Positions 1 through 64,000 of a DNA stretch of 64,000 nt are shown piece after piece. This DNA comes from Halopelagius inordinatus (lineage in GTDB: Archaea; Halobacteriota; Halobacteria; Halobacteriales; Haloferacaceae), in the NCBI RefSeq assembly GCF_900113245.1, contig NZ_FOOQ01000001.1, forward strand, positions 496,001 to 560,000. Direction: 5' to 3'. Positions within the stretch are counted from its first letter, which is position 1; each line of letters starts with the position of its first letter. Both the position numbers and the translations under genes were made by a program. The notes under the pieces were generated by a model that had not been told where the DNA came from, did not search any database, and worked only from the letters and a program-made list of their open reading frames with translations.

Positions 1-927
1 ACGTTCCACGTCCCGGGGTCTTCGCAGTACGAGGACTACCGGACGATGTACGAGGAGGAGACGGACCTGGACGCGGTTCTCATCGGGACGCCGCACACCC
101 TCCACTACGAGCAGGTGTCCGCCGCGTTCGACGCCGGACTCCACGTCTACTGCGACAAGCCGATGACGACGGACCTGGAGACGGCCCGGGAGTTGTACGA
201 ACGGTCCCGAGAGAGCGAGGAGATGCTGATGGTCGGCTACCAGCGCCACCTCAACCCCTCGTTCCGGACGGCCAGAGAGCGCTGGGAGGGGACCGACCGT
301 TCGCCGAACTGGCTCACGGCGGAGGTGACGCAAAACTGGGTCGACCGCTTCGAGGACACGTGGCGACAGAATCCCGACCTGAGCGGCGGCGGCTACCTCT
401 ACGACACCGGGAGCCACCTGCTCGACGCCGTCCTGTGGACGACCGGACTGACGCCGACTGCCGTCTCCGCGGACATGCAGTTCATCGACGACGAACGCCG
501 CGTCGACGGCGTCGGAAGTCTCCGCATCGAGTTCGAAGAGGGGGCAACGGCCACCGTCTCGGTCAACGGCGACGCCCCCGCGACGCGCGAACACATCCAC
601 GTCTGGGACGACGAGGGAGCGGTCTATCTCGAAGGCCGCGAGTGGGAGCCTCGAAACCTGAAGACCATAGACCCCGACAGCACCGAACATCTCCCCTACG
701 TCGACTTCGAGAAACAGCACAACCGCGCCTCGGACTTCCTGCGCGCCCTCCGCGAGGGGACGGACCCGCCCGCGACGGCCCACGACGGCCTGCGCGTCAC
801 CGCGGTCACCGAGGCGGCGTACGAGTCCGCGCGCGCGGACGGCGAGTGGGTGGACGTCGACGTCGAATCCGTCGCCGAGGCGACGTCGGAGACGGCGTCG
901 GCATCGACCGACGCGTCGGACGACTGA
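1..927 (+). CDS. Gfo/Idh/MocA-family oxidoreductase, 5' end cut by window
   Basis: The reading frame is open from base 1, so the gene begins before the window; about 309 codons are visible. What is left fits a Gfo/Idh/MocA NAD(P)-dependent sugar or inositol dehydrogenase. The end of the Rossmann domain carries the family's CDKPMTTDLETA segment, which holds the Lys that contacts substrate and cofactor (family consensus EKP). The C-terminal alpha/beta domain contains GGGYLYDTGSHLLD, matching the conserved G-G-x-x-x-D-x-G-x-H stretch with catalytic Asp and His. The last 25 residues are acidic low-complexity sequence, common in halophile proteins. Substrate cannot be assigned. Confident for family, not for function. 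Confidence 0.9.
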   Translation, partial: TFHVPGSSQYEDYRTMYEEETDLDAVLIGTPHTLHYEQVSAAFDAGLHVYCDKPMTTDLETARELYERSRESEEMLMVGYQRHLNPSFRTARERWEGTDRSPNWLTAEVTQNWVDRFEDTWRQNPDLSGGGYLYDTGSHLLDAVLWTTGLTPTAVSADMQFIDDERRVDGVGSLRIEFEEGATATVSVNGDAPATREHIHVWDDEGAVYLEGREWEPRNLKTIDPDSTEHLPYVDFEKQHNRASDFLRALREGTDPPATAHDGLRVTAVTEAAYESARADGEWVDVDVESVAEATSETASASTDASDD

Positions 928-1021
928 GCGTCGCGGCCGGCGTCTGCGCTTCGACCGCTTCTTTCGACCTGTTCTCGACCGGGCCACAGCGGTCTTTGGC
1001 GTCGCGTGCCTCTCTCAGAAT

Positions 1022-1444
1022 ATGGCACCCGACGACCCGGACGACTTGGCGGAACGAGACATCCGAGACGCGAACGAACGCAGACACGAACGCACCGAAC
1101 ACGTCGAGAACATCCTCAAAGAGACGGACACCTCCCTGAACGACCACAAATACCCCGCGACCAGCGAAGAACTGTCGCGGGCCTACTCGGACCAACGGAG
1201 CGACCTGCCCAACGAGACGGAGTCGCTCGGAAGCGTGTTCGACCGCCTCGACGACGAGTACGACACGGCCGAAGAGGCGCGCGAGGCCGTCTACAACGAA
1301 CTGACGGGTGAGGCGATGTCCGACCGCACCCGCGAAGGCGGCGTCGATGCAGCAGAAGCCAACGACCAGCGAAACCTCGAAGAGATAGCGGACGTCGAAA
1401 GCGACCGCACGGACGCCGACGACGACGGAGCGGACGGTATCTGA
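1022..1444 (+). CDS. Small acidic haloarchaeal protein of unknown function
   Basis: This 140-residue protein is very rich in Asp, Glu and Arg and has no membrane segment, signal peptide or catalytic motif that I can see. It is probably cytoplasmic and mostly helical, with a central core (about residues 25-90) and low-complexity acidic ends. The core resembles small conserved haloarchaeal domain proteins of the DUF5789 kind, but this is from memory and weak. Start is ATG 1022; the gene stands alone between a dehydrogenase and an M24 protein on the same strand. The reading frame has the codon pattern expected of a real gene (strong G/C at third positions). Function unknown. Confidence 0.75.
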   Translation: MAPDDPDDLAERDIRDANERRHERTEHVENILKETDTSLNDHKYPATSEELSRAYSDQRSDLPNETESLGSVFDRLDDEYDTAEEAREAVYNELTGEAMSDRTREGGVDAAEANDQRNLEEIADVESDRTDADDDGADGI

Positions 1445-1514
1445 GGCGACTCGGCGCGACCCGTCTCTCGCACCGTCCCCCGCTTGCGCCGCCCGAACGT
1501 TTCCGCGTTTCGTA

Positions 1515-1524
1515 GCTATTTATC
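1515..1524 (+). promoter_or_regulatory. TATA box of the M24 gene, leaderless spacing
   Basis: GCTATTTATC lies about 26 bases before ATG 1546. In haloarchaea this spacing places transcription start at the start codon, so the mRNA is probably leaderless. Inferred from sequence and spacing only. Confidence 0.55.
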
Positions 1525-1545
1525 GCCCCGCGCCCAGGTGCGACT

Positions 1546-2745
1546 ATGGCGACTCGCCTTCCCGACTCCGAGTTCGAGACGCGTCTCGCGTTGGTCCGGG
1601 GCCGACTCGCGGACACGGACGCCGACGCGGGCGTGTGGTTCGACGCGACGAGCATCGAGTATCTGACCGGCTTTCACCACGTCCAGACGGAACGACCGGT
1701 CGTCCTCGCGGTGACCGAAGACCGCGTCGAGATCACCGTCCCCCGCCTCGAAGTCGACCGGGTGTCGGAGACGCCGACGATAGACGCGGTGCACCGCTAC
1801 TTCGACTACCCCGGCGGGAACCCCACCGAGACGGCGGCGGAGATGCTCCGCGAACTCGGCGCGGGACGCGTCGCCGCCGACGCGGACGGCGCGCCGGGCG
1901 TCATGGGCTTTCAGGGGCCGTCGCTGTCCGACTTTCTCGACGTAGAGACGCAACACTGGGTCGGTCGGATGCGGTGGGAGAAATCGGACGCCGAGATAGA
2001 CTGCATCCGCGAGTCCGCGAAGTGGGCCAACCTCGGGCACCGCCACCTCGCGGAGTGCACCGACGTCGGTGCGCACCCCGCCACCGTCTCGCAACGCGCC
2101 TCGATGGAGGCGTCGCGCGCGATGCTCGACGCTCTCGGCGACCGGTACGCCGTCCGCGTCCGCGGCGACGGCCCGGTCACCGCGGGGTACATAAGCGGCC
2201 GCGAGACGGCGCTTCCGCACGGTCACACGCCGAACGAACGCCTCTCGGAGGGCGACGTGATACTCACGGGCGCGACGGCGAACGTCGACGGCTACTACTC
2301 CGAACTCGAACGAACGATGTTCGTCGGCGACCCCTCGCCCGAGGACGTCCATTACTTCGAGGTGATGCTGGAGGCGCAAACCATCGCCATCGACGCTCTC
2401 GGACCCGGCGTCGAGATAGGATACGTCGACGACGCCGTCTCGGAGTACTTCGAAGAACAGGGCGTCGCCGACTTGGCGCAACACCACGTCGGGCACAACA
2501 TCGGACTCGACGGTCACGAACCGCCGTACATCGACGGGGGCTGGACCGACCACGTCGCCGAAGCGTACACCGATACGGTCGAGTCGGACGCCCGGATGGC
2601 GCCGGGCCACGTCTACACCATCGAACCCGGCATCTACACCGAGGAGGCGGGCTACCGCCACTCCGACACCGTCGCAGTCACCGAAAGCGGGACCGAGACG
2701 CTGACGTACTACCCCCGTGACCTCGAATCGAACGTGATTCGGTAG
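1546..2745 (+). CDS. Creatinase-like M24 (pita-bread fold) family protein
   Basis: The 399-residue protein has the two-domain layout of M24 enzymes: an N-terminal creatinase-type domain (about 10-140) and a C-terminal pita-bread domain (about 150-395). The usual five metal ligands D, D, H, E, E are only partly kept. The first Asp position is Gly242, the second is Glu253 (segment GYYSELERT), His is present (HHVGHNIG), the TIEPG Glu360 is kept and the last Glu is Ser373 (GYRHSD). This pattern resembles metal-independent creatinase, which also has a GYY..LERT segment, rather than an Xaa-Pro dipeptidase. Automatic annotation would probably say Xaa-Pro aminopeptidase; I consider that unlikely. The actual substrate is unknown. 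A TATA box supports ATG 1546. Confidence 0.8.
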   Translation: MATRLPDSEFETRLALVRGRLADTDADAGVWFDATSIEYLTGFHHVQTERPVVLAVTEDRVEITVPRLEVDRVSETPTIDAVHRYFDYPGGNPTETAAEMLRELGAGRVAADADGAPGVMGFQGPSLSDFLDVETQHWVGRMRWEKSDAEIDCIRESAKWANLGHRHLAECTDVGAHPATVSQRASMEASRAMLDALGDRYAVRVRGDGPVTAGYISGRETALPHGHTPNERLSEGDVILTGATANVDGYYSELERTMFVGDPSPEDVHYFEVMLEAQTIAIDALGPGVEIGYVDDAVSEYFEEQGVADLAQHHVGHNIGLDGHEPPYIDGGWTDHVAEAYTDTVESDARMAPGHVYTIEPGIYTEEAGYRHSDTVAVTESGTETLTYYPRDLESNVIR

Positions 2746-2847
2746 TCCGACCGCCGACCCGCCCGACTCCCTTCTACTTCCGCCGAACCCGCCACTTTCA
2801 CCGCGCTCTCGGCGGGGGTTCAAGAGGCGTCGAACGCTGGGTCCGCC

Positions 2848-3792
2848 ATGGCAGTCGCGAAGCGGACGAGTCTCGCTCTCCCCGTCGCGGAACCGTTCGA
2901 GTTCGGGCGGTCCGCCGAGTTCGCAGAGCGGTTCGTCCCGTCTACCGACAGCATCGTGTGCCTCCGTGACGCCGTCGTCACCGGCGGGTTCGCGCCGGAA
3001 CCGTTCGTCGCCCACCTCAGCGTCGACGGATACGGTTCGGCGGGCCGACGGACGCAGGCGGCCGACACCGACGACTCGGGACTCGTTCACGCCCGCGTCC
3101 AGTGGGTGGACGAACCGGGCGAGGGGTCCGCCGTCGCGACGCATCTCGACGCCGTGCTCTCGCTTTCTACCGACCTCTCTCCGTTGTACGACGCCGCGGG
3201 CTCTGACCCCGCGTTCGCGCGCGTCGTCGCCGACGTGTGCGGCTATCATCCGCTCCGGTTTACGACGCCGTTCGAGGCCGCCTGTTGGACCGCCCTCTCC
3301 CGGCGGACGCCGACGCCCGTCGCCGTCCGGCGGAAACGCTCTCTGGCCGACGCCGTCGGCCGAGTCGTCTCCGTGGACCACGCCGACCTCCGCCTGTTTC
3401 CGACGCCGGAACGCGTCGCGGCGGCCCCCGACGCGGTTCGCGCGACGCTCTCCGACCGGACGGCGCGAACCGTCCTCGACGCCGCGGAGGCGTTCGCCGA
3501 GGAGGACCTCGATTCCCTCCCGACGCCGACCCTCGTCGCCCGCCTCCGTGGGATTCGCGGGTTCGACCGGCGGTCGGCCGCCGCCGTCGGACTGCGCGGG
3601 TTCGGCCGGGCGTCGCTTCTCCCTCTCGGAGAGCGTCGCCTCCGGGCGGCCGTCGCGGACGCCTACGGTCTGGAGTCGGCGTCGGACGACGACGTCGAAC
3701 GACTGAGCGAGCACTACGGCGACTATCGCGGGTACTGGGCGCGATATCTCCGCGCGTGGGCGTCGCTCCGAACCGACGACGAGAGCGACTGA
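2848..3792 (+). CDS. AlkA-like HhH-GPD DNA glycosylase homologue with altered catalytic residue
   Basis: The C-terminal half (about 130-305) follows the HhH-GPD fold of DNA-3-methyladenine glycosylase II: HPLRFTTPFEAACWTAL aligns with the AlkA helix 'F..L...I..QQ', then a helix-hairpin-helix region near 225-250. The hairpin is degenerate (LRGIRGF where the family has LPGIGPW). The catalytic Asp that follows the hairpin (PAGD..LR in homologues) is Glu262 here (PLGERRLR). Length 314 fits the family. It would excise alkylated bases in DNA repair if active; the D-to-E change makes activity uncertain and a structural or altered-specificity role possible. ATG 2848 is the first start in frame after the intergenic gap. 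It stands alone, 52 bases before the cobalamin genes. Confidence 0.75.
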   Translation: MAVAKRTSLALPVAEPFEFGRSAEFAERFVPSTDSIVCLRDAVVTGGFAPEPFVAHLSVDGYGSAGRRTQAADTDDSGLVHARVQWVDEPGEGSAVATHLDAVLSLSTDLSPLYDAAGSDPAFARVVADVCGYHPLRFTTPFEAACWTALSRRTPTPVAVRRKRSLADAVGRVVSVDHADLRLFPTPERVAAAPDAVRATLSDRTARTVLDAAEAFAEEDLDSLPTPTLVARLRGIRGFDRRSAAAVGLRGFGRASLLPLGERRLRAAVADAYGLESASDDDVERLSEHYGDYRGYWARYLRAWASLRTDDESD

Positions 3793-3810
3793 CCAGCCCC
3801 CGACCTCCGG

Positions 3811-3824
3811 CAAATTCAAGTTCG
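3811..3824 (+). promoter_or_regulatory. Possible promoter of the cobalamin gene run
   Basis: An A/T-rich AAATTCAA sits about 28 bases before GTG 3845 in otherwise GC-rich DNA. It is the only TATA-like element just upstream of a long run of overlapping genes. Weak match to consensus. Confidence 0.35.
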
Positions 3825-3844
3825 GTTTCGCCAATCCACCTGTA

Positions 3845-4480
3845 GTGGCAGTCTCGTTCGACCTCTTCGGCACTCTCGTCTCCGTGGACCGCACCGCCGA
3901 CCCCGCGGCGGCAGTCGCGGCGGAACTCCGCGAACGCGGCGTCGCGGTACCCGACGACTGGGCGGACGCCTACGCCGAAGTCCACGTCGATGCGCCCTCG
4001 GGCGCGGAGGTACCCCTCCCGGCGCACGTCGCCGCCGCCCTCCGCTCTCGCGGCGTGGACGTCCCCGCCAACGCCGCCCGCCGGGCCGTCGTCGCCGCGT
4101 TCGACCCCGAGGTGGAGACGCGTCCCGGTGCGGCCGACGCCGTCGCCGCGGCGCGAGAACGCGGACCGGTCGGCCTCCTCTCGAACTGTTCTGTTCCCGA
4201 ACTCGTCGCGCGGACGACCATCCGCGCCGCGTTCGACCGCGACGCGTTCGACGCGACGGTGACGAGCGTCGCCTGCGGGTGGCGAAAACCGCACCCCGAG
4301 TCGTTCCGGACGCTCGCGAACCGCCTCGGCGTCGCCCCCGAATCGGTGGTCCACGTGGGCGACGACTCCGAAACGGACGGCGGCGTTGAAGCCGTCGGCG
4401 GGCGGTTCGTCGATGTTTCGGACGTCTCGCTCGAATCGCTCGCGGCCCGCCTCCGCGAGGGGGGCGACCCGTGCCCCTGA
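3845..4480 (+). CDS. HAD-superfamily phosphatase in cobalamin cluster
   Basis: This is a haloacid-dehalogenase-type hydrolase of 211 residues. Motif I is FDLFGTL with nucleophile Asp6, motif II is LLSNCS, motif III Lys lies in CGWRKPHPESF and motif IV is VGDDSETD. A helical cap (about 18-90) makes it a C1-type member. GTG 3845 is the start that places motif I at the N-terminus. It overlaps cbiB by 10 bases and so is co-transcribed with the nucleotide-loop assembly genes. Inference: it could supply the alpha-ribazole-phosphate phosphatase activity for which no other gene is visible in the cluster. The substrate is otherwise unknown. Confidence 0.85.
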   Translation: MAVSFDLFGTLVSVDRTADPAAAVAAELRERGVAVPDDWADAYAEVHVDAPSGAEVPLPAHVAAALRSRGVDVPANAARRAVVAAFDPEVETRPGAADAVAAARERGPVGLLSNCSVPELVARTTIRAAFDRDAFDATVTSVACGWRKPHPESFRTLANRLGVAPESVVHVGDDSETDGGVEAVGGRFVDVSDVSLESLAARLREGGDPCP

Positions 4481-5418
4481 CCGCCGGGGCCGCAGTCGTC
4501 ATCGCCGCCGCCCTCGACGCCGCCGTCGCCGAACCGCCCGACCGCGTCCACCCGGTCGCTCGGTTCGGCCGCCTCGTCGGCGCGGTGGACCGCGAGTGGG
4601 TGAACCCCCGACGCGTCGGCGTCGCCGCCGCCGTCTTCCTCCCTCTCGCCTTCGCGGCCGCGGCCGCGGCCGTCGTCGCCGCCGGTTCGGTGCTCGACCC
4701 GTGGGTCGGCGTCGCCCTCGCCGGACTCGTGCTCTTCTCGACGACGAGTCTCCGGATGCTCCTCGATTCGGCCCGCGAGGTGGTCGCCGAGGCGGACGCG
4801 GACGTCGAATCCGCCCGCCTGTCGCTTCGCTCTCTGGCCGGGCGCGACGCCTCCGAACTGGACGCCGCCCACCTCCGCTCTGCGGCCGTCGAGAGCGTCG
4901 CGGAGAACCTCGCGGACGGCCTCGTCGCGCCCCTCGCGGCCTTCGCGGTCTGTGCGCCGTCGTCGCTCGCGTTGGCCGCGGGGGCGGCCGCGTGGGTGAA
5001 GGGCGTCAACACGCTCGACTCGATGCTCGGCTACCGTTCGAAGCCCGTCGGGTGGGCACCCGCGCGCCTCGACGACGCCGTGATGTGGGTCCCGGCGCGC
5101 CTCTCGGCGCTGCTTTTGGCCGTCGCCGCCGGGACGCCGACTGTCGTCGCCTCCGACCGGGTTCGGTGGCTCGCGCGCCGACCCGCCTCGCCGAACTCCG
5201 GATGGCCGATGGCGACGATGGCGGTGACGCTTCCGGCGCGACTGGTCAAGCCCGGCGCGTACGAGTTAGACCCGGCGGCGTACGACCTCGACCCGACCAC
5301 GGCGGGGATGGGGACGCCGTCGCTCCCCTCGGCCGCCGACGCCTCTCGCGCCGTCGCGTTGGCGCGCCGCGCCGGACTCCTCGCCGTCGCCCTCGCGGTG
5401 GTGGTCGCGTGCTCGTGA
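4471..5418 (+). CDS. cbiB: Adenosylcobinamide-phosphate synthase CbiB/CobD-type membrane protein
   Basis: CbiB attaches aminopropanol phosphate (or aminopropanol) to adenosylcobyric acid at the membrane. The 315-residue protein shows the family signatures EPPDRVHPVARFG near the N-terminus, ESVAENLADGLVAPL in the middle and VKGVNTLDSMLGY after it, with several hydrophobic helices (about 50-95, 150-180, 210-235, 290-312). GTG 4471 overlaps the HAD gene, and the 3' end overlaps cobS by 10 bases. The threonine-phosphate decarboxylase that makes its amine substrate is encoded at 7736. Confidence is high. Confidence 0.93.
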   Translation: MPLTAGAAVVIAAALDAAVAEPPDRVHPVARFGRLVGAVDREWVNPRRVGVAAAVFLPLAFAAAAAAVVAAGSVLDPWVGVALAGLVLFSTTSLRMLLDSAREVVAEADADVESARLSLRSLAGRDASELDAAHLRSAAVESVAENLADGLVAPLAAFAVCAPSSLALAAGAAAWVKGVNTLDSMLGYRSKPVGWAPARLDDAVMWVPARLSALLLAVAAGTPTVVASDRVRWLARRPASPNSGWPMATMAVTLPARLVKPGAYELDPAAYDLDPTTAGMGTPSLPSAADASRAVALARRAGLLAVALAVVVACS

Positions 5419-6170
5419 CCGCCGTTCGCGGCGGTCTGGCGTTCCTCACTCGCCTGCCGGTTCGGACCGACGAGGAGTCGTGGGAGGCGTTCCGCCGGAC
5501 GCCCGCCGCCTTCCCCCTCGTCGGCTACGTCGCGGGCGCTCTCGCGGCACTCGCGCTCTCGGTCCCGTTTCCGGCACCGACGGCGGTCGCGCTCTATCTC
5601 GCCGCTCTCTACCTCCTCACCGGCGTCACACACGCCGACGGCCTCGCTGACCTCGGCGACGCCGCGGCCGTCCACGGCGACGCGGCGCGACGGCGGGACG
5701 TGCTGAAAGATTCGTCTACCGGCGTCGGCGGCGCGCTTTCGCTCGGCGTCGTCCTCCTCGTTCTCGCCCTCGGCGCGTTCTCTCTCACGGTTTCGCGCGG
5801 GTGGCATCCGCCGGCCGTCTTCGCCGTCGCTCTCGCCGCCGAAGTCGGCGCGAAGGCCGGGATGGCGTACCTCGTCTGTACGGGCCGCCCGGCCCACGAG
5901 GGGATGGGTTCCGCACTCGCGGGCGACGCCGACGCTTCGGACTTCGGTTCGGTCGCGATTACGCTCGTCCCCCTCGTTCTCGTCGCCGCGGTGGTGGGCG
6001 GGGCGGGCGTCGTCGCCGCGGCACTCGCGCCCGTCGGCGTCGCACACCTCGTCGGCCGATGGGCCGAAGAGCATCTCGGCGGCGTCAGCGGCGACGCGTT
6101 CGGCGCGGCGAACGAACTCGGGCGCGCCGTCGGACTCCACGCGGGGGTGATAGCGTGGACGCTCTTTTGA
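5409..6170 (+). CDS. cobS: Adenosylcobinamide-GDP ribazoletransferase (cobalamin synthase)
   Basis: CobS joins adenosylcobinamide-GDP to alpha-ribazole (or its phosphate) in the membrane as the last step of the nucleotide loop pathway. The protein (about 253 residues) begins AFLTRLPV, a CobS hallmark, and has THADGLADLGDA with the conserved Asp pair, then KDSSTGVGG, followed by several transmembrane helices. GTG 5409 is chosen because it keeps the standard N-terminus; GTG 5415 is an alternative. It overlaps cbiB upstream and cobY downstream (by 16 bases). High confidence. Confidence 0.93.
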   Translation: MLVTAVRGGLAFLTRLPVRTDEESWEAFRRTPAAFPLVGYVAGALAALALSVPFPAPTAVALYLAALYLLTGVTHADGLADLGDAAAVHGDAARRRDVLKDSSTGVGGALSLGVVLLVLALGAFSLTVSRGWHPPAVFAVALAAEVGAKAGMAYLVCTGRPAHEGMGSALAGDADASDFGSVAITLVPLVLVAAVVGGAGVVAAALAPVGVAHLVGRWAEEHLGGVSGDAFGAANELGRAVGLHAGVIAWTLF

Positions 6171-6763
6171 TGTGCGGCGGCCGCGGCACCCGCCTCGGCG
6201 GCGAGACGGAGAAACCCCTCGTCGAAGTCTGCGGGACGCCGATGCTCGACCGCGTCGCGTCGGCACTGCGCGAGAGCAGGGTCGAAACCGTCCGAGCCGT
6301 CGTCTCGCCCAACGCGCCCGAGACGGCGTCTCGCGCTCGAGATATCGGTCTCGCGACGGTCGAGACGCCCGGGAACGGCTACGTCGAAGACCTGCGATAC
6401 GCGCTCGACTCGGTGGGCCGTCCGGTCGTCACCGTCGCCGCCGACGTCCCTCTCGTCACCGCGCGCCACGTCGACGACGCGATAGCGGCGTCGAAGCGGG
6501 TCGGCGGTAGAGGAGGCGACGAGGACGGCGAAGACGACGGGTTCGCCTCGGTGACGGTCTGCGTTCCGGCGGCCCTGAAGCGCCGACTCGGCGCGTCGGT
6601 GGATACGACGTTCGACCGCGACGGGCGGGAACTCGCGCCGACGGGGTTGAACGTCGTCTCGGAGTCGGCGGCAGACACCGTGCGGGTTACGTACGACGCC
6701 CGCCTCGCGGTCAACGTGAACCGACCGGACGACGCCGAACTCGCGGAGGACCTGTGCGACTGA
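6155..6763 (+). CDS. cobY: GTP:adenosylcobinamide-phosphate guanylyltransferase CobY
   Basis: CobY is the archaeal non-orthologous replacement of bacterial CobU guanylyltransferase and activates adenosylcobinamide phosphate with GTP. The 202-residue protein starts MDALLMCGGRGTRLGG, the nucleotidyltransferase signature, followed by EKPLVEVCGTPMLD; TVAADVPLV is the metal-binding Asp region. An acidic insert (about 117-128) interrupts the C-terminal half, a typical halophile loop. GTG 6155 gives the normal N-terminus and overlaps cobS; ATG 6170 would remove the start of the P-loop-like motif. The end overlaps the next gene by 10 bases. Confidence 0.92.
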   Translation: MDALLMCGGRGTRLGGETEKPLVEVCGTPMLDRVASALRESRVETVRAVVSPNAPETASRARDIGLATVETPGNGYVEDLRYALDSVGRPVVTVAADVPLVTARHVDDAIAASKRVGGRGGDEDGEDDGFASVTVCVPAALKRRLGASVDTTFDRDGRELAPTGLNVVSESAADTVRVTYDARLAVNVNRPDDAELAEDLCD

Positions 6764-7746
6764 TACTCGTGGCGGGCGCCACCCGCACGGCGGAGCGAGA
6801 CGGAATCAGCGCCGCCGGCGCGACGCGTGACCTCCTCCTCCACACGCCGAGCGCCGACGCGGAGATTCTGACCTACGGGCGGCCGATTCGCGCGCCGGTC
6901 ACGCCGGTCAGTCCGTCCGGTTGTCCGACGCCCGCGGCGGTCACCCGCGCGGTGTACGAACTGCTCGACTTCGAGACGCTCGTCGTAGACGGCGGTCTGG
7001 CCCGCCCGACGGCGGCACCGACCGTCGGCGTCGGCGCGAAACCCGGCCGCGACATCGGCGAACCGGACCCCGTCCAGACCGCGCCGGGAGCGTTCGCCGC
7101 CGCGCGGGAACTCGGCCGCGCGCTTCCCGACGAGGAGGTGGTCGTCGGCGAGACGGTGCCCGGCGGGACGACGACGGCGATGGCCGTCCTCCGCGCTCTC
7201 GGCGAGGAGTGGAGCGTCTCGTCGTCGCTCCCGGAGAATCCCGTCGAACTGAAAGAGCGAGTCGTCGCCGAGGCGTTCGACTCCTCGGGCGTCGAACCGG
7301 GGCAGGCGGCTCACACCCCCGAACTCGCCGTCCGGTTCGTCGGCGACCCCGTCCTCGCGGTGGCCGCCGGACTCGTCGCGGGCGCACTCCAGTCGGGGAC
7401 CGACGTGGTCCTCGGCGGCGGGACGCAGATGCTCGCCGTCGCCGCACTCGTCCGCCACGCGGGCGTCCCCGACCCGATGACGCTCGCGACGACGTCGTAC
7501 CTGCGCGACGACGTGCCGCAACTCGACGCGGCGGCGGCGTCGTTCGACCTCGAACTCGCCGTCACCGACCCGGGGTTCGACGCCCCGGACGCCGGACCGC
7601 TTTCGGCGTACGCGGACGGCGTCGCAAAGGAGGGTGCCGCGATGGGGGGTGCGCTCCATCTCGCGTCGCGAGAACGCGTCCGCGAACGCGTAGCCGACGC
7701 AACGCTTGATATTCTGGCCCGTCTCGACGTAGACGATGGACCCTGA
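6754..7746 (+). CDS. cobT: CobT-like nicotinate-nucleotide phosphoribosyltransferase (archaeal TIGR00303 type)
   Basis: The 330-residue protein fits the archaeal CobT-related family that would activate the lower-ligand base using nicotinate mononucleotide. Visible features are the N-terminal segment LILVAGATRTAE, a glycine-rich VPGGTTTAMAVLRALG near residue 140-155, and VVLGGGTQMLAVAAL near 220. Archaeal members are shorter and divergent from bacterial CobT, so the base used and even the reaction are less certain than for the neighbours. Start GTG 6754 overlaps cobY by 10 bases and the 3' end overlaps cobD by 11 bases, so the genes are surely co-transcribed. Confidence 0.85.
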   Translation: MRLILVAGATRTAERDGISAAGATRDLLLHTPSADAEILTYGRPIRAPVTPVSPSGCPTPAAVTRAVYELLDFETLVVDGGLARPTAAPTVGVGAKPGRDIGEPDPVQTAPGAFAAARELGRALPDEEVVVGETVPGGTTTAMAVLRALGEEWSVSSSLPENPVELKERVVAEAFDSSGVEPGQAAHTPELAVRFVGDPVLAVAAGLVAGALQSGTDVVLGGGTQMLAVAALVRHAGVPDPMTLATTSYLRDDVPQLDAAAASFDLELAVTDPGFDAPDAGPLSAYADGVAKEGAAMGGALHLASRERVRERVADATLDILARLDVDDGP

Positions 7747-8746
7747 TGCCGTCTCCTCGACGTCGCGCGTCCCGCACGGCGGTTGCGAAGACGACCGACT
7801 CGTGGACTTCAGCGCGAACACGAACCCGCGCCGTCCTCCCGGGTCGGCGATGGCGTACGAGGCGGCGTTCGGCGTCACCTCTCGGTACCCCGCCGACGAC
7901 TACGCCGAATACCGCATCGCCGCCGCGGAGTACGTCGACTGTGACCCCAAACAGGTCGTCCCGACGGCGGGCGGACTCGCCGCCCTCCGCCTCGCGTTCG
8001 GCGTCACGGTCGATAGCGGTGAGACGGTCGTCCTCCCCGAACCGAGTTTCGGCGAGTACGACCGCGAAGTGAGGCTCCAAGGCGGCGTCCCCGTCCCCGT
8101 CGCCCACGACGAACTGCTCTCGGTGGACCCCACGGAACACGCCGCCGTCGTCGTCTGCAACCCGAACAACCCGACGGGCGAGGCGTATCCGCCGACCGAC
8201 CTCCGCGCGTTCCTCCGGCGGTGTCGCGAGGCGGGAACCGTCCTCGTCGCAGACGAGGCGTTTCTCGACTTCACGGAGTTTCCCAGTCTCGCGGGCGAGG
8301 ACGGCGTCGTCGTCGCCCGTTCGCTGACGAAGATGTTCGGCATGCCCGGCCTCCGGGCGGGCTTTGCAGTCGCGACGGGCGGCATCCTCGACAGACTCGA
8401 ACGCGCGCGTCCGACGTGGGGGCTCTCCGCGCCCGCCGCCGACGTGGGCGAGTTCTGCATGCGGCAGTCGTCGTTCGTCGCGGAGACGCGCGACAGGGTC
8501 GCGAAAGAGCGCGCGCGGATGCGAGACGCACTCGACGACGACTACGGCGTCTCCCCGTCCGACGCTCCCTTCCTCCTCCTCGACGTGGGCGACAGAGACG
8601 TAGACGCCGTGTTGGCGCACGCCCGCGAGCGCGGACTGTCGCTCCGGGACGCGCGGACGTTCCCGGGACTCGACTCGCACGTCCGCGTCGCCGTCCGCCT
8701 CCCGGAGGAGAACGACAGACTCATCGACGCCCTCCTCGACGCCTGA
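7736..8746 (+). CDS. cobD: L-threonine-O-3-phosphate decarboxylase (CobD/CobC, PLP fold I)
   Basis: This PLP enzyme of the histidinol-phosphate aminotransferase fold should decarboxylate threonine phosphate to (R)-1-amino-2-propanol phosphate, the linker used by CbiB. Motifs are VDFSANTNP at the N-terminus (typical of CobD), VVCNPNNPTG for cofactor contacts, VADEAFLDF with the PLP Asp, and SLTKMFGMPGLRAG with the Schiff-base Lys. Length 336 is slightly short but complete. ATG 7736 overlaps the cobT-like gene. A histidinol-phosphate aminotransferase role is possible by sequence but the cluster argues for CobD. Confidence 0.9.
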   Translation: MDPDAVSSTSRVPHGGCEDDRLVDFSANTNPRRPPGSAMAYEAAFGVTSRYPADDYAEYRIAAAEYVDCDPKQVVPTAGGLAALRLAFGVTVDSGETVVLPEPSFGEYDREVRLQGGVPVPVAHDELLSVDPTEHAAVVVCNPNNPTGEAYPPTDLRAFLRRCREAGTVLVADEAFLDFTEFPSLAGEDGVVVARSLTKMFGMPGLRAGFAVATGGILDRLERARPTWGLSAPAADVGEFCMRQSSFVAETRDRVAKERARMRDALDDDYGVSPSDAPFLLLDVGDRDVDAVLAHARERGLSLRDARTFPGLDSHVRVAVRLPEENDRLIDALLDA

Positions 8747-8749
8747 GGC

Positions 8750-9502
8750 GTGTCAGACAGCGTCTTCGACTGCCTCGTCCGCGACGGCGTCTGCCGCCTC
8801 CACAGACCCGAGACGCGGTGGCTCTCGACGGGTCACGGCGGCGGCGAGTCCGTCGGCCCCGCCGCGTACAACGTCAGCGTCCCCGAGGGGTGGGCCGACA
8901 GAGACGTGGACGGCTACGTCGCGCGCCGACTGGCAGACGTCGGGTTCGAAGCCGACGGCCCGGCGTTGCTCACCGGCGTCTCGATGCGGCACGCCCGCGT
9001 CGCCCGACTCGGCCCCGTCGAAGCCCTCGCCACGGCGGGCGTCAACAACCCCGCCGCGTTGCCCGTCGATGCGGATGAGGGAGGACCCGAGTCGGACGGG
9101 AGGGAGGACGACGCCGACGCGACGCCCGCCGGTACCGTCAACCTCTTCGTCGGGACGACGCGCGCTCTCGACCCGGGCGCACTCGCGAACCTCGTCGCCG
9201 TCGCGGCGGAGGCGAAGGCGGCGACGCTCCTCTCGCGGACGGGATTTCCGGGGACGACGACGGACGCGGTCGTCGCCGCCTGCGACCCGACGGGCGACGC
9301 CGCCGCCTACTCCGGGAGTGCGACCGACGTGGGCGGTGCGGCCCGCGCCTGCGTTCGCGACGCTCTGCTCGCGGCCCTCGACTCTCGGTACGCCGACGGG
9401 GCGGTCCCCGACTCGGTCACCGAGGCGGCTTACGGCGTCGTCACCGACGACCGGGCGTCGGTGTCTCGGCCGCCGGGGACGGAGCGACCGAACCGTTCTT
9501 GA
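8750..9502 (+). CDS. cbiZ: Adenosylcobinamide amidohydrolase CbiZ
   Basis: CbiZ cleaves the aminopropanol arm of salvaged adenosylcobinamide to give adenosylcobyric acid, which re-enters the pathway at CbiB; archaea use this route for corrinoid scavenging. The family pattern is clear: ALLTGVSMRHA, then ATAGVNNP, then GTVNLFVGTTR and near the C-terminus TTTDAVVAACD. An acidic insertion (about 107-124) is halophile-specific. GTG 8750 follows cobD by three bases. The last 15 residues are poorly conserved. High confidence. Confidence 0.93.
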   Translation: MSDSVFDCLVRDGVCRLHRPETRWLSTGHGGGESVGPAAYNVSVPEGWADRDVDGYVARRLADVGFEADGPALLTGVSMRHARVARLGPVEALATAGVNNPAALPVDADEGGPESDGREDDADATPAGTVNLFVGTTRALDPGALANLVAVAAEAKAATLLSRTGFPGTTTDAVVAACDPTGDAAAYSGSATDVGGAARACVRDALLAALDSRYADGAVPDSVTEAAYGVVTDDRASVSRPPGTERPNRS

Positions 9503-9525
9503 CCGCGCCCGCGTCAGGGAGACGC

Positions 9526-10818
9526 ATGCGCGGCGACACCGACGAGACGCGAACCCGGGCGGTCTCTGTTCTCGAATCGAACCGCCGAGACGGCTACACC
9601 ATCCCGTCGGCGACGCTGTACCCGTTCCAGTGGAACTGGGACAGCGCGTTCGTCGCCGTCGGTCTGGTCCGCGCGGACCCCGCGGCGGCGAAACGAGAGA
9701 TTCGGACGCTCCTCGACGCCCAGTGGCGAAACGGGATGGTGCCCCAGATAGCGTTCTGGTCGGACGCCGAGGGCTACTTTCCCGGCCCCGAAGAGTGGGG
9801 TATCGCCGCGGACCGAACCGGCGGAACCGTCCGGACGAGCGGAATCACGCAACCGCCGATGGTCGTCCCCGCCGCGCGGCACGTGTACGAACGGACCGGC
9901 GACGAGTCGTTCCGCGACGCCGTCCTCCCCGCTCTCAGAGACTACTGCGAGTGGTGGCGCACCGAACGCTCGGACGACGGCGAACTCGTCTGGGTGCGCC
10001 ACCCGTGGGCGACGGGGATGGACGACTCGCCCGCGTGGCGCGGCCCCCTCGAACGATTCGACCCCGGCGACGTTGAGTACGTCCGCGAGGACCGCAAAGA
10101 CGAGGACTTCGCCGCCCAACGCCCGACAGACTGGGATTACGACCGATACGTCGCCCTCGTCCGACAGGGCCGCGCGGTCGATTGGGACGAAAAGCGCCTC
10201 CGCGAAGAGTCGCCGTTCGTCGTCGAGGACGTGTTGACGAACGCGCTGTACGTCCGGGCCTGCGAGTCGCTCTCCGAGATGTTCGCCGACGCGGGCGACG
10301 AGGAGCAAGCCGAAGAGTGGGACGCGCAGGCGGACGCGACGCGACGCGCCCTCCGGGAACGACGGTGGGACGACGAACTCGGCCTGTACGTCTCCCACGA
10401 CCTCGTGTCCGACGAACCGCTCTCCGTCCCCTCCGTCGCCGGACTCCTCCCGATGCTCGCGGGCGTCCCCGACGACTACCAGCGCGAACGACTCCGCGAG
10501 ACGCTCTCTGCGTTCCTCGCGTACGACCGCGTCGTTCCGTCGTACGTCGGCCCCGACGTGGACTACGACCGCTACTGGCGCGGCCCGGTGTGGCAGAACA
10601 CGAACTGGCTCCTCGAACGCGGCCTGCGCCGCGTCGGGTTCGACGAGGCGGCGGCGCGCGTCCGCGAGGACAGCGTCTCGCTCATCGAATCGGAGGGCTT
10701 CCGCGAGTACTTCAACCCCGAGACGGGCGCGGGCCGGGGGAGCGACCGCTTCTCGTGGAGCGCCGCCCTCTATCTCGACTGGACGGCCGACGACCCCCTC
10801 TCCGTCCCGGACCGGTGA
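9526..10818 (+). CDS. MGH1-type (GH63/GH37-related) glycoside hydrolase inside cobalamin cluster
   Basis: The 430-residue protein is an alpha/alpha-toroid glycosidase related to mannosylglycerate/glucosylglycerate hydrolases and trehalase. It has [13 protein letters not shown] near the N-terminus, [10 protein letters not shown], and near the C-terminus [16 protein letters not shown] followed by [10 protein letters not shown], all conserved aromatic-rich stretches of this clan. No signal peptide, so it should act in the cytoplasm on a small glycoside, perhaps a compatible solute; the substrate is inference. ATG 9526 has a purine-rich AGGGAGA just upstream; a TTG at 9499 would give nine extra residues. 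It separates cbiZ from cbiP and has no evident role in cobalamin synthesis. Confidence 0.85.
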
Positions 10819-10849
10819 GGTTCTTGTCCCCGGCGACGAGCGTACGCGT

Positions 10850-12520
10850 ATGACCGACGGCGACATCTCGGACGCGCGGACCGGCGATGCGTCCCGTCAC
10901 GGCCGAACACTCCTCGTCGCTGGCACCGCGAGCCACGTCGGCAAGAGCACCGTCGCCGCGGGCCTCTGCCGCCGCCTCGCCGACCGCGGCGTCTCCGTCG
11001 CGCCGTTCAAAGCCCAGAACATGAGCAACAACGCCCGCGCCGTCCCGCGGGCCGACGCCGTCCGAGGACCCGACTCCGAAGACGCGGCCGGAGACGCCTC
11101 GGTCTTCGGCGAAGTCGGCGTCTCGCAGTTCGCCCAAGCGCGGGCGGCGCGCGTCCACCCGACGACGGACCACAACCCCGTCCTGTTGAAACCCCGCGGC
11201 GACGGCGAGTCACAACTCGTCGTCGACGGCGACGCAGTCGCGCACCTCTCTGCGGGCGACTACTACGAGACGCACTGGGACCGCGCGCGGACGGCGGCGG
11301 CGGCGGCCCACGGACGCCTCGCGGACCGCCACGACGTCGTCGTCGCCGAGGGCGCGGGGTCGATAGCGGAGATAAACCTCCACGACAGGGACTTGGCGAA
11401 CGTCGAGACGGCGCGCTTCGCCGACGCGGACGTGCTTCTCGTCGCCGACATCGAACGCGGCGGCGTGTTCGCGTCGCTTCTCGGAACGCTCGAACTGATG
11501 CCCGACGACGTGCGCGAACGCGTCGTCGGCGCGGCGGTGACGAAGTTCCGCGGCGACCGGTCGATTCTGGCCCCCGGACTCGACGCCTTCGAGGAGCGAA
11601 CGGGCGTCCCGATTGTGGCCGTCCTGCCGTACGACGACCCCGGACTCCCCGAGGAGGACAGCGTCTCTCTCCCCGCCGAGGACGAACGCGCGACGCTCGG
11701 CGGAGAGCGGAGGCGGGAGGCGTCGTCGCCCGACGGCGCGGACGACGAGGGCGTCACCGTCGCCGTCCCGCGCCTGCCGCGCATCTCGAACGCGACTGAC
11801 CTCGAACCTCTCGCGGCGGAACCGGGCGTCCGCGTCGCCTTTATTCCGCTCGATTCTGACCTCTCTGCGGCCGACGCCGTCGTCCTCCCGGGGACGAAAA
11901 ACACCGCAGACGACCTCCTCGCGTGCCGAGAGAGCGGCTTTCACGACCGACTCCGGGCGTTCGACGGGCCGGTAGTCGGCCTCTGCGGCGGCTACCAACT
12001 GCTCGGCGAGAGACTCCTCGCGGCCGACGCCGAGGGGACCGGCGACCGAAGCGACATCCACGGAATCGGCCTGCTTCCCGTGGAGACGACGTTCTCTCGG
12101 GAGAAGCGCGTCGCGGCCGTCGAGTGGTCGCTGGAGGGGTCCGGACCGCTCTCTGGCGCGACCGGACCGGTCTCGGGGTACGAGATTCACGCGGGCGAGA
12201 CGCGGGCGACGGAGGCGGTGGAGACGCCGTTTACGGACCCCGAAACGGGCGAGAGCGACGCGTCTCTCGGCGCGCGCCGCGGCGACGTGGTCGGAACGTA
12301 CCTCCACGGCCTGTTCGAGAACGACGCGGCGCGGGCGGCGTTCGTCCGCCGCGTCTTCGACTCCGCGGGGCGCGAACGCCCGGCGCTCGGAACCGACAGC
12401 GAGTCCGGCGACTCGCGGCCCGCCGACCCGTACGACCGCGCGGCGACCCTCGTCTCGGAGATTCCGCTCGACGCGCTTTTCGGTGCCGACGCGGCGTTCG
12501 CTCCCGATTTCGAGGCGTGA
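10850..12520 (+). CDS. cbiP: Adenosylcobyric acid synthase (glutamine-hydrolysing)
   Basis: CbiP amidates four peripheral carboxylates of adenosylcobyrinic acid a,c-diamide using ATP and glutamine. The N-terminal dethiobiotin-synthetase-like domain carries the P-loop [14 protein letters not shown] and the segment [13 protein letters not shown] that is diagnostic of CobQ/CbiP. The C-terminal class I amidotransferase domain has [13 protein letters not shown] and [12 protein letters not shown] with nucleophile Cys, and [11 protein letters not shown] with catalytic His. An acidic linker lies near residues 275-305. Length 556 is slightly above the usual ~490 because of that and an insertion near residue 70. 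It closes the cobalamin run. High confidence. Confidence 0.95.
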
Positions 12521-12563
12521 CCCGCCGAACGTCTCATACCGCTCGCGCGCCTCGAACCCGACG

Positions 12564-14351
12564 ATGGAGGAGACGCCGCTTTCGGCCCTCTGTGCGAACC
12601 TCTCGACGGGCGAGACGCGCCGCGAACGACTCCCCGAAGACTGGGGCGACCGGTTCGTCGGCGGCAAGGGTCTCGCCGCGCGCTACCTCTACGAGACGCT
12701 CGAACCCGGAACCGACCCCCTCTCCGACGCGAACGTGGTCGTCTTCGCAATCGGACCGCTGTCGGGGCATCTCCCGGGCGAGACGCGCGTCGCCGCGGTC
12801 ACGAAGTCGCCGCTCTCGGGCGCGTTTCTGGACTCCTACGTCGGCGGGTCGTTCGCCTCTCGCCTCGTCGGGTCGCTTCGACCGAACACGCTCCTCGTCG
12901 TCGAGGGCGTCGCTTCGGCCCCGTCTGCGCTCGTCGTCTCCGACGGCGACGCCCGAATCGAACGGACGGCGTCGTGGGGCGAGGACGCGGTATCGACGGA
13001 CGCGGCGTTCGACGGCGGCGTCGCCTGTATCGGCCCCGCGGGCGAGAACCGGGTCCGGTTCGCGACCGTCGCGGTGGACGGCGGCGACCACCAGTTCGGG
13101 CGCGGCGGCGTCGGGGCCGTCTTCGGGTCGAAGCGACTGAAAGCCGTCGTCGCACGCGACGACCCGCCGACGCGTGGCGAGGGCGGCGCGGGACTCGCGG
13201 ACGCTTTCGAATCGAGCGACGCCGGGCGGTGGTTGGACGCCCACGGGACGGTCGGAACCGTCGAGTTCGCGGACGCCGCCGACGTGCTTCCGACGCGCGG
13301 GTGGCGAGACGGCACCTTCGCGGGCGCGGAGGACATCGGCATCGAGGCGGTGCGCGCGGCGGCAACCGCGCGCGAACGGTCGGACGACGACGTCCCGGGC
13401 GACTTCCGGGTTCGCGGCGACGACGGGTCGGTGCCGCGCGGGGCGACGCCCATCTCTCTCGGCGCGGCCCTCGGAATCGACGACTTCGACGCCGTGGCGG
13501 AACTCGGCGGCCTCTGCGACAGACTCGGACTCGACGTGATTTCGGCGGGCAACGCCGTCGCGTGGGCCGCCCGCGCCGCCGAGGAGGGACTGCTCTCCGA
13601 CGTCTCGGCCGGAGAGACGCACGCGCCGACGTTCGGCGGCGTCGAGGAGGCGCACCGCGTCTCGTTCGTGGACCCGGACACCGCGCGAGAACTCCTCGAA
13701 CACGTCGTCCGCCGCGACACGGAACTCGGGGATACGCTCGCGGACGGCGTCGCCGCCGCCGTCTCCCGGTTCGGCGGCGCGGACCTGATTCCGATAATCA
13801 AGGGGCTCTCGCTTCCGACGTACGACCCCCGAGGCTCACCGGCGCAGGCTCTCGCTTACGCGACGAGCGATAGGGGCGCGTGTCACCGCCGCGCCCGACC
13901 GGTCGTCGAGGAGGTGTTCGCCACCGAAGAGTGGACCGAGGCCGAACGCGCCGCGAGCGTCGTCGCGGAGCAGAACGCCCGCGCCGCCTCGTGGTGTCTC
14001 GTCGCGGACGACTTCGTCGGCGAGGCTCTCGCAGACCGGACGGCGTCGATGCTCGAAGCGCGCGGCTACGACCAGAACGCGGAGACTCTCGGCGAACGCG
14101 TCTGGAACCTGACGCGCCTGTTCAACGTCCGAGAGGGGTTCGACCGAGAGGACGACTCGTTGCCGGCGGCGATTCGCCGGTCACAGGAACGCGGCCACCG
14201 CGAGGGACTCGACGCCGACGCGTTCGACTCGTTGCTGTCTGCGTACTACGACCGCCGCGGGTGGGACGAACGCGGGCGACCGACGCGTTCGACGCTCGAA
14301 CGCCTCGACTTGCTCTCTGACGTGGACGCGGAGACGCCCGTCGGCGAGTAG
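12564..14351 (+). CDS. Aldehyde:ferredoxin oxidoreductase-family protein lacking the CxxCxxxC cluster motif
   Basis: The 595-residue protein has the AOR three-domain plan: an N-terminal beta domain with VGGKGLAARYLYE and tungstopterin-type segments (GRGGVGAVFGSKRLKAVV), a middle helical domain with LGIDDFDAVAELGGLCDRLGLDVISAGN, and a C-terminal domain with YATSDRGACHRRARP and EQNARAASWCLV. AOR enzymes bind a 4Fe-4S cluster through CxxCxxxC plus one distant Cys. Here no Cys exists between C155 and C318, so the first three ligands (expected near 275-292) are missing, although the distant SWC is kept. It may still bind tungstopterin or may be inactive. ATG 12564 is used; an earlier start at 12483 would overlap cbiP. 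Reaction unknown. Confidence 0.8.
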   Translation: MEETPLSALCANLSTGETRRERLPEDWGDRFVGGKGLAARYLYETLEPGTDPLSDANVVVFAIGPLSGHLPGETRVAAVTKSPLSGAFLDSYVGGSFASRLVGSLRPNTLLVVEGVASAPSALVVSDGDARIERTASWGEDAVSTDAAFDGGVACIGPAGENRVRFATVAVDGGDHQFGRGGVGAVFGSKRLKAVVARDDPPTRGEGGAGLADAFESSDAGRWLDAHGTVGTVEFADAADVLPTRGWRDGTFAGAEDIGIEAVRAAATARERSDDDVPGDFRVRGDDGSVPRGATPISLGAALGIDDFDAVAELGGLCDRLGLDVISAGNAVAWAARAAEEGLLSDVSAGETHAPTFGGVEEAHRVSFVDPDTARELLEHVVRRDTELGDTLADGVAAAVSRFGGADLIPIIKGLSLPTYDPRGSPAQALAYATSDRGACHRRARPVVEEVFATEEWTEAERAASVVAEQNARAASWCLVADDFVGEALADRTASMLEARGYDQNAETLGERVWNLTRLFNVREGFDREDDSLPAAIRRSQERGHREGLDADAFDSLLSAYYDRRGWDERGRPTRSTLERLDLLSDVDAETPVGE

Positions 14352-14353
14352 GC

Positions 14354-17300
14354 TCAGTCGTCCGCGCCGGACTCGCCCGCGGGCGGGTCTCTCCGCTCTT
14401 CGCGGCCCGCGGTGGCGTCGCCGGGCATCTCGACGGTCATCGGCTCTTCGTCGGGGTCCGCGCCGAGCGGTTCGATTCTGACGCTCGACACCTTGTACTC
14501 GGGGATGAACGAGGTGGGGTCGGTTTCGTGCGACGTGAGTTCGTTCACCGCGCCGCGGGCGAAGTGCATCGGGATGAAGACGACGCCCTCGTCGGATGTC
14601 TCCTCTACGTCCGCGCGGACGACGATGCTCCCGCGCCGCGAGTGGACGCGGACGTACTCGCCGTCTTTGACGCCCAGCGTCTCGGCCATGTTCGGGTGGA
14701 TGGTGACGAAACTCTCCGGGACGCTGTGCATCAGTGCCTCGACGCGCCGCGTCATCGTCCCCGTGTGCCAGTGATAGAGGACGCGCCCCGTCGTGAGCAT
14801 CAGCGGATACTCCTCGTCGGGCATCTCTTTGGGCCCGGCGTAGTCTGCGGGGACGAACCGCGCGAGTCCGTCCTCGAAGTTGAACTCCTTCTCGTAGAGA
14901 TACGGCGTCCCCGCGTGGTCGGCGTCCCAGACGGGCCACTGGAGACTGCCGTCCTCTTCGGCCAGTCGGTCGTAGTCGACGCCGCCGTAGATGGGAACGA
15001 GCGAGGAAATCTCCGCCATCACGTCGGAGGGGTCGTCGTAGTCCCACTCGTAGCCGAACCGGTCCGCGAGTCGGGTGAGGATATCCAGGTCGGATTTGGC
15101 CTGCCCCGGCGGGTCGATGGCGGGCCGGACCCGTTGGATGCGCCGTTCGGTGTTCGTGAACGTCCCCGACTTCTCGGCGGCGGAGGCGGCGGGCAGGACC
15201 ACGTCCGCGTACTCGGCGGTTTCGGTGAGGAAGATGTCCTGCACGGCGAGGAAGTCCAACTGCTGGACCGCCTGTTGGGCCTCCGTCGAGTCCGGTTCCG
15301 ACAGCGCGGGGTTCTCGCCCATGATGTACATCCCGCGAATCTCGCCCTCCGCCATCGCCTCGTACTGTTCGGGGAGGCGCAGACCGACTCTGTCCGGCGG
15401 GCGCACGCCCCACGCGTCCTCGAACTTGTCCAGTACCTCGTCGTCCTCTAAGTCCTGATAGCCCGGGAGCGTGTGGGGGGCCGGACCCATGTCGCCGCCG
15501 CCGCCCTGCACGTTGTTCTGGCCGCGGAACGGCGACAGGCCCGCGCCGGGTTTGCCCATGTTCCCCGTCACCAGAGCGAGGTTCGTCATCGCGAGCACGT
15601 TGCGCGTCCCGTGGGCGTGTTGGGTCATCCCCATCGCCCACCCGAAGATGCAGGTGTCCGCCTTCGCTATCGTCTCTGCGGCCTCTTTCAACTCCTCCGG
15701 CGGGACGCTCGTCAGTTCCTCGACGCGTTCGGGCGTGAACGGTTCGACCTTCTCTTTCAGTTCGTCGAAATGCTTCGTCCGGTTCTCGATGAACTCCTCG
15801 TCGTGGAGGCCCTCGGAGATGATGTGGTGTACCATCCCGTTTATCCACGCGATGTCGCTCCCGGGACGCGTCCGAGAGTACTGCGTCGCGTGTTCCGCGA
15901 GTCCGACCTTCCGCGGGTCGAAGACGAACAGGTCCGCGCCGTCGCGGGCGTTCTGCTTTATGCGCGTCGCGAGGACGGGGTGACTCTCCGTGGTGTTCGA
16001 CCCCGTGATGAGGTAACAGTCCGTCTCCCCGACGTCCTCGTTGATTCGCGTCGCCATCGCGCCGTAGCCGACGGTCTGTTGCAGACCGGCGACCGTAGAG
16101 GAGTGACAGAGGCGCGCGCAGTTGTCCACGTGCGGCGTCTGTAGCACCTGCCGGGCGAACTTCTGGTTCAGGAAGTTCTCCTCGTTCGTCGCCTTCGAAG
16201 AGGAGGTGACGGCGATGGAGTCCGTGCCGTGTTCCTCTCGAATCGCGGTGAGGTTCTCGTGTATCTCGTCTATCGCCTCCTCCCACGTCGCCTCGCGGAA
16301 CTCGCCGTCTTCCTTGATGAGGGGCGTATCGAGTCTGTCGTCGCTGTTCGCGAACTCGTAGCCGAACTTCCCTTTCACGCACGTCGAGAAGTCGTTCGCG
16401 GGCGCGGATTTCGCGTCCTCGGCGGGGCGAACGCCGAGTACCTCGCCGTCCTTGCCGTACAGGTCGAACCGGCATCCGACGGCGCAGTAGTTACAGGTCG
16501 TCTCGGCTTTGGTGACCTGTGAGAGGCGAGCCTTTCCGACGGTGGACGCGACGTCGAACAGCCACCCCGCCGGAATCGACTCGGAGGTGATGTCCTCTGC
16601 GACGTGTTCTGCCCGTTGCATCATCGTCTTCCCGACGCGCGTTCCCTTCTCGCGCGCCTGTTTCTTCGCTTTCGCCATGTAGCGTGCGACGCCGGAGCGT
16701 CCGTCCGCCTCGCCCGTCGCGCCCGCGCCGCCGACGTCGCGGTTCGGACTGTCGGACACCTCCGCCGTCTCGACCGGGACGTGTTCGTGCACCTTGCCGA
16801 TGGAGTTCTTCTGTGAGAACCCGGGAATCGGAAGGGTAGTGGTGTCTACGAGTCCCTTCTCCACTAACGACCCCGTCGGGCAGACGGTGGCGCAGTGGCC
16901 GCAGGAGACGCAGGTGGAGTCGTCGAACGTGTCCGCGTCGTTCTGGAAAGCGATGTGCAGGTCGTTTCCGGTGTCGCCCTCCATCTTGAGGACGCCCTCC
17001 ACCTGCACGTCGTTGCAGGCTTCGACGCAGCGGTTACAGAGGATACATTTGTTGCGGTCTATCTGGATGACGGAGGAGGTGTCGTCGAGCGGAACGTACT
17101 CGTCTCTGTCCTCGAAGACGCCGTACCGCGGTTCGTGAACGTCGTTCTCGATGGAAGCGTCCTGCAACTCGCAGCGCCCGTTCTGCCCGCAGGTCGTACA
17201 GCGGAGGTTGTGGTTCGAGAGTATCAGATCGAGGTTCACGTCGCGCATGTTCGCGGCGTCCTCGTCGTCGGTGCGGACGGTCATGCCGTCCTCGACGGGG

Positions 17301-17671
17301 AAACTGCAGGACGGGACGATTCCGTGTTCCTCCGTCTCGACCATACACGTCCGACACTCGCTCCGCGGCCCGATGTTTTCGGCCTGTTCGGAGTCTCTGT
17401 CGTAGTAACAGAGCGCGGGAACGGTGTCGTCGGTGTCGAGGGATTCGATCGCGTCCACGATGGTCGACCCCGGCGGGAGCGCGATGCTCTGTCCGTCCAC
17501 GGTGACCTCCGCCATCCCCTCGGTCCGAGAGCCGACGTCCGGGTCGTTCGCGGTGCCGGTGACGAAGTCCTCGGTCAACGGCGTCGAAGGTCGGGGATCC
17601 TCCACGTCCGGGACGCCCGGAAGCGGGTCCGAGTGCGCTTCGTCGACGGGCGACAGTTCGTCTGAGCTCAT
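14354..17671 (-). CDS. fdhA: Formate dehydrogenase alpha subunit with NuoG-like N-terminus
   Basis: This 1105-residue molybdopterin enzyme would oxidise formate to CO2 and pass electrons through many iron-sulfur centres. The N-terminal NuoG-like part holds a 2Fe-2S site (C88, C106, C109, C122), a His-Cys3 site (H154, C158, C161, C167) and two ferredoxin-type 4Fe-4S sites (C209-C219, C254-C264). The catalytic part has its 4Fe-4S ligands C393, C396, C400, C431 and the Mo/W ligand Cys522 followed by His523 (NCARLCHSST), the formate dehydrogenase signature in its Cys form. A 50-residue halophilic extension precedes the first domain. ATG 17671 overlaps the fdhB stop (ATGA), so both are translated together. 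The partner argues for NAD as acceptor. Confidence 0.92.
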   Translation of the reverse strand: MSSDELSPVDEAHSDPLPGVPDVEDPRPSTPLTEDFVTGTANDPDVGSRTEGMAEVTVDGQSIALPPGSTIVDAIESLDTDDTVPALCYYDRDSEQAENIGPRSECRTCMVETEEHGIVPSCSFPVEDGMTVRTDDEDAANMRDVNLDLILSNHNLRCTTCGQNGRCELQDASIENDVHEPRYGVFEDRDEYVPLDDTSSVIQIDRNKCILCNRCVEACNDVQVEGVLKMEGDTGNDLHIAFQNDADTFDDSTCVSCGHCATVCPTGSLVEKGLVDTTTLPIPGFSQKNSIGKVHEHVPVETAEVSDSPNRDVGGAGATGEADGRSGVARYMAKAKKQAREKGTRVGKTMMQRAEHVAEDITSESIPAGWLFDVASTVGKARLSQVTKAETTCNYCAVGCRFDLYGKDGEVLGVRPAEDAKSAPANDFSTCVKGKFGYEFANSDDRLDTPLIKEDGEFREATWEEAIDEIHENLTAIREEHGTDSIAVTSSSKATNEENFLNQKFARQVLQTPHVDNCARLCHSSTVAGLQQTVGYGAMATRINEDVGETDCYLITGSNTTESHPVLATRIKQNARDGADLFVFDPRKVGLAEHATQYSRTRPGSDIAWINGMVHHIISEGLHDEEFIENRTKHFDELKEKVEPFTPERVEELTSVPPEELKEAAETIAKADTCIFGWAMGMTQHAHGTRNVLAMTNLALVTGNMGKPGAGLSPFRGQNNVQGGGGDMGPAPHTLPGYQDLEDDEVLDKFEDAWGVRPPDRVGLRLPEQYEAMAEGEIRGMYIMGENPALSEPDSTEAQQAVQQLDFLAVQDIFLTETAEYADVVLPAASAAEKSGTFTNTERRIQRVRPAIDPPGQAKSDLDILTRLADRFGYEWDYDDPSDVMAEISSLVPIYGGVDYDRLAEEDGSLQWPVWDADHAGTPYLYEKEFNFEDGLARFVPADYAGPKEMPDEEYPLMLTTGRVLYHWHTGTMTRRVEALMHSVPESFVTIHPNMAETLGVKDGEYVRVHSRRGSIVVRADVEETSDEGVVFIPMHFARGAVNELTSHETDPTSFIPEYKVSSVRIEPLGADPDEEPMTVEMPGDATAGREERRDPPAGESGADD

Positions 17672-19224
17672 GCGCTCACCTCCTCACACTCACCGGCGGG
17701 ACATCTCCCGTCCGCGTGCGCGAGGAACTCGCGTTCGAACGCGTCGATCGCGGTGTCTATGGTTCGACCGGCGGTCCGGCCGAAGTCGCAGGTGCTCGTC
17801 GCTCGCATCGTGCGGGCGAGTTCCCGGAGCATGTCGTCGTCGTAGTCGCCGTCGTACACGTCCCGGAGCATCCCGACCAACTGTTTCGACCCCTCGCGGC
17901 AGGGCGCGCACCGCCCGCAGTTCTCGTCGCGCGCGAACCGGGCGCGCTTGCCCGCCGTCGCCACCGCGCATTTGTCGTCGTCGAACAGTTCGACGATACC
18001 CTCGGTGCCGAGGTTCGCGGCGTCTAAGGCCGACGACGACGCCGCGTGGTCGAGGTGCCGCGTGACGCCGCCGAACTGCCCGCCGACGACGACCATCTTC
18101 GGCGACCCCTCGAACCCGACGGCGTCGCGGACCGCAGAGAGCGACCCGCCCGTCGGGAGTTCGACCGTCGCGGGCGCGTCCACGTCGCCGGTCACGCTCA
18201 GCAGTCGCGTACCCGGGTCGGCGTCGTCCGCGCTGAATCGCTCCGGGTTCGCGAGGGCGGCGCGAACCTGCGCGAACGTCCGCGGCGTGTGGACGAGCGT
18301 CGGCCGCCCGTAGAGACCGTGAACGGCCGTCGAGGGGGGTCTGAGGCGCGCTTCGATTCGCTCCGACCCCTCCAGCGCTTCGAGCGCCATCGTCGGTTCG
18401 CCGGCGATGTACCGGTCGGGCCCGGCGACGACTTCCGGCCGGGACTCGATGCGTCCCGCTTCGAGGAGTGCGTCGGCCGCCTCTCGCACGCGACGGCGCG
18501 GAAGGTCGGCGTCGGTGGCGTACACCACCACGTCCGTCGCCCCGACGGCGTCGGCCGCCAGCGCCGCCCCCTCGACGACGCTCGCGGGGTCGGACTCCAA
18601 GAGCAGCGAGTCCGCCCGGTTCCGCTGGTCGCGGTCGTTCGCGTTGACCACCACCACCGGGTCGCCCTCCGTCTCTCGCGCCGTCTCCCACGCGTCGCCG
18701 ACCGACTCGTCGCGGTGGGCGTCTCCCCGACCCCGGCCGAGGATTCCGACGTCCGAGACGCGTTCGCGGACGGTCTCCGGGTCGGTCACGGGCAGTGGGT
18801 CGGGAACCTCGCTCGCGGTGACCCATCCGCACCGTTCGAGGATGCGGCGACGGCCGACCGAGAGGGGCCCCTCGCTCGGCGTCGGGAGCGTCTCCGCGTC
18901 CTCGTCGTGTTCGACGACGGCCGTCGCGTCGTCGACCGGGAGGCGCCCGGATTCGAGCGTCTCGACGATTCGTCGCGCGCGCGCGCCGCCGCAGTTCGCG
19001 TGGTACGTGGTCCGTCCGTCGAGCGAACAGAGCACCAACGGTTCCAGTCGGTCGATTCCCGTCGGTCCGGTCTCTCGGACCACGGCGTCGTTCGCCGCGC
19101 CTCTGGCCCTGTCGAAGACGGCTTCCGACGAGGAGACGCGGCGTCCTTCGTCTGGCCCGCCTCGGTGACCGTACGACCCGACTGTGACCCGGACGGTCGG
19201 ACCGCTATCGCCCGTTGTTGACAT
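17668..19224 (-). CDS. fdhB: NuoF/HoxF-like formate dehydrogenase beta subunit, degenerate nucleotide loop
   Basis: The 518-residue protein resembles NuoF and FdhB, which transfer electrons between FMN/NAD and iron-sulfur clusters. A C-terminal 4Fe-4S domain is intact: NCGRCAPCREG (C436, C439, C442) and STCDFG (C479). The soluble-ligand-binding beta-grasp region lies near 345-400. The glycine-rich flavin/NADH loop, GRGGAGFPTGLKW in homologues, reads GRGRGDAHRDESVG here (about 163-176), with the Phe, Pro, Thr and Lys gone. The residues after it still follow the family (VVVNANDRDQ). Whether it binds FMN and NAD is therefore open. It is the first gene of the operon; a TATA-like box lies upstream. 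Confidence 0.82.
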   Translation of the reverse strand: MSTTGDSGPTVRVTVGSYGHRGGPDEGRRVSSSEAVFDRARGAANDAVVRETGPTGIDRLEPLVLCSLDGRTTYHANCGGARARRIVETLESGRLPVDDATAVVEHDEDAETLPTPSEGPLSVGRRRILERCGWVTASEVPDPLPVTDPETVRERVSDVGILGRGRGDAHRDESVGDAWETARETEGDPVVVVNANDRDQRNRADSLLLESDPASVVEGAALAADAVGATDVVVYATDADLPRRRVREAADALLEAGRIESRPEVVAGPDRYIAGEPTMALEALEGSERIEARLRPPSTAVHGLYGRPTLVHTPRTFAQVRAALANPERFSADDADPGTRLLSVTGDVDAPATVELPTGGSLSAVRDAVGFEGSPKMVVVGGQFGGVTRHLDHAASSSALDAANLGTEGIVELFDDDKCAVATAGKRARFARDENCGRCAPCREGSKQLVGMLRDVYDGDYDDDMLRELARTMRATSTCDFGRTAGRTIDTAIDAFEREFLAHADGRCPAGECEEVSA

Positions 19225-19242
19225 ACACCTGTTTCCGGACAG

Positions 19243-19262
19243 TACTGATGAAAGGTTTATTG
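19243..19262 (-). promoter_or_regulatory. Probable promoter of the formate dehydrogenase operon
   Basis: Read on the minus strand, CCAATAAACCTTTCAT lies about 30 bases before ATG 19224 and contains a TATA-like AATAAACC. It implies a very short 5' leader. Inferred from position and composition. Confidence 0.45.
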
Positions 19263-19283
19263 GCGGTTTACTTACCTTTGGGC

Positions 19284-19592
19284 TCAGAACGGCGCCGTGA
19301 GGTGAGAGTCCCCGCCGCTCCGACGACGCCAGAGCAGAACCAAAACGAGAGCGAAGACGGCCACTCCGAGGGCGAGTTTGGCGCGCCCGATGCCGCCGGA
19401 CTCCTCCGACTCGTCCGCCTCAGTCTCGTCGTCCGTCCCCGCCGTCACGTCCCCCTCGGCCTGCGCGTCGGCGGTGGACCGGACCGTCGTCTCGTCCGGT
19501 TTCGTCGTCTCCTCTTCGGTCTCTTCTTCGGCCTGCGTCTGTTCGTCCGTCTGTTCTTCTTCCGTCTCTTTCGTCTCTGCGTCCGAAGACAT
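19284..19592 (-). CDS. Small acidic single-span membrane protein
   Basis: The 102-residue protein has an N-terminal two thirds made almost only of Glu, Asp, Thr and Ser, then one hydrophobic helix (GRAKLALGVAVFALVLVLLW) and a short Arg-rich tail. This arrangement predicts a C-terminally anchored protein with a long disordered acidic region outside or inside the membrane. ATG 19592 is preferred; the frame stays open further upstream but then overlaps the divergent MinD gene. It lies between the fdh operon and minD and has no recognisable domain. Function unknown. Confidence 0.65.
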   Translation of the reverse strand: MSSDAETKETEEEQTDEQTQAEEETEEETTKPDETTVRSTADAQAEGDVTAGTDDETEADESEESGGIGRAKLALGVAVFALVLVLLWRRRSGGDSHLTAPF

Positions 19593-19658
19593 ACGCCCCA
19601 GTACGCTCGGGGGGAAGGTAGTCGTTCGCCACAGCGTCAGTCTCGGCAGTCGAGTTTC

Positions 19659-19671
19659 AACACTTTTGACG
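19659..19671 (+). promoter_or_regulatory. Probable TATA box of the MinD-type gene
   Basis: AACACTTTTGACG is about 26 bases before ATG 19692, the leaderless spacing of haloarchaea. Moderate match to consensus. Confidence 0.4.
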
Positions 19672-19691
19672 GAGGACCGCATCGCGCCGGT

Positions 19692-20468
19692 ATGGTCGAG
19701 GCGTTCGCCGTCGCGAGTGGGAAAGGTGGAACCGGGAAGACGACGAGTACGCTCGCACTCGGGATGGCTCTCGCCGAACGGTACGACGTGACCGTCATCG
19801 ACGCCGACACGGGCATGGCGAACATGCTGTTTCACACCGGGTTAGACGACGCCGACGTGACGCTTCACGACCTGTTGGTCGCTGACCGCGACGCGGCCGT
19901 CGGAGACGCCGTCTACGATCGGTTCGGACTCTCTGTCGTCCCCTGCGGGACGAGTCTCGACGCGTTCGAGGCTGCCGAACCCGCGCGCCTCCGCGAGGTG
20001 GTCGCGGAGTTAGCCGCCGACACGGACGTCCTCCTTTTGGACTCGCCGGCGGCCCTCGGGTCCAAGAGCGCCGTCTTGCCCGTCGTTCTCGCGGACCGCG
20101 TGGTGGTCGTCCTCCAACCGACGGTCCCCTCGCTCTCGGACGGGCTGAAGGTACAGGAGTACGCGCGCTCCTACGGGACGGAGACGGCGGGCGTCCTCTT
20201 CAACCGCGTCCGTCCGGACGCGGACGTCGAACAGGTGTCAGAGCAGGCGGCGCGCTACTTCGGCGGGACGACGCTTTCTGCCGTCCCCGAAAGCGACGCG
20301 GTACGGGCGGCCCGCCGCGAGGGAAAACCCCTGTTGGCGCACGCGCCGGAGGACCCGGCGGCCGACGCCTTCCGCGACGCCGCGGAGTCGTTGGACGTCC
20401 GCCCCGGCGGCGACGCGGCGGGCGTCGCGGACCGGTTCCGAAGCGCAGTCGTCCCCGATCGGGTGTGA
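19692..20468 (+). CDS. MinD/ParA-type ATPase
   Basis: The 258-residue protein is a deviant-Walker P-loop ATPase: SGKGGTGKTTSTLALG holds the signature Lys and the Walker A Lys, VIDADTGMANM the switch Asp and VLLLDSPAAL the Walker B. Haloarchaea carry several MinD paralogues that position archaella, chemoreceptors or other surface structures at the pole, so a positioning or partition role is likely. The C-terminus lacks an obvious amphipathic membrane helix of bacterial MinD. It overlaps the next gene (GTGA), and a third gene follows in the same direction, so the partner proteins are probably those two. Confidence 0.9.
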   Translation: MVEAFAVASGKGGTGKTTSTLALGMALAERYDVTVIDADTGMANMLFHTGLDDADVTLHDLLVADRDAAVGDAVYDRFGLSVVPCGTSLDAFEAAEPARLREVVAELAADTDVLLLDSPAALGSKSAVLPVVLADRVVVVLQPTVPSLSDGLKVQEYARSYGTETAGVLFNRVRPDADVEQVSEQAARYFGGTTLSAVPESDAVRAARREGKPLLAHAPEDPAADAFRDAAESLDVRPGGDAAGVADRFRSAVVPDRV

Positions 20469-21022
20469 CCGTGTCCGCCGAGGTGCAGATACCCGAAGGC
20501 GACCTGATTCGCTCGCGCGTCGTCTCCGACGCCGGCGTCACGCTCTCTGCGGCCCTCGACGGCGAGTTGACGGGCTACGCCGTCGTCGAACCGCAGGACG
20601 CGCTTCTGTTGGGCGAGGGGGGCCGCGCCGTCCTCACGTTCGAAGGCGGGGTTCCGGTGTCGGCGTACGACCCCTCGACGGACCGCGGCGGAAGCGACGC
20701 CCTCGCCGACTTCGCCGTCGCGGGCCCGTACCGCGTCGAAGTGTACGAACTCCCGGCGTCGGCGCTCGAACCGGCCCACCGGGCCGAGGACCTGCGAGTC
20801 TCCCCGACCGAACCCGCAGACCGGTTGGCCGACGACGGGACTCTCGTCGACCGAACCCGCCAGGCGACGCCCGAAGAGAGACTCGAAGACGAGGCCGAAG
20901 AGAGCGCAGTCGCGGAGTTTCTCGCGGACGCAGAACGCATCGAGTCCATCCGGGAGGAGGCGCGCGAGGAGGCGGCCGCGCGCGCCGAAGAGTGGGGACT
21001 CACAGAGCAGTTAGAGGAGTGA
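20465..21022 (+). CDS. Conserved haloarchaeal protein, partner of MinD-type ATPase
   Basis: I do not recognise a family with confidence. The 185-residue protein has a beta-rich N-terminal part (about 1-100, with short alternating hydrophobic stretches) and a long charged helical C-terminus (about 130-185, rich in Glu, Ala and Arg) that could form a coiled coil. No membrane span or catalytic motif is visible. Start GTG 20465 overlaps the ATPase stop by four bases, which strongly suggests translational coupling and a joint role. It might be an adaptor of the ATPase; that is inference from position alone. Confidence 0.75.
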   Translation: MTVSAEVQIPEGDLIRSRVVSDAGVTLSAALDGELTGYAVVEPQDALLLGEGGRAVLTFEGGVPVSAYDPSTDRGGSDALADFAVAGPYRVEVYELPASALEPAHRAEDLRVSPTEPADRLADDGTLVDRTRQATPEERLEDEAEESAVAEFLADAERIESIREEAREEAAARAEEWGLTEQLEE

Positions 21023-21030
21023 GAGCGGGG

Positions 21031-21084
21031 CCGAACCGCACCGACCGCACCGACTGTGCCGACTGCACCCACCGCACCGACTAA
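21031..21084. repeat. Low-complexity ACCGCACCGACT-type repeat
   Basis: A degenerate repeat of ACCGCACCG / ACCGACT units spans the gap before, and the first codons of, the next gene. It encodes the odd PTAPTAPT start of that protein and makes its start codon uncertain. Confidence 0.5.
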
Positions 21085-21847
21085 CTCCTCGGCCGCCGAA
21101 CGGGAACGCGTGACCGTTCTCACGCTAGTTCCGCTTCGGACGGCGGCGGACTTCGCCGACTGGTTTCGCCCCGGCGCGGAGTACGTCCTCCGGGTGGCCG
21201 ACGGGATGGGACTCGAAACCGAGGGGCTGTCGGCCGTCGTAGACGAGGCGGAGGCGGCGATGCGCGACGACCGGGCCGGGAGCGACGTCTCCGAACCCGT
21301 CGCCCGCGTCGTCTCCTCTGCCCTCCTCGCGGACGCCGCGTTCGGACCGCCGTTCTTGGAGTGGACGCCTGTCTGGTACGAACTCGCGTTGGCCGGGCCG
21401 ACGCGCTACGCAGACTGGCGACTCCGCCGAGTCGCCGCGCGGTACGCGGAGACGCTCGACTCCGTCTCGGTGCCGCGGTACAGTCGCCCCCGCGACGTCC
21501 TCGTCGAGGGCCGTCCGGCGACTGCGTTCGTCTCGGGGTTCACGGACAGATTCGCGTTCGCGTCGGCTCTCCTCCACGTCGAGTGGTTCGCCCCCGTCGC
21601 CCGGGAGTGGGGTCTGTCGCTTCCCTCCGGTCTGGTCGAACGGACGCGCCGCGAGACGGTCGAACTGTACGCCGGTCGGCGTTCGGTTGCCGACCTCTCG
21701 CCCGACGTTCGCCGGTTTCAGCGCCTGCTCTTTACGGACGAGACGTGGGTTCGCGACGTGGACGACCGGTACGGACTCGATAGCGCCCTCTTCTCGGTGT
21801 GGGAGCGAGTGTTGCGGCGCGAACGGAGACGATTCGCGGCAGAATAG
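21056..21847 (+). CDS. Conserved haloarchaeal protein of unknown function
   Basis: The 263-residue soluble protein has no motif I can name. It is rich in Arg, Trp and aromatic residues with a probable all-helical core (about 25-255). It follows the MinD-type ATPase and its overlapped partner on the same strand, 33 bases downstream, so it probably belongs to the same functional set. GTG 21056 gives an N-terminus made from a low-complexity repeat; GTG 21110 (starting VTVLTLVPL) is a credible alternative and would remove that segment. Codon use matches neighbours. Function unknown. Confidence 0.75.
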   Translation: MPTAPTAPTNSSAAERERVTVLTLVPLRTAADFADWFRPGAEYVLRVADGMGLETEGLSAVVDEAEAAMRDDRAGSDVSEPVARVVSSALLADAAFGPPFLEWTPVWYELALAGPTRYADWRLRRVAARYAETLDSVSVPRYSRPRDVLVEGRPATAFVSGFTDRFAFASALLHVEWFAPVAREWGLSLPSGLVERTRRETVELYAGRRSVADLSPDVRRFQRLLFTDETWVRDVDDRYGLDSALFSVWERVLRRERRRFAAE

Positions 21848-21879
21848 TTCCGCGACGGCCGACGCGGCGCGGCGACGGT

Positions 21880-22248
21880 TCAGACGCCGGGGATGCCCAA
21901 CGCGTCGGGCGTGACGACGCCGAGCGTACCGAGTGCAAAGAGGATGACCACGGCGACCAACCACGCGACGATGCCGATGCCCGCCGCAGTCCCCCACCCG
22001 CCGGGGTATATCCAGTTTATGACGCCCACCCAGATGACGAGCATCAGTATCGGGCCGACGAGGGGGATGCCGCCGAGAAAGTAACTCACCAACGCCCACA
22101 CCGTCGCGCCGACGAGAGCGGTGAGTATCGCCCGGCGAAATCCGGTGTCGCGGTCCACCAGCAGTTTCGCGCCGGCGGAGATGCCGGCGGCACCGACGAG
22201 CAGTCCCACGAACCAGATGAGCGCCGAAGAGACGATGCTCTCTACCAT
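21880..22248 (-). CDS. Small integral membrane protein, four predicted helices
   Basis: The 122-residue protein is almost wholly hydrophobic, with about four transmembrane helices (near 5-25, 35-57, 62-82, 92-113) and few charges between them. No family motif is recognised. ATG 22248 is chosen because it sits two bases after the stop of the upstream amphi-Trp gene, so the two form an operon; the longer frame would overlap that gene. A structural or transport role cannot be told apart. Confidence 0.7.
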   Translation of the reverse strand: MVESIVSSALIWFVGLLVGAAGISAGAKLLVDRDTGFRRAILTALVGATVWALVSYFLGGIPLVGPILMLVIWVGVINWIYPGGWGTAAGIGIVAWLVAVVILFALGTLGVVTPDALGIPGV

Positions 22249-22250
22249 CG

Positions 22251-22493
22251 TTATTTGTTCCGTTTCCACCGGGCGTTGAGTTCTATCGACTCCTTGTTGC
22301 CGCGGAGCATCGACGACCGCTCTATGACCTCTATCTCCGTCTTCACGTTCGGCGTCGGACTCAGGTTCACGCTCTTGTTCCCGACGGGGATGTTCGCCTC
22401 CGACTCCCCGTCGAACTGGTCGGCCAGGTCTCGGAGGTATTCAGCGAACTCCTGTCTGTCCATCGTCTGACTGGATTCTGTCGAACTCGCCAT
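22251..22493 (-). CDS. Amphi-Trp domain protein
   Basis: The 80-residue protein matches the small amphi-Trp domain family of halophiles and some bacteria: an N-terminal helix with FAEYLRDLADQF, then the beta-rich core with IEVIERSS and a C-terminal ELNARWKR where the family has its conserved aromatic/basic end. The domain is found alone or fused to others; its biochemical role is not established. It is the first gene of a two-gene operon with a small membrane protein. Confidence 0.8.
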   Translation of the reverse strand: MASSTESSQTMDRQEFAEYLRDLADQFDGESEANIPVGNKSVNLSPTPNVKTEIEVIERSSMLRGNKESIELNARWKRNK

Positions 22494-22640
22494 ACCCGTT
22501 GACTTGGTTCGATGCTCGAAAAGAGTGCGGGCCGAATCGACGAGCGAATTAGATTATCGCGCGTATTTCACGATATAGACACACTCTCCGTTCGATATTG
22601 CTACTCCGAGCCGAGTTACGGTGACCGCCGCAGTCGCGGC

Positions 22641-23168
22641 TTACGCGACGGGGCGGACGACGACGGTGACAGTACTCCGCTCTCCGGGGCCGACGACCGA
22701 GAGGTCGAACGCCGCGGCGACGACAGTCGTCTCGCCCGCGCGGTCCTGGACGACGACGCCGTCTTCGACGACGCAGGACCCGAAGTTCCGGCCGTCACCG
22801 CGCGGACACCGTCGCCCCGCCCACCGCGCGGCGGCCGACCCGTTCGCGGAGACGGTGAGCGACCGTTCGTCGCCCGCCCTGTCCCGGGCGAGGCGGCGCG
22901 CGTCGGCGTCGACGGCGTCCCGAACCGTCTCGGCCGCGGCGTCGCGCCTGCCCCACGTGTACGCTCCGTCCACGTCGGCGGACGCGACGACGAGCGACGT
23001 TCGGAGCGTCTCGCGCGCCTCGTCGAGTCTCGACGGGTCGGTCGGTCCGGGAGTCTCCGTCCGGTCGGCGTCGTAGCCGAGTTGCGCGTACGCCACCGTC
23101 ATCGGAACGAGGGCGACGGCGACGACGACGGCGGCCAGGAGGACGACCTGTCCTCGGTCCGCAGTCAT
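22641..23168 (-). CDS. Pilin-like secreted protein of the pilus operon
   Basis: The 175-residue protein begins MTADRGQVVLLAAVVVAVALVP, a short charged leader and a hydrophobic helix of the kind found in haloarchaeal pilin-like (class III signal peptide-like) proteins. The remainder is a small beta-rich ectodomain with three Cys (RRCPRGDG, GSCVVED). It is the last gene of a run of overlapping genes with a TadA-like ATPase and TadC-like platform protein, so it is probably a minor pseudopilin. Start overlaps the upstream gene's stop (ATGA). The exact function is unknown. Confidence 0.75.
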   Translation of the reverse strand: MTADRGQVVLLAAVVVAVALVPMTVAYAQLGYDADRTETPGPTDPSRLDEARETLRTSLVVASADVDGAYTWGRRDAAAETVRDAVDADARRLARDRAGDERSLTVSANGSAAARWAGRRCPRGDGRNFGSCVVEDGVVVQDRAGETTVVAAAFDLSVVGPGERSTVTVVVRPVA

Positions 23169-23602
23169 ACGTACCACACCCAGAGCGTCACCGTGCATCC
23201 GGCGCTCTGCCGTTCGGCGTGCCCCGTCGGGAGTCCGTCGGGCCGCGGCGGCCCGGCGTCTCCGTGCGGGGTGACGAGGCGGAACGACACCGGTTCCGAG
23301 AGGACGGCGTCGAGGCGCGTCGCCAACGCCTCGCGTTCGTTCTCGAACGCCGACTCGGACCGGCAGGCGGCGGTCAGTCGCGAGATGCCGCTTCCCGTCG
23401 GCGGTTCGGCCGCCAGAACCGAGAGCGCGTCCGACGCCGTGCGGTCGAGGTGCCGTGCGGCGTCTGCGTCGCCGTCCGCGCCGACGGGCGCGAGGGCGAA
23501 CCCCGACGCCACGGCGACGACGAGGAGGATGCCGACGACGGCTTCCGCGAGTGACGTGGCGAGTTGGGCGCGCCCGCCGCACGTCCCGTCTCCGTCAGGC
23601 AC
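23165..23602 (-). CDS. Pilin-like protein of the pilus operon
   Basis: This 145-residue protein has an N-terminal charged segment (to about residue 12), one hydrophobic helix (LAEAVVGILLVVAVASGFAL) and an extracellular-type domain with three Cys-containing segments and an aromatic C-terminus (LWVWYV). The pattern is that of a minor pseudopilin. Start GTG 23602 overlaps the upstream gene and the stop overlaps the next ATG, so translation is coupled. I assign role from context and topology rather than by family match. Confidence 0.72.
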   Translation of the reverse strand: MPDGDGTCGGRAQLATSLAEAVVGILLVVAVASGFALAPVGADGDADAARHLDRTASDALSVLAAEPPTGSGISRLTAACRSESAFENEREALATRLDAVLSEPVSFRLVTPHGDAGPPRPDGLPTGHAERQSAGCTVTLWVWYV

Positions 23603-24275
23603 CGACGGTCACCACCAACTGTTCGGTCGTCGCGTTCGTCTCGGTCCACCGAACGACCGCCGTCGCGTTCCGGCCGCCTTCGAGCGCGAACGACAGTCTC
23701 GGCGACGCGACGGGCGGGACGGAAGCGACGTACTCGCCTTCGAGTCCCGACGCGTCGTGGAGAATCACCCGGTCGTTCGCCCGAACCGTCGTCACCGTCG
23801 CGTTCTCGCGGGCGGAGACTTCGAGTCCGACGCGTCTCACCCGGTCGGGGAGCGACACCGCCGTCCGTCCGGAGAGGTCCACCGTCTCCGTTCGAGGCGT
23901 CCCCTTTTCGACGCGGACGACTCTGCGGACGGTCGGACCGTCCGGGTCGCCCCGTTCGAGTAGCGTCTCGTTCCCGAGTCGGACGCGAACCGCGCGGCCG
24001 CGGACGGGCGGCGCGAGTCGGTCGAGTTCCGATGCGTTCAGCGCTCGCACCGCGGTTCGATTCAGGACGTTCGCGCGCCGCGTGTGGTTCGCGTCGGCGG
24101 CGACGAGGCGCGCGCCGGCCGCCTCGGCGGCGTGTCTCGTTCCCGGGTCCCGGTCCGCGCCGCCGAGTGCCCGGTCCGCGAGTGCGACGCTTCCGACCGT
24201 CGCGGCGGTCAGGAGGACGACTGCGGCGGCGAGAGCCAACAGGTTCGCCTGTCCGCGCGAGGACGCGGCGGTCAC
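23595..24275 (-). CDS. Pilin-like protein of the pilus operon
   Basis: The 226-residue protein starts with RGQANLLALAAAVVLLTAAT, a leader-plus-helix typical of haloarchaeal pseudopilins, then a larger predicted ectodomain (about 45-226) rich in Thr, Val and Asn-X-Thr sequons (NRT, NHT, NAT), which suggest surface N-glycosylation. No Cys. GTG 24275 overlaps the previous gene's stop (GTGA), and the 3' end overlaps the next gene by 8 bases. Role inferred from operon. Confidence 0.72.
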   Translation of the reverse strand: MTAASSRGQANLLALAAAVVLLTAATVGSVALADRALGGADRDPGTRHAAEAAGARLVAADANHTRRANVLNRTAVRALNASELDRLAPPVRGRAVRVRLGNETLLERGDPDGPTVRRVVRVEKGTPRTETVDLSGRTAVSLPDRVRRVGLEVSARENATVTTVRANDRVILHDASGLEGEYVASVPPVASPRLSFALEGGRNATAVVRWTETNATTEQLVVTVGA

Positions 24276-24817
24276 GGCGTCGCCTCCACCTCGGTGGCTC
24301 CGTCGGTCGGCGTCTCGTTCGCCGCTTCGGTCCAGTTGCCGTTCGCCAAGCGGACGCGCGGGCCGCGCGCCCCTCGACCGACGACGACCCACGACCGGTC
24401 CGAACTCGTCCACGTCCCCGTCACGTTCGACACCCGCGACGGCACCGCGAGTCGGACGCGCCCCCCGATACCCGCGTTCGGGTGGTCGAGGACGAGCGTC
24501 TCGTTCGCCGCGCGCACGCGGTACGGGTCGCCGCGGATGGTGTCCGGAAGCGGGACGGTGACGGCGCGTTCGACGCCGACGGACCCCGCTGGAACCGCGC
24601 CCTCGACGCGTTCTGCGGCCCCGACGAGGGCGCGTTCTCCCACTTCCGCCCCCGCGGCGGTCCGGTAGTCGGGGACGACGCCGCCGTAAAGCGTCGTCGT
24701 CAGCAACGCCACGAAGAGGACGGCGATGCCGACTTCGAGGCCCTTGCCGACGACGGGAGAGAGCGCTCGGTCCGCGGCGTCGGCCCGCCCCCGCATCCCG
24801 CCGCGCCGACGCCCCAT
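24272..24817 (-). CDS. Pilin-like protein of the pilus operon
   Basis: The 181-residue protein has an Arg-rich N-terminus (MGRRRGGMRGR), the segment ADRALSPVVGKGLEVGIAVLF resembling an archaeal pilin processing region and helix, then a beta-rich ectodomain with several N-glycosylation sequons (NET, NVT, NWT). ATG 24817 overlaps the upstream stop as TGATG. The protein is probably processed and exported, a minor component of the surface structure assembled by the TadA/TadC pair. Confidence 0.72.
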   Translation of the reverse strand: MGRRRGGMRGRADAADRALSPVVGKGLEVGIAVLFVALLTTTLYGGVVPDYRTAAGAEVGERALVGAAERVEGAVPAGSVGVERAVTVPLPDTIRGDPYRVRAANETLVLDHPNAGIGGRVRLAVPSRVSNVTGTWTSSDRSWVVVGRGARGPRVRLANGNWTEAANETPTDGATEVEATP

Positions 24818-25557
24818 CAGGCCACCTCCAGTCGCAGGTCGTGAACGACGAGGCGGACGCTCCGCCGCCCGGGGAAGGCGGCGACGACGCTCTCTGCGCC
24901 GTCGTCGTCGAAGTCGCGCCGCGTCGTCGTCGCGCCCCTGTCCTCGAAGTATCGCTCCCACGGGCCGGGCGCGGACGTCTCGACTGCGACCCGATAGCGG
25001 TTCTCCGGGAGCGCCGTTCTCTCGTGGGTGGTGTTCGTCCGGAACGTCACGTCTGCGGCCGTTCCGAGCGCGGAGACGGAGTCGGAGCCGGTCGCGTTGA
25101 GGACCGGAACGCCGACGTAGAGCGTTCCGTTCGCGGGTTCGATTGCGGGGGACGAACCCATCCGTCCGACGCCCGAGTGGGTCGTCGTCACCGCGCCCGC
25201 GTGGGAGGCGACGCGACGGCTCTCGCCTCCGGTTTCGTAGACGACACCGCCCGCGTGGGCCGTCCACACGACGGCCGAGTCGTTCAGGATGCGGACCGTC
25301 CGATTGACGACGCGGAGCGTCCCGCCGGAGATTCGAACCGTCGATTCGCCTCGGCCCGCGTTGGCCGCGGGGTCCAACGAGTCGTCGAGTGCGTCCGCGA
25401 CGCGCGCGGATTCGCTCGCGGCGACGCCGTCTTGGACGGCGGTTCCGGCGGCGGCGGTGAGGACGCCGATACCGACGACGGTCATCGCCAAGAGGAGGGC
25501 GACGCCGACGACGGCCGACTGGGCTCTGTCGCTTCGGTCGTCTGCCTCTCCGCTCAT
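24817..25557 (-). CDS. Pilin-like protein with archaeal type IV pilin N-terminus
   Basis: At 246 residues this is the largest pilin-like member. Its N-terminus RAQSAVVGVALLLAMTVVGIG follows the haloarchaeal type IV pilin pattern (polar residues, small residues, long hydrophobic helix), and the ectodomain (about 40-246) carries Asn sequons (NRT, NGT, NAT, NTT). It overlaps the TadC-like gene (ATGA) and the next pilin-like gene. I see no prepilin peptidase in the window, so processing would rely on an unlinked one. Confidence 0.78.
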   Translation of the reverse strand: MSGEADDRSDRAQSAVVGVALLLAMTVVGIGVLTAAAGTAVQDGVAASESARVADALDDSLDPAANAGRGESTVRISGGTLRVVNRTVRILNDSAVVWTAHAGGVVYETGGESRRVASHAGAVTTTHSGVGRMGSSPAIEPANGTLYVGVPVLNATGSDSVSALGTAADVTFRTNTTHERTALPENRYRVAVETSAPGPWERYFEDRGATTTRRDFDDDGAESVVAAFPGRRSVRLVVHDLRLEVA

Positions 25558-27491
25558 ATCACGCCCGCCCCCCGGAAGACGACGTGACAGAGGGAGACGA
25601 GTATCGCCGAGTGAAGCAGCGACTCGTAGCGCCCACGACTCGCCGCACCGGCGAACCACCCCGACGCGAGCATCGTCGTCTGCGTCGTCACGTAGATTCG
25701 GAACCGGTCGCGCTGTAAGTCCACGGCCGTCGGGTCCAGAGAGACGCCCGAGAGGTCCGACATAGAGGACAGTTGGGCGAACCCGTCGAACACCTGCGCA
25801 CTCGTGGCGACGGTGATGCCGACGACGAGAATCGCCGTCGTCCACCCGACCGCGACGTAGACGAGCAGTCCAGAGCGGAGTTCGCGCTTCTCGTGGTAGA
25901 GCCGCCCGATTTCGCTCTGGAGCGTCTCGAACACCGTCCCGGTGTCGCTGCCAGCGTCTAACGCGCCCGTCACGAGTCCGATGGTCTGTTCGGCCATCGG
26001 CGTCCCGACGCGTTCGACGAACCGCTCTAACGCCGCCGTCCGCAGGTCCTCGTCGGTGCCGGTGTCCGGCGTGGTCAGTTGGAGGTTCGACGCCAGGTCC
26101 GCCACGTCGCCCGAGAGAGGCCCCAAATCCACGTCGCGGGCGACGTGTTCGACCGCCTCGCCGAACGGGCGGCCGAGGCTCACGTGTCCGGAGACGGCGT
26201 GGACGAAGTCCTTTATCTCGCGGTCTTTCGCGTCGTCGAGGCGGGCGCGGCGGACGGCGGTGACGCCGACCGGTAGCGCGTAGACGACGTACCCCGCGAG
26301 GGCGACGTCGATCCACTCCGCTCCGAGAACTGCGGCCGCGACGCCTCCGAGAACGCCGACGGGGAGAAAGACGACTGCGGCGCTTGCGGGGTTCGAGACG
26401 GCGGTGGCGAGCGTTCGGAGTTTCGAGGGCGGGCGTTCGTACTCGATTCGCTGGTCCGGGGGTCTGAGAGCGGCGACCAACGCCGAGGCGACGACGCCGA
26501 CGGCGAGGATGAGGAGACCGCTGGCGTAGACGACGAACCCGCGGACGGTGGTGGTCCCGACGGGCGTCCACACCGACGCGGAGAGACCCGGCGCGATGAG
26601 ACTCATCACCGTGAGGACGATAACCAAGAGCGCGGGCATCACGAGAAGGACGATGAACACCTCAGAGAGCAGTTCGAGAAAGCCCTCCGAGCGCTTTCGT
26701 TGGCGGTCCTGGCGGTGGCCGAGCATCCGACTCTCCATTCGGAGGTAGTTCCGGAGGGCGTCGGAGCCTTGGTCGGCGTGTTCGCGGTACTTCAGGAGGA
26801 ACGGCGAGAGGGTATCCTGCGCGGGCGTGTCGCGGGCGACGCGCCGCAGTCCCTCGTTGACGTTGCCCGTCATCGCGGCGGTGTTCAGCGCCTTCCGAAT
26901 GGAGACGGCCGTCTCGCCGTACGCGTCCGTGTCGGCGACGCGTCTGAGCATCGCCCGGCGGCCGTCGCTTCCCGACGCGAGGACGTGCAGGTAGCGCACC
27001 GCCCCCGGAAGCGTCCGTTCGATGTTCGACCGGCGGGCCGCGGCGACCCACCGGAGGTACCGCCCGCCGACGCCGACGGCGAGTCGCTTGGCTATCGACC
27101 CCGCGACGACGGCGAGAGCGAACGCGACCGGCAGTCGCGGAAGCGAAGGCACCGGCACCGTCTCGACGAGAGGAACGGCATCTTCGACGGCGGTCACGGA
27201 CGCAGAGAGCGTCGCTTCCGGAACCGCGAGAGCGACGACGCCCGTCGGGAGAGCGACCAAGAGCGCGAACACCCACGAGACGGCGTACGTCCGCGCGAGA
27301 TAGACGTCGAACCCGACGCGGAGGTCCGTGCCGCGGTAGGCGCGCCTGTCGCGTTCGTGGCGCGCGGCGTCGGCGTGCCGAGCGAACAGCGCGTAACACG
27401 CCCGGTTCAGGGCCGCAACGGAGACGCGTCCGCCGAGTGCGTCCTCGCGTTCTTCGCTCTCCTCGGCGAACGCGTCAGTCACGGGCACCAC
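25554..27491 (-). CDS. tadC: TadC-like type II/IV secretion platform membrane protein
   Basis: The 645-residue protein is the integral platform partner of the ATPase next to it. It has two T2SSF (GspF) domains, roughly residues 170-290 and 445-570, each followed by a helix pair, and in total about eight or nine transmembrane helices. This duplicated layout is typical of archaeal TadC/FlaJ-like proteins. Possible starts are GTG 27491, 27488 and 27482; the first has a GGCGGA about seven bases upstream and overlaps tadA by 17 bases. It would anchor assembly of the pilin-like proteins that follow. Confidence 0.88.
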   Translation of the reverse strand: MVPVTDAFAEESEEREDALGGRVSVAALNRACYALFARHADAARHERDRRAYRGTDLRVGFDVYLARTYAVSWVFALLVALPTGVVALAVPEATLSASVTAVEDAVPLVETVPVPSLPRLPVAFALAVVAGSIAKRLAVGVGGRYLRWVAAARRSNIERTLPGAVRYLHVLASGSDGRRAMLRRVADTDAYGETAVSIRKALNTAAMTGNVNEGLRRVARDTPAQDTLSPFLLKYREHADQGSDALRNYLRMESRMLGHRQDRQRKRSEGFLELLSEVFIVLLVMPALLVIVLTVMSLIAPGLSASVWTPVGTTTVRGFVVYASGLLILAVGVVASALVAALRPPDQRIEYERPPSKLRTLATAVSNPASAAVVFLPVGVLGGVAAAVLGAEWIDVALAGYVVYALPVGVTAVRRARLDDAKDREIKDFVHAVSGHVSLGRPFGEAVEHVARDVDLGPLSGDVADLASNLQLTTPDTGTDEDLRTAALERFVERVGTPMAEQTIGLVTGALDAGSDTGTVFETLQSEIGRLYHEKRELRSGLLVYVAVGWTTAILVVGITVATSAQVFDGFAQLSSMSDLSGVSLDPTAVDLQRDRFRIYVTTQTTMLASGWFAGAASRGRYESLLHSAILVSLCHVVFRGAGVI

Positions 27492-29772
27492 CGTCTTCCG
27501 CCGTTCTCTCGGTCATCTGCCGCCGGACGCGTTCGACCGTCGCCGCCTCGTCCGTCCGGAGGTCAGAGAGGAACGCGAACAGGCGGTCGAACTCCGCGAC
27601 GCCCTCCTTTACGAGATACTGGACGTAGCCGTGCTTTCGGTGGAACTCGGCTTCGACGCTCTCTACGTCTCGGTCCGTCGCCGCCGCGAGGCGGTGAAAG
27701 ACGCGGTGTCCGAGTCGCCGGTGGTCGTCGCCCATCCGCGGGTGGTCGTACTGCATCGAGAACGTCCCGTCCGTCTCGCGCCGCAGGACGGTGTTCCACC
27801 GGAGCGTTCGCCCGTTCTTCTCTATGGTTCCCGTTCGCGCCGTCGCGGGCAAGTCGTCGTACCCCTCCTCGTCGACGAGTTCGACCACCTCGCCGACGTA
27901 CCGGTCGCCGTCGATGCGGCGCGGGAACACCACCACGTCGAGTTCTTCGAGGAGATAGGTCGGCAGTCCCTGTTCGACGACGCGGTTGACGAGCGTCTCG
28001 ATATCCTCGGCGTGGGTGGTGCCGATGACGCCGTGTCCCGTGTTGAGAACCTCCGCGAACGTCTCGAACGACTCGGGCGTGTTCACCTCGGCGATGACCT
28101 CTACGTCGGGGTTGAGATAGTTCGCCTCCGTCATCAGGTCGGCCATCGAGACGCGCTTGAACTCGTTTTCGTGGTCGCGCGTCGTCAGGGAGATGCCCGT
28201 CTCGTGCGGGAGGTGAACCTCCCGGGACCCCTCGTCGATGCTCACCGGGCGGTGGTCGAACGGGACGAACGGCATGTGAGCGTTCATCAGCGTCGTCTTT
28301 CCGACGCCCGTCGGCCCGGAGAACAGGACGACGCCGTGGTGTTCGTACAGCATCCAAAGCAGGGCGACGAGTTCCGTCGGAAGCGAATCGAGTCCGACCA
28401 GGTCCACGGGCGTCATCGGTTCCGCGGACTGCTTTCGGATGGAGACGTGGGGACCGCCCTCGGAGATGACGGGCAAGGCGACGGCGCAGCGAATCGTCTC
28501 GCCGTCGTCCTCCACGCCCGCACCCGCGCCGTCGGGTCCGCCTCGTCCCTCCGGTCGGTAGTTCACCTTCGCGGACGGTTGACTCGCGTTCAACTCGACG
28601 CCGTCGGAGGCGGCCAACTGGGTGACGACGTTGACGAAACTCGTCTCGTCTTCGAAAGCGAGGTTCGTCGGAACGCGGTTTCCGTCGCCGATGCCCGCCC
28701 GGGGGATGACCTTCACGCGTTCGCCGACGCGGTTCGCCTCCACGTCTTCGAGGTGGCCGTCGCGGATGGGGACGGTGAGGACGCCCTCGCCGACGTAGTC
28801 GCGGAGGACGTAGTACACCAAATCGTCCAAGCGGTCCTCGGCGAACCGCCGGTCCACGGGCGGGACGGCCAGACCGTACTCCGCGAGTGCGGTGCGGACG
28901 CGGTACTCGGTCGCTTCCATCCACGCCCGCGTGTTCCGCGCGGTGAGTTGCCGAGAGAGGAACTGCCGGGCGCGTTCGGCGACGAACTCGCGTCTGTCCT
29001 CTACGACTTCGTCGACGTTCGCCTCCCAGATTCGCTCCTTGCACTCGTCTATGAGTTCCTCGTCGCCGGGCAGGAGGTCGGGTTCGAGGACGGCGTACTT
29101 CGTCGTGAACCGGTCGTCGCCCAGCAGGTGTTCGCGGTGGATAACCACGTCCACGTCGAACCCGCAGAACGGGACGGTGTAGTGGCGAACTCTCTCGCCC
29201 GCGACTCTGTCGGCGAACTCGGCGTCCGCGCGGTACTCCGTGACCGCGGGCGCGTAGTTCGTCGTGTGGACGACGAGCGACCCGCTTCCGTCCTCGTCAC
29301 CCACGTCGACCACCTCGATACGGTCGTCGAGTGCGAGTGGCGTCACCTCGCCGAGCAAGCGCAGTTCTCTGAGCGCGTAGTACTCGACGCGCCGACGGGC
29401 GGCGGGCGAGGCGTCCAAGAGTCGGTCGAACACGCGGCGGTACTTCGGCGGCACCCCACCTGCGGCGCGTTCTGCGGTACCCTCGCGAGTCAGCGGTCGC
29501 CGCCGATTGACGACGGAGAAGTGCGACCGAATCGAAGACAGCGCCGCTTCCTCGCGGGGGCCCAGTCCGGGTTCTCGAACGTCGTAGACGAATCCGACGC
29601 CGTCCTCGTCGTCGCGCACCGTCGTCACCACGCCCGGCGCGACTTCGTACTGCGCCCGAACGTCGGGCGCGTACCACGCATCCCCGTCGGACGGCGGGAC
29701 GGGTGCCGGTACTCGCCCCCCGGTGTCGTCCGCCCCCGACTCCCCGATGGAAAGTGTCGGCCCGCGACTCAT
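27475..29772 (-). CDS. tadA: TadA/GspE-like secretion ATPase
   Basis: The 765-residue protein powers assembly of type IV pilus-like structures. It has a long haloarchaeal N-terminal domain (about 1-330), then the RecA-like ATPase core with Walker A GPTGVGKT at 486-493, the Asp-box region (SIDEGSREVHLPH), and a Walker B/His-box stretch ending TGHGVIGTTHAED. In most homologues the Walker B end is GEVRG; here it is AEVNT. The C-terminal 150 residues are an extension. It is the first gene of a seven-gene overlapping operon. High confidence for family. Confidence 0.92.
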   Translation of the reverse strand: MSRGPTLSIGESGADDTGGRVPAPVPPSDGDAWYAPDVRAQYEVAPGVVTTVRDDEDGVGFVYDVREPGLGPREEAALSSIRSHFSVVNRRRPLTREGTAERAAGGVPPKYRRVFDRLLDASPAARRRVEYYALRELRLLGEVTPLALDDRIEVVDVGDEDGSGSLVVHTTNYAPAVTEYRADAEFADRVAGERVRHYTVPFCGFDVDVVIHREHLLGDDRFTTKYAVLEPDLLPGDEELIDECKERIWEANVDEVVEDRREFVAERARQFLSRQLTARNTRAWMEATEYRVRTALAEYGLAVPPVDRRFAEDRLDDLVYYVLRDYVGEGVLTVPIRDGHLEDVEANRVGERVKVIPRAGIGDGNRVPTNLAFEDETSFVNVVTQLAASDGVELNASQPSAKVNYRPEGRGGPDGAGAGVEDDGETIRCAVALPVISEGGPHVSIRKQSAEPMTPVDLVGLDSLPTELVALLWMLYEHHGVVLFSGPTGVGKTTLMNAHMPFVPFDHRPVSIDEGSREVHLPHETGISLTTRDHENEFKRVSMADLMTEANYLNPDVEVIAEVNTPESFETFAEVLNTGHGVIGTTHAEDIETLVNRVVEQGLPTYLLEELDVVVFPRRIDGDRYVGEVVELVDEEGYDDLPATARTGTIEKNGRTLRWNTVLRRETDGTFSMQYDHPRMGDDHRRLGHRVFHRLAAATDRDVESVEAEFHRKHGYVQYLVKEGVAEFDRLFAFLSDLRTDEAATVERVRRQMTERTAEDGGARD

Positions 29773-29829
29773 CGGTCCCCCCGCGAGACAGCCATCACTT
29801 CGAGCATAATTCGGCTTGTCTCCTCTCGG

Positions 29830-29838
29830 TATTTAAGC
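29830..29838. promoter_or_regulatory. TATA box between tadA and a possible small divergent gene
   Basis: TATTTAAGC lies about 26 bases before ATG 29859 on the plus strand, leaderless spacing, and about 60 bases before tadA on the minus strand. The core TTTAA is nearly symmetric, so it could serve either direction. Confidence 0.45.
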
Positions 29839-29858
29839 CTGGACACGAGTTATCGAGT

Positions 29859-30041
29859 ATGATAACCAAACCCCGCTATCGCCGAACGAGGTACGAAACG
29901 GTGACACAAATCGACGGACAGAGAGTGGTTGACGAGACAGAAACTCCCACGCCGACGTCGGTCCGAAATTTTCGAACGTGCGAACGGCCGCGCCGCGATT
30001 CGGACGTGCGGTCGGCCGAGGCACGGAGAGGAACCGACTAG
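29859..30041 (+). CDS. Possible small basic protein, leaderless
   Basis: A 60-codon frame begins exactly one leaderless spacing after a good TATA box. The product (MITKPRYRRTRYETVTQIDG...) is basic, unlike nearly all other proteins here, and has no membrane segment. The N-terminal half reads like ordinary protein, the C-terminal half is Arg-rich and could be out of selection. It runs divergently from tadA and convergently into the broken Tat gene, overlapping its end by four bases. Support is the promoter spacing only. Confidence 0.35.
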   Translation: MITKPRYRRTRYETVTQIDGQRVVDETETPTPTSVRNFRTCERPRRDSDVRSAEARRGTD

Positions 30042-30317
30042 CTCGATTGCACCGTCAGGTCGTACTCGAAGAACTCGCCCGGGTAGAGGCTAGTGACGAC
30101 GATTTTGTACGTTCCGGTCCGTCTCACGTCCCAGTCTCGGATGAGCGAATCTCGACCTGCTCCACCGTCGTTGTCCGCGTATTCCGGGAGAGTCTGACTC
30201 GTCGTCCGTCGCCGCGACCGAACCTGAGCTCGCAAGTAGACCGCCGGACAACGCCGCTCCCGTTCGGAGTACCCTTCTTCTGGATGCTTCTATCTTCGAG
30301 GGCAATCTGTCGTCCAT
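30038..30317 (-). pseudogene. Remnant of a Tat-exported protein with frameshift
   Basis: ATG 30317 opens a good twin-arginine signal (SRRRVLRTGAALSGGLLAS, ending SVAA). After about codon 40 the protein-like sequence moves to another frame: between about 30190 and 30205 the reading frame ending at 30038 takes over (YADNDGGAGRD... GTYKIVVTSLYPGEFFEYDLTV), which looks like the C-terminal strands of a PPC-type beta domain. The joined product would be only about 92 residues, so an internal deletion is likely in addition to the shift. An AT-rich promoter (about 30335-30345) still sits at leaderless distance. A sequencing error at the shift cannot be excluded. Confidence 0.6.
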
Positions 30318-30330
30318 GTGGTGCTCCGGG

Positions 30331-30375
30331 AGAGAGAAATAAATGTTTATTAATTAATATTTTCTCAGACGGAGA
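30331..30375. promoter_or_regulatory. AT-rich inverted repeat with promoter for the Tat remnant
   Basis: GAGAAATA and TATTTTCTC flank an almost pure A/T core. On the minus strand a TATTT/TTAAT box lies about 25 bases before ATG 30317. The element sits just after the stop of the regulator gene and may also end its transcript. Confidence 0.4.
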
Positions 30376-30447
30376 GAACTATGACTCCGCCGAGTAACTG
30401 CGGAAACCGAGAAGGTACCGATCCGCTCGCAACATCGGCTCGGAGAG

Positions 30448-31251
30448 TCAGATCGAACGCGTCGGAACCGAGTGGTCCGCGATGGGCATCGCTCGCCGCC
30501 ACGACCACTCGAAGAGGTCGAGTGCCCACTCCATGGACTCCTCGTCGTCGGCGACGATTTCGGTCTTGGCGTCGTACTCCCCGTCGAGGGTCGGCAAGGA
30601 GAGGAACGTCGTCTCGTCGGTGACTGCGAGAGCGAACTCGACGTCAAGAACGCGAATCGAGAGGTTCTCCGGAACCGGAACCACGCCGTCGTCGTGTCTC
30701 CTGATCGCCTCGATTACGGCGTCCGTCACGACGAGGCGACCGGGATGCTCTCGACAGACCGTTCGGAGCGTCCTCCCGAGATTCGGAAAGTGAACCGGTG
30801 CGACGACGGCGACGCGTTCCGAGCCGACGAGTTGTTCGTGGATGAGGCGGACGATGCCCGCCGGGTCGGCGTCCGACACCCGAATCACGTCCGCTTCGCG
30901 GAGCGACTGGAGTCGCCCCCGAAACGAGTTCGGGAGGGCCGTCGCGTCGTGCGTCCGCCAGTAGTCGGCGTCCGACGCGAGAAGTTCGTCGAGTCGCCGA
31001 CGGTCACTCACGACTTCGGAGACGACGAGGCCGATTCCGGTCAGCGACCACTCGTCGTCGTCGTCTCGTCTGATGAGGCCTCTCTCGTGGAGTTCGCTCG
31101 TCGCCGCGTAGATTCCCGATTCGCTCCCTTCGAGTTCCGCACAGAGGTCCTGCGTCGTCGCGCGCGAATCCACCAACCGACAGAGGACGGACTCGCGAGT
31201 CGTAGAACTCGTCACGAATTCGACGAACGATGCAGGTCCTCTCGTCGTCAC
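30448..31251 (-). CDS. HTH transcriptional regulator with FilR1/DUF1724-like domain
   Basis: The 267-residue protein has an N-terminal winged helix (about 5-75, segment TTQDLCAELEGSESGIYAAT as recognition region) and a C-terminal domain (about 100-260) resembling the FilR1/DUF1724 sensor domain found in many haloarchaeal and methanogen regulators. GTG 31251 is chosen because a TATA box lies 27 bases upstream; a longer frame to 31362 runs through that box. The signal sensed and the targets are unknown. The adjacent divergent membrane-gene cluster and the downstream Tat remnant are candidates. Confidence 0.85.
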   Translation of the reverse strand: MTTRGPASFVEFVTSSTTRESVLCRLVDSRATTQDLCAELEGSESGIYAATSELHERGLIRRDDDDEWSLTGIGLVVSEVVSDRRRLDELLASDADYWRTHDATALPNSFRGRLQSLREADVIRVSDADPAGIVRLIHEQLVGSERVAVVAPVHFPNLGRTLRTVCREHPGRLVVTDAVIEAIRRHDDGVVPVPENLSIRVLDVEFALAVTDETTFLSLPTLDGEYDAKTEIVADDEESMEWALDLFEWSWRRAMPIADHSVPTRSI

Positions 31252-31275
31252 AAAATGCCTGTCTGGCGTGGGCGA

Positions 31276-31284
31276 ACCTAAACC
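31276..31284 (-). promoter_or_regulatory. TATA box of the HTH/FilR1 regulator
   Basis: Minus-strand GGTTTAGGT centred 27-28 bases before GTG 31251. It supports that start codon and a leaderless transcript. Confidence 0.5.
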
Positions 31285-31696
31285 CAGCGGAGCGTATCGA
31301 ATCGGTCGGAGGGCCGAAGAACGGGGACCGAAGTCCCCGCGTTGGAGAGTTCGTCCCGGCACACCGGTGGGGTCACTCGGGTCTCAGGGCCGTCGGTATC
31401 CCCGCGACATTCCTGCACGGAAGATGTCCCGGAGACGAATTCCCGTATTCTGCAGGAGTACTTCAACCTTTACTTAGTCTGACAATAAATTCCCGGCGAG
31501 GCTTCAAAATTCCAGTCCGACTGGAACGGCTCCGAGACGGGGGCGACGTCCACCGACTGGGAACGCGGTCGCCGAGCGGTCCTCCTCTTGCTTTCGTGTC
31601 ATCGCATTTTAACTTTACTGCCACGTTCGCGCGGTGCGACTCGGACCGACGCCGCGGTAGCGGGCGGGAAACTCCGCTCTGTCTGCCGTTCTCCCT

Positions 31697-31710
31697 CGAA
31701 ACTACTTTAC
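31697..31710 (+). promoter_or_regulatory. BRE/TATA of the DUF4129 operon
   Basis: CGAAACTACTTTAC has a BRE-like CGAAA followed by a TATA-like box, about 27 bases before GTG 31734. This supports GTG 31734 and a leaderless mRNA for the following four-gene run. Confidence 0.55.
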
Positions 31711-31733
31711 GGTGTGTCGCGGTATCCCGTGTC

Positions 31734-32669
31734 GTGAAGCGAACGGCCGGTCGGACGCTGGCTCTCGCCGTCCTCGCCGTCCTCGCCCTCGGCGTCGCCG
31801 CCGCCACCATCGATACGGCCGTGACCGGGGGGGCGGGCGGCGGGTTCGGCTCTTCGGGCGCGACGGGCGGCGGTCCGACGACGGCCGACGACGTCGGCAC
31901 CGACGGGACCGGATGGTCCGCGCCACCGCTGTTTGCGCCCGTCTGCATCCCGTTTCTCACCCGACCGCTCGTCGTCTTCGCCCTCGTCGCCCTGTTCGCA
32001 CTGCTCGTCGGGGCGACGTACCGAGAGACTCGGTCTCTGCTCCCCGTCGCCGCAGTCGTCGTCTCGTTCGGCGTTCCGGGCTACGTGCTGTGGGCGTTTC
32101 TGACCGTCTGTTCCGTCGACCCCTCCTCGAACGAGGTTCTGCCCCCGCCGGACCCGCCGAACATCTCGGTGCCGCAGGGCGGCGGCGGAGTTCCCGGTTC
32201 GGGTGACGGCCAACTCACGGCCCCGAGCGTCGTCTTCGGTCTCGTTCTCGTCCTCGCGGTCGTCGGGGCCGTCGCCCTCTTTTTGTTCTCGACGGGCGAC
32301 GACGAGGCGTCCGACCCCGACGCCGTCCCCGAGGCGGCCGACTCGGAGGTTGACGTCGGAGATATCGGACGGGCCGCGGGTGCCGCCGCCGACAGAATCG
32401 AGGGCGACGCGGACGTGGAAAACGAGGTGTACCGCGCGTGGGGAGAGATGACGACGCTTCTCGACATCTCGAATCCGAAGGCGAGTACGCCCGGGGAGTT
32501 CGCCGACGCGGCGGTCACCGCCGGGATGGCGCGCGACGACGTCGAGGAACTCACGCGCCTGTTCGAGGACGTCCGATACGGCGGGCGGACGCCGACCGAA
32601 GAACGGGAGTCGCGGGCCGTCGCGGCACTCCGACGCATCGAATCGACGTACGCGGGGGACGAGACGTGA
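31734..32669 (+). CDS. DUF4129-domain membrane protein
   Basis: The 311-residue protein has an N-terminal signal-anchor helix (about 5-23), a Gly-rich linker, three further helices (about 75-95, 102-122, 160-185) and a C-terminal soluble DUF4129 domain (about 220-305; EVYRAWGEMTTLLD, STPGEFADAAV, LTRLFEDVRYGG). DUF4129 proteins occur with transglutaminase-like, DUF58 and MoxR proteins in prokaryotes, where the set is thought to act on cell-envelope proteins. The start GTG 31734 rests on promoter spacing. It overlaps the next gene by four bases (GTGA). Confidence 0.88.
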   Translation: MKRTAGRTLALAVLAVLALGVAAATIDTAVTGGAGGGFGSSGATGGGPTTADDVGTDGTGWSAPPLFAPVCIPFLTRPLVVFALVALFALLVGATYRETRSLLPVAAVVVSFGVPGYVLWAFLTVCSVDPSSNEVLPPPDPPNISVPQGGGGVPGSGDGQLTAPSVVFGLVLVLAVVGAVALFLFSTGDDEASDPDAVPEAADSEVDVGDIGRAAGAAADRIEGDADVENEVYRAWGEMTTLLDISNPKASTPGEFADAAVTAGMARDDVEELTRLFEDVRYGGRTPTEERESRAVAALRRIESTYAGDET

Positions 32670-33295
32670 ACGCCTCCGACCTGATGGGCGCGATAGGCGG
32701 TCTCTGCGTCGTCTTCGGCCTCGCCAGTCTGGCCGGCTACGCCGTCCCGGGGCTGAGCGCGACGTACGTCTTCGTGACGTTCGTCGGCGTCGTCGCGGGG
32801 ATTCAGGGGCTCCGGTACGCTCTCGCACGACGGAACGTGACCGTCCTCGAAACGGAGACGGGCGACTCCGAGCGTCGGTATCGGGTGCCGGTCCCCGGCG
32901 ACGACGCGGACCGAGAACTGTCGCTCTCGGGCGGGTGGCGCGGACGTCGCGGGTCTTCGACCGTCCGAGAGCGAATCCGAGAGGCGGCGATCCGAACGCT
33001 CGTCCTCCGGGACAACTGCACCGAGGCCGAGGCCGAAGCCCGAATCGACGTGGGGTCGTGGACCGACGACCCGGTCGCGGCGCAGTATCTGGGCGCGGAC
33101 GCGTCGGTTCCGTTGCGGACGCGCCTCCGTCTCGCCGTCCGCGGGAACGCCCCGGCAGTGCGCGCGAGACGGGCCGTCGCGGCGGTCGAGCGACTCCGCG
33201 CCGAGACCGACCGACGGCCCGAGAGCGCGCCCGGCGAACCGGCTGACGAATCGACCGACGGGACGCGGCGCACACCCGCGGGTGAGACCCGATGA
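32666..33295 (+). CDS. Haloarchaeal membrane protein of the DUF58/MoxR cluster
   Basis: The 209-residue protein has two N-terminal transmembrane helices (about 4-26 and 30-50) and a cytoplasmic Arg/Glu-rich helical domain with an acidic tail. I recognise it only by its position between DUF4129 and DUF58 genes, where haloarchaea carry such a protein (DUF7269-like, from memory). GTG 32666 and ATG 33292 overlaps on both sides show translational coupling. Function unknown. Confidence 0.8.
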   Translation: MNASDLMGAIGGLCVVFGLASLAGYAVPGLSATYVFVTFVGVVAGIQGLRYALARRNVTVLETETGDSERRYRVPVPGDDADRELSLSGGWRGRRGSSTVRERIREAAIRTLVLRDNCTEAEAEARIDVGSWTDDPVAAQYLGADASVPLRTRLRLAVRGNAPAVRARRAVAAVERLRAETDRRPESAPGEPADESTDGTRRTPAGETR

Positions 33296-34602
33296 GGTCG
33301 TTCGACACGAACCGGTGGACCGGAATCGAGGGCGCGGCGCTTCTCGCCGGGGCCGTCGGCGTCGTCGCACAGCGACCCTCGCTCCTCCTCGTGGCCGGTC
33401 TCGGCGTCGCTTACACCGCGTACGCGTGGTTCGGCGACGCGCCGACGCCGACGCTGGAACTGACGCGCGAACTGAGCGAGACGGCACCCGACACCGAGGA
33501 ACCGGTCACCGTGACCGTCACGGCGACGAACGCCGGAGACGCGACGCTTCCCGACCTCCGTCTCGTGGACGAGGTTCCGCCCGCCTTGGAGGTAGTCGAG
33601 GGGTCTGCGCGCCTCGGAACCGCGCTCCGTCCCGGCGCGTCGGCGACGTTCTCCTACGAGGTGGAGGCGGTCCGCGGCGAACACGAGTGGGGGCCGCTGA
33701 CGGCTATCGTCCGCAGTCCGAGCGGTGAGGAAGAACGTACGGCGGAGTTCGAAGCCGAGACGGTCCTCCGCTGTACCCCCTCGTTGGGTGCGACGGCCGA
33801 CCTGCCGCTTCGCGGCCTCACGACGCAGTACACCGGACGAGTGGCGACGGACGTGTCGGGGGTCGGACTGGAGTTTTTCTCCACGCGCGAGTACCGTCAC
33901 GGTGACCCGTTGTCCCGCATCGACTGGAAGCGCCGGGCCAAGACGGGCGAACTCGGCACCGTCGAGTTCCGAGAGGAACGCGCCGCGACCGTCGTCCTCC
34001 TCGTCGACGCTCGGAAGGAGGCGTACGTCGCCCCCGCGGGCGGCGACCGGAACGCCGTCGAACGGAGCGTGGACGCCGCGACGCAGGCGTTCACCTCACT
34101 TCTCGACAGCGGTGACCGCGTGGGCGTCGCCGCCCTCTCGCCGCACGAGTGTTGGTTCCCGCCGGGGACGGGTGCGGACCACCGCGCCCGCGCCCGCGAA
34201 CTGTTCGGCTCTCATCCCGCACTCGCGCCGACGCCCCCCGAGGACGCGTACGTCGCCACCGTCGCCCTCCGCCGCCTCCGACGCCGCCTCCCGACGGACG
34301 CGCAGGTGCTTTTCTTCTCCCCGTTGGCCGACGACGTCGCGACGCTCACGGCCCGGCGAATCGACGCCTACGGCCACCTCGTGACGGTCGTAAGCCCGGA
34401 CCCGACGGCCGGCGACAGCGCAGGACGCGGTTCGACGGGCGGTCGGACGGACTCCGAGGACACCACGGGGCACCGACTCGCCCGAATCGAACGGCAGAAC
34501 CGCATCGACACGCTCCGTCGAGCGGGTATTCGCGTCCTCGACTGGGGCGAGGAACCGCTTGCGACGCAACTGGCCCGCGCCGCGCGGCGGTGGTCCGCGT
34601 GA
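33292..34602 (+). CDS. DUF58-domain protein
   Basis: The 436-residue protein has two N-terminal membrane helices (about 12-45), a periplasm-like beta domain (about 55-150) and the DUF58 signature GVGLEFFSTREYRHGDPLSRIDWK near 195-220, followed by a von Willebrand A-like fold (VVLLVDARKE with a degenerate MIDAS). DUF58 proteins are usual partners of MoxR ATPases and probably receive their chaperone action; the MoxR gene is convergent at 35133. It overlaps both neighbours by four bases. Confidence 0.9.
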   Translation: MRSFDTNRWTGIEGAALLAGAVGVVAQRPSLLLVAGLGVAYTAYAWFGDAPTPTLELTRELSETAPDTEEPVTVTVTATNAGDATLPDLRLVDEVPPALEVVEGSARLGTALRPGASATFSYEVEAVRGEHEWGPLTAIVRSPSGEEERTAEFEAETVLRCTPSLGATADLPLRGLTTQYTGRVATDVSGVGLEFFSTREYRHGDPLSRIDWKRRAKTGELGTVEFREERAATVVLLVDARKEAYVAPAGGDRNAVERSVDAATQAFTSLLDSGDRVGVAALSPHECWFPPGTGADHRARARELFGSHPALAPTPPEDAYVATVALRRLRRRLPTDAQVLFFSPLADDVATLTARRIDAYGHLVTVVSPDPTAGDSAGRGSTGGRTDSEDTTGHRLARIERQNRIDTLRRAGIRVLDWGEEPLATQLARAARRWSA

Positions 34603-35132
34603 CCGAGATAACCCGGTCGCCGCCCGTCGTCGGGTCGTCGCTCTCTCTCGTCGCGGCCACCGTCGCCCTCGTTTTCGCGGCGCTCTCCGCACAGAGCGCG
34701 GTCGCTCCGGCGGCGGTGGGCGTCTTCCTCCTCGGCGTCGGCCTCTATCGCGCCTCGCGCCGACTCGTCACGCTGGGTTCCGCGGCGCTCTTTGTAGGCG
34801 TCCTCCTCGCGGGCGTCCGCGGCGGCGTCCCCGAAGCCGTCCTCCTGTCTGCGCTCGCGACCGTCCTCGCGTGGGACACCGCCGACCACGCACTCGGTAT
34901 CGGCGAGCAACTCGGGCGCGAGGCGCACTCGTCGCGTCTCGTCTTCGTCCACGCGGCGACGACGCTCCTCGTCGGCGTGTTCGGATCCGCCCTCTGTTAC
35001 GCCGTCTACCTCGCCGTCGGCGGCGGGCAACCCGTCTCCGCGGTGGTTCTGTTGCTCCTCGGCGCGGTGGCTCTCGTCTCCGCGCTCCGCGGGAGCGGAG
35101 AGTCGAATCGGGCGGTCAGGCGCGGGCGGTAG
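34599..35132 (+). CDS. Multi-span membrane protein of the DUF58/MoxR cluster
   Basis: The 177-residue protein has five or so predicted transmembrane helices (about 10-30, 33-48, 55-75, 82-95, 115-165) and short loops. No enzymatic motif is visible. It overlaps the DUF58 gene (GTGA) and ends one base before the convergent MoxR stop, so the two transcripts abut end to end. Similar proteins (DUF7519-like, from memory) occur at this place in related haloarchaea. Function unknown. Confidence 0.8.
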   Translation: MTEITRSPPVVGSSLSLVAATVALVFAALSAQSAVAPAAVGVFLLGVGLYRASRRLVTLGSAALFVGVLLAGVRGGVPEAVLLSALATVLAWDTADHALGIGEQLGREAHSSRLVFVHAATTLLVGVFGSALCYAVYLAVGGGQPVSAVVLLLLGAVALVSALRGSGESNRAVRRGR

Positions 35133-36083
35133 TCAGTCGAGCGTCGGCACTTCGACGCGTTCGAGGACGTCGGCGACGATACCGGCCTTCCGCACGTCGT
35201 TGACCTGCGCGTCGGGCGTGAGAACGAGTCGGTGCGCTAACACGGACGGGGCGACGCCCTTCACGTCGTCGGGCGTCGCGTACTCTCGCCCCGCGAGGAC
35301 GGCGTGGGCGCGGGTGGTCTCCAACAGGCGTTGGGTCCCGCGCGGTGAGACGCCCACCTCGACGCGCCGGTCCGACCGGGTCGCTCTGGCTATCTCCGCG
35401 ACGTACCGGAGGATGTCGTCGTCGACGCGAACCGCCTCGGGCGCGCGCCGGAGTTCCGCCACGTCGTCGCCGCGGAGGACGGCCCCCACCTCGGGGCTTC
35501 GATTCTCTCGCCCCACGCGACGGCGGAGCAGTTCGACTTCGCCCTCGACGTCGGGGTAGCCGACGTTCGTCTTGACGACGAAGCGGTCCACCTGCGCCTC
35601 GGGGAGGGGAAAGGTCCCCTCGCTTTCGACCGGGTTCTGGGTGGCGATGACGAAGAAGGGGTCGGGGAGAGCGTGCGTCTCGCCGTCTACGGTCACTTGT
35701 CCCTCCTCCATCGCTTCGAGCAGGGCGGCTTGGGTCTTCGGCGGCGCGCGGTTTATCTCGTCCGCGAGGACGACGTTCGCGAAGATGGGACCCTCCGAGA
35801 ACTCGAACGTCCGCTCTGATTCGTCGTAGATGTTGGTCCCCGTCACGTCCGAGGGGAGGAGGTCAGGCGTGAACTGGACGCGCGAAAACGAGAGGCCGAG
35901 GGCGGTGGCGACGCTTTGGGCCGTGAGCGTCTTTCCCGTCCCCGGAACGTCCTCTATGAGGACGTGCCCGCGCGCGAGGACGCCGAGGAGGATTCGTTCG
36001 AGAAACGCGCGGTCGGCGACGACGGCCCGCGACACCTCGCGCAGAACCTCGTCGCACGACTGGCTCGCATCGGGGATGTCCAT
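35133..36083 (-). CDS. MoxR-family AAA ATPase
   Basis: The 316-residue protein is a MoxR AAA+ ATPase: Walker A EDVPGTGKT, Walker B VVLADEINR, sensor 1 FVIATQNPVE, arginine finger region and the C-terminal lid with sensor 2 (GVSPRGTQRLLE). MoxR proteins act as chaperones with DUF58/VWA partners, encoded here on the convergent strand. ATG 36083 (MDIPDAS) is chosen; GTG 36092 is three codons upstream and possible. It is transcribed alone. Confidence 0.93.
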   Translation of the reverse strand: MDIPDASQSCDEVLREVSRAVVADRAFLERILLGVLARGHVLIEDVPGTGKTLTAQSVATALGLSFSRVQFTPDLLPSDVTGTNIYDESERTFEFSEGPIFANVVLADEINRAPPKTQAALLEAMEEGQVTVDGETHALPDPFFVIATQNPVESEGTFPLPEAQVDRFVVKTNVGYPDVEGEVELLRRRVGRENRSPEVGAVLRGDDVAELRRAPEAVRVDDDILRYVAEIARATRSDRRVEVGVSPRGTQRLLETTRAHAVLAGREYATPDDVKGVAPSVLAHRLVLTPDAQVNDVRKAGIVADVLERVEVPTLD

Positions 36084-36143
36084 GCCTGCCACGTGTCCGC
36101 ACGTGACTTAGTAGTCCGGGTCACGCCTCCGTCTGCGAAAAAT

Positions 36144-36158
36144 CGAAACCGATTAATG
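36144..36158 (+). promoter_or_regulatory. Probable tRNA-Ser promoter
   Basis: CGAAACCGATTAATG has a BRE-like CGAAA and an A/T box about 30-35 bases before the mature tRNA 5' end. Confidence 0.4.
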
Positions 36159-36184
36159 AACCCCGCGACTACGGACGTGTGCAA

Positions 36185-36269
36185 GCCGAGGTAGCCTAGC
36201 CCGGCCAAGGCGGTAGATTCGAAATCTACTGTCCATTCGGACACGTGAGTTCAAATCTCACCCTCGGCG
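36185..36269 (+). tRNA. tRNA-Ser (anticodon CGA)
   Basis: The sequence folds as a class II tRNA. The acceptor stem GCCGAGG (36185-36191) pairs with CCTCGGC (36262-36268), with discriminator G at 36269. The anticodon arm is GTAGA-TTCGAAA-TCTAC with anticodon CGA, reading UCG serine codons. A long variable arm follows (GTCCATTCGGAC region), as required for tRNA-Ser, and the T-loop is GTTCAAATC. No intron is seen and CCA is not encoded. Confidence 0.95.
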
Positions 36270-36481
36270 CTTTCTCACAGACCCACCCTCTGAGTGGCGC
36301 GTCTCGTCGCGCCGCGTTCTCGGCCGGAGCGACGTCCCGAGACGGCCGTCACGTCGCCCGACTACATATGAACTATTACACATAATAGTGGAATGAACGG
36401 AATTCGCCCAGTAGAACGCTCGAACCTCCGGTACGAATTTGTCAGTTAAGATTATGTATGTGGGGTGTCACTTGGTCACGT
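36270..36481. other. Intergenic region with palindrome and promoter of the Tat hydrolase
   Basis: CTATTA-CACA-TAATAG (36373-36388) is a perfect six-base inverted repeat in A/T-rich sequence. About 60 bases later AGTTAAGATTATG (36446-36458) is a plausible TATA region for ATG 36482. The palindrome could be an operator; nothing else was found. Confidence 0.35.
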
Positions 36482-38479
36482 ATGTCGAACAACGACTGGT
36501 CGATTTCGAGGCGAGGCTTCCTGGGTACCGTCGGCGGCGGCGCGCTGTTGGCGCTTTCGAGCGCACAGGCGGCGGGTCGGTCGCCAGCGCTCGACGACCC
36601 GCCGATAGATGAGGTCACGGTGAAAGACGACGTCGGCGTCGATATGCGCGACGGCACCGAACTGTCGACGGACGTCTACCTCCCCGAGTCGGGTGACGCG
36701 GCGGACGGCTATCCGACACTCGTCACGCGGACGCCGTACAAAAAGGAGTTCTACGGGGACCAAGCCGAGGGGTTCGCCCAGTACGGGTACGCCGTCGTCG
36801 TTCAGGACGTCCGCGGTAAGTTCGGTTCGCCCGGCGACTTCTACCCCTATCGGACCGCCGACGCCGCGTCGGAAGATAGCTACGACACCGTCGAGTGGGC
36901 GGCCGAACAGGACTGGTCGAACGGCAAGGTCGGCACCTACGGCATCTCCTACGCCGCGGGGACGCAGTGGTCGCTCGTTCACAACGAGGAACTTCCGCCG
37001 CATCTCGAAGCGATGGCCCCGGGATTCGCCGTCGCGAGTTACTACGGACAGGGTGCCTACGCCGGCGGCGCGGCGCTTCTCTCGCACAACATCGACTATC
37101 TGAACGGGTTCGCAATCGAGCAGTACAACCGAGACGACTCGAACCGAGACGAAACCGAGAGCCCGATTCCGGGCGAGGACGAACTCTCCCCCCTCGAAGA
37201 GGCCCAAGAAGCGATGATGCAACTCTACTGGGACCTCCCGGTGGTGCCCTTCGAACCGATGCAGGAGGCGGGCTACGACTATCTCAACGACTGGCACACG
37301 AACGAAGTCTACAACGAGTACTGGGAGCAACAAGACCACACCCGCCACTACGACAAGGTGGACGTCCCGGTGTTGAACTACGGCGGATGGTACGACATCT
37401 TCGATCAGGGCGTCATCTGGAACTTCGAGGGACTCAGAGACGAAAGCGACGCGCCGGAGCAAGCGGAACTCGTCATGGGGCCGTACACCCACGGCAATCA
37501 GGGTATCGAGGCGCAGGGCGCGGTGACGGGTCCGTTCCTCTTCGCCGACAACTCCGATTTCGACGAGATGACGCTTCTGCTGTCGTGGTTCGGCCGCACC
37601 CTGAAAGGCGAGTCTGAGGCGGGCGACAGTCCGCCCGTCCGCCTCTACGTCCCCGGACTCGACGAGTGGGTCGGTGCCGAGGAGTTCCCCCTCGCTGCGA
37701 CCGAACACACCAAGTACTACCTCCACAGCGACGGAGACGCGGGCATCGGCGACATCACCGACACCGACTACCGCTACGAGGGGGTCCTCTCGACGGAGAA
37801 GACGCACTCCGAGTACGACGCCTCCCGCGACGAGTACACGTACGACCCGGCCGACCCCGTCGTGACCGGCGGCGGGTACAACACTCACTGGGAGGGCGGC
37901 GTCAACGACCGCGCGACGAGTTACCACCGGCGCGACGACATACTCGTCTACGAGACGGACGTCTTAGAGGAGGACGTCGCCGTCGTCGGCCCGATTACCG
38001 CGACCCTGTACGCCTCCTCGTCGGCGGTCGACACCGACTTCGTCGTGACGCTCTCCGACGTCAACCCGGTCGACCGTGCGGGCGGCCTCCGCGTCGCGGA
38101 GGGCGCGCGTCGGGGTCGTATCGGCGACGTGAGCGCCGACCCCCGCGATACGGAGACGTACTCCGAGGTGACCGAACTCGAACCCAGCGAGGTCTACGAG
38201 TGGAAGATAGCCGTCTGGCCGACGGCGCGCGTCTTCGAGGCGGGCCACCGCATCCGCATCGACGTCACGAGCAGCGACTTCCCGCGGTACTCCCGCAACC
38301 TCAACACCGGCGAGGGACTCACCGGCGAGGAGATGGAGGTGGCCGACCAGACTATCTACCACGACGCCGACCGACCCTCGAACGTGGAGTTACCCCTCGT
38401 TCCCGTCTCCGAACTGGAGGAGATGGTCATCGACGGACCGGTCCCCGGGGCGCCGAACGACGGGCACTCTCCCGACTGA
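36482..38479 (+). CDS. Tat-exported CocE/NonD-type hydrolase (X-Pro dipeptidyl-peptidase S15 family)
   Basis: The 665-residue protein starts with a twin-arginine signal (SISRRGFLGTVGGGALLAL), so it is folded before export and acts outside the cell. The body is an alpha/beta hydrolase of the CocE/S15 family: a large N-terminal catalytic domain with nucleophile Ser in GTYGISYAAGTQW, catalytic Asp and His expected in the GPYTHGNQG region, and a C-terminal jelly-roll domain (about 480-655). Members hydrolyse esters, acylated antibiotics or X-Pro peptides; the substrate cannot be told. ATG 36482 is set by the Tat motif. Transcribed alone. Confidence 0.9.
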   Translation: MSNNDWSISRRGFLGTVGGGALLALSSAQAAGRSPALDDPPIDEVTVKDDVGVDMRDGTELSTDVYLPESGDAADGYPTLVTRTPYKKEFYGDQAEGFAQYGYAVVVQDVRGKFGSPGDFYPYRTADAASEDSYDTVEWAAEQDWSNGKVGTYGISYAAGTQWSLVHNEELPPHLEAMAPGFAVASYYGQGAYAGGAALLSHNIDYLNGFAIEQYNRDDSNRDETESPIPGEDELSPLEEAQEAMMQLYWDLPVVPFEPMQEAGYDYLNDWHTNEVYNEYWEQQDHTRHYDKVDVPVLNYGGWYDIFDQGVIWNFEGLRDESDAPEQAELVMGPYTHGNQGIEAQGAVTGPFLFADNSDFDEMTLLLSWFGRTLKGESEAGDSPPVRLYVPGLDEWVGAEEFPLAATEHTKYYLHSDGDAGIGDITDTDYRYEGVLSTEKTHSEYDASRDEYTYDPADPVVTGGGYNTHWEGGVNDRATSYHRRDDILVYETDVLEEDVAVVGPITATLYASSSAVDTDFVVTLSDVNPVDRAGGLRVAEGARRGRIGDVSADPRDTETYSEVTELEPSEVYEWKIAVWPTARVFEAGHRIRIDVTSSDFPRYSRNLNTGEGLTGEEMEVADQTIYHDADRPSNVELPLVPVSELEEMVIDGPVPGAPNDGHSPD

Positions 38480-38572
38480 CCCCGCTGTCGGGTGCATTCC
38501 TCCGACGTCAGCCGATTTTCACTTTCACTCCCCTAGGATGAGATAGATATTCGTTCCGGTTCGAGAGAACGT

Positions 38573-38752
38573 ATGAACGCGACGACGGCCGACGACCGAC
38601 CGAACCGTCCCCCGAAGACGCGACGATTCGACGTGACCGACGTCACCACCGGAAACGTCGCGGAGTTCGCACGCTCCCGCCTCGGCGGGATGGACGTTCG
38701 GTTCGAGCGACGACCCGGGCGGACGCATCTCGTCGCCGAAGCGGACCGCTGA
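38573..38752 (+). CDS. Small basic protein, 59 residues
   Basis: ATG 38573 opens a 59-codon frame (MNATTADDRPNRPPKTRRFD...). A TATA-like GATAGATAT (38542-38550) is about 26 bases upstream. After a disordered start, residues 19-58 (FDVTDVTTGNVAEFARSR then MDVRFERR) look like one beta-alpha-beta unit, which suggests real protein. No family recognised. The opposite strand frame here is less protein-like. Moderate support only. Confidence 0.5.
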   Translation: MNATTADDRPNRPPKTRRFDVTDVTTGNVAEFARSRLGGMDVRFERRPGRTHLVAEADR

Positions 38753-38874
38753 CGGGGCCGAGAGGACGGCGTTCGCGGCGGCCGACGAAAACGAACGGCG
38801 GTCGCTCGCGGCGGTGCGTCGAGAGAACGAGTCGCCGAGAGAGACGCCCCGGGGAACCGCGAGATGCCGGGCCG

Positions 38875-40434
38875 TCAGTCGTCGGCGGGGGGGACGCCCT
38901 TCGACTCCTCGGCTTCCGCCTGTAGGAGTCGGTCCAGCGCGTTTACCATCGCGTCCACGCTGGCGCGGGTGATGTCCGCGTCCGACGCGGCGACGGTAAC
39001 GGAGTGGTCGCCGCGACTCATCTCCACCTCGACGGTCACGACGGCGTTCGTCCCGCCGGTGATGGCGTCCACGTGGTACGAGTCCAGTTGGGCGTCGGCG
39101 TCGGAGCCGAGTGCGGAGCGAACCGCCTCGACGGCGGCGTCGACGGGACCGCTTCCCGTGCCCGAGGCGACGCGTTCCTCGTCATCCACGCGGAGGCGGA
39201 CGCTCGCGGTGGGCGTTCCGCCGCCCGACGCGGCGGTGAGGTCCACCAGTTCGACGCGCCTGTCGCGTTCGCGCCCCTGCACGTCTTCCGCGATGGCGAG
39301 CAGGTCGGCGTCGGTGACGCGTTTGCCCCGGTCGCCGAGCGCTTTCACGCGGTCCACCACGGCGGCGAGTTCCTCGTCTGTCACGTCGACGCCGTGTTCG
39401 TCGAGTGCGGCGCGGACGCCCGCGCGTCCGGCGTGTTTGCCGAGGACGAGACGACGCTCTCGACCCACCGTCTCCGGCGCGTACGGTTCGTACATCGTGT
39501 CGTCTTTCAGCGTCCCGTCGGTGTGGATGCCGCTCTCGTGGGTGAACGCGTTCTCGCCCACGACGGCCTTGTTCGGCGGCAGGGGAACGCCCGTCGCCAT
39601 CGCGACCTTCTGTGCGAGGCCGTACAGTTCGTCGAGTTTCACCGTCTCGACGCCGTAGCAGTGCGACAGTGCGATAGCGACCTCTTCGAGTGCGACGTTG
39701 CCCGCGCGTTCGCCGATGCCGTTTACGGTGGCGTGGACGAGGTCGGCGCCCGCCGCGAGACTGGCGTAGACGTTCGTCATCCCCAGCCCCAAGTCGTCGT
39801 GGGTGTGGGTGGACGTCGGTCCGATGTCCGCGAGGCGGGCGACGTACTCGTACGTCGTCTCCGGACTCGCGTCTCCGACGGTGTCGGCGTAACAGAGGCG
39901 GTCCGCGCCCGCGTCGAACGCCGCGCGCATGAGGCGTTCGAGGAAGTCGAGGTCCGCGCGAGAGCCGTCCTCGCCGATGACCTCGACCCAGAGGCCGTGG
40001 TCCTTCGCGTAGGCCACGAGGTCCTCCGTGTCTTCGACCACCCGGTCGTGCGTCGTCCCGACCTTTCGCTCGATGTGCATGTCGCTGCCGGGGACCACGA
40101 TGGTCACCCCGTCGACGTCGCAGTCGAGCGCTAAATCGACGTCTCTCTGGACGCCGCGGGCGAAACTCGTCACCGTCGCGTCGAGTCCGAGCGACGTGAC
40201 CTTGCGGATGGTCTCGCGTTCGCCCTCGCCGGTGCAGGCGCTTCCGGCCTCGATGTACTGGACGTCGGCCGCGTCGAGAGCGCTTGCTATCTCCGCTTTC
40301 TCCTCGGGCGTCAGCGAGATACCCGGCGCTTGTTCTCCGTCGCGCAGCGTCGTGTCTAAAAGCTGTACCCGGTCGTCTGAATCCAAAACGGATGTAGGGG
40401 TGTTGTTGGGGTTACCCCCGAATAAATCGACCAC
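38875..40434 (-). CDS. cimA: (R)-citramalate synthase
   Basis: The protein (519 residues) is a DRE-TIM metallolyase of the isopropylmalate/citramalate synthase group. It has LLDTTLRDGEQAPG at the active site, the THTHDDLGLGMTN metal-binding His pair, NGIGERAGN and HESGIHTDG, and a C-terminal regulatory domain (about 390-505) ending in the GGTNAVV and DADITRASVDA segments. Its pattern follows archaeal CimA (pyruvate plus acetyl-CoA to citramalate, the threonine-independent isoleucine route) more closely than LeuA, but 2-isopropylmalate synthase is the alternative. Start is GTG 40434; an A/T box TTTTAAGT at about 40469-40476 implies a short leader. Stands alone. Confidence 0.85.
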   Translation of the reverse strand: MVDLFGGNPNNTPTSVLDSDDRVQLLDTTLRDGEQAPGISLTPEEKAEIASALDAADVQYIEAGSACTGEGERETIRKVTSLGLDATVTSFARGVQRDVDLALDCDVDGVTIVVPGSDMHIERKVGTTHDRVVEDTEDLVAYAKDHGLWVEVIGEDGSRADLDFLERLMRAAFDAGADRLCYADTVGDASPETTYEYVARLADIGPTSTHTHDDLGLGMTNVYASLAAGADLVHATVNGIGERAGNVALEEVAIALSHCYGVETVKLDELYGLAQKVAMATGVPLPPNKAVVGENAFTHESGIHTDGTLKDDTMYEPYAPETVGRERRLVLGKHAGRAGVRAALDEHGVDVTDEELAAVVDRVKALGDRGKRVTDADLLAIAEDVQGRERDRRVELVDLTAASGGGTPTASVRLRVDDEERVASGTGSGPVDAAVEAVRSALGSDADAQLDSYHVDAITGGTNAVVTVEVEMSRGDHSVTVAASDADITRASVDAMVNALDRLLQAEAEESKGVPPADD

Positions 40435-40533
40435 GAGTCATGTGCTCACACACTCCGTTACCGCGGACGCACTTAAAACGAACCCTCTCGACAGATTTTG
40501 TCTGCCGGATTCTCCCTTCGGTCGCCCCTCGTC

Positions 40534-40881
40534 TCACTCGACGAGTCGAATCGTGTCGCCGACGTCCACGTCGTCGGCGGCCCCCGCCGGGAGTTCGACG
40601 ATGGTGTCCGCGAGTCCGAACCCGATTCCGGTCCACGCGGAGAGTCGCTTCTTCTTTTTCACCTCGCCGCCGCAGAGCCAGAGAGCGTCGATGTCGAAGG
40701 GGACGAACACCATGTGGAGGCTTCGCCTGTCGGTGTCGTCGAAGGGAAAGACGAGAGCGTAGTCGTCGGGGACGCCGCGACGAAACATCAGTCCGCGCGC
40801 TTTCGAGAGGAACGAGTCCGCCACCTCTGCGTCGGTGGCGAGCGTCTGTGCCCGTCCGTTGCGGTGGTGTTCGACCTGCAC
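40534..40881 (-). CDS. DUF192-family protein
   Basis: The 115-residue protein is a compact beta-barrel DUF192 domain: FLSKARGLMFRR near residue 25-36, then LVFPFDDTDRRSLHMVFVPFDIDALWL and the C-terminal IVELPAGAADD. The family is widespread and of unknown biochemical role, often exported; no signal peptide is present here. Start is GTG 40881, with a T-rich TATA-like box about 29 bases upstream. It is divergent from the HNH-like gene at 40989. Confidence 0.9.
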   Translation of the reverse strand: MQVEHHRNGRAQTLATDAEVADSFLSKARGLMFRRGVPDDYALVFPFDDTDRRSLHMVFVPFDIDALWLCGGEVKKKKRLSAWTGIGFGLADTIVELPAGAADDVDVGDTIRLVE

Positions 40882-40988
40882 GCGTTGCTTTCTGGAGTCG
40901 TCCTACAAAACCGTTCAGGTCGAACGGAGGGGTCGAACCGCCGCCGCGACGGGAAGAACAAAGGTCTCTCGTGTCCGATTCGACGATT

Positions 40989-41558
40989 ATGGAGGAGACG
41001 CCCACCGGAACGCCCGTGGGGGTGGACGACCCGTACGACCACTCGGGCGCGTGCGACCACCTCACCGGCGACGGGCGGTGCCGATTCGCTCTCGACAGGG
41101 CGGGCGACGACCCGGCGTTCGCCGCCGCGCGCCGCGCCGATGGCTACGAGTGTCTGGTCGCGGACGACGACTGCGAGTGGCGCGACTGCCCGCACTACCG
41201 TTCGACCACCGACGGCCGCGAGTGCGTCCGGTGCGGACTCGAAGAGGTCCGAATCGCACACGAGACCGAAAGCAGACCGCTTCTGGAGGAACACCACCTC
41301 TCGTACGGCGTCGCCGAACGGCGTTCGGCTGCACGTCGGACTCCGTCCGACGGCGGGGCCGAAGGCGACGACCCGAGCCACGAGATAACGGTCGCGCTCT
41401 GTCGGTGGTGTCACACGAAGGTCCACAGGTCGTTCGCCCGAATCGACGACGACGCCTCGCCGGACCCGGAGGCGTTCGCCGCCCGCGAGGCGCGTCGGAC
41501 GAAAGAGCAAGCCGAGTTCGGCTTCCAGTCGGCGGCCGACCGGTTCGGAGACGAGTGA
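40989..41558 (+). CDS. HNH-like zinc-binding protein
   Basis: The 189-residue protein has a Cys-rich N-terminal half (C24, C31, then CEWRDCPHY) and an HNH-like C-terminal half: CVRCGLEE, LEEHHLSYGV and ALCRWCHTKVHRSF, which gives the C-x2-C, His-His, C-x2-C-H order of zinc-stabilised HNH domains. It could be a nuclease or simply a zinc-binding protein; the Asn of a strict HNH is not evident. The C-terminus is acidic and Arg-rich. ATG 40989 is the first good start. Function unknown. Confidence 0.75.
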   Translation: MEETPTGTPVGVDDPYDHSGACDHLTGDGRCRFALDRAGDDPAFAAARRADGYECLVADDDCEWRDCPHYRSTTDGRECVRCGLEEVRIAHETESRPLLEEHHLSYGVAERRSAARRTPSDGGAEGDDPSHEITVALCRWCHTKVHRSFARIDDDASPDPEAFAAREARRTKEQAEFGFQSAADRFGDE

Positions 41559-41629
41559 CCGTCGTCGGTTCACCGAGACGTCTCCATTCGAGAGTGAACG
41601 TCTTGTCCGCCGACCCCGTACGGTCGCGT

Positions 41630-42076
41630 ATGACCGACGCAGACGACGCTCCCTCGAAACTCGGACACGTCCACCTCAAAGTCCGCGACGTAGACGACTC
41701 GGTCGCGTTCTACCGCGACGTGCTCGGACTCTCCGTCACCGAACGCTACGCGAACTACGCCTTTCTCACGTTCGGTGACCACCACCACGACGTCGCCCTC
41801 CAAGCGGTGGGGCCGGAGGCGTCGGGGCCGAGGATGGGCGTCGGTCTCTACCACACCGCCTTCGAAGTCGAGTCACCGGACGCGCTCCGACGGACCGCAG
41901 AACGCCTCTCGGACCGCGGCGTCTCCGTCACGCCCGTGGACCATCGAATCAGCAAAGCGCTGTACTTCGACGACCCGGACGGAAACGGCGTCGAGGTGTA
42001 TCTCGACACCCGCGAGGAGACGGGCCACGAGGAGTGGCACGGCGAGAACGGGCGGTTCGACCCGCAATCGCTCTAA
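41630..42076 (+). CDS. VOC (glyoxalase/extradiol dioxygenase) superfamily protein
   Basis: The 148-residue protein has the two beta-alpha-beta-beta-beta modules of the VOC fold. Candidate metal ligands are His14 (KLGHVHLKV), the second-module His in YHTAFEV and Glu in NGVEVYLD, an arrangement like catechol 2,3-dioxygenase domains. The fold also includes lyases and isomerases, so the reaction is open. It ends with the sequence WHGENGRFDP, common in haloarchaeal members. It stops three bases before the convergent membrane protein gene. Confidence 0.85.
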   Translation: MTDADDAPSKLGHVHLKVRDVDDSVAFYRDVLGLSVTERYANYAFLTFGDHHHDVALQAVGPEASGPRMGVGLYHTAFEVESPDALRRTAERLSDRGVSVTPVDHRISKALYFDDPDGNGVEVYLDTREETGHEEWHGENGRFDPQSL

Positions 42077-42079
42077 GCG

Positions 42080-43129
42080 TCATTCGGTTTCGACGGCCGC
42101 GAGCAGTCCCGCCGCGACTGCGTCGACGCCGACGACGACCCAGTAACTGCAGACGCGATAGAGGATGGCGACGGCGGCGGCGGACTCGACGGAGACGCCC
42201 GCGACGGCGACCAGACCGGCCGTGACCGCCACCTCGATACCGCCCGCGCCGCCCGGAAGCGGCGACCACCCGACGAGTCCGGCGGCGGGCGCGACGAACA
42301 ACGCCGCGGCGAACGGGACGCCGACGCCCAACGCCGTCCCCGCCGCCGTCAGCGACGCGGCGAACGCCATCCAGCCGACGGCGACGAACGACGCCGTCGC
42401 CGCGACGCGCCGTCTGTCGTCCGCGACGGCGTCTAACGCCCCGAAGTAGCTCTCGACGCGGCGTCGCACCGACTCCGGTTCGAACGCGGCGGCGACGGGT
42501 TCGACGCCGAGGCGCGTCGCCCCGCGGTAGAGCAGTCCAGAGACCCGCTCGACGAGTCGTTCGACGACGTGTCGCCGCCGAGTCACCAACGCGACGACGC
42601 CGACGGCGACGACGAGTGCGCCGGTCAGACCGCCGAGGAACGTCCGCACGTCGCCCACGTCCGCGCGGAGGAAGACGGCGGAGAGACCCAGCGTCGAGAG
42701 GGTGATAGCGGAGACGAGATTGAGGAGGTCGGTGACCGTCACCGCGGCGAGGCCCTCCTCGTACTCCAAGTCGAACGGGCGCGTCACCGCGTACGCGATT
42801 ATCGCGGACCCGCTCAGTCGCCCCATCGGTAGCACCTGCCGAGCGAAGTCCCCCGAGAGGTAGGCGAGACGGTATTTCAGACCGCCGATGGGTTTCGTCC
42901 CGCCGAGGGCCCGCCTGAGGGCTTCTCCCCACGAGAGAATCGCCGCCACTCCGGCGACGCTTCCGACGGCGACGATACCGACGTCCGCCCGCGTGAGAGC
43001 GCGGAGGACCGCCACGCCGCCGGTGAGCCAGACGAACACCGCGAGAACGGCGACGGCGAGGACGAGGCCGATAGTCGCCCTCGCGGCGGGACGGAGGCGC
43101 GTGTACGAACTGACGCCGGGTGTGTCCAC
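42080..43129 (-). CDS. Lysylphosphatidylglycerol synthase-like / AglD-type membrane protein
   Basis: The 349-residue protein has about eight transmembrane helices and the UPF0104 family segments YLSGDFARQVLPMGRLSG and GWSPLPGGAGGIEVAVTAGL (the P-x-P-G-G-x-G-x-x-E motif). Family members include flippase-like domains of lipid-modifying enzymes and the C-terminus of AglD. No glycosyltransferase domain is attached here. The function is probably lipid or polyprenol related. Start GTG 43129 is the first in frame that keeps the N-terminal helix; the frame remains open upstream. Divergent from guaAa. Confidence 0.85.
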   Translation of the reverse strand: MDTPGVSSYTRLRPAARATIGLVLAVAVLAVFVWLTGGVAVLRALTRADVGIVAVGSVAGVAAILSWGEALRRALGGTKPIGGLKYRLAYLSGDFARQVLPMGRLSGSAIIAYAVTRPFDLEYEEGLAAVTVTDLLNLVSAITLSTLGLSAVFLRADVGDVRTFLGGLTGALVVAVGVVALVTRRRHVVERLVERVSGLLYRGATRLGVEPVAAAFEPESVRRRVESYFGALDAVADDRRRVAATASFVAVGWMAFAASLTAAGTALGVGVPFAAALFVAPAAGLVGWSPLPGGAGGIEVAVTAGLVAVAGVSVESAAAVAILYRVCSYWVVVGVDAVAAGLLAAVETE

Positions 43130-43268
43130 ACCACCACGCAGGAGGGCGGAGAACTTTACGTGTCGGGTCTCGCACAGACCGCCGCCAATCGAACGACGCC
43201 GGAGGGGCACGCGTCGCGGAGTGTTCCGGACGCTTTTTGTCCGCGTCCCGACTAGCGAGACGTACCTA

Positions 43269-43820
43269 ATGACTCGCATCGCCGTCATCGACAACCACGG
43301 CCAGTTCACCCACCTCGAACACCGGACGCTCCGCGACCTCGGGGTCGACGTCGAAATCCTCGACAACGACATCCCGGCCGCGGAGATAGACGCCGACGGT
43401 CTCGTCCTCTCTGGCGGTCCGGACATGGACCGCATCGGCAACTGCGCGGACTACCTCGAACTCGGCGTCCCCGTCCTCGGCATCTGTCTCGGCATGCAGA
43501 TAATCGCCGCCGAACTCGACGGGCGAGTCGGATCGGGCGACTACGGCGGGTACGCCGACGTCGACGTCGAGATTCTCGACGACGACGACCCCCTCGTCGG
43601 TTCGCTCGCCCCCGAGACGCGCGTCTGGGCGAGTCACGCCGACGAAGTCAAGCAACTCCCCGACGGGTTCGTCCACACCGGAACCAGCGACGTCTGCGGC
43701 ATCGAATCCATGAGCGACACCGACCGCGACCTGTACGGCGTCCAGTGGCATCCGGAAGTCGCCCACACCGAACGGGGAGAGGAAGTGTTCGAGAACTTCC
43801 TGGCTATCTGCGAGCGGTAG
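43269..43820 (+). CDS. guaAa: GMP synthase subunit A (glutamine amidotransferase)
   Basis: In archaea the two halves of GMP synthase are separate proteins; this is the glutaminase half that delivers ammonia for XMP to GMP. The 183-residue class I amidotransferase has nucleophile Cys73 in GICLGMQ, oxyanion region LSGGPDMDR and the His161/Glu163 pair in WHPEVAHT. Length is normal for archaeal GuaAa. The ATP-pyrophosphatase half is not in the window. It lies 39 bases before the DUF2070 gene. Confidence 0.95.
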   Translation: MTRIAVIDNHGQFTHLEHRTLRDLGVDVEILDNDIPAAEIDADGLVLSGGPDMDRIGNCADYLELGVPVLGICLGMQIIAAELDGRVGSGDYGGYADVDVEILDDDDPLVGSLAPETRVWASHADEVKQLPDGFVHTGTSDVCGIESMSDTDRDLYGVQWHPEVAHTERGEEVFENFLAICER

Positions 43821-43859
43821 TCGCACGAGTTATACTACGGAAGACGTGAATGTTCCAGT

Positions 43860-45773
43860 ATGACGGCGACTCAAAGTGACCTCGCGGGGCTGTCGCGGTT
43901 CATCTTCCGCGCCCCGAGTTGGTACGCAAGTCTCGCTTTCGCCCTGCTCTTGGCGGCGATGGCGGGCGTCGCCGCGTTCGATACCGGAACGTCCGTGCGG
44001 ACGTGGCGCGGTCTGTTCTTCCTCGGGAAGGACGCGTGGGAGGGCATCTTCTTCATCGGCATTCCGACCGTCGTCGCGGTGTTCGGAACGACCGGCGTAG
44101 ACCGGTTCGTCGGCGGGAAACTGACGCCGAACCGGTCGTCGCTTCTCGCCCTCGTCTCGGAGGTGATAATGGTCGCTATCGTCACCGCCGCCGCCATCGT
44201 CTCCGTACTCACGCCCCTCGGCCAGCGGTTCGTCTTCGACGCTCTCGTCCTCGCGTTGGCGTCGGTGTTCGCCTTCCGGTTGCTCGTCATCATGGCCGTC
44301 TCGCAGTCGTCGATTCTCGTGGCGGCGGTTCCGGCGAGCATCCAGTCTCTGACGGCGGCGGTTCTGCTCTTCATCTACAGCGGCGCTCTGCGATTTCTCT
44401 CCGTCGGCGGGCCGTTGTCGAACGCGTATCTGACGCCGTATCTCTCCCGCGCGGACCACGCGCCCGCCGCGTTCTCGGCTATCTCGCCGGACCACTTTCT
44501 CATCCTCGGGATGATGTGCGGGGTGTACGCCTTTTTCGTCTACGGCTTCATCGTCGTCGTAGACCGGCCGTGGCGGCGCAGTCTCGGCGTCTCCCTGCTC
44601 GACTTCCTCGGCGGGTTCATCGGCCACGTCGCAGAGGGCTCTCGCGAACTGGAGACGTTCTTCGAGGACTTGGGCGAGGAGGCCATCGTCCCCGTCACCG
44701 TCCTCTCGTTTCGCGAACCCGACGGCCCCGAGAAGGCGCGGTTCGTCCTGCCGATGATACACCCCGGTCCGATGGGTGAAATCGGCGGCGGAAACTTCCC
44801 CGAACGGGTCGCCCGGCGGTCCGAGGGACTCGCGTTCCCGCCGCACGCCACCGCGGGTCACGACTTCAACCTCGTCACCGAACGCGAGGTAGACACCATC
44901 TTAGACGCCGCGGACGACGCCCACGAGAACATCGACTACGGGACGGAGGCGACAGAGAGCGTTCGCACGGAGTCCGGCGAGGCGAAGATGCTCGGACAGG
45001 GGTTCGGCGACGACGCCCTCCTCGTTTCGACGTACGCGCCGGGGTTCGCCGACGACGTGGAGTACGCCGTCGGCCTCTCGGCGGCGGCGGAGGCGCGCAC
45101 CACCGGCCTCGACGACGTCCTCCTCGTGGACGCGCACAACTGCAACAACGGACTCGACGGCCCCGACCTCGGCCACGTCACGCCCGGGTCGAGACGCTCT
45201 TTCGACATGATAACGGCCGCGGCGCTGACGGGCGAGAGACTGGGCGAGGCCGAACGCGGCGACGTCTCACTCGGCGTCGCGTGGCACCGGACGAGTTGGA
45301 CGCCGATGCAGGGTATCGGCCCCCTCGGCATCCGCGTCTCGGTCACGGAGGTAAACGAGCAGACGACGGCCTACGTCCTCGTGGACGGCAACAACATGGA
45401 ACCGGGACTGCGCGACGAACTCGTCTCCGAACTCGCAGGCGGGGAGTCGCCGCTCGTGGACGTCGTCGAGGTGATGACGACGGACACGCACATCGTAAAC
45501 ACCGTCAAAGCCGACAATCAGGTCGGGGCGGCGCTGGACCACGACGAACTTCGGGCGCTCGTCTCTGACCTCGTCGAGGAGGCGAAAGCCGACTGCGAAC
45601 CCGTCGAGGCGGGCGTGGCCGTCGAACGCGCCGAGGTGACCGTGTTCGGTAACGACAGAACCGAGACGCTCGCCAGTCACGCCAACGCCGTCGTCTCGAT
45701 GGGCGGCGCCTTCGCCGCCTCCGTCATCTTGGCCGCGATGGCCGTCAGCGTCCTCATCTTCCTGTTCGCGTGA
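43860..45773 (+). CDS. DUF2070-family archaeal membrane protein
   Basis: The 637-residue protein has an N-terminal membrane half with six or seven helices (about 20-260), a large soluble domain (about 265-610) and a final C-terminal helix (about 612-635). This is the layout of DUF2070, an archaea-specific family. The soluble part holds several His/Asp-rich stretches (MIHPGPMGEIGG, ATAGHDFN, LLVDAHNCNNG) that look like a hydrolase metal site, so an exported or membrane-bound hydrolase is possible; that is inference. A TATA-like AGTTATAC lies about 28 bases upstream of ATG 43860. Confidence 0.92.
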   Translation: MTATQSDLAGLSRFIFRAPSWYASLAFALLLAAMAGVAAFDTGTSVRTWRGLFFLGKDAWEGIFFIGIPTVVAVFGTTGVDRFVGGKLTPNRSSLLALVSEVIMVAIVTAAAIVSVLTPLGQRFVFDALVLALASVFAFRLLVIMAVSQSSILVAAVPASIQSLTAAVLLFIYSGALRFLSVGGPLSNAYLTPYLSRADHAPAAFSAISPDHFLILGMMCGVYAFFVYGFIVVVDRPWRRSLGVSLLDFLGGFIGHVAEGSRELETFFEDLGEEAIVPVTVLSFREPDGPEKARFVLPMIHPGPMGEIGGGNFPERVARRSEGLAFPPHATAGHDFNLVTEREVDTILDAADDAHENIDYGTEATESVRTESGEAKMLGQGFGDDALLVSTYAPGFADDVEYAVGLSAAAEARTTGLDDVLLVDAHNCNNGLDGPDLGHVTPGSRRSFDMITAAALTGERLGEAERGDVSLGVAWHRTSWTPMQGIGPLGIRVSVTEVNEQTTAYVLVDGNNMEPGLRDELVSELAGGESPLVDVVEVMTTDTHIVNTVKADNQVGAALDHDELRALVSDLVEEAKADCEPVEAGVAVERAEVTVFGNDRTETLASHANAVVSMGGAFAASVILAAMAVSVLIFLFA

Positions 45774-45957
45774 GGCCCGCCGTCCTCTCTCGACTACGAC
45801 TCCTCTCTGCGCTATCGACGGTGCCGTCACTCGGACGGACCTGGTCGTACCGCGTTCGAGGACGCTCCGAGGCCGTCCAACCGCCGAACCGTCGACCGTC
45901 GTGTGTCACCATATGACGCGGTGAACCACGGCAGTCGTCGCGAGACATCGGTCGTCG

Positions 45958-45986
45958 GTAAAAATGGAGCGCCGGTCGGACCGGCT
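45958..45986 (-). terminator. Hairpin and T-run after the DUF3194 gene
   Basis: On the minus strand, three bases after the DUF3194 stop, GCCGGTC-C-GACCGGC (perfect seven-base arms, 45971-45985) is followed by TTTTT (45960-45964). It resembles an intrinsic terminator for the eL43-to-DUF3194 operon. Confidence 0.6.
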
Positions 45987-45988
45987 CG

Positions 45989-46234
45989 TTACGTCTCGGC
46001 GGCGTCCGTCTCGTCGAACAGTTCGTCCACGGCGTCCCGCGCGGCGAGTGCGGCGTCGTCGGCCACCTCGTCCGCGTTCCCGGGCGCGTTGACGTACACG
46101 TCGACTTCGAGGACGCCGTCCTCGAACGTCACCGTCACGTCGAAGTCGGTGACGTCGGACTGCTTGTAGTTCGCGAAGATGACGCCTTCCGCGGCGTCTG
46201 CGGCCGTCTCCACGACCTCTTCGTCGGTCGGCAT
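45989..46234 (-). CDS. DUF3194-family archaeal protein
   Basis: The 81-residue acidic protein (TADEEVVETAADAAEGVIF-like start, then FDVTVTFEDGVLEVDVYVN) matches the small archaeal DUF3194 family, which is usually encoded next to prefoldin beta as it is here. It is predicted to form one alpha/beta layer with a dimer-type beta sheet. Function is not established; the neighbours suggest a link with translation or protein folding. It follows prefoldin beta after six bases in the same operon. Confidence 0.9.
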   Translation of the reverse strand: MPTDEEVVETAADAAEGVIFANYKQSDVTDFDVTVTFEDGVLEVDVYVNAPGNADEVADDAALAARDAVDELFDETDAAET

Positions 46235-46240
46235 CGGCGC

Positions 46241-46630
46241 TTATGCGCCGCCTGCGCCACCGGGGCCCATCGGGCCGCCGCCCGCGCCGCCCTGCAGCAT
46301 CTGCTGGAGCTCGCTTTGGAGGTCCTCGAACTGCTCTTGGACGCGCTCTTCTTGCTTTTGGAGCTGCTCGACGCGAACTTCGAGCGTGTCGACCTTCTCT
46401 TCGAGGTCGTCGTACGCCTCGTCGTACTCCGTCTCGACGAGAAGTTCGCCGATTTCGCGGTACATCGCTGTGTCCTCGTCGACGTCCTCGAGCGTTTCGA
46501 GGGCGGTCTTGGACTCGGTGAGCGTGGATTCGGCCTGCTGCTTCTGCGCGGCGACCGACTGTGCGGTCTCCTGCAGATCCTGAAGTTCTTCGAGTTTCTC
46601 TTGCGCTTCCGGCGGCAGATTACCCTGCAT
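46241..46630 (-). CDS. pfdB: Prefoldin beta subunit
   Basis: Prefoldin is a jellyfish-shaped hexamer (two alpha, four beta) that holds unfolded proteins for the thermosome. This 129-residue protein has the beta-type plan: N-terminal coiled coil (about 6-50), a short beta hairpin ([14 protein letters not shown]) and C-terminal coiled coil (about 70-112), then a Gly/Met-rich tail. The tail resembles thermosome C-termini. Operon context with Pcc1 and Rpo12 is the standard archaeal one. High confidence. Confidence 0.95.
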
Positions 46631-46704
46631 ACTCTGGCCGACGGGATGCTGACTGAAAAAGGCCCGTATTCCGTGCGCCGAGCGGTCCGCCGAGACGCCC
46701 GCGG

Positions 46705-47010
46705 TCAGGCTTCGCGAGACCCTTCGTGCGGGTCGGTCTCACGGTCCGCCGAGGGTCGCTCGGCGGCGTCCGCCGCCACCGTCTCCGCGACCGAGACGAG
46801 ACGAAGCCACGAGTTCGTCCCCGCCCGGAGGGCGACGATATCGGCGGCGTCCACGCGGACGGAGACGACTCGCCCCTCGCGTTCGACGGCGGCGGCCGAC
46901 CGGGCGTCGTCTATCTCGCCGACTTCGACGCGGACGCTCTCTGCGACGATGCGGGCGCGTCGCTCGTCGGCGTAAGAGAATTCGAGCGTCGCGTCGTGCG
47001 CGCCGTCCAT
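46705..47010 (-). CDS. pcc1: KEOPS complex subunit Pcc1
   Basis: Pcc1 is the dimerisation subunit of the KEOPS complex that makes t6A at position 37 of ANN-decoding tRNAs. The 101-residue protein shows the Pcc1 pattern: a first strand ([19 protein letters not shown]), the middle sequence [23 protein letters not shown] and a C-terminal tail of acidic residues. The conserved R-A-x-x-N/S-S segment is intact. Gene order with Rpo12 and prefoldin beta is usual in archaea. High confidence. Confidence 0.93.
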
Positions 47011-47032
47011 CGAAAGTCGAGAAGACAGAGAG

Positions 47033-47167
47033 TTACTCGACGGGAACTTCTTTCACGTCGGGCGCGCGTTCCTTCAGGAGGACGCGGTGCCCGCAGTACG
47101 GACAGCGCACGCCGCCGTACTCGTCCAGTTCGACGTCGCGCTTACAGCGAGAGCATTTGTAGCTCAT
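47033..47167 (-). CDS. rpo12: DNA-directed RNA polymerase subunit Rpo12 (RpoP)
   Basis: This 44-residue zinc-ribbon protein is subunit P of archaeal RNA polymerase, homologous to eukaryotic Rpb12. It reads [14 protein letters not shown], then [15 protein letters not shown], giving the two CxxC zinc knuckles, and ends DVKEVPVE. It is complete though very short. It lies between eL43 (39 bases upstream) and pcc1 (22 bases downstream) in the common archaeal operon. High confidence. Confidence 0.96.
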
Positions 47168-47206
47168 TGTGTGGAATGTGAGTGTGAGACTGTTGTATCT
47201 TCCGCG

Positions 47207-47479
47207 TTACTCGTCGTCGTCCGACGAAAGCGCCGCGCGGATGGAACGACGGACCTGCTTTCCGCCGGGCGTCTCCGGCCGGTACGTGCCGCCGGTGAAC
47301 ACTTCGCCCGTCTCCTCGTTCTTCCAAATGCCCGTACCGAGGCGCTTGACGTCGTCGCCGTCGACTTTCGCAGAGCGCATCTCGGCTTCTATCTCCTTTA
47401 CCCGGCGTCGTGCGACGCGCCCGTAGCGCGCGCCGAACCGACCGGCGCTACCGGTCGTTCGTGCCTTCTTTTCGGCCAT
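47207..47479 (-). CDS. rpl37ae: Ribosomal protein eL43 (L37Ae), cysteine-free form
   Basis: The 90-residue protein has the eL43 N-terminus ([22 protein letters not shown]) and C-terminus ([14 protein letters not shown] then VRRSIRAAL). Family members carry a zinc ribbon with two CxxC pairs around GTGIW. Here both pairs are replaced: VDGDD before and WKNEETGE after, so the protein has no Cys at all and cannot bind zinc in the usual way. It heads the operon with Rpo12, Pcc1 and prefoldin. A second, zinc-bearing copy elsewhere in the genome is possible. ATG 47479 keeps the normal N-terminus. Confidence 0.93.
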
Positions 47480-47480
47480 A

Positions 47481-47515
47481 GTATCGCGTGATACCCGGGG
47501 CGGGCGGATAAAGCC
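47481..47515 (-). promoter_or_regulatory. Promoter region of the eL43 operon
   Basis: On the minus strand GCTTTATCC (47507-47515) is a TATA-like box about 32 bases before ATG 47479. Between it and the start lies GTATC-n4-GATAC (47481-47494), an inverted repeat that could form a small hairpin or operator. Confidence 0.45.
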
Positions 47516-47596
47516 TACGAGTCGTCCCCGCCGCGTGACTCGCGGTGACACGCCGCCAGTCGGCGTTCGTCCCGTCTCCGTCCGGCGGTTTCCCGC

Positions 47597-48325
47597 TCAG
47601 TTCACGTCCTGTAACTCCGCCTCGCGGAGGGCGTCGTTCAGGTCGTCGCGGACGAACTCGCCCGTCTCGGTGTCCATCGCCGTCGTCACGACGCGGTTCT
47701 CTTGGACGCTCGACCCGTCGCGCAGGAGTAGTCGGACGTTGCCGTTGCCGTCGGCGCGCGTCACCTTCGCGCGGAGACTCGTTCGAGAGCCGGTTCCGCT
47801 GGCGTCTATCGGCCCGGGGATTATCTTCTTGACGTGGGGGTGCCCCGCGACGACGCCGATGGCTCGGCGGCCCGTCCGCCCGCCGATGAGCGTCGAGTGC
47901 GACCCGCCGAGTTTCTCGCGCGGCGGCGTCTCCACCACGTCGAGGGCGCGTTTCCCGCGCCGTTCGATGACCCGTTCGACCGGGTTCTCCCCGGCGACGC
48001 GGAAGAACTCGTGGTGCAGTTGGGCGCGCGCCTCCCGAAGCACGTCTCTGTCGCCGGCGGCGTACACCTCCTCGGGCCGTTTCCGCCGCACCTCGTCCGC
48101 GACGAGTCCGGCGAAGTTCCGCAGTTCGACGACGCGGCCCTCCTCGTCGTCTTCGGGGACGGTCGTTACCGTCGTCTCTCCGATTATCTCCTCGTCGTCG
48201 AGCATCGTCAGGTTCGCGCGGGCGCGTTCGAAGACGACGACGACGGTGTCGCAGTTGGCGGTGTTGCAGGTGAGACAGTAGTCTCCCGGCTTCTCCAACG
48301 ACGTCCCGCACCGCCCACAGTCCAT
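47597..48325 (-). CDS. DUF2103-family zinc-ribbon protein
   Basis: The 242-residue protein begins with a zinc ribbon (MDCGRCGTSLEK then YCLTCNTANC), followed by an archaeal domain of the DUF2103 kind with the segment GGSHSTLIGGRTGRRAIGVV and the C-terminal EARLQDVN-like end. The conserved GGSHST segment looks like an active or nucleic-acid-binding site, but function is not known. ATG 48325 is set by the ribbon and by a TATA box (CTTTTATG, 48349-48356) at leaderless distance. Transcribed alone. Confidence 0.88.
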   Translation of the reverse strand: MDCGRCGTSLEKPGDYCLTCNTANCDTVVVVFERARANLTMLDDEEIIGETTVTTVPEDDEEGRVVELRNFAGLVADEVRRKRPEEVYAAGDRDVLREARAQLHHEFFRVAGENPVERVIERRGKRALDVVETPPREKLGGSHSTLIGGRTGRRAIGVVAGHPHVKKIIPGPIDASGTGSRTSLRAKVTRADGNGNVRLLLRDGSSVQENRVVTTAMDTETGEFVRDDLNDALREAELQDVN

Positions 48326-48670
48326 AGTCGTCGGAAGGCGTCGGTCGCATAAAAGCGCGGTCATCGTCACCCACCTTTTTACGCCTCGGGTCGCGCGGAG
48401 CGCGACCTCTCGGCGTCATCAGAACGCTCCGCGTTCTGATTGGCTAACGAGATGCTTCGCGTCTCGTGAACGCAAAAACCTGGAGGGAACAAGGCGGCGT
48501 CTCGCTCACGTTCGTTCGCTCGACGCGGTACAGTGTCAGCCCTCACTCACGTCTCTATTGGAATACGCAATCGTTGATATATACTGCGTGCTGGATACGG
48601 TAGATTCCTCTCTCGGGGTGCGTCGGTTATTCTCATCATTGGTTCTGAACTAGACGCTATGTAGGTGTGC
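48326..48670. other. 345-base intergenic region with stacked hairpins
   Basis: It holds the DUF2103 promoter (48349-48356), the left inverted-repeat element (below) and then ordinary A/T-richer sequence with a TATA-like TGATATATAC (48572-48581) that has no obvious gene after it. No protein-like frame was found in this stretch. Confidence 0.5.
48374..48530 (+). repeat. Left inverted-repeat element with hairpins
   Basis: Order on plus strand: CCTTTTT (48374-48380), hairpin TCGCGC-GGA-GCGCGA (48391-48405), perfect ten-base hairpin ATCAGAACGC-TCC-GCGTTCTGAT (48418-48440), nine-base hairpin around GATGCTTCGCGTC (48447-48467), then AAAAACCTGGAGGGAACAAG (from 48474) and a CTCGCTCACGTTCGTTCGCT stretch. 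The same order in minus orientation recurs at 49424-49519. Confidence 0.65.
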
Positions 48671-48835
48671 TTACTGATACACTCGTCTGAGAGCAGATTG
48701 CGTAACGGTTATCGCGACGACGACAACTGCAAACCTCGACAACACCCCCAAGTTCGAATATGCCCGTAGGGCGAAAAGAAGCGCGAGGGCTACTACGGCA
48801 GAGGCGACCATTACCTGATTCTCGCGGGAAACCAT
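48671..48835 (-). CDS. Micro membrane protein, 54 residues, two predicted helices
   Basis: ATG 48835 opens a 54-codon frame ending at TAA 48671. The product starts MVSRENQV and has two hydrophobic helices (about 8-23 and 33-47) with an Arg/Tyr turn and a basic C-terminus (LRRVYQ). The composition is like a genuine small membrane protein and unlike random GC-rich translation. Both it and the 71-residue protein at 48991 lie in the same island and are divergent, which suggests a functional pair. No family is recognised. Confidence 0.6.
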   Translation of the reverse strand: MVSRENQVMVASAVVALALLFALRAYSNLGVLSRFAVVVVAITVTQSALRRVYQ

Positions 48836-48965
48836 ATCGCAAATCAAGAGAGTTGAACAAAGTACCTACCGAAAGGTGGTTCCCTGTACTGGGTGTCCAC
48901 TCTGGAGGAGACCATTCGTTTAGTAAGAGTGCGAACTTATCGGAGTTCACCGAACGCAAACGCCA

Positions 48966-48978
48966 TACGGTATTAAGT
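48966..48978 (+). promoter_or_regulatory. Promoter of the 71-residue membrane protein
   Basis: ACGGTATTAAGTT ends about 13 bases before ATG 48991. TATTAA is a good TATA-like core; its reverse complement TTAATA could also serve the divergent micro gene. Confidence 0.4.
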
Positions 48979-48990
48979 TACGGATCTGAC

Positions 48991-49206
48991 ATGGATAGGA
49001 CGGTTCGGAATTCGCTCGAAGACTGGTACAACCCGAATATTCAGTCTGCAGTGATTCTGTTACTGGGTTCGAGTTTCAGCCTCTTTCTGTTCCTCAACAG
49101 CCCGGATTTTACGAACCCGTACTACGTTTTCGGAATCGCAGTAATGGGATTCACAATCGTCTTTGCGGTGGTTCTGCTCATCTCTGTGCTACTAAAGCGC
49201 CGATAG
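48991..49206 (+). CDS. Small membrane protein, 71 residues, two helices
   Basis: The protein starts MDRTVRNSLEDWYNPN and has two clear transmembrane helices (about 18-35 and 44-67) separated by a short polar loop (NSPDFTNPYY), then a basic end (LLKRR). Codon use and GC are lower than in neighbouring genes, in keeping with transfer. ATG 48991 is chosen over an upstream start because the preceding 77 codons are not protein-like. No family is recognised; it may be a toxin-like, channel or regulatory micro protein, but this is open. Confidence 0.7.
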   Translation: MDRTVRNSLEDWYNPNIQSAVILLLGSSFSLFLFLNSPDFTNPYYVFGIAVMGFTIVFAVVLLISVLLKRR

Positions 49207-49524
49207 ACTACTACCCTGTACGTAACACCCAGGTCGGGAACGTTGCACGACCGATATGCGGTCTGTCTTCGGCACGGCCTCTGAAACTTCTCATCGCGTG
49301 TGGGTTTCAATAAAGCCTCACTTATCGGTCCGCTCGGAAGACCGGTCTCCGAACGTGTTGCCCGAGTTCAGTACTGTTCGTGAGGAACGTAGCCGTGGCG
49401 GTCGGGCACCGAATCGCACCGCGAGGCGAACGGAGCGAGCCTTCGCGGCCTTTTTCCCTCCAAGTTTTTGGTGGGGGTTCGAGCGCGCCGGAGGCGCGCG
49501 AGGACTCCCTCGAAAAAGGTGGGG
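49207..49524. other. 318-base intergenic region holding the right repeat element
   Basis: No protein-like frame is visible. It contains the right inverted-repeat element (49424-49519) directly after the truD stop (minus strand), preceded by ordinary A/T-richer sequence. Confidence 0.5.
49424..49519 (-). repeat. Right inverted-repeat element, truD 3' end
   Basis: Read on the minus strand: CCTTTTT (49519-49513) five bases after the truD stop, hairpin GCGCGCC-TCC-GGCGCGC (49499-49483), then AAAAACTTGGAGGGAAAAAG (from 49469) and GCTCGCTCCGTTCGCCTCGC. The AAAAAC...AAGGC box is 20 of 22 bases identical with the left copy in opposite orientation. It may also act as the truD terminator. Confidence 0.65.
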
Positions 49525-50898
49525 TTACTGCTCGCGCGGACTCGTCTTCAGATACTCGCGGAGGAGTACGGTCGCGTACGACCCGGACGGAAGCGAAAAC
49601 GAGAGCGAGTACGCGTCGTCCTCGACGTCTACGTCCACCTCGGTCCGGAGGAGGACGGCCCGGCGCGTCCCCGAGGAGTCGAACTCACCCGGAAGGTCGA
49701 AGTCCGCGGGTTCGAGGTCTAACTCGTCCATCACGCCCCGTTCTATCTCTCCCGCCTCTCCCTCGGCGAACTCGGTGTCGGTGCCGACGAGAGGCGCGGT
49801 GACGAACGCCCGGCCGCGTTCGCAGTGTCTCGCCATCACGTCTACTCTCCGACCGGTGGCGACCTGCGTTCTGTCGGTGTCCGGGCGGTAGAGACCCTCG
49901 GGCGCGTCGCGGTCGGAGAAACAGACCACGTCGCCTTCGACGGGGCGCGCGAGGGGCATCCCGCGTTCGAGGCGTTCGCTCAGTATCCTGTTGAACGCGT
50001 ACGATTGGGCGGCGTTGACGAACAGTCGCTGGAGGTTCCGCGGGACCGCTTCGAGGGCGTGCCGCCAGTCGTCGTCCGTCTCGTCGCCGTCCGCCGCGAG
50101 GCGGTGGAGCATGGAGCGTTCGTACCGGAGGCGGTTCGGCATCCGCTCTAAGGCGGCGTCCCAGTCCGGGTCGGCCGACTCGGCCTGTTCTTCGACGAAC
50201 CGCCGGGCGTCCTGCGTCCCCTCGGGTTCCGCGTCGAACGGGTTTCCGGCGTACGTCAGGACGGCCTCGCGCCACTCGCCGCGGACGACGCAGAGACCGA
50301 CGGCGTGGGTCACGGGGCGGCGACTTCCGAACCGCTGGTGACCGAAGTAGTTCGGAACCGCCACGTCTTCGGGGTACGACGGCTCTCTTTCTTTCTCGTC
50401 GCCGGTCAGAAACGCCGCGAGGTCGGCGGTGACGGCTTCGGCGTTCTCGGGGCTCTCCGCGTCGCTGACGCGAATCTCGAAGGCGTTGCCCGCCAAATCG
50501 CCGAAGCCGAGGTCCCGCCCGATTCGCCCGAGGACCTCCGCGTCGGCGTCGCGAACGTCGGGAATCGCGTCCGGTTCGACGCCCTGCACGGAGAACAACT
50601 GCGTCGTGACCGCGTGCTTGTCTTTCGTTCCGGCCCACGCGACGCGTTCGCGACTGACGCCGAGGGCGTCCGAGAGGCGGCGCGCGTAGTCGTTCGTGTC
50701 CCACCCGCGGAGGGTGACCCGCAGGAGGAGGTAGGGGTAGTCGCCGACGTCGGAGGTCACCGGTTCGGGCTCCATCCCCTCCAGTTCGCGAACGCGGAAT
50801 GCTTCGGGCGACGCCCGGAGACGACCGCCCGTCCCCGCGGCGTCGCTGACGTACCGTTCGATACCGACGCGCCGTTCCAGTGGGTGTGCCTCTCGCAT
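49525..50898 (-). CDS. truD: tRNA pseudouridine(13) synthase TruD
   Basis: TruD isomerises U13 in tRNAs. The 457-residue archaeal form has the catalytic Asp93 in [11 protein letters not shown], the N-terminal FRVRELE strand and the later motif [13 protein letters not shown] that precedes the TRUD insertion domain. A large insertion (about 225-330) is normal for archaeal members. Stop TAA is followed by a T-run and hairpin. It stands alone on this strand. High confidence. Confidence 0.95.
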
Positions 50899-51069
50899 TA
50901 CTCTCTCCCCGGCGGTTCCGGTCGTCGCAACTTCCGCCCGGGTTCACAAGGCCCCTCCGGTTTGCGGGTCGCGAGGGCGAACGCGGTGAGCCCTCCAATT
51001 AGCAAGCGGGAGCGAAGCGACACGCGGGCGGCGAGGCCGTGTGAGTGCGCGAAGAGGACGCGAGGAGAG

Positions 51070-51459
51070 TCACCCGCCGTCGGCCCCGTCGCGTATCGGA
51101 CGTTCGAGGAGTTCGCCGACGGCGTCCACTATCTCCTCTTTCGTCACGGGCTTCGTCAGGTAGGTGTCGAACGACGCGTTCACGCCGTCTACGTCCACGG
51201 CGGGGTCCACCGCCGTCACCATCGCCACGCGGCAGTCGAACCCGCGTTCGCGTATCTCCGCCAGCGTCTCGTCGCCCGAGAGGTCCGGCATCCGGCGGTC
51301 CAGAAGAACCGCGTCCACGTCGCCGTCCACGAGTTGGAGGGCCTCTCGGCCGCCGGTGGCGGTGCGGACGTCGGCGACGTCCGAGAGCCACATGGCGTAC
51401 GCCTCGACGACTGCCTCTTCGTCCTCGACGACGAGTACGGTCGGTGGGTCCTCGGCCAT
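51070..51459 (-). CDS. Response regulator, receiver domain only
   Basis: The 129-residue protein is a CheY-like receiver: VLVVEDEEAVV with the acidic pair, phosphorylatable Asp in VLLDRRMPDL, and the Lys in YLTKPVTKEE. It stops right after the receiver, without a HalX or DNA-binding output domain that many haloarchaeal regulators have. ATG 51459 is chosen; the frame extends 11 codons upstream. The histidine kinase gene starts 67 bases beyond the start of this gene and runs the same way, so they could be partners. Confidence 0.88.
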   Translation of the reverse strand: MAEDPPTVLVVEDEEAVVEAYAMWLSDVADVRTATGGREALQLVDGDVDAVLLDRRMPDLSGDETLAEIRERGFDCRVAMVTAVDPAVDVDGVNASFDTYLTKPVTKEEIVDAVGELLERPIRDGADGG

Positions 51460-51525
51460 CGTGTTCTTGTAGGAGTTCGAGACTCTCCGCACAAAACAGT
51501 AGCGGCCAGTCCACGGCGGACGCCG

Positions 51526-52902
51526 TCAGTTCGAGACGCCGGTGACCTCGAACCGCGCGCCTCCCGCGTCGGACTCGCTCAAAGAGATAGCCCACCCGTG
51601 GGCCGACGCGATTTCGGCGACGATGTTCAGGCCGAACCCCGTCCCGCCGTCCGTCGTCGAATAGCCGTACTCGAAGACGTCGTCGCGTTCGTCCTCCGGG
51701 ATGCCCGGGCCGTCGTCGCTGACGGCGAACCCGTCCGCAATCGGGTCGACGCGGACGGCCACGTCGGGACCGGCGTGCGACACGGCGTTGTCGAGCAGGT
51801 TCTCGAAGAGACGGCGGACGCGCCGAGGGTCGCCTTCGACCGTACCGAGTTCGTCCGAGACGACGACGGTACCGGTACCGGACGGCGTCGATTCCCACGC
51901 GCGTTCGACGGCCCGGGCGAGTTCGACCGGTTCGGGGTCGGTGACCGTCGCCCCGTCGCGGGCGAGTGCCAACACGTCGTCGACGATGTCCGCCATCCGG
52001 CCGTGGAGTCGGTCGAGGGCGTCGAGGTGGTCGCTCTCGACGCCCTCAGACTCGCGGAGCAGCGTCACCTGCGCCTGCGCGGCGTTCAACGGGTTCCGAA
52101 GGTCGTGCGAGAGGACGCTCGCGAACCGTTCGAGATGCTCCTCTCTCCGTTTTCGTTCCGTGATGTCGCGCGCGACGCCGACCGCTCCGTCGTACTCCCC
52201 GTCGTCGCTCGGAAGCGGTGCGATGTTCGCCTCGACGGTGCGAGCGCTCCCGTCAGACCGTTCGATGGTCCCTTCGAGTCGAAGCGACTCGCTTGGGTCT
52301 CCGGCGAGTTCGTGAATCCGGTCGAACTCGTCGCCGTCGCTCTCGGCGTCGGCGAAGACGCACCCGGGGTCCGCTCCCCGCAGTTCCTCGCGGGGGTATC
52401 CGCTGAGAGAGACGGCGGCGTCGTTGACGAACCCCAGACGGTCCCGTTCGTCGAGGGTGAAAACCGGGTCCGAGACCAGAGAGACGAGTCGCTTGTACTG
52501 CTGCAGTTCCGCCTCCGTTCGCTTTCTGTCGTCGATATCGCGGACGGTGCTCAGCAGGTAGTCGCGTCCGTCCGCCTCCGTCCGCGAGAGCGTCACCTCG
52601 GTCCAAAACTCCGTCCCGTCTCTCGCCTCCGCCTTCCATTCGAAGGTGGCTTTCCCCTCGCGTCGCGCCTCGTCGAACCGCGCTTCGAGTGCGTCTCTGT
52701 CCTGTCCCTCGACGTCCGCGCTGTACGCTTCGACTGCCAGCGATTCGAACTCCGAGGGAGTGTAGCCGTACAACTCCTCTACGGACTCGCTGACGGCGAG
52801 CGTCTCGCCCGTCTCGGCGTCCCGAACGCTCACGACGCCGTCGACGTTCGTCAGTACGTCGAGAAGCGTCTCGTCCGGGTCGGACGCGGCGAACTCTTTC
52901 AT
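51526..52902 (-). CDS. PAS-domain histidine kinase
   Basis: The 458-residue protein is a soluble sensor kinase: two PAS/PAC domains (about 10-125 and 132-245), the dimerisation/phosphoacceptor helix with His266 (SVLSHDLRNPLNAA) and a HATPase domain with N-box (FENLLDNAVSHA), G1 (SDDGPGIP) and G2 (GGTGFGLNI). No transmembrane helix or signal is present, so it should sense an internal cue. It precedes the receiver-only regulator in the same direction and is a likely partner. The ligand is unknown. Confidence 0.93.
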   Translation of the reverse strand: MKEFAASDPDETLLDVLTNVDGVVSVRDAETGETLAVSESVEELYGYTPSEFESLAVEAYSADVEGQDRDALEARFDEARREGKATFEWKAEARDGTEFWTEVTLSRTEADGRDYLLSTVRDIDDRKRTEAELQQYKRLVSLVSDPVFTLDERDRLGFVNDAAVSLSGYPREELRGADPGCVFADAESDGDEFDRIHELAGDPSESLRLEGTIERSDGSARTVEANIAPLPSDDGEYDGAVGVARDITERKRREEHLERFASVLSHDLRNPLNAAQAQVTLLRESEGVESDHLDALDRLHGRMADIVDDVLALARDGATVTDPEPVELARAVERAWESTPSGTGTVVVSDELGTVEGDPRRVRRLFENLLDNAVSHAGPDVAVRVDPIADGFAVSDDGPGIPEDERDDVFEYGYSTTDGGTGFGLNIVAEIASAHGWAISLSESDAGGARFEVTGVSN

Positions 52903-52965
52903 CGTTCGGTATGGTGTCTGACCACAGGTAAGCGGTTTGGCCAGTCGGTGTGCATCGGACGGCGG

Positions 52966-53304
52966 TCAGTACAGCGACAGATTCCCCGTAACGCGGTCGA
53001 TGGCGTCGTCGGGACCCGGGCCGACGGCGAGTGCGGTGACCGTTCCGGAGTCCAGTTGCGTGTGCCCGGCGTCGCGAATTATCGCGTGCGGGAGGCCCTC
53101 TCGTTCCGCGGCGTCGGCGAGTTCGAACAGTTTCGACTCGCCGTTGGCCTTCAGCACTATCTTCTTTTGACCGCTTCCCTTCCACTGAGAGCGCGTCCGG
53201 GCGTCCGTGTCCTCGTACGCCGAGAGCGACGCGTGCGCCACTTGCGCGGCGAGTTTGCCGCGGCCCATCCCGAGGTCCGCGCGGGCGACGATGGCCTGCT
53301 TCAT
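52966..53304 (-). CDS. pth2: Peptidyl-tRNA hydrolase, archaeal Pth2 type
   Basis: Pth2 frees tRNA from peptidyl-tRNAs that fall off the ribosome. The 112-residue protein shows the family pattern: [20 protein letters not shown] at the N-terminus with catalytic Lys, [14 protein letters not shown] in the middle and [21 protein letters not shown] near the end. Complete at the usual length. A TATA-like CCTTTAGCC lies about 26 bases before ATG 53304. High confidence. Confidence 0.95.
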
Positions 53305-53381
53305 ACTCCGAATCCACGCCGCCGGCTAAAGGTTCTTCTCCTCTACCTTTTTTCGCCGCAGCGCAAAAGCCGGGACCGAGA

Positions 53382-53391
53382 GATTTTACCC
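53382..53391 (+). promoter_or_regulatory. TATA box of dcd
   Basis: GATTTTACCC about 27 bases before ATG 53414; leaderless spacing. It serves dcd and the overlapped thiR. Confidence 0.5.
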
Positions 53392-53413
53392 CCCACCGAC
53401 GCGCCTACTCCGT

Positions 53414-54022
53414 ATGATACTCTCGGACGCGGACATCCTCGAACGCTTGGGAGATGGTGACCTCGTGGTCGAACCGATAGACGACGTCGATATGCAGGTC
53501 CAACCGGCGAGCATCGACCTCCGACTCGGCTCCGAGTTCTTGGAGTTCCAACGGACGAACATCTCGTGTATCCACCCGAACCGCGAGGACGAAGTGAGCA
53601 AGTACGTCACCGAGACGTACGTAGAGGAGGGCGAGGAGTTCATCCTGCACCCCGGCGACTTCGTCCTCGGAACGACGAAGGAGCGAGTCGAGATTCCCGA
53701 CGACTTGTTGGCGACGGTCGAGGGCCGGTCCTCGTTGGGCCGTCTGGCCATCGTCATCCACGCCACCGCGGGTATCGTCGACCCCGGGTACAACGGTCAG
53801 ATAACGCTCGAACTGTCGAATCTCGGCACCGCGCCCGTCGCTCTCACGCCGGGAATGCGCGTCTCGCAACTCGTCTTCACCGAACTGAAACGGCCCGCCG
53901 ACCGGCCGTACGGTTCCGACCGCGGGTCGAAGTACCAGAACCAAGCGGGGCCGCAGGCCTCCCGAATCGGCGACGACCCCGAGTTCGTCGCCGCCAGAGA
54001 ACGGGACGGGGACGACCGATGA
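53414..54022 (+). CDS. dcd: dCTP deaminase
   Basis: The enzyme deaminates dCTP to dUTP (some archaeal forms also release pyrophosphate). The 202-residue protein has the trimeric dUTPase-like fold: [25 protein letters not shown] with catalytic Ser/Arg and the later [10 protein letters not shown] with the Glu. C-terminal [12 protein letters not shown] closes over substrate. It overlaps thiR (ATGA) and shares its promoter. High confidence for dCTP deaminase; bifunctional deaminase/diphosphatase cannot be excluded. Confidence 0.93.
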
Positions 54023-54924
54023 GGTTCGTCGAAGAGATAGTCGTAGAGGAGTTCCTCCCGACGTTCCGGTCGATGCTCGCGGGGGACCTCCGCGAACGCG
54101 GACTCACCCAACGGGAGGTGGCGGACGCCCTCGGAATCAGCCAGAGCGCGGTTTCGAAGTACGCCCACGGCGAGGTGGGCCGCCGCGAGGAGTTCCTCGA
54201 AGACGAACGCGTCGTCGAACTCGTGGACAGAATCGGAGAGGGACTCGCGACGGGCGACATGACGCCGGTGCAGGCCCTCGTGGAGGCGGAAGTGCTCGTC
54301 CGCCGCCTCGAACAGGGGGACCTGCTGGCGACGATGCACGAAGAAGAGATGCCCGGACTCGCCGAGTACGACGGCGACCTGAGCGTCCACGACCCCGATA
54401 GCGGCCTCCGGACCGCGGAACGCGTCCGGTCGTCGGTTCGCCGCGCCCTGCGTACCCTGACGAACGCCAGCGGATTCGCCGGTCTGATTCCGAACGTCGG
54501 GTCGAACCTCGTCGAGTGCCTGCCGGACGCGGCGGGGATCGAAGACATCGCCGGCGTCCCCGGCCGAATCTTCGACGTGAAGGGTCGCGCGACGGTGCCG
54601 AACGACCCCGAGTTCGGCGTCAGCGAACACGCCGCCTCGGTCCTCCTCGAGGCGCGCCGCGGCGGCGCGGACGTCAGCGCCGCGTTGAACGTCCGGTACG
54701 ACCCCGACGTCGTCTCGGCGCTGGAGTCGGCGGGCCACACCGCAATCGAGTTCGACCCCGAGGCCGAGGACCCAATCGTCGCCGCCGTCGAAGACTGCGA
54801 GAACCCCACGGAGACGTTCGTCCTCTATCAGACGGGCGGGTTCGGCATCGAGGCCATAACGTACATCCTCGGCCCCGACGCACAGACGGTCGCACGGACC
54901 GTTCGCGACACGCTCTTGGGGTGA
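54019..54924 (+). CDS. thiR: ThiR-like regulator: HTH fused to ThiN thiamine-phosphate synthase domain
   Basis: The 301-residue protein has an N-terminal HTH domain (about 20-65; [20 protein letters not shown]) and a C-terminal ThiN-type domain (about 130-300) as in archaeal thiamine-phosphate synthases ([34 protein letters not shown]). Archaeal HTH-ThiN fusions are known regulators of thiamine genes (ThiR). The nearby thi4 gene is the obvious target. ATG 54019 overlaps dcd by four bases. It could retain synthase activity; regulation is the better-supported role. Confidence 0.88.
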
Positions 54925-54958
54925 CCCGGCGCGAACGGAGTCGTCGAACGACCCGCTC

Positions 54959-55654
54959 ATGAGAGACGGAACCGACGCGACGCAGGAGTTCTACTCGCGG
55001 TACGCGAGACTGTACGACCTCATCGCCCGACGGACGCCGGGCGTCACCGGTCTCCGAGAGAGCGTCGCCGACGCTCTCGACCCGAAACGGGGCGACGTGG
55101 TCGTCGATATGGGCTGCGGCACCGGCGCGAACTTCCCGTACCTCCGCGAACGCGTCGGACCGTCGGGAACCGTCGTCGGCGTCGACTTCACGCCGGGCGT
55201 CCTCGCCGTCGCCCGCGACAGAATCGACGGCGAGGGGTGGGAGAACGTCCACGTCGTCCGCGGCGACGCGACGCGCCCGCCCGTCGGCGAGGCCGACGCC
55301 GTCCTCGCGACGTTCGTCTCGGGGATGCTCGCTGACCCCGCCGCCGCCGTCCGGACGTGGGCGGAACTCGTCGGCCCCGACGGGCGACTCGCGGTGGGCG
55401 ATTTGGGCCGGAGCACGTCTCCTCTCGGGCGACCGCTGAACGCCGCCTTCGAGAGTCTCGTCCGCGCCTCCACGCCCCCCGGTCCGGGGCGGCGGATGGA
55501 GTCGCCGTCGGCGCTGTTAGACGAGAGACTCGTCGCCGCCCACTCGGAACTCGAACGCCTCTGTACCGACGTTCGGCGCGACGTCCGCGCACTCGGGTTC
55601 GCGCGGGTCCGCGGCGGAACCGTCGGCGACGGACCGAACCGCGGCGGAACGTGA
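54959..55654 (+). CDS. Class I SAM-dependent methyltransferase
   Basis: The 231-residue protein has a Rossmann-like methyltransferase core: motif I VVVDMGCGTGANFPYL, motif II acid in VVGVDFTPGV, and VVRGDATRPP before the substrate side. The C-terminal third is divergent. Length and order resemble small-molecule (ubiE-like) methyltransferases. The substrate is unknown; the gene lies 34 bases after thiR and before thi4 on the opposite strand. Confidence 0.9.
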   Translation: MRDGTDATQEFYSRYARLYDLIARRTPGVTGLRESVADALDPKRGDVVVDMGCGTGANFPYLRERVGPSGTVVGVDFTPGVLAVARDRIDGEGWENVHVVRGDATRPPVGEADAVLATFVSGMLADPAAAVRTWAELVGPDGRLAVGDLGRSTSPLGRPLNAAFESLVRASTPPGPGRRMESPSALLDERLVAAHSELERLCTDVRRDVRALGFARVRGGTVGDGPNRGGT

Positions 55655-55735
55655 CCCGTCGAAAAGAGGGGGAGGGAGGGCGTCTCTCGCGTCAGTCGGG
55701 GAGTTCGGGCCTCGGTTGGAGACGGGCGAGACGTC

Positions 55736-56677
55736 TCAGTCGTCGGCGGGCGAGGGCGTCGCGCCGTACTCGACCGCCGGGGCTTCGCGTCCCAGTTCGT
55801 CGAGGCAGGATTGGGCCGCGCGCTTGCCCGAGAGGAGCATCGCGCCGAACGTCGGTCCCATCCGCGGGAGGCCGTGGGCGGTGGCGACGGCCATCCCGGA
55901 AGCGACGACGCCGGGGTGGACGACACCGGTGTGTTCGACGACGGCGTCCTCGCTTTTTCCGACCCACATCGAGTCGTGACCGGGCGAGTCGTGACCGGGC
56001 GCGCCGTACTCGCCCTCGTCGGTCTGGTCCATCCCGGTGTTGTGTTCTTGCGCGTGTTCGATGCCCGGCGCGTCGAGTGCGCCGCGTTCCGCGAGTTTCG
56101 AGACGACCACGGCGTCGTGACCCGTCGCGTCGAGGACGAGGTCGGATTCGACGGCGACGGGGTCCACGCAGGTCAGTTCCCGCGGCAGGGCGTGGACGGG
56201 CGTCCAGTTGAGGACGACGCCGCCGACGCGGTGGTCCTCGCGGACGACGATGTCGGTGAACTCCGTCATGTTCTGGACCGTCGCGCCCGCGTCGCAGGCG
56301 GCCTTTATCAGCCCTGAACAGGCGTGCGGGCCGTCCGCGACGTACAGACCCTCGGCTTCCTCGCTCTCGGTGTAGGGGACGTCGAGTTCGTCGAGTACCT
56401 CTTGGGCCGGGTCCCGGACGGTCACCTTGTTCATGAGAAAACCGCCGAGCCAGAACCCGCCGCCGAGGTAGTTGTTCTTCTCGACGATGGTCACGTCCAC
56501 GTCGCGTTCGGCGAGTTCCTTCGCCGCGACCAGACCCGAGGGACCGCCGCCGACGACGATTACCTCCGTGTCGATTCTGTCGAGGAACTCCTCGGTCCAG
56601 TCGGACGCTATCGCTCGTGTGACCTGCGACTCGCTCACGTCCGCGAACCCGTCGAAGTCTGCCATGCTGTCGGACAT
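55736..56677 (-). CDS. thi4: Thiamine thiazole synthase Thi4, cysteine-type
   Basis: Thi4 makes the thiazole moiety of thiamine from NAD and glycine. The 313-residue protein has the FAD/NAD-binding [18 protein letters not shown], and [17 protein letters not shown]. The Cys in RELTCVDPV (Cys170 with the ATG 56677 start) corresponds to the sulfur-donating, single-turnover Cys of yeast Thi4 and the essential Cys of the Haloferax enzyme; methanogen enzymes have His there. A GHDSP pair is a perfect 15-base tandem duplication (55971-56000). Promoter region has a GGTAGTACC palindrome. ATG 56677 is chosen; ATG 56665 and GTG 56695 are alternatives. Confidence 0.92.
55971..56000. repeat. Perfect 15-base tandem duplication inside thi4
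   Basis: GAGTCGTGACCGGGC occurs twice in a row and encodes two GHDSP units. It keeps frame, so the protein remains intact. Confidence 0.8.
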
Positions 56678-56680
56678 ATC

Positions 56681-56725
56681 CCTAGGTAGTACCACCGAGT
56701 GTTATAACTGTGGGGGTCCGTCGGG
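56681..56725. promoter_or_regulatory. thi4 promoter with palindromic candidate operator
   Basis: GGTAGTACC (56685-56693) is a perfect nine-base palindrome, next to CCTAGG. Further upstream on the minus strand, CAGTTATAACACT is a TATA region. Their position suggests control of thi4 by the ThiR-like regulator; this is inference. Confidence 0.4.
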
Positions 56726-56760
56726 TGGAGTGACTTTCACGCCGTGCGTCGCGTGCTATT

Positions 56761-56782
56761 GTTTAACATTGACTAGATTATA
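56761..56782 (+). promoter_or_regulatory. Promoter of the E2-OsmC gene
   Basis: GTTTAACA (56761-56768) lies about 28 bases before ATG 56792, with a second A/T box GATTATA at 56776-56782. Leaderless spacing for the first. Confidence 0.45.
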
Positions 56783-56791
56783 CCAACTACC

Positions 56792-58609
56792 ATGTCGTAC
56801 GTCGTCAAGATGCCCAAGTTAGGGTTGGAGATGGATTCCGGAACTATCGTCGAGTGGTACGTAGAGGAAGGTGGCGAGGTGGAGGAAGACGCGACAATCG
56901 CCGAGATAGAGTCCGAGAAGACGACGGCGGAGATAGACGCACGGGAGTCGGGCGTCCTCAGATACGTCGGCGTCGAGGAGGGGGGGTCCGCCCCGCCGGG
57001 TGCCGCCCTCGCCGTCGTCGCGGGTCCAGAGGAGGACATCTCCGCTCTGAAATCCGAGTTCGATGGGGACGAACCCGCCGACGAAGGGGCCGAGACGGAC
57101 GAACCGAGCGCCGAATCCGGGTCCGACGCGGGGGCGACGACGACGGAATCCGGGTCCGGTTCGAGTGCCGGTGGTGGCGGCGGGTCCGGTGACGTGAAAG
57201 CCAGTCCGCGAGCCAAAAAGCGCGCCGACGAACTGGACGTCGACCTCTCGACGGTGGAGGGGTCGGGTCCGGGCGGGGCGATTACCGAAGACGACGTGGA
57301 AGCCGCGGGGTCGGCCGGGTCCGGGGACGTGAAAGCCAGCCCGCGGGCGAAAAAGCGCGCGGACGAACTCGGCGTGACGCTCGCGGGCGTCGAGGGGTCG
57401 GGTCCGGGCGGGGCGATAACCGAAGACGACGTGGAGGCGGCGGCCGAGTCCGGAGGCGGCGCGGCGACTGCGACCGGCGACGCCGGACCGGCCGTCGCGG
57501 AGGAACGGCCGCTCTCGGGAATGCGCCGCACCATCGCCGACCGACTCGGGCAGAGTTACCGCGAGTCCGTCCACGTCACCGTCCACCGGACGACGAACGC
57601 GGAGGCGGCCCTCGCCGCCGCGGACGCCGCAGAGGAGCAACTCGGCGCGGACGTGTCGCTGACGGACGTGCTGTTGAAGGCGCTTTCTGCGACGCTCGCG
57701 GACCATCCCGAGTTCAACGCCACGTTCGAGGACGAAACCCACCGCCTCCACGAGGACCACAACATCTGCGTCGCCGTGGACGTAGACGAGGGATTGCTCG
57801 CGCCCGTCGTCCGCGGCGTCGATTCGCTCTCGCTTTCGGACCTCTCCGACCGTCGCCGGGAGGTGACGCGGCGCGTCCTCGACGGCGACTTCTCGATGGA
57901 CGACCTGTCGGGCGGGACGTTCACCGTCTCGAACCTCGGCGTCCTCGGCGTCGAGTCGTTCGACCCCATCATCAACCCACCGCAGATAGCCATCCTCGGC
58001 GTCAACGCCCTCGAAGAGCGAGTCGTCCCCGACGGCTCCGGGGAGTTCACCACCCGCCGGATGCTCCCCTTGGACCTCTCTTTCGACCACCGCATCGTCG
58101 ACGGCGCGGACGCGGCGCGCTTCATGGCCACTCTGTCGGACCACCTCGAAGACCCGTGGCCGCTTTTAGACGGCGTGGAGGCGGCCGAAGCCGAATCGGA
58201 GGCGGTGAAACTCCCGAACGCGGCGGCGACGGCGTCCGTCGGGCCCGACCTGAAAGGGACCGTCGAGGCGGGCTCTTTCGAGTACGATTTCGACGTGACG
58301 GAGGAGTTCGGCGGCGGCACCGCGCCGACGCCCGTCGACCTGTTCGTCAGTTCCTTCGCGGCCTGTCTGTCGGCGAGCATCGGCGTTCAAGCGGAGATCC
58401 GCGACGTGGAGATGCGGAACGTCACGGTGAACGCGGAGGCGACGCCTCCCGAGGGGTCCGTCGAGTCCCTCTCTCTGAACGTGACGCTCGACACCGACGC
58501 GGACGAGGAGACTCTCGAACGCATCGTGCGGAACGGCGAACGGACCTGCCACGTCAACGAACTGCTCCGCGAGGACCTTCCCGTCTCCCTCGACTGGCGG
58601 CGGGCGTAG
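56792..58609 (+). CDS. Dihydrolipoamide acyltransferase (E2) fused to an OsmC domain
   Basis: This 605-residue protein would be the core of a 2-oxoacid or acetoin dehydrogenase. Order: lipoyl domain (1-78, lipoyl Lys43 in IESEKTTAEI), acidic linker, two nearly identical peripheral subunit-binding domains (132-171 and 177-216), the catalytic domain (about 235-460) with His433 and Asp437 in FDHRIVDG, then an OsmC-fold domain (about 473-601) with Cys525 (FAACLSAS) and Cys586 (RTCHVNE), the usual peroxidatic/resolving positions. E2 proteins normally end after the catalytic domain. OsmC/Ohr enzymes use lipoyl dithiols as reductant, so the fusion is chemically sensible. Matching E1 genes lie at 61598-63663. 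Confidence 0.88.
   Translation: MSYVVKMPKLGLEMDSGTIVEWYVEEGGEVEEDATIAEIESEKTTAEIDARESGVLRYVGVEEGGSAPPGAALAVVAGPEEDISALKSEFDGDEPADEGAETDEPSAESGSDAGATTTESGSGSSAGGGGGSGDVKASPRAKKRADELDVDLSTVEGSGPGGAITEDDVEAAGSAGSGDVKASPRAKKRADELGVTLAGVEGSGPGGAITEDDVEAAAESGGGAATATGDAGPAVAEERPLSGMRRTIADRLGQSYRESVHVTVHRTTNAEAALAAADAAEEQLGADVSLTDVLLKALSATLADHPEFNATFEDETHRLHEDHNICVAVDVDEGLLAPVVRGVDSLSLSDLSDRRREVTRRVLDGDFSMDDLSGGTFTVSNLGVLGVESFDPIINPPQIAILGVNALEERVVPDGSGEFTTRRMLPLDLSFDHRIVDGADAARFMATLSDHLEDPWPLLDGVEAAEAESEAVKLPNAAATASVGPDLKGTVEAGSFEYDFDVTEEFGGGTAPTPVDLFVSSFAACLSASIGVQAEIRDVEMRNVTVNAEATPPEGSVESLSLNVTLDTDADEETLERIVRNGERTCHVNELLREDLPVSLDWRRA
57185..57439. repeat. Direct repeat encoding two subunit-binding domains
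   Basis: About 120 bases (57185-57304) recur at 57320-57439 with high identity, each encoding the SGDVKASPRAKKRADEL... binding domain. This is a recent internal duplication. Confidence 0.8.
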
Positions 58610-58619
58610 TCGTCGGGCG

Positions 58620-58973
58620 TCACTCGGAGACCGAGGCCAGGAGGCCGTTTCGGGCCCCGCGCCATCCGTAGTGCAGAACGCCGACGCCGCCGACGACGAC
58701 GGCGGCGGCGGCGACGGCGGTCACGTTCCCCGTGGCGACGACGGTGAGTCCGAACGCCACGAACGCGGCGGCCTGAAGCAGGTGGTACGCCACCGTTCCG
58801 CCGAACGGTCGCAGGCCCCGGGCCACGAGTACGACCGAGAGGAGGACGAGGGCGACGGCGGCGAGCGGAGACGGACGGTAGTAGCCGATACCGACAGTCA
58901 CCGCCGCGAGAATGGCGACGGCGGCACCCGGCGCGGCCTCGGCGGGGGACACCGACTCGACGAGAGAGGGCAT
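58620..58973 (-). CDS. Small membrane protein, four predicted helices
   Basis: The 117-residue protein is hydrophobic, with about four helices (near 14-30, 35-50, 60-80, 84-105) and few polar residues, no known motif. The frame continues upstream beyond ATG 58973, but the extension is not protein-like. It lies in the space between the E2 gene and a lipoprotein gene and is transcribed alone. Function unknown. Confidence 0.65.
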   Translation of the reverse strand: MPSLVESVSPAEAAPGAAVAILAAVTVGIGYYRPSPLAAVALVLLSVVLVARGLRPFGGTVAYHLLQAAAFVAFGLTVVATGNVTAVAAAAVVVGGVGVLHYGWRGARNGLLASVSE

Positions 58974-59071
58974 ACGCCGAGATGCGGACGGCCGCGACAA
59001 AAACGTACGTCCCCCGCCGACTGCGCGTCGAACCGGAGAGGCGAAAGCGTCTCTTTGAGCCTCCTGAAAGC

Positions 59072-59079
59072 ACTTTATG
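59072..59079 (+). promoter_or_regulatory. TATA box of the lipoprotein gene
   Basis: ACTTTATG about 26 bases before ATG 59101, leaderless spacing. Confidence 0.5.
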
Positions 59080-59100
59080 CGGACCGGCGAACGGTCGCGT

Positions 59101-59979
59101 ATGAACCGCCGACAGATGCTCGCGTTCTGCGGCCTCTGTGCCTCGGGTACCGCGGGCTGTCTCTCCGGGACGCCGTCACGACCGGGAAGCGGAGCCGAGG
59201 AGACGACGGCAGACGACGGAACCGAGACGACGGCAGACGGCCCCGACGAGACGCCTCCGGCCGACGGCGTCGCAGTCGACGATATCGCCGTCCGGAAGGC
59301 GGTCAGATACGAGTCGTCGATGGGGTCCGGCGGCGTCCTCGCCGTCGAGGGGCGACAGTACGTCGTCGCGTCCGTGCGCGCCCCCGGCGACGCTTCGGCG
59401 TCCGACTTCGCCTTTCGGACCGACTCCGAGTCGTGGCACCCGGGGCTTTCGGACACCGTCGGAGCGAGAAACGTCTCCGTCGCGGGCCGGGAGGGCGGCC
59501 CCGTCGGCAGAGGGTTCGGCGGCGACGACCGGTCGTATCTCGCCTTCGAGGTGCCGTCTCCGCTGTCGGCCTCGAACCCCCGGATTCGGTTCGAGTCGGG
59601 CGATTCGGAGTGGCCGCTTCCCGTCGAGGAACGGGTCCGACTCGACGCGCCCGCGCCGCGGTTCGAACTCGACTCCGTGGACGCGCCCGAGGAAGTGTCG
59701 CAGGGCGAGACGATGTCGGTTTCGCTGACCGCGACGAACGTCTCCGATACCGACGGCCGGTTTCTCGCGGCCGTCTACTGGCCGACGGACGTGATAGCCG
59801 ACGACGACGAATCGCACGTCATCGAACGGGCCGTCGCCGCAGGCGACGAGATGACGGCGTCGGTGGATATCGACACCTCGTACACGACGAACGAGGACGG
59901 ACCGGTGACGCTGTCGGTTCGCGGTCACGTCTCCGCGGAACGCGATGTTCGGGTGCGGAACGCCTCGACGCCGAGTTAG
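59101..59979 (+). CDS. Tat-type lipoprotein of unknown function
   Basis: The 292-residue protein begins MNRRQMLAFCGLCASGTAGCLSG, a twin-Arg-like signal ending in a lipobox (AGC), so it is probably a membrane-anchored lipoprotein outside the cell. The next 35 residues are Thr/Glu-rich linker (TTADDGTETTADG). The remainder is a beta-rich domain of about 220 residues with no Cys and no recognised family, resembling haloarchaeal Ig-like or solute-binding exodomains. ATG 59101 is set by signal and TATA box. Function unknown. Confidence 0.75.
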   Translation: MNRRQMLAFCGLCASGTAGCLSGTPSRPGSGAEETTADDGTETTADGPDETPPADGVAVDDIAVRKAVRYESSMGSGGVLAVEGRQYVVASVRAPGDASASDFAFRTDSESWHPGLSDTVGARNVSVAGREGGPVGRGFGGDDRSYLAFEVPSPLSASNPRIRFESGDSEWPLPVEERVRLDAPAPRFELDSVDAPEEVSQGETMSVSLTATNVSDTDGRFLAAVYWPTDVIADDDESHVIERAVAAGDEMTASVDIDTSYTTNEDGPVTLSVRGHVSAERDVRVRNASTPS

Positions 59980-59997
59980 CCGGGCCTCGAGTCCGGA

Positions 59998-60498
59998 CTA
60001 CGGATACTGCTCGTCCGGTTCCCCCAACGCGTCGACGTTCGACGCCGTCTCGAAGACGACGCCGTTCATCTCGTCTTCGGTGTCGAAGTACCAGTACGGC
60101 GTCTCGTCGTAGACGCCGCTTTGGACGACGGGCATCCCGGCGTCCTCGAACGCTTCGACGACCGACTCCGGGTCGTCGAACGCGAAGCAGGCGACGTGGT
60201 GGAGGCCCTCGCCGTGTTCTTCTAAGTGTTCGGTGTAGAGGCTCTCGCCTTCCAACGGTTCGATGAGTTCTATCATCGTCCCGCCCACGTCGGCGAGTGC
60301 GAGCGTCATCGAGTAGTCGTGTTCCTCCCCGCGGAACGTGGTGTCGTGAAGCGTCGGCGGTTCGAAGTGGTATATCTGCCACGGACCGACGCCGAGGACG
60401 CCGCCGAAGCGGTCCATCCCGTCTTCGATGTCTTCGACGACGAACGCGACTTGGCTTATCTCCGGCACGTCGATTCCGAGGTCGGGTATCGAGTCCAT
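59998..60498 (-). CDS. VOC-superfamily protein, methylmalonyl-CoA epimerase-like
   Basis: The 166-residue protein has two VOC modules: ISQVAFVVEDIEDGMDRFGGVLGVGPW and EGLHHVACFAFDDPESVVEAF, with His/Glu candidates for metal binding (HHV and the IELIEP Glu). It resembles methylmalonyl-CoA epimerase or glyoxalase I domains. Substrate unknown. On the minus strand GAGTATATCAC (60525-60532) lies about 30 bases before ATG 60498. Confidence 0.82.
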   Translation of the reverse strand: MDSIPDLGIDVPEISQVAFVVEDIEDGMDRFGGVLGVGPWQIYHFEPPTLHDTTFRGEEHDYSMTLALADVGGTMIELIEPLEGESLYTEHLEEHGEGLHHVACFAFDDPESVVEAFEDAGMPVVQSGVYDETPYWYFDTEDEMNGVVFETASNVDALGEPDEQYP

Positions 60499-60597
60499 AC
60501 GTAAATATAATGTTTGTTTGTGATATACTCTATTCGAACCGAGAGCGACAGTCGCGGATAACGACCGGTAGACGGGAAACGGGCGGTGGGCGGCGAT

Positions 60598-61596
60598 TCA
60601 GCGTTCGACGAAGAACCCCGCCTCCGCGGCGGCGGCGAGTGCGGCGTCCACGTCCACGACTTTGGGTCCGTCGTCGACGGCGCGAATCGCGATTTCGGCG
60701 TCGCGGACTTCGAGTTCCCGTTCGCCGTCCGCGCTGACGACGGCCGTCTCGACTTCGAAGAGAAAGGGCTCTCCGGCGTCGAGGCGGCGGCAGTCGTCGA
60801 CGCCGAGTTCCGAGACGACGCCCGGAACGGTGACGGCACGGACGCGGCGCGTCGCCTCCTCTGCGGGCGCGAACCGGACGCCGACGCCGCCGGGGTCGTC
60901 GGGTTCGACGCGGTGGACGGTCCCCGCCGCGCCCGAGATACCTATCTCGCCGGGGGCCGCCCGGGAGGCGACGCCGCCGAGGAGACTCCCCGCGTCCAAC
61001 AGGGCCCGCGTTCCGACGAACGCCTCGTCTACGACGCCGACGGTGGCGAGGCCCGTCACCGTCTCTCGTTTGGTGCGTCCGTCCACCTGGGCGACGGCGG
61101 TTCCGTGCCGGTAACTGACGGCGTCTGCGTCCGCCGCACCGTCGGCGACGACTGCCGCGGCCATCCCCGCGACGGTGCCGTCCACCGCCGTCGGGACGAC
61201 GTTGTTCGTCCCGGTGGAGACGGACACCACGGGCACGTCGCCGACGTTCGTCCCCACGTCGCGGTTCGTCCCGTCGCCGCCGAGGACGACGACGGCGTCG
61301 GCCACCTCTCGGAACCGGGCGGCCGCGAGGCGCGTGTCGCGGGGGCCTCCCGTCGGTTCGATGCCGAGGAGTCCGGCCTCGACGTCGTCGGAGGCCGAGG
61401 CGACGACCTGGTCCGCGATGCCGGAGGTGTCGGGCATCACCACCACCTCCGCGTCGTCTACGACGCCGACACCCGCGAGGACGCACTCTGCGGTCCGTCG
61501 CTTGGCGTAGTTGTTACTGACGCTCGCCCCGCCCGTGAGACGGCGGATGTCGCGCCCCGCCGCGGGGTTGACGACCAGTCCGACTCGGGCGGTCAC
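60598..61596 (-). CDS. acoX: AcoX-like ATP-NAD kinase-fold protein
   Basis: The 332-residue protein has the NAD/diacylglycerol kinase fold: VVVLGGDGTNRDV is the GGDGT motif, followed by VSTGTNN. AcoX proteins accompany acetoin dehydrogenase genes in bacteria; their reaction is not established, and this one is encoded directly after E1 beta (one base gap). NAD kinase is the alternative, but the operon points to AcoX. Start is GTG 61596. The C-terminal 100 residues are beta-rich as in the family. It is the last gene of acoABX order. Confidence 0.85.
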   Translation of the reverse strand: MTARVGLVVNPAAGRDIRRLTGGASVSNNYAKRRTAECVLAGVGVVDDAEVVVMPDTSGIADQVVASASDDVEAGLLGIEPTGGPRDTRLAAARFREVADAVVVLGGDGTNRDVGTNVGDVPVVSVSTGTNNVVPTAVDGTVAGMAAAVVADGAADADAVSYRHGTAVAQVDGRTKRETVTGLATVGVVDEAFVGTRALLDAGSLLGGVASRAAPGEIGISGAAGTVHRVEPDDPGGVGVRFAPAEEATRRVRAVTVPGVVSELGVDDCRRLDAGEPFLFEVETAVVSADGERELEVRDAEIAIRAVDDGPKVVDVDAALAAAAEAGFFVER

Positions 61597-61597
61597 T

Positions 61598-62608
61598 CTA
61601 CACCAGTTTCTCGACTGCGGTCCGCACGTCCTCCGCGGACGGTATCACTTCCTGTTCCAGTCCCGGACTGAACGGGATGTGGGTGTCGGCGACGCCGACG
61701 CGCATCGGCGGCGCGTCGAGACTGTAGAACCCGTCCTCCATGACGCGGGCCATCACTTCGGCGTGCGTGCCGTACGAGAGGGGACTCTCGTCTGCGACGA
61801 CGAGGCGTCCGGTCTTCTCGACGCTCTCGACCAGCGTATCGGTGTCGAGGGGGTAGAGCGACTGGAGGTCGATGACCTCGATGCTCGCTTGACCCGCCAT
61901 CTCTTCTGCGAGGTCGAGCGATTCACCGACCATGCGCTGGGTGGCGACGACCGTCACGTCGTCGCCCTCGCGTTCGACGCTCGCCTCCCCGAGAGGGATG
62001 GTGTAGTTCGGGTCGGTCGGCACCTCGCCCTCCTGTTCGTATATCATCTTGTTCTCGAAGAAGAACACCGGGTCGTCCGAGCGAATGGCCGACTTCAGAA
62101 GGCCCTTCGCCGCCCGCGGCGTGCCCGGTGCGACGGCGAGGAGGCCCGGGAAGTGCGCGAACCACGTGTGGAGGGTGCCCGAGTGTTGACTCGCCGCACC
62201 CATCCCGCCGCCCTCCGTGGTGCGGACGGTGATGGGCATCTCCGTCTTCCCGCCGAACATGTACCGCATCTTCGCCATCTGGTTGATTATCTGCTCGGAG
62301 GCGACGCCGAGGAAATCGGAGAACATTATCTCGACGACGGGGCGCATCCCCGTCGCCGCCGCGCCGATGCCCGCGCCGGTGAACCCGGCCTCGCTTATCG
62401 GCGTGTCGCGGATGCGTTTCTCGCCGAACTCGTCGACGAGGCCGTCCGTCACGTTGAACACGCCGCCGAACGTGCCGACGTCCTCGCCCATGACGAAGAC
62501 GTTCTCGTCGTCTTGCATCTCCTCGCGGAGTGCCGCCCTGATGGCCTCCCGCATCGTCATCGTCTCCGTCTGGTCTATGCTGTCGCCGGGTCGTGATTCA
62601 GTGCTCAT
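61598..62608 (-). CDS. acoB: 2-oxoacid/acetoin dehydrogenase E1 component, beta subunit
   Basis: The 336-residue protein is the E1 beta transketolase-like subunit: MREAIRAALREEM, GEDVGTFGGVF, DTPISEAGFTGAGIGAAATG and the conserved EIMFSDF. The C-terminal domain (about 200-335) closes the active site with alpha. It overlaps the acoA stop by four bases and is followed by acoX. Together with alpha and the E2 at 56792 it would decarboxylate a 2-oxoacid or cleave acetoin; which substrate cannot be told. High confidence for the family. Confidence 0.94.
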   Translation of the reverse strand: MSTESRPGDSIDQTETMTMREAIRAALREEMQDDENVFVMGEDVGTFGGVFNVTDGLVDEFGEKRIRDTPISEAGFTGAGIGAAATGMRPVVEIMFSDFLGVASEQIINQMAKMRYMFGGKTEMPITVRTTEGGGMGAASQHSGTLHTWFAHFPGLLAVAPGTPRAAKGLLKSAIRSDDPVFFFENKMIYEQEGEVPTDPNYTIPLGEASVEREGDDVTVVATQRMVGESLDLAEEMAGQASIEVIDLQSLYPLDTDTLVESVEKTGRLVVADESPLSYGTHAEVMARVMEDGFYSLDAPPMRVGVADTHIPFSPGLEQEVIPSAEDVRTAVEKLV

Positions 62609-63663
62609 CGGTTCTCACCTTCCTCGGACCGCGTCCGTCCGCCGTCCGTGGCGGTCGTCCGCGCAAATCGGTCGATATCCGGTACGTGCATCGAGAACAT
62701 GTCGTCGTACGCCTCGTGGGGGGCCGGGTCGTCGGCCGCTTGGGCCGCCTCGGTGGCCGCCTCTATACGGTCGTGAGCGTCCTCGCGCATCGACTCGAAC
62801 TCGTCTTGGTCGAGGGTGCCCGCTTCGAGGAGTCGGTTCTTGAAGTTCTGTATCGGGTCGCGGCCCTCGCGCCACTCGCCGATGTCGTCTTCGTCGCGGT
62901 ACGGTTGGTGGTCGCCTTCGAAGTGGCCGCGGTAGCGGTAGGTGTCGGCTTCGATGAACGTCGGACCGCCTCCGTCTGCGGCGCGTTCGCGGGCCTCTCT
63001 GACCGCCTCGTTCACCGCGACTACGTCCATCCCGTCGACGGTGAACCCGGGGATGTTGTACGCCTCGGCCGTCTCGCTCAGGTTTTCGACGTTGTGTTGC
63101 TTCTCGACGGGCGTCCCCTCGCCGAACTTGTTGTTCTCGACGAGGAAGACGGCCGGCAGGTCCCACGTCGCCGCGATGTTGATGGCCTCGTGTACCTGTC
63201 CTTGCGCCACCGCGCCGTCGCCGAAGAACGCGAGTGCGACCTGTCCGCTGTCGCGCATCTGCGCCGAGAGCGCGGCACCCGTCGCCAACGGCGGACCGGC
63301 GCCGACGATACCGTTCGCGCCGAGCATCCCGGCGTCGACGTCGGCGATGTGCATCGACCCGCCCTTGCCGTTGCAGTAGCCCTTTCGCTTGCCGTGGACT
63401 TCGGCCATCATCCCCTCCGGGTCGAGTCCCTTGGCGATGCAGTGACCGTGACCTCGGTGCGTGGAGGTGATGAGGTCGTCTTCCTCCAGGGCCGCCGCCG
63501 CGCCGACGCCGACCGCCTCCTCTCCGATGTAGAGGTGGACGAACCCCGGCACCTCGCCGTCCTCGAACAGTTCCCCGACCCTCTCGTCGAACGCCCGGAT
63601 GGTGAGCATGCGCTCGAGTATCTCGCGCTGCCCGTCCTCTGTGTCTATGTCTATAGATACCAT
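62605..63663 (-). CDS. acoA: 2-oxoacid/acetoin dehydrogenase E1 component, alpha subunit
   Basis: The 352-residue protein binds thiamine diphosphate: GDGAVAQGQVHEAINIA opens the TPP motif and ENNKFGEG ends it. Substrate-side segments are FVHLYIGEEAVGVG and STHRGHGHCIAKG with the catalytic His residues. Its C-terminus is a Thr/Arg-rich halophilic tail. The AcoX companion suggests acetoin dehydrogenase; pyruvate or branched-chain 2-oxoacid dehydrogenase are alternatives. On the minus strand CGTTTATG (about 63695-63702) lies about 34 bases upstream. No E3 gene is in the window. Confidence 0.94.
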   Translation of the reverse strand: MVSIDIDTEDGQREILERMLTIRAFDERVGELFEDGEVPGFVHLYIGEEAVGVGAAAALEEDDLITSTHRGHGHCIAKGLDPEGMMAEVHGKRKGYCNGKGGSMHIADVDAGMLGANGIVGAGPPLATGAALSAQMRDSGQVALAFFGDGAVAQGQVHEAINIAATWDLPAVFLVENNKFGEGTPVEKQHNVENLSETAEAYNIPGFTVDGMDVVAVNEAVREARERAADGGGPTFIEADTYRYRGHFEGDHQPYRDEDDIGEWREGRDPIQNFKNRLLEAGTLDQDEFESMREDAHDRIEAATEAAQAADDPAPHEAYDDMFSMHVPDIDRFARTTATDGGRTRSEEGENR

Positions 63664-63782
63664 GACCCACGGATCTATTCATCAGGATCGACCATAAACG
63701 TCACTGAACTAATCGTATTTCGAGACTGTGGTCCTTGGTAACTATTTCGCGCCCCTGTGTCGCCGCCGCCCGACCGGCGAAC

Positions 63783-63852
63783 GGTTTAGCCCGTCGGGCG
63801 CCAAGGTAGGCGCGTGAGACGACAGTTACTCCGCGGCGGTGAGCGCCGATGA
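63783..63852 (+). promoter_or_regulatory. Upstream region of the truncated gene: TATA-like box and mini-ORF
   Basis: GTTTAGCC (63784-63791) is TATA-like. GTG 63814 could start a 12-codon frame (MRRQLLRGGERR) whose stop TGA overlaps ATG 63849. A GGTGAG six bases before that ATG could act as ribosome-binding site. Whether the mini-ORF is real is unknown. Confidence 0.3.
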
Positions 63853-64000
63853 ACATGCTCGTAGACGGCCAGTGGCGCACCGACGCGTACGAGTCGACGA
63901 ACGAAGAGGGCGAGTTCGACCGCCAAGAGACGTCGTTCCGCGACCGAGTCCGTTCCGACGCCGACGCCGAGTTCCCCGCCGAATCGGGTCGCTACCACCT
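63849..64000 (+). CDS. Glutathionyl-hydroquinone reductase-like protein, N-terminus only
   Basis: Fifty codons are present before the window ends. The start MNMLVDGQWRTDAYESTNEE and the following FDRQETSFRDRV and FPAESGRYHL are the conserved N-terminus of the Omega/Xi-class glutathione transferase family (YqjG/ECM4), which reduces glutathionyl-hydroquinones. The catalytic Cys lies beyond the end. In haloarchaea the thiol is likely gamma-glutamylcysteine rather than glutathione, so the exact thiol is uncertain. A GGTGAG lies upstream of ATG 63849. Confidence 0.85.
   Translation, partial: MNMLVDGQWRTDAYESTNEEGEFDRQETSFRDRVRSDADAEFPAESGRYH

What the first reader, a model, noticed from the sequence alone, without database searches (positions are those of the whole stretch)
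56792..58609. E2 acyltransferase fused to a complete OsmC peroxidase-type domain
The protein continues past the usual E2 C-terminus into an OsmC fold with both expected Cys (C525, C586). Seen in sequence: intact lipoyl Lys43, catalytic HRIVDG and OsmC cysteines. Known: OsmC/Ohr enzymes take electrons from lipoyl dithiols of E2 proteins. Inference: the lipoyl arm, reduced by E3, could reduce the fused OsmC domain, so the dehydrogenase core would remove organic peroxides formed near it.
Basis: partly seen in the sequence, partly recalled or inferred. Interest (0 to 1): 0.75.

Follow-up and report, generated by a model that had tools for sequence, protein, structure and literature searches.

The report
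E2 acyltransferase fused to OsmC domain

Summary
The fusion is real. ORF 56792-58609 (+, 605 aa) has a lipoyl domain, two tandem E3-binding domains, an acyltransferase domain with HRIVDG, a 20-residue linker and a full OsmC domain with C525 and C586. It is not an assembly error: 27 of 293 sampled genomes of the order carry such a fusion, plus named Natronococcus, Halobellus, Haloterrigena and Natrarchaeobius records. Most lie tail-to-tail with an E1alpha-E1beta-AcoX-like operon.

Both Cys are invariant (32/32) and lipoylated E2/E3 systems are known to reduce Ohr/OsmC. But this OsmC lacks the Ohr Arg19 and Glu51, whose mutation leaves only residual lipoamide-dependent peroxidase activity. It fits the YhfA class, whose biochemistry is unstudied. 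Also, in seven genomes, from at least three independent events, the AcoX-like gene, E3-binding and acyltransferase domains and the lipoyl lysine are all gone, while the OsmC part keeps both Cys and shows purifying selection. In two genomes it is a separate gene in the E1 operon. So a cis lipoyl arm is not required.

Best reading: a detachable YhfA-class thiol-redox module, probably fed by lipoyl dithiols when on the complex. I found no published description. A new variant of known parts.

The parts
56792..58609 (+). E2-OsmC fusion gene, 605 aa
   Evidence: ORF; Pfam; full-length relatives
56804..57016 (+). lipoyl domain (residues 5-75); lipoyl Lys43 at 56918-56920 in ESEK
   Evidence: PF00364 1.7e-14; K conserved 31/31 where the domain is present
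57068..57190 (+). disordered linker, residues 93-133
   Evidence: AF2 pLDDT below 50
57194..57301 (+). E3/E1-binding domain, copy 1 (residues 135-170)
   Evidence: PF02817, two stretches
57329..57436 (+). E3/E1-binding domain, copy 2 (residues 180-215)
   Evidence: PF02817 second stretch; 128-nt direct repeat 57181-57308 / 57316-57443, 85% identical
57500..58165 (+). acyltransferase catalytic domain (residues 237-458), DHRIVDG intact
   Evidence: PF00198 4.6e-68; H433 32/32 and D437 30/32 in fusions
58166..58225 (+). linker, 20 residues here, 17-46 in relatives
   Evidence: alignment; reduced pLDDT
58226..58606 (+). OsmC domain (residues 479-605)
   Evidence: PF02566 4e-15; AF2 pLDDT 91.8; Foldseek
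58364..58366 (+). C525, equivalent of the peroxidatic Cys
   Evidence: invariant 32/32, 38/38 in the wider OsmC alignment
58547..58549 (+). C586, equivalent of the resolving Cys
   Evidence: invariant 32/32, 38/38
60598..61596 (-). AcoX-like protein (NAD-kinase N-terminal fold)
   Evidence: PF01513 2e-9; conserved neighbour
61598..62608 (-). E1 beta subunit
   Evidence: PF02779/PF02780; conserved neighbour
62605..63663 (-). E1 alpha subunit
   Evidence: PF00676 6e-94; conserved neighbour
59998..60498 (-). VOC/glyoxalase-fold gene at the end of the E1 operon
   Evidence: PF13669 7e-19; same place in several relatives

Best explanation
The C-terminal OsmC part is a YhfA-class two-Cys redox module tethered by a flexible linker to the acyltransferase core of an E1-E2 complex linked to an AcoX-like gene. 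C525 reacts with an oxidant, C586 resolves it as a disulfide, and the disulfide is reset by dihydrolipoyl groups. In the full-length protein these are likely the complex's own lipoyl arms; where the arm is lost, another donor such as a different lipoylated E2 or another thiol system must serve. The likely substrate is a thiol-reactive oxidant such as an organic hydroperoxide, but with less activation than in Ohr. The module is selected for its own redox activity and is kept when the acyltransferase, E3-binding domains and lipoyl Lys are lost. Shown: fusion, invariant Cys, fold (predicted and matched), loss of Arg/Glu, gene context, retention after loss of the rest. Inferred: redox cycle, electron donor, substrate.
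For: Both Cys invariant in 32/32 fusions and in 38/38 aligned OsmC sequences. Fold supported by model and matches; the E. coli hypothetical protein 1ml8, which I identify as YhfA from prior knowledge, aligns at 2.0 A rmsd, TMt 0.87. Arg19 and Glu51 equivalents absent, the stated mark of the YhfA class (PMC8945050). Best NCBIfam OsmC model is OsmC_like_Se, below its cut-off, and a COG1765 (YhfA) OsmC-like selenoprotein with UxxT is listed (PMC9312934), which suggests a redox-active first Cys. E2/E3 lipoyl systems reduce Ohr and OsmC (PMC4486171, PMC8945050). Linkage to the AcoX-like gene 24/52 vs 13/241 genomes. Short forms nested in the fused clade at 3-4 places, OsmC dN/dS 0.18-0.42 and lower in every pair than in the N-terminal part (0.31-0.58). 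OsmC as a separate gene beside E1-E1-AcoX-E2 in two genomes, nested in the fused clade.
Against: The literature read here reports no measured activity for the YhfA class, so even a redox function is inferred. 28 of 52 AcoX-positive genomes manage without this OsmC clade. Retention of the Lys in full-length proteins may reflect only the E2 reaction. The trees have some open forks and long branches. No expression data.
Confidence: 0.5

Rival explanations
1. One reading: a true Ohr-like organic peroxidase fed in cis by the lipoyl arm of the same E2, protecting the dehydrogenase core.
For: Lipoyl-dependent reduction of Ohr and OsmC is established (PMC4486171, PMC8945050). Lys43 and both Cys are intact here and in the other full-length fusions. 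Solved Ohr complexes with dihydrolipoamide are among the structural matches (6ebg, 6ebd).
Against: Arg19 and Glu51 equivalents missing; R19A and E51A leave only residual activity in XfOhr (PMC5962072). Seven derived forms lost the lipoyl Lys yet kept OsmC.
Confidence: 0.25
2. Redox switch: the OsmC disulfide senses oxidants and changes the activity or assembly of the E2 core rather than detoxifying.
For: Two invariant Cys without the peroxidase helper residues; tether to the catalytic core.
Against: OsmC is kept where the E2 core has been deleted, so a role only in controlling that core does not explain retention.
Confidence: 0.1
3. Structural module: the OsmC fold, dimeric in its relatives, adds inter-trimer contacts to the E2 core.
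For: It sits just after the E2 C-terminus, the region known (general knowledge) to make two-fold contacts; linker 17-46 aa.
Against: Invariance of both Cys; retention in proteins without an E2 core; unfused close relatives of the E2 exist.
Confidence: 0.08
4. Evolutionary passenger: a neutral fusion without a function of its own.
For: Patchy: fused/unfused state changes at least four times on the E2 tree; 28 of 52 AcoX-positive genomes lack it.
Against: Invariant Cys, purifying selection, and retention after loss of the rest of the protein.
Confidence: 0.04

Closest known systems
Ohr / OsmC lipoyl-dependent peroxidases (e.g. X. fastidiosa Ohr, 1ZB8/4XX2; P. aeruginosa Ohr, 1N2F)
   Same: Fold, Cp/Cr cysteine pair, known functional link to lipoylated E2 and E3
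   Different: Catalytic Arg and Glu absent here; free-standing proteins there, fused to E2 here
YhfA class of OsmC-fold proteins (COG1765; NCBIfam NF041052 OsmC_like_Se as nearest model; E. coli YhfA)
   Same: Two Cys kept, Arg and Glu missing
   Different: Described members are free-standing and without assigned function; here fused to or beside a lipoyl protein, and below the NF041052 cut-off
2-oxoacid dehydrogenase / acetoin dehydrogenase complexes with AcoX
   Same: E1alpha, E1beta, AcoX-like gene and an E2 with lipoyl, E3-binding and acyltransferase domains
   Different: C-terminal OsmC; E3 not in the cluster; E1 operon and E2 gene convergent; substrate unknown
400-aa OsmC-domain protein of PDB 9wo1 ('Osmotically inducible protein C')
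   Same: An OsmC domain at the C-terminal end of a longer protein (residues 273-390 of 400)
   Different: Only 400 aa, so not this architecture; its N-terminal part was not examined here

Membership tests
2-oxoacid dehydrogenase E2 | lipoyl domain with the lipoyl-Lys motif | tested here: met
   PF00364; ESEK with K43
2-oxoacid dehydrogenase E2 | E3/E1-binding domain | tested here: met
   PF02817, two copies
2-oxoacid dehydrogenase E2 | acyltransferase domain with HRxxDG | tested here: met
   PF00198 4.6e-68; DHRIVDG
2-oxoacid dehydrogenase E2 | E1 partners nearby | tested here: met
   61598-63663, PF00676 and PF02779/PF02780
2-oxoacid dehydrogenase E2 | lipoylation in the cell | not testable with these tools
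   two BPL_LplA_LipB-family genes and five Pyr_redox_dim genes exist in the genome; the modification itself is unseen
Ohr/OsmC peroxidase | OsmC fold | tested here: met
   PF02566; AF2 plus Foldseek
Ohr/OsmC peroxidase | Cp and Cr cysteines | tested here: met
   C525, C586 invariant
Ohr/OsmC peroxidase | catalytic Arg (Arg19 XfOhr) | tested here: not met
   Pro or Leu at the aligned site depending on the alignment; no Arg conserved in the loop
Ohr/OsmC peroxidase | catalytic Glu (Glu51 XfOhr) | tested here: not met
   NPEQLF of Vibrio Ohr aligns to TPVDLF; V at the Glu site, D one later
Ohr/OsmC peroxidase | lipoyl-dependent hydroperoxide reduction | not testable with these tools
   needs purified protein
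YhfA class | two Cys kept, Arg and Glu absent | tested here: met
   criterion from PMC8945050
NCBIfam NF041052 OsmC_like_Se | score above the curated cut-off | tested here: not met
   52.6 bits against a cut-off of 95
acetoin dehydrogenase system | AcoX gene with E1alpha/E1beta of the acetoin type | tested here: inconclusive
   NAD-kinase-fold gene next to E1 genes; 'AcoX-like' is my label from fold and context, no Aco-specific model passes its cut-off and the substrate is unknown

The most novel reading that the evidence does not exclude
The OsmC domain is a second electron outlet of the complex: dihydrolipoyl groups are reoxidised by an oxidant through OsmC rather than only by E3 and NAD+, which would make part of the flux NAD-independent and give the unstudied YhfA class its first function as lipoyl-coupled oxidoreductases.
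Probability: 0.12. Interest if true: 0.8.

Novelty: new variant of a known kind. Interest (0 to 1): 0.52.

Why it matters
The Ohr/OsmC family is known to be reduced by lipoylated E2 proteins in trans; here evolution has joined the two, repeatedly split or trimmed the joint, and kept the redox part. YhfA-class OsmC proteins are reported as biochemically uninvestigated (PMC8945050); these fusions, and the natural variants without a lipoyl Lys, give a direct way to ask whether they are lipoyl-coupled and what they reduce.

Tried and rejected
Assembly artefact: rejected, the fusion recurs across genera. Chance Pfam match: rejected, fold model and crystal-structure matches. Closely similar OsmC outside the order: none at E <= 1e-11 in 295 genomes drawn across the phylum. 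Plasmid records: E2 matches only, none covering 80% of the query. Three phrasings in the paper library found no report of an E2-OsmC fusion. The idea that the short lipoyl-OsmC forms would prove cis electron transfer was dropped when all seven proved to lack the lipoyl Lys.

Full report
WHAT IS THERE. The ORF at 56792-58609 on the + strand encodes 605 aa. Pfam finds Biotin_lipoyl at 5-75, E3_binding in two copies, 2-oxoacid_dh at 237-458 and OsmC at 507-600, almost the whole profile. The two E3-binding copies come from a tandem duplication, 128 nt at 85% identity. A full-length model gives confident lipoyl, E3-binding, catalytic and OsmC domains with disordered stretches at 93-133 and 221-232 and lower confidence across 461-478. 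The OsmC domain alone models at mean pLDDT 91.8 and matches OsmC, Ohr and related crystal structures, among them 1ml8 at 2.0 A rmsd, which is E. coli YhfA to my knowledge.

NOT AN ARTEFACT. Full-length relatives occur in many genomes of the order and in named records of Halobellus rarus, several Natronococcus, Haloterrigena sp. H1 and Natrarchaeobius chitinivorans. In 293 genomes I count 27 with the E2-OsmC fusion, 7 with a short lipoyl-like-OsmC protein, 2 with OsmC as a separate gene in the operon and 1 other. Outside the order nothing this close turned up in a sample drawn across the phylum. The paper library gave no report of such a fusion; papers outside that library were not searched.

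CONTEXT. The E1 genes (61598-63663, -) are followed by a NAD-kinase-fold gene that I call AcoX-like and a VOC-fold gene, and this block lies tail-to-tail with the E2-OsmC gene here and in most relatives. No E3 gene was seen in the cluster; five Pyr_redox_dim genes are elsewhere in the genome, and two BPL_LplA_LipB-family genes are present. The OsmC clade is found in 24 of 52 AcoX-positive and 13 of 241 AcoX-negative genomes (Fisher p 4e-12), not corrected for relatedness. Fused E2 in L041 and L065 sit beside E1 genes and an E3-like gene instead.

ACTIVE SITE. Both Cys are invariant in 32 fusions and in a wider set of 38. The Ohr active site also needs an Arg and a Glu: R19A and E51A of X. fastidiosa Ohr keep only residual dihydrolipoamide-dependent activity (PMC5962072). 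Against Vibrio Ohr, NPEQLF aligns with TPVDLF, so Val is at the Glu site; the Arg site falls on Pro or Leu, and no Arg is conserved in that loop. The presence of the two Cys without Arg and Glu is the described mark of the YhfA class, whose biochemistry and role 'remain to be investigated' (PMC8945050). The best NCBIfam OsmC model is OsmC_like_Se, though below cut-off, and a selenoprotein form of a COG1765 (YhfA) OsmC-like protein is listed (PMC9312934), which speaks for redox chemistry at the first Cys.

HISTORY. On the E2 tree the fused/unfused label needs at least four changes on well-supported branches. On the OsmC tree the seven short forms fall inside the fused clade with four changes of label, three forced by well-supported branches. 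Both trees carry warnings about long branches. The short proteins have a lipoyl-like domain (only a remnant in two, L103 and L104) directly joined to OsmC, without E3-binding or acyltransferase domains; all seven lack the lipoyl Lys and all keep both OsmC Cys. None of the seven genomes has the AcoX-like gene, against 24 of 29 genomes that keep an E2 with OsmC fused or beside it. OsmC dN/dS among the five short-form pairs is 0.18-0.42, in each pair lower than in the N-terminal part. In G240 and G249 the OsmC gene stands apart, next to E1alpha-E1beta-AcoX-E2, with an E2 from another clade.

MEANING. But the helper residues of the peroxidase are gone and the cis arm is dispensable. I therefore favour a redox module with its own selected role, lipoyl-fed when on the complex and otherwise fed in trans, with the substrate open. 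The cis-fed Ohr-like peroxidase remains the leading rival.

LIMITS. Genomes in the sample are unnamed and drawn from a larger group. I found no biochemical data for this clade. Bacteria were covered only by one pattern-limited scan. Counts of independent losses rest on a 145-column tree. The statistical tests treat genomes as independent, which they are not.

Noticed in passing
L105:10780-12273 (-), L106, L044, L132-L142: Fourteen unfused E2 proteins form one clade, in AcoX-positive loci, that keep the lipoyl ESEK motif but have lost HRxxDG (YDxRxxG and the like): apparently acyltransferase-dead E2s still carried with E1 and AcoX.
   Followed up: partly
L107:8839-9573, L108:8569-9378, L109:9537-10337, L110:9591-10343, L102:9500-10315: Short proteins of a Lys-less lipoyl-like domain joined to OsmC; the N-terminal domain is retained without its lipoylation site, for no evident reason.
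   Followed up: partly
L034 and L041: Fused E2-OsmC with HRVVNG in place of HRxxDG (catalytic Asp to Asn), in loci with E1 and E3-like genes and no AcoX.
   Followed up: no
window 57181-57443: Tandem duplication of the E3-binding domain, 85% identical at DNA level; two copies are usual across the fused family.
   Followed up: partly
window 53998-56695: Thi4-family gene divergent from the E2 gene and a ThiN/HTH gene beyond it; Thi4 also lies beside the E2 gene in L059, L060 and L062. Thiamine diphosphate is the E1 cofactor.
   Followed up: no
L107:5716-8607: A two-subunit 2-oxoacid:ferredoxin oxidoreductase-like pair beside the short form in L107; genes of similar sizes lie beside several full fusions.
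   Followed up: no
L105:12333-13286: An alpha/beta-hydrolase-like gene (HGGGW motif, read by eye) next to the acyltransferase-dead E2.
   Followed up: no
window 58620-59979: Two genes without any Pfam or NCBIfam match lie between the E2-OsmC gene and the E1 operon here but not in most relatives.
   Followed up: no
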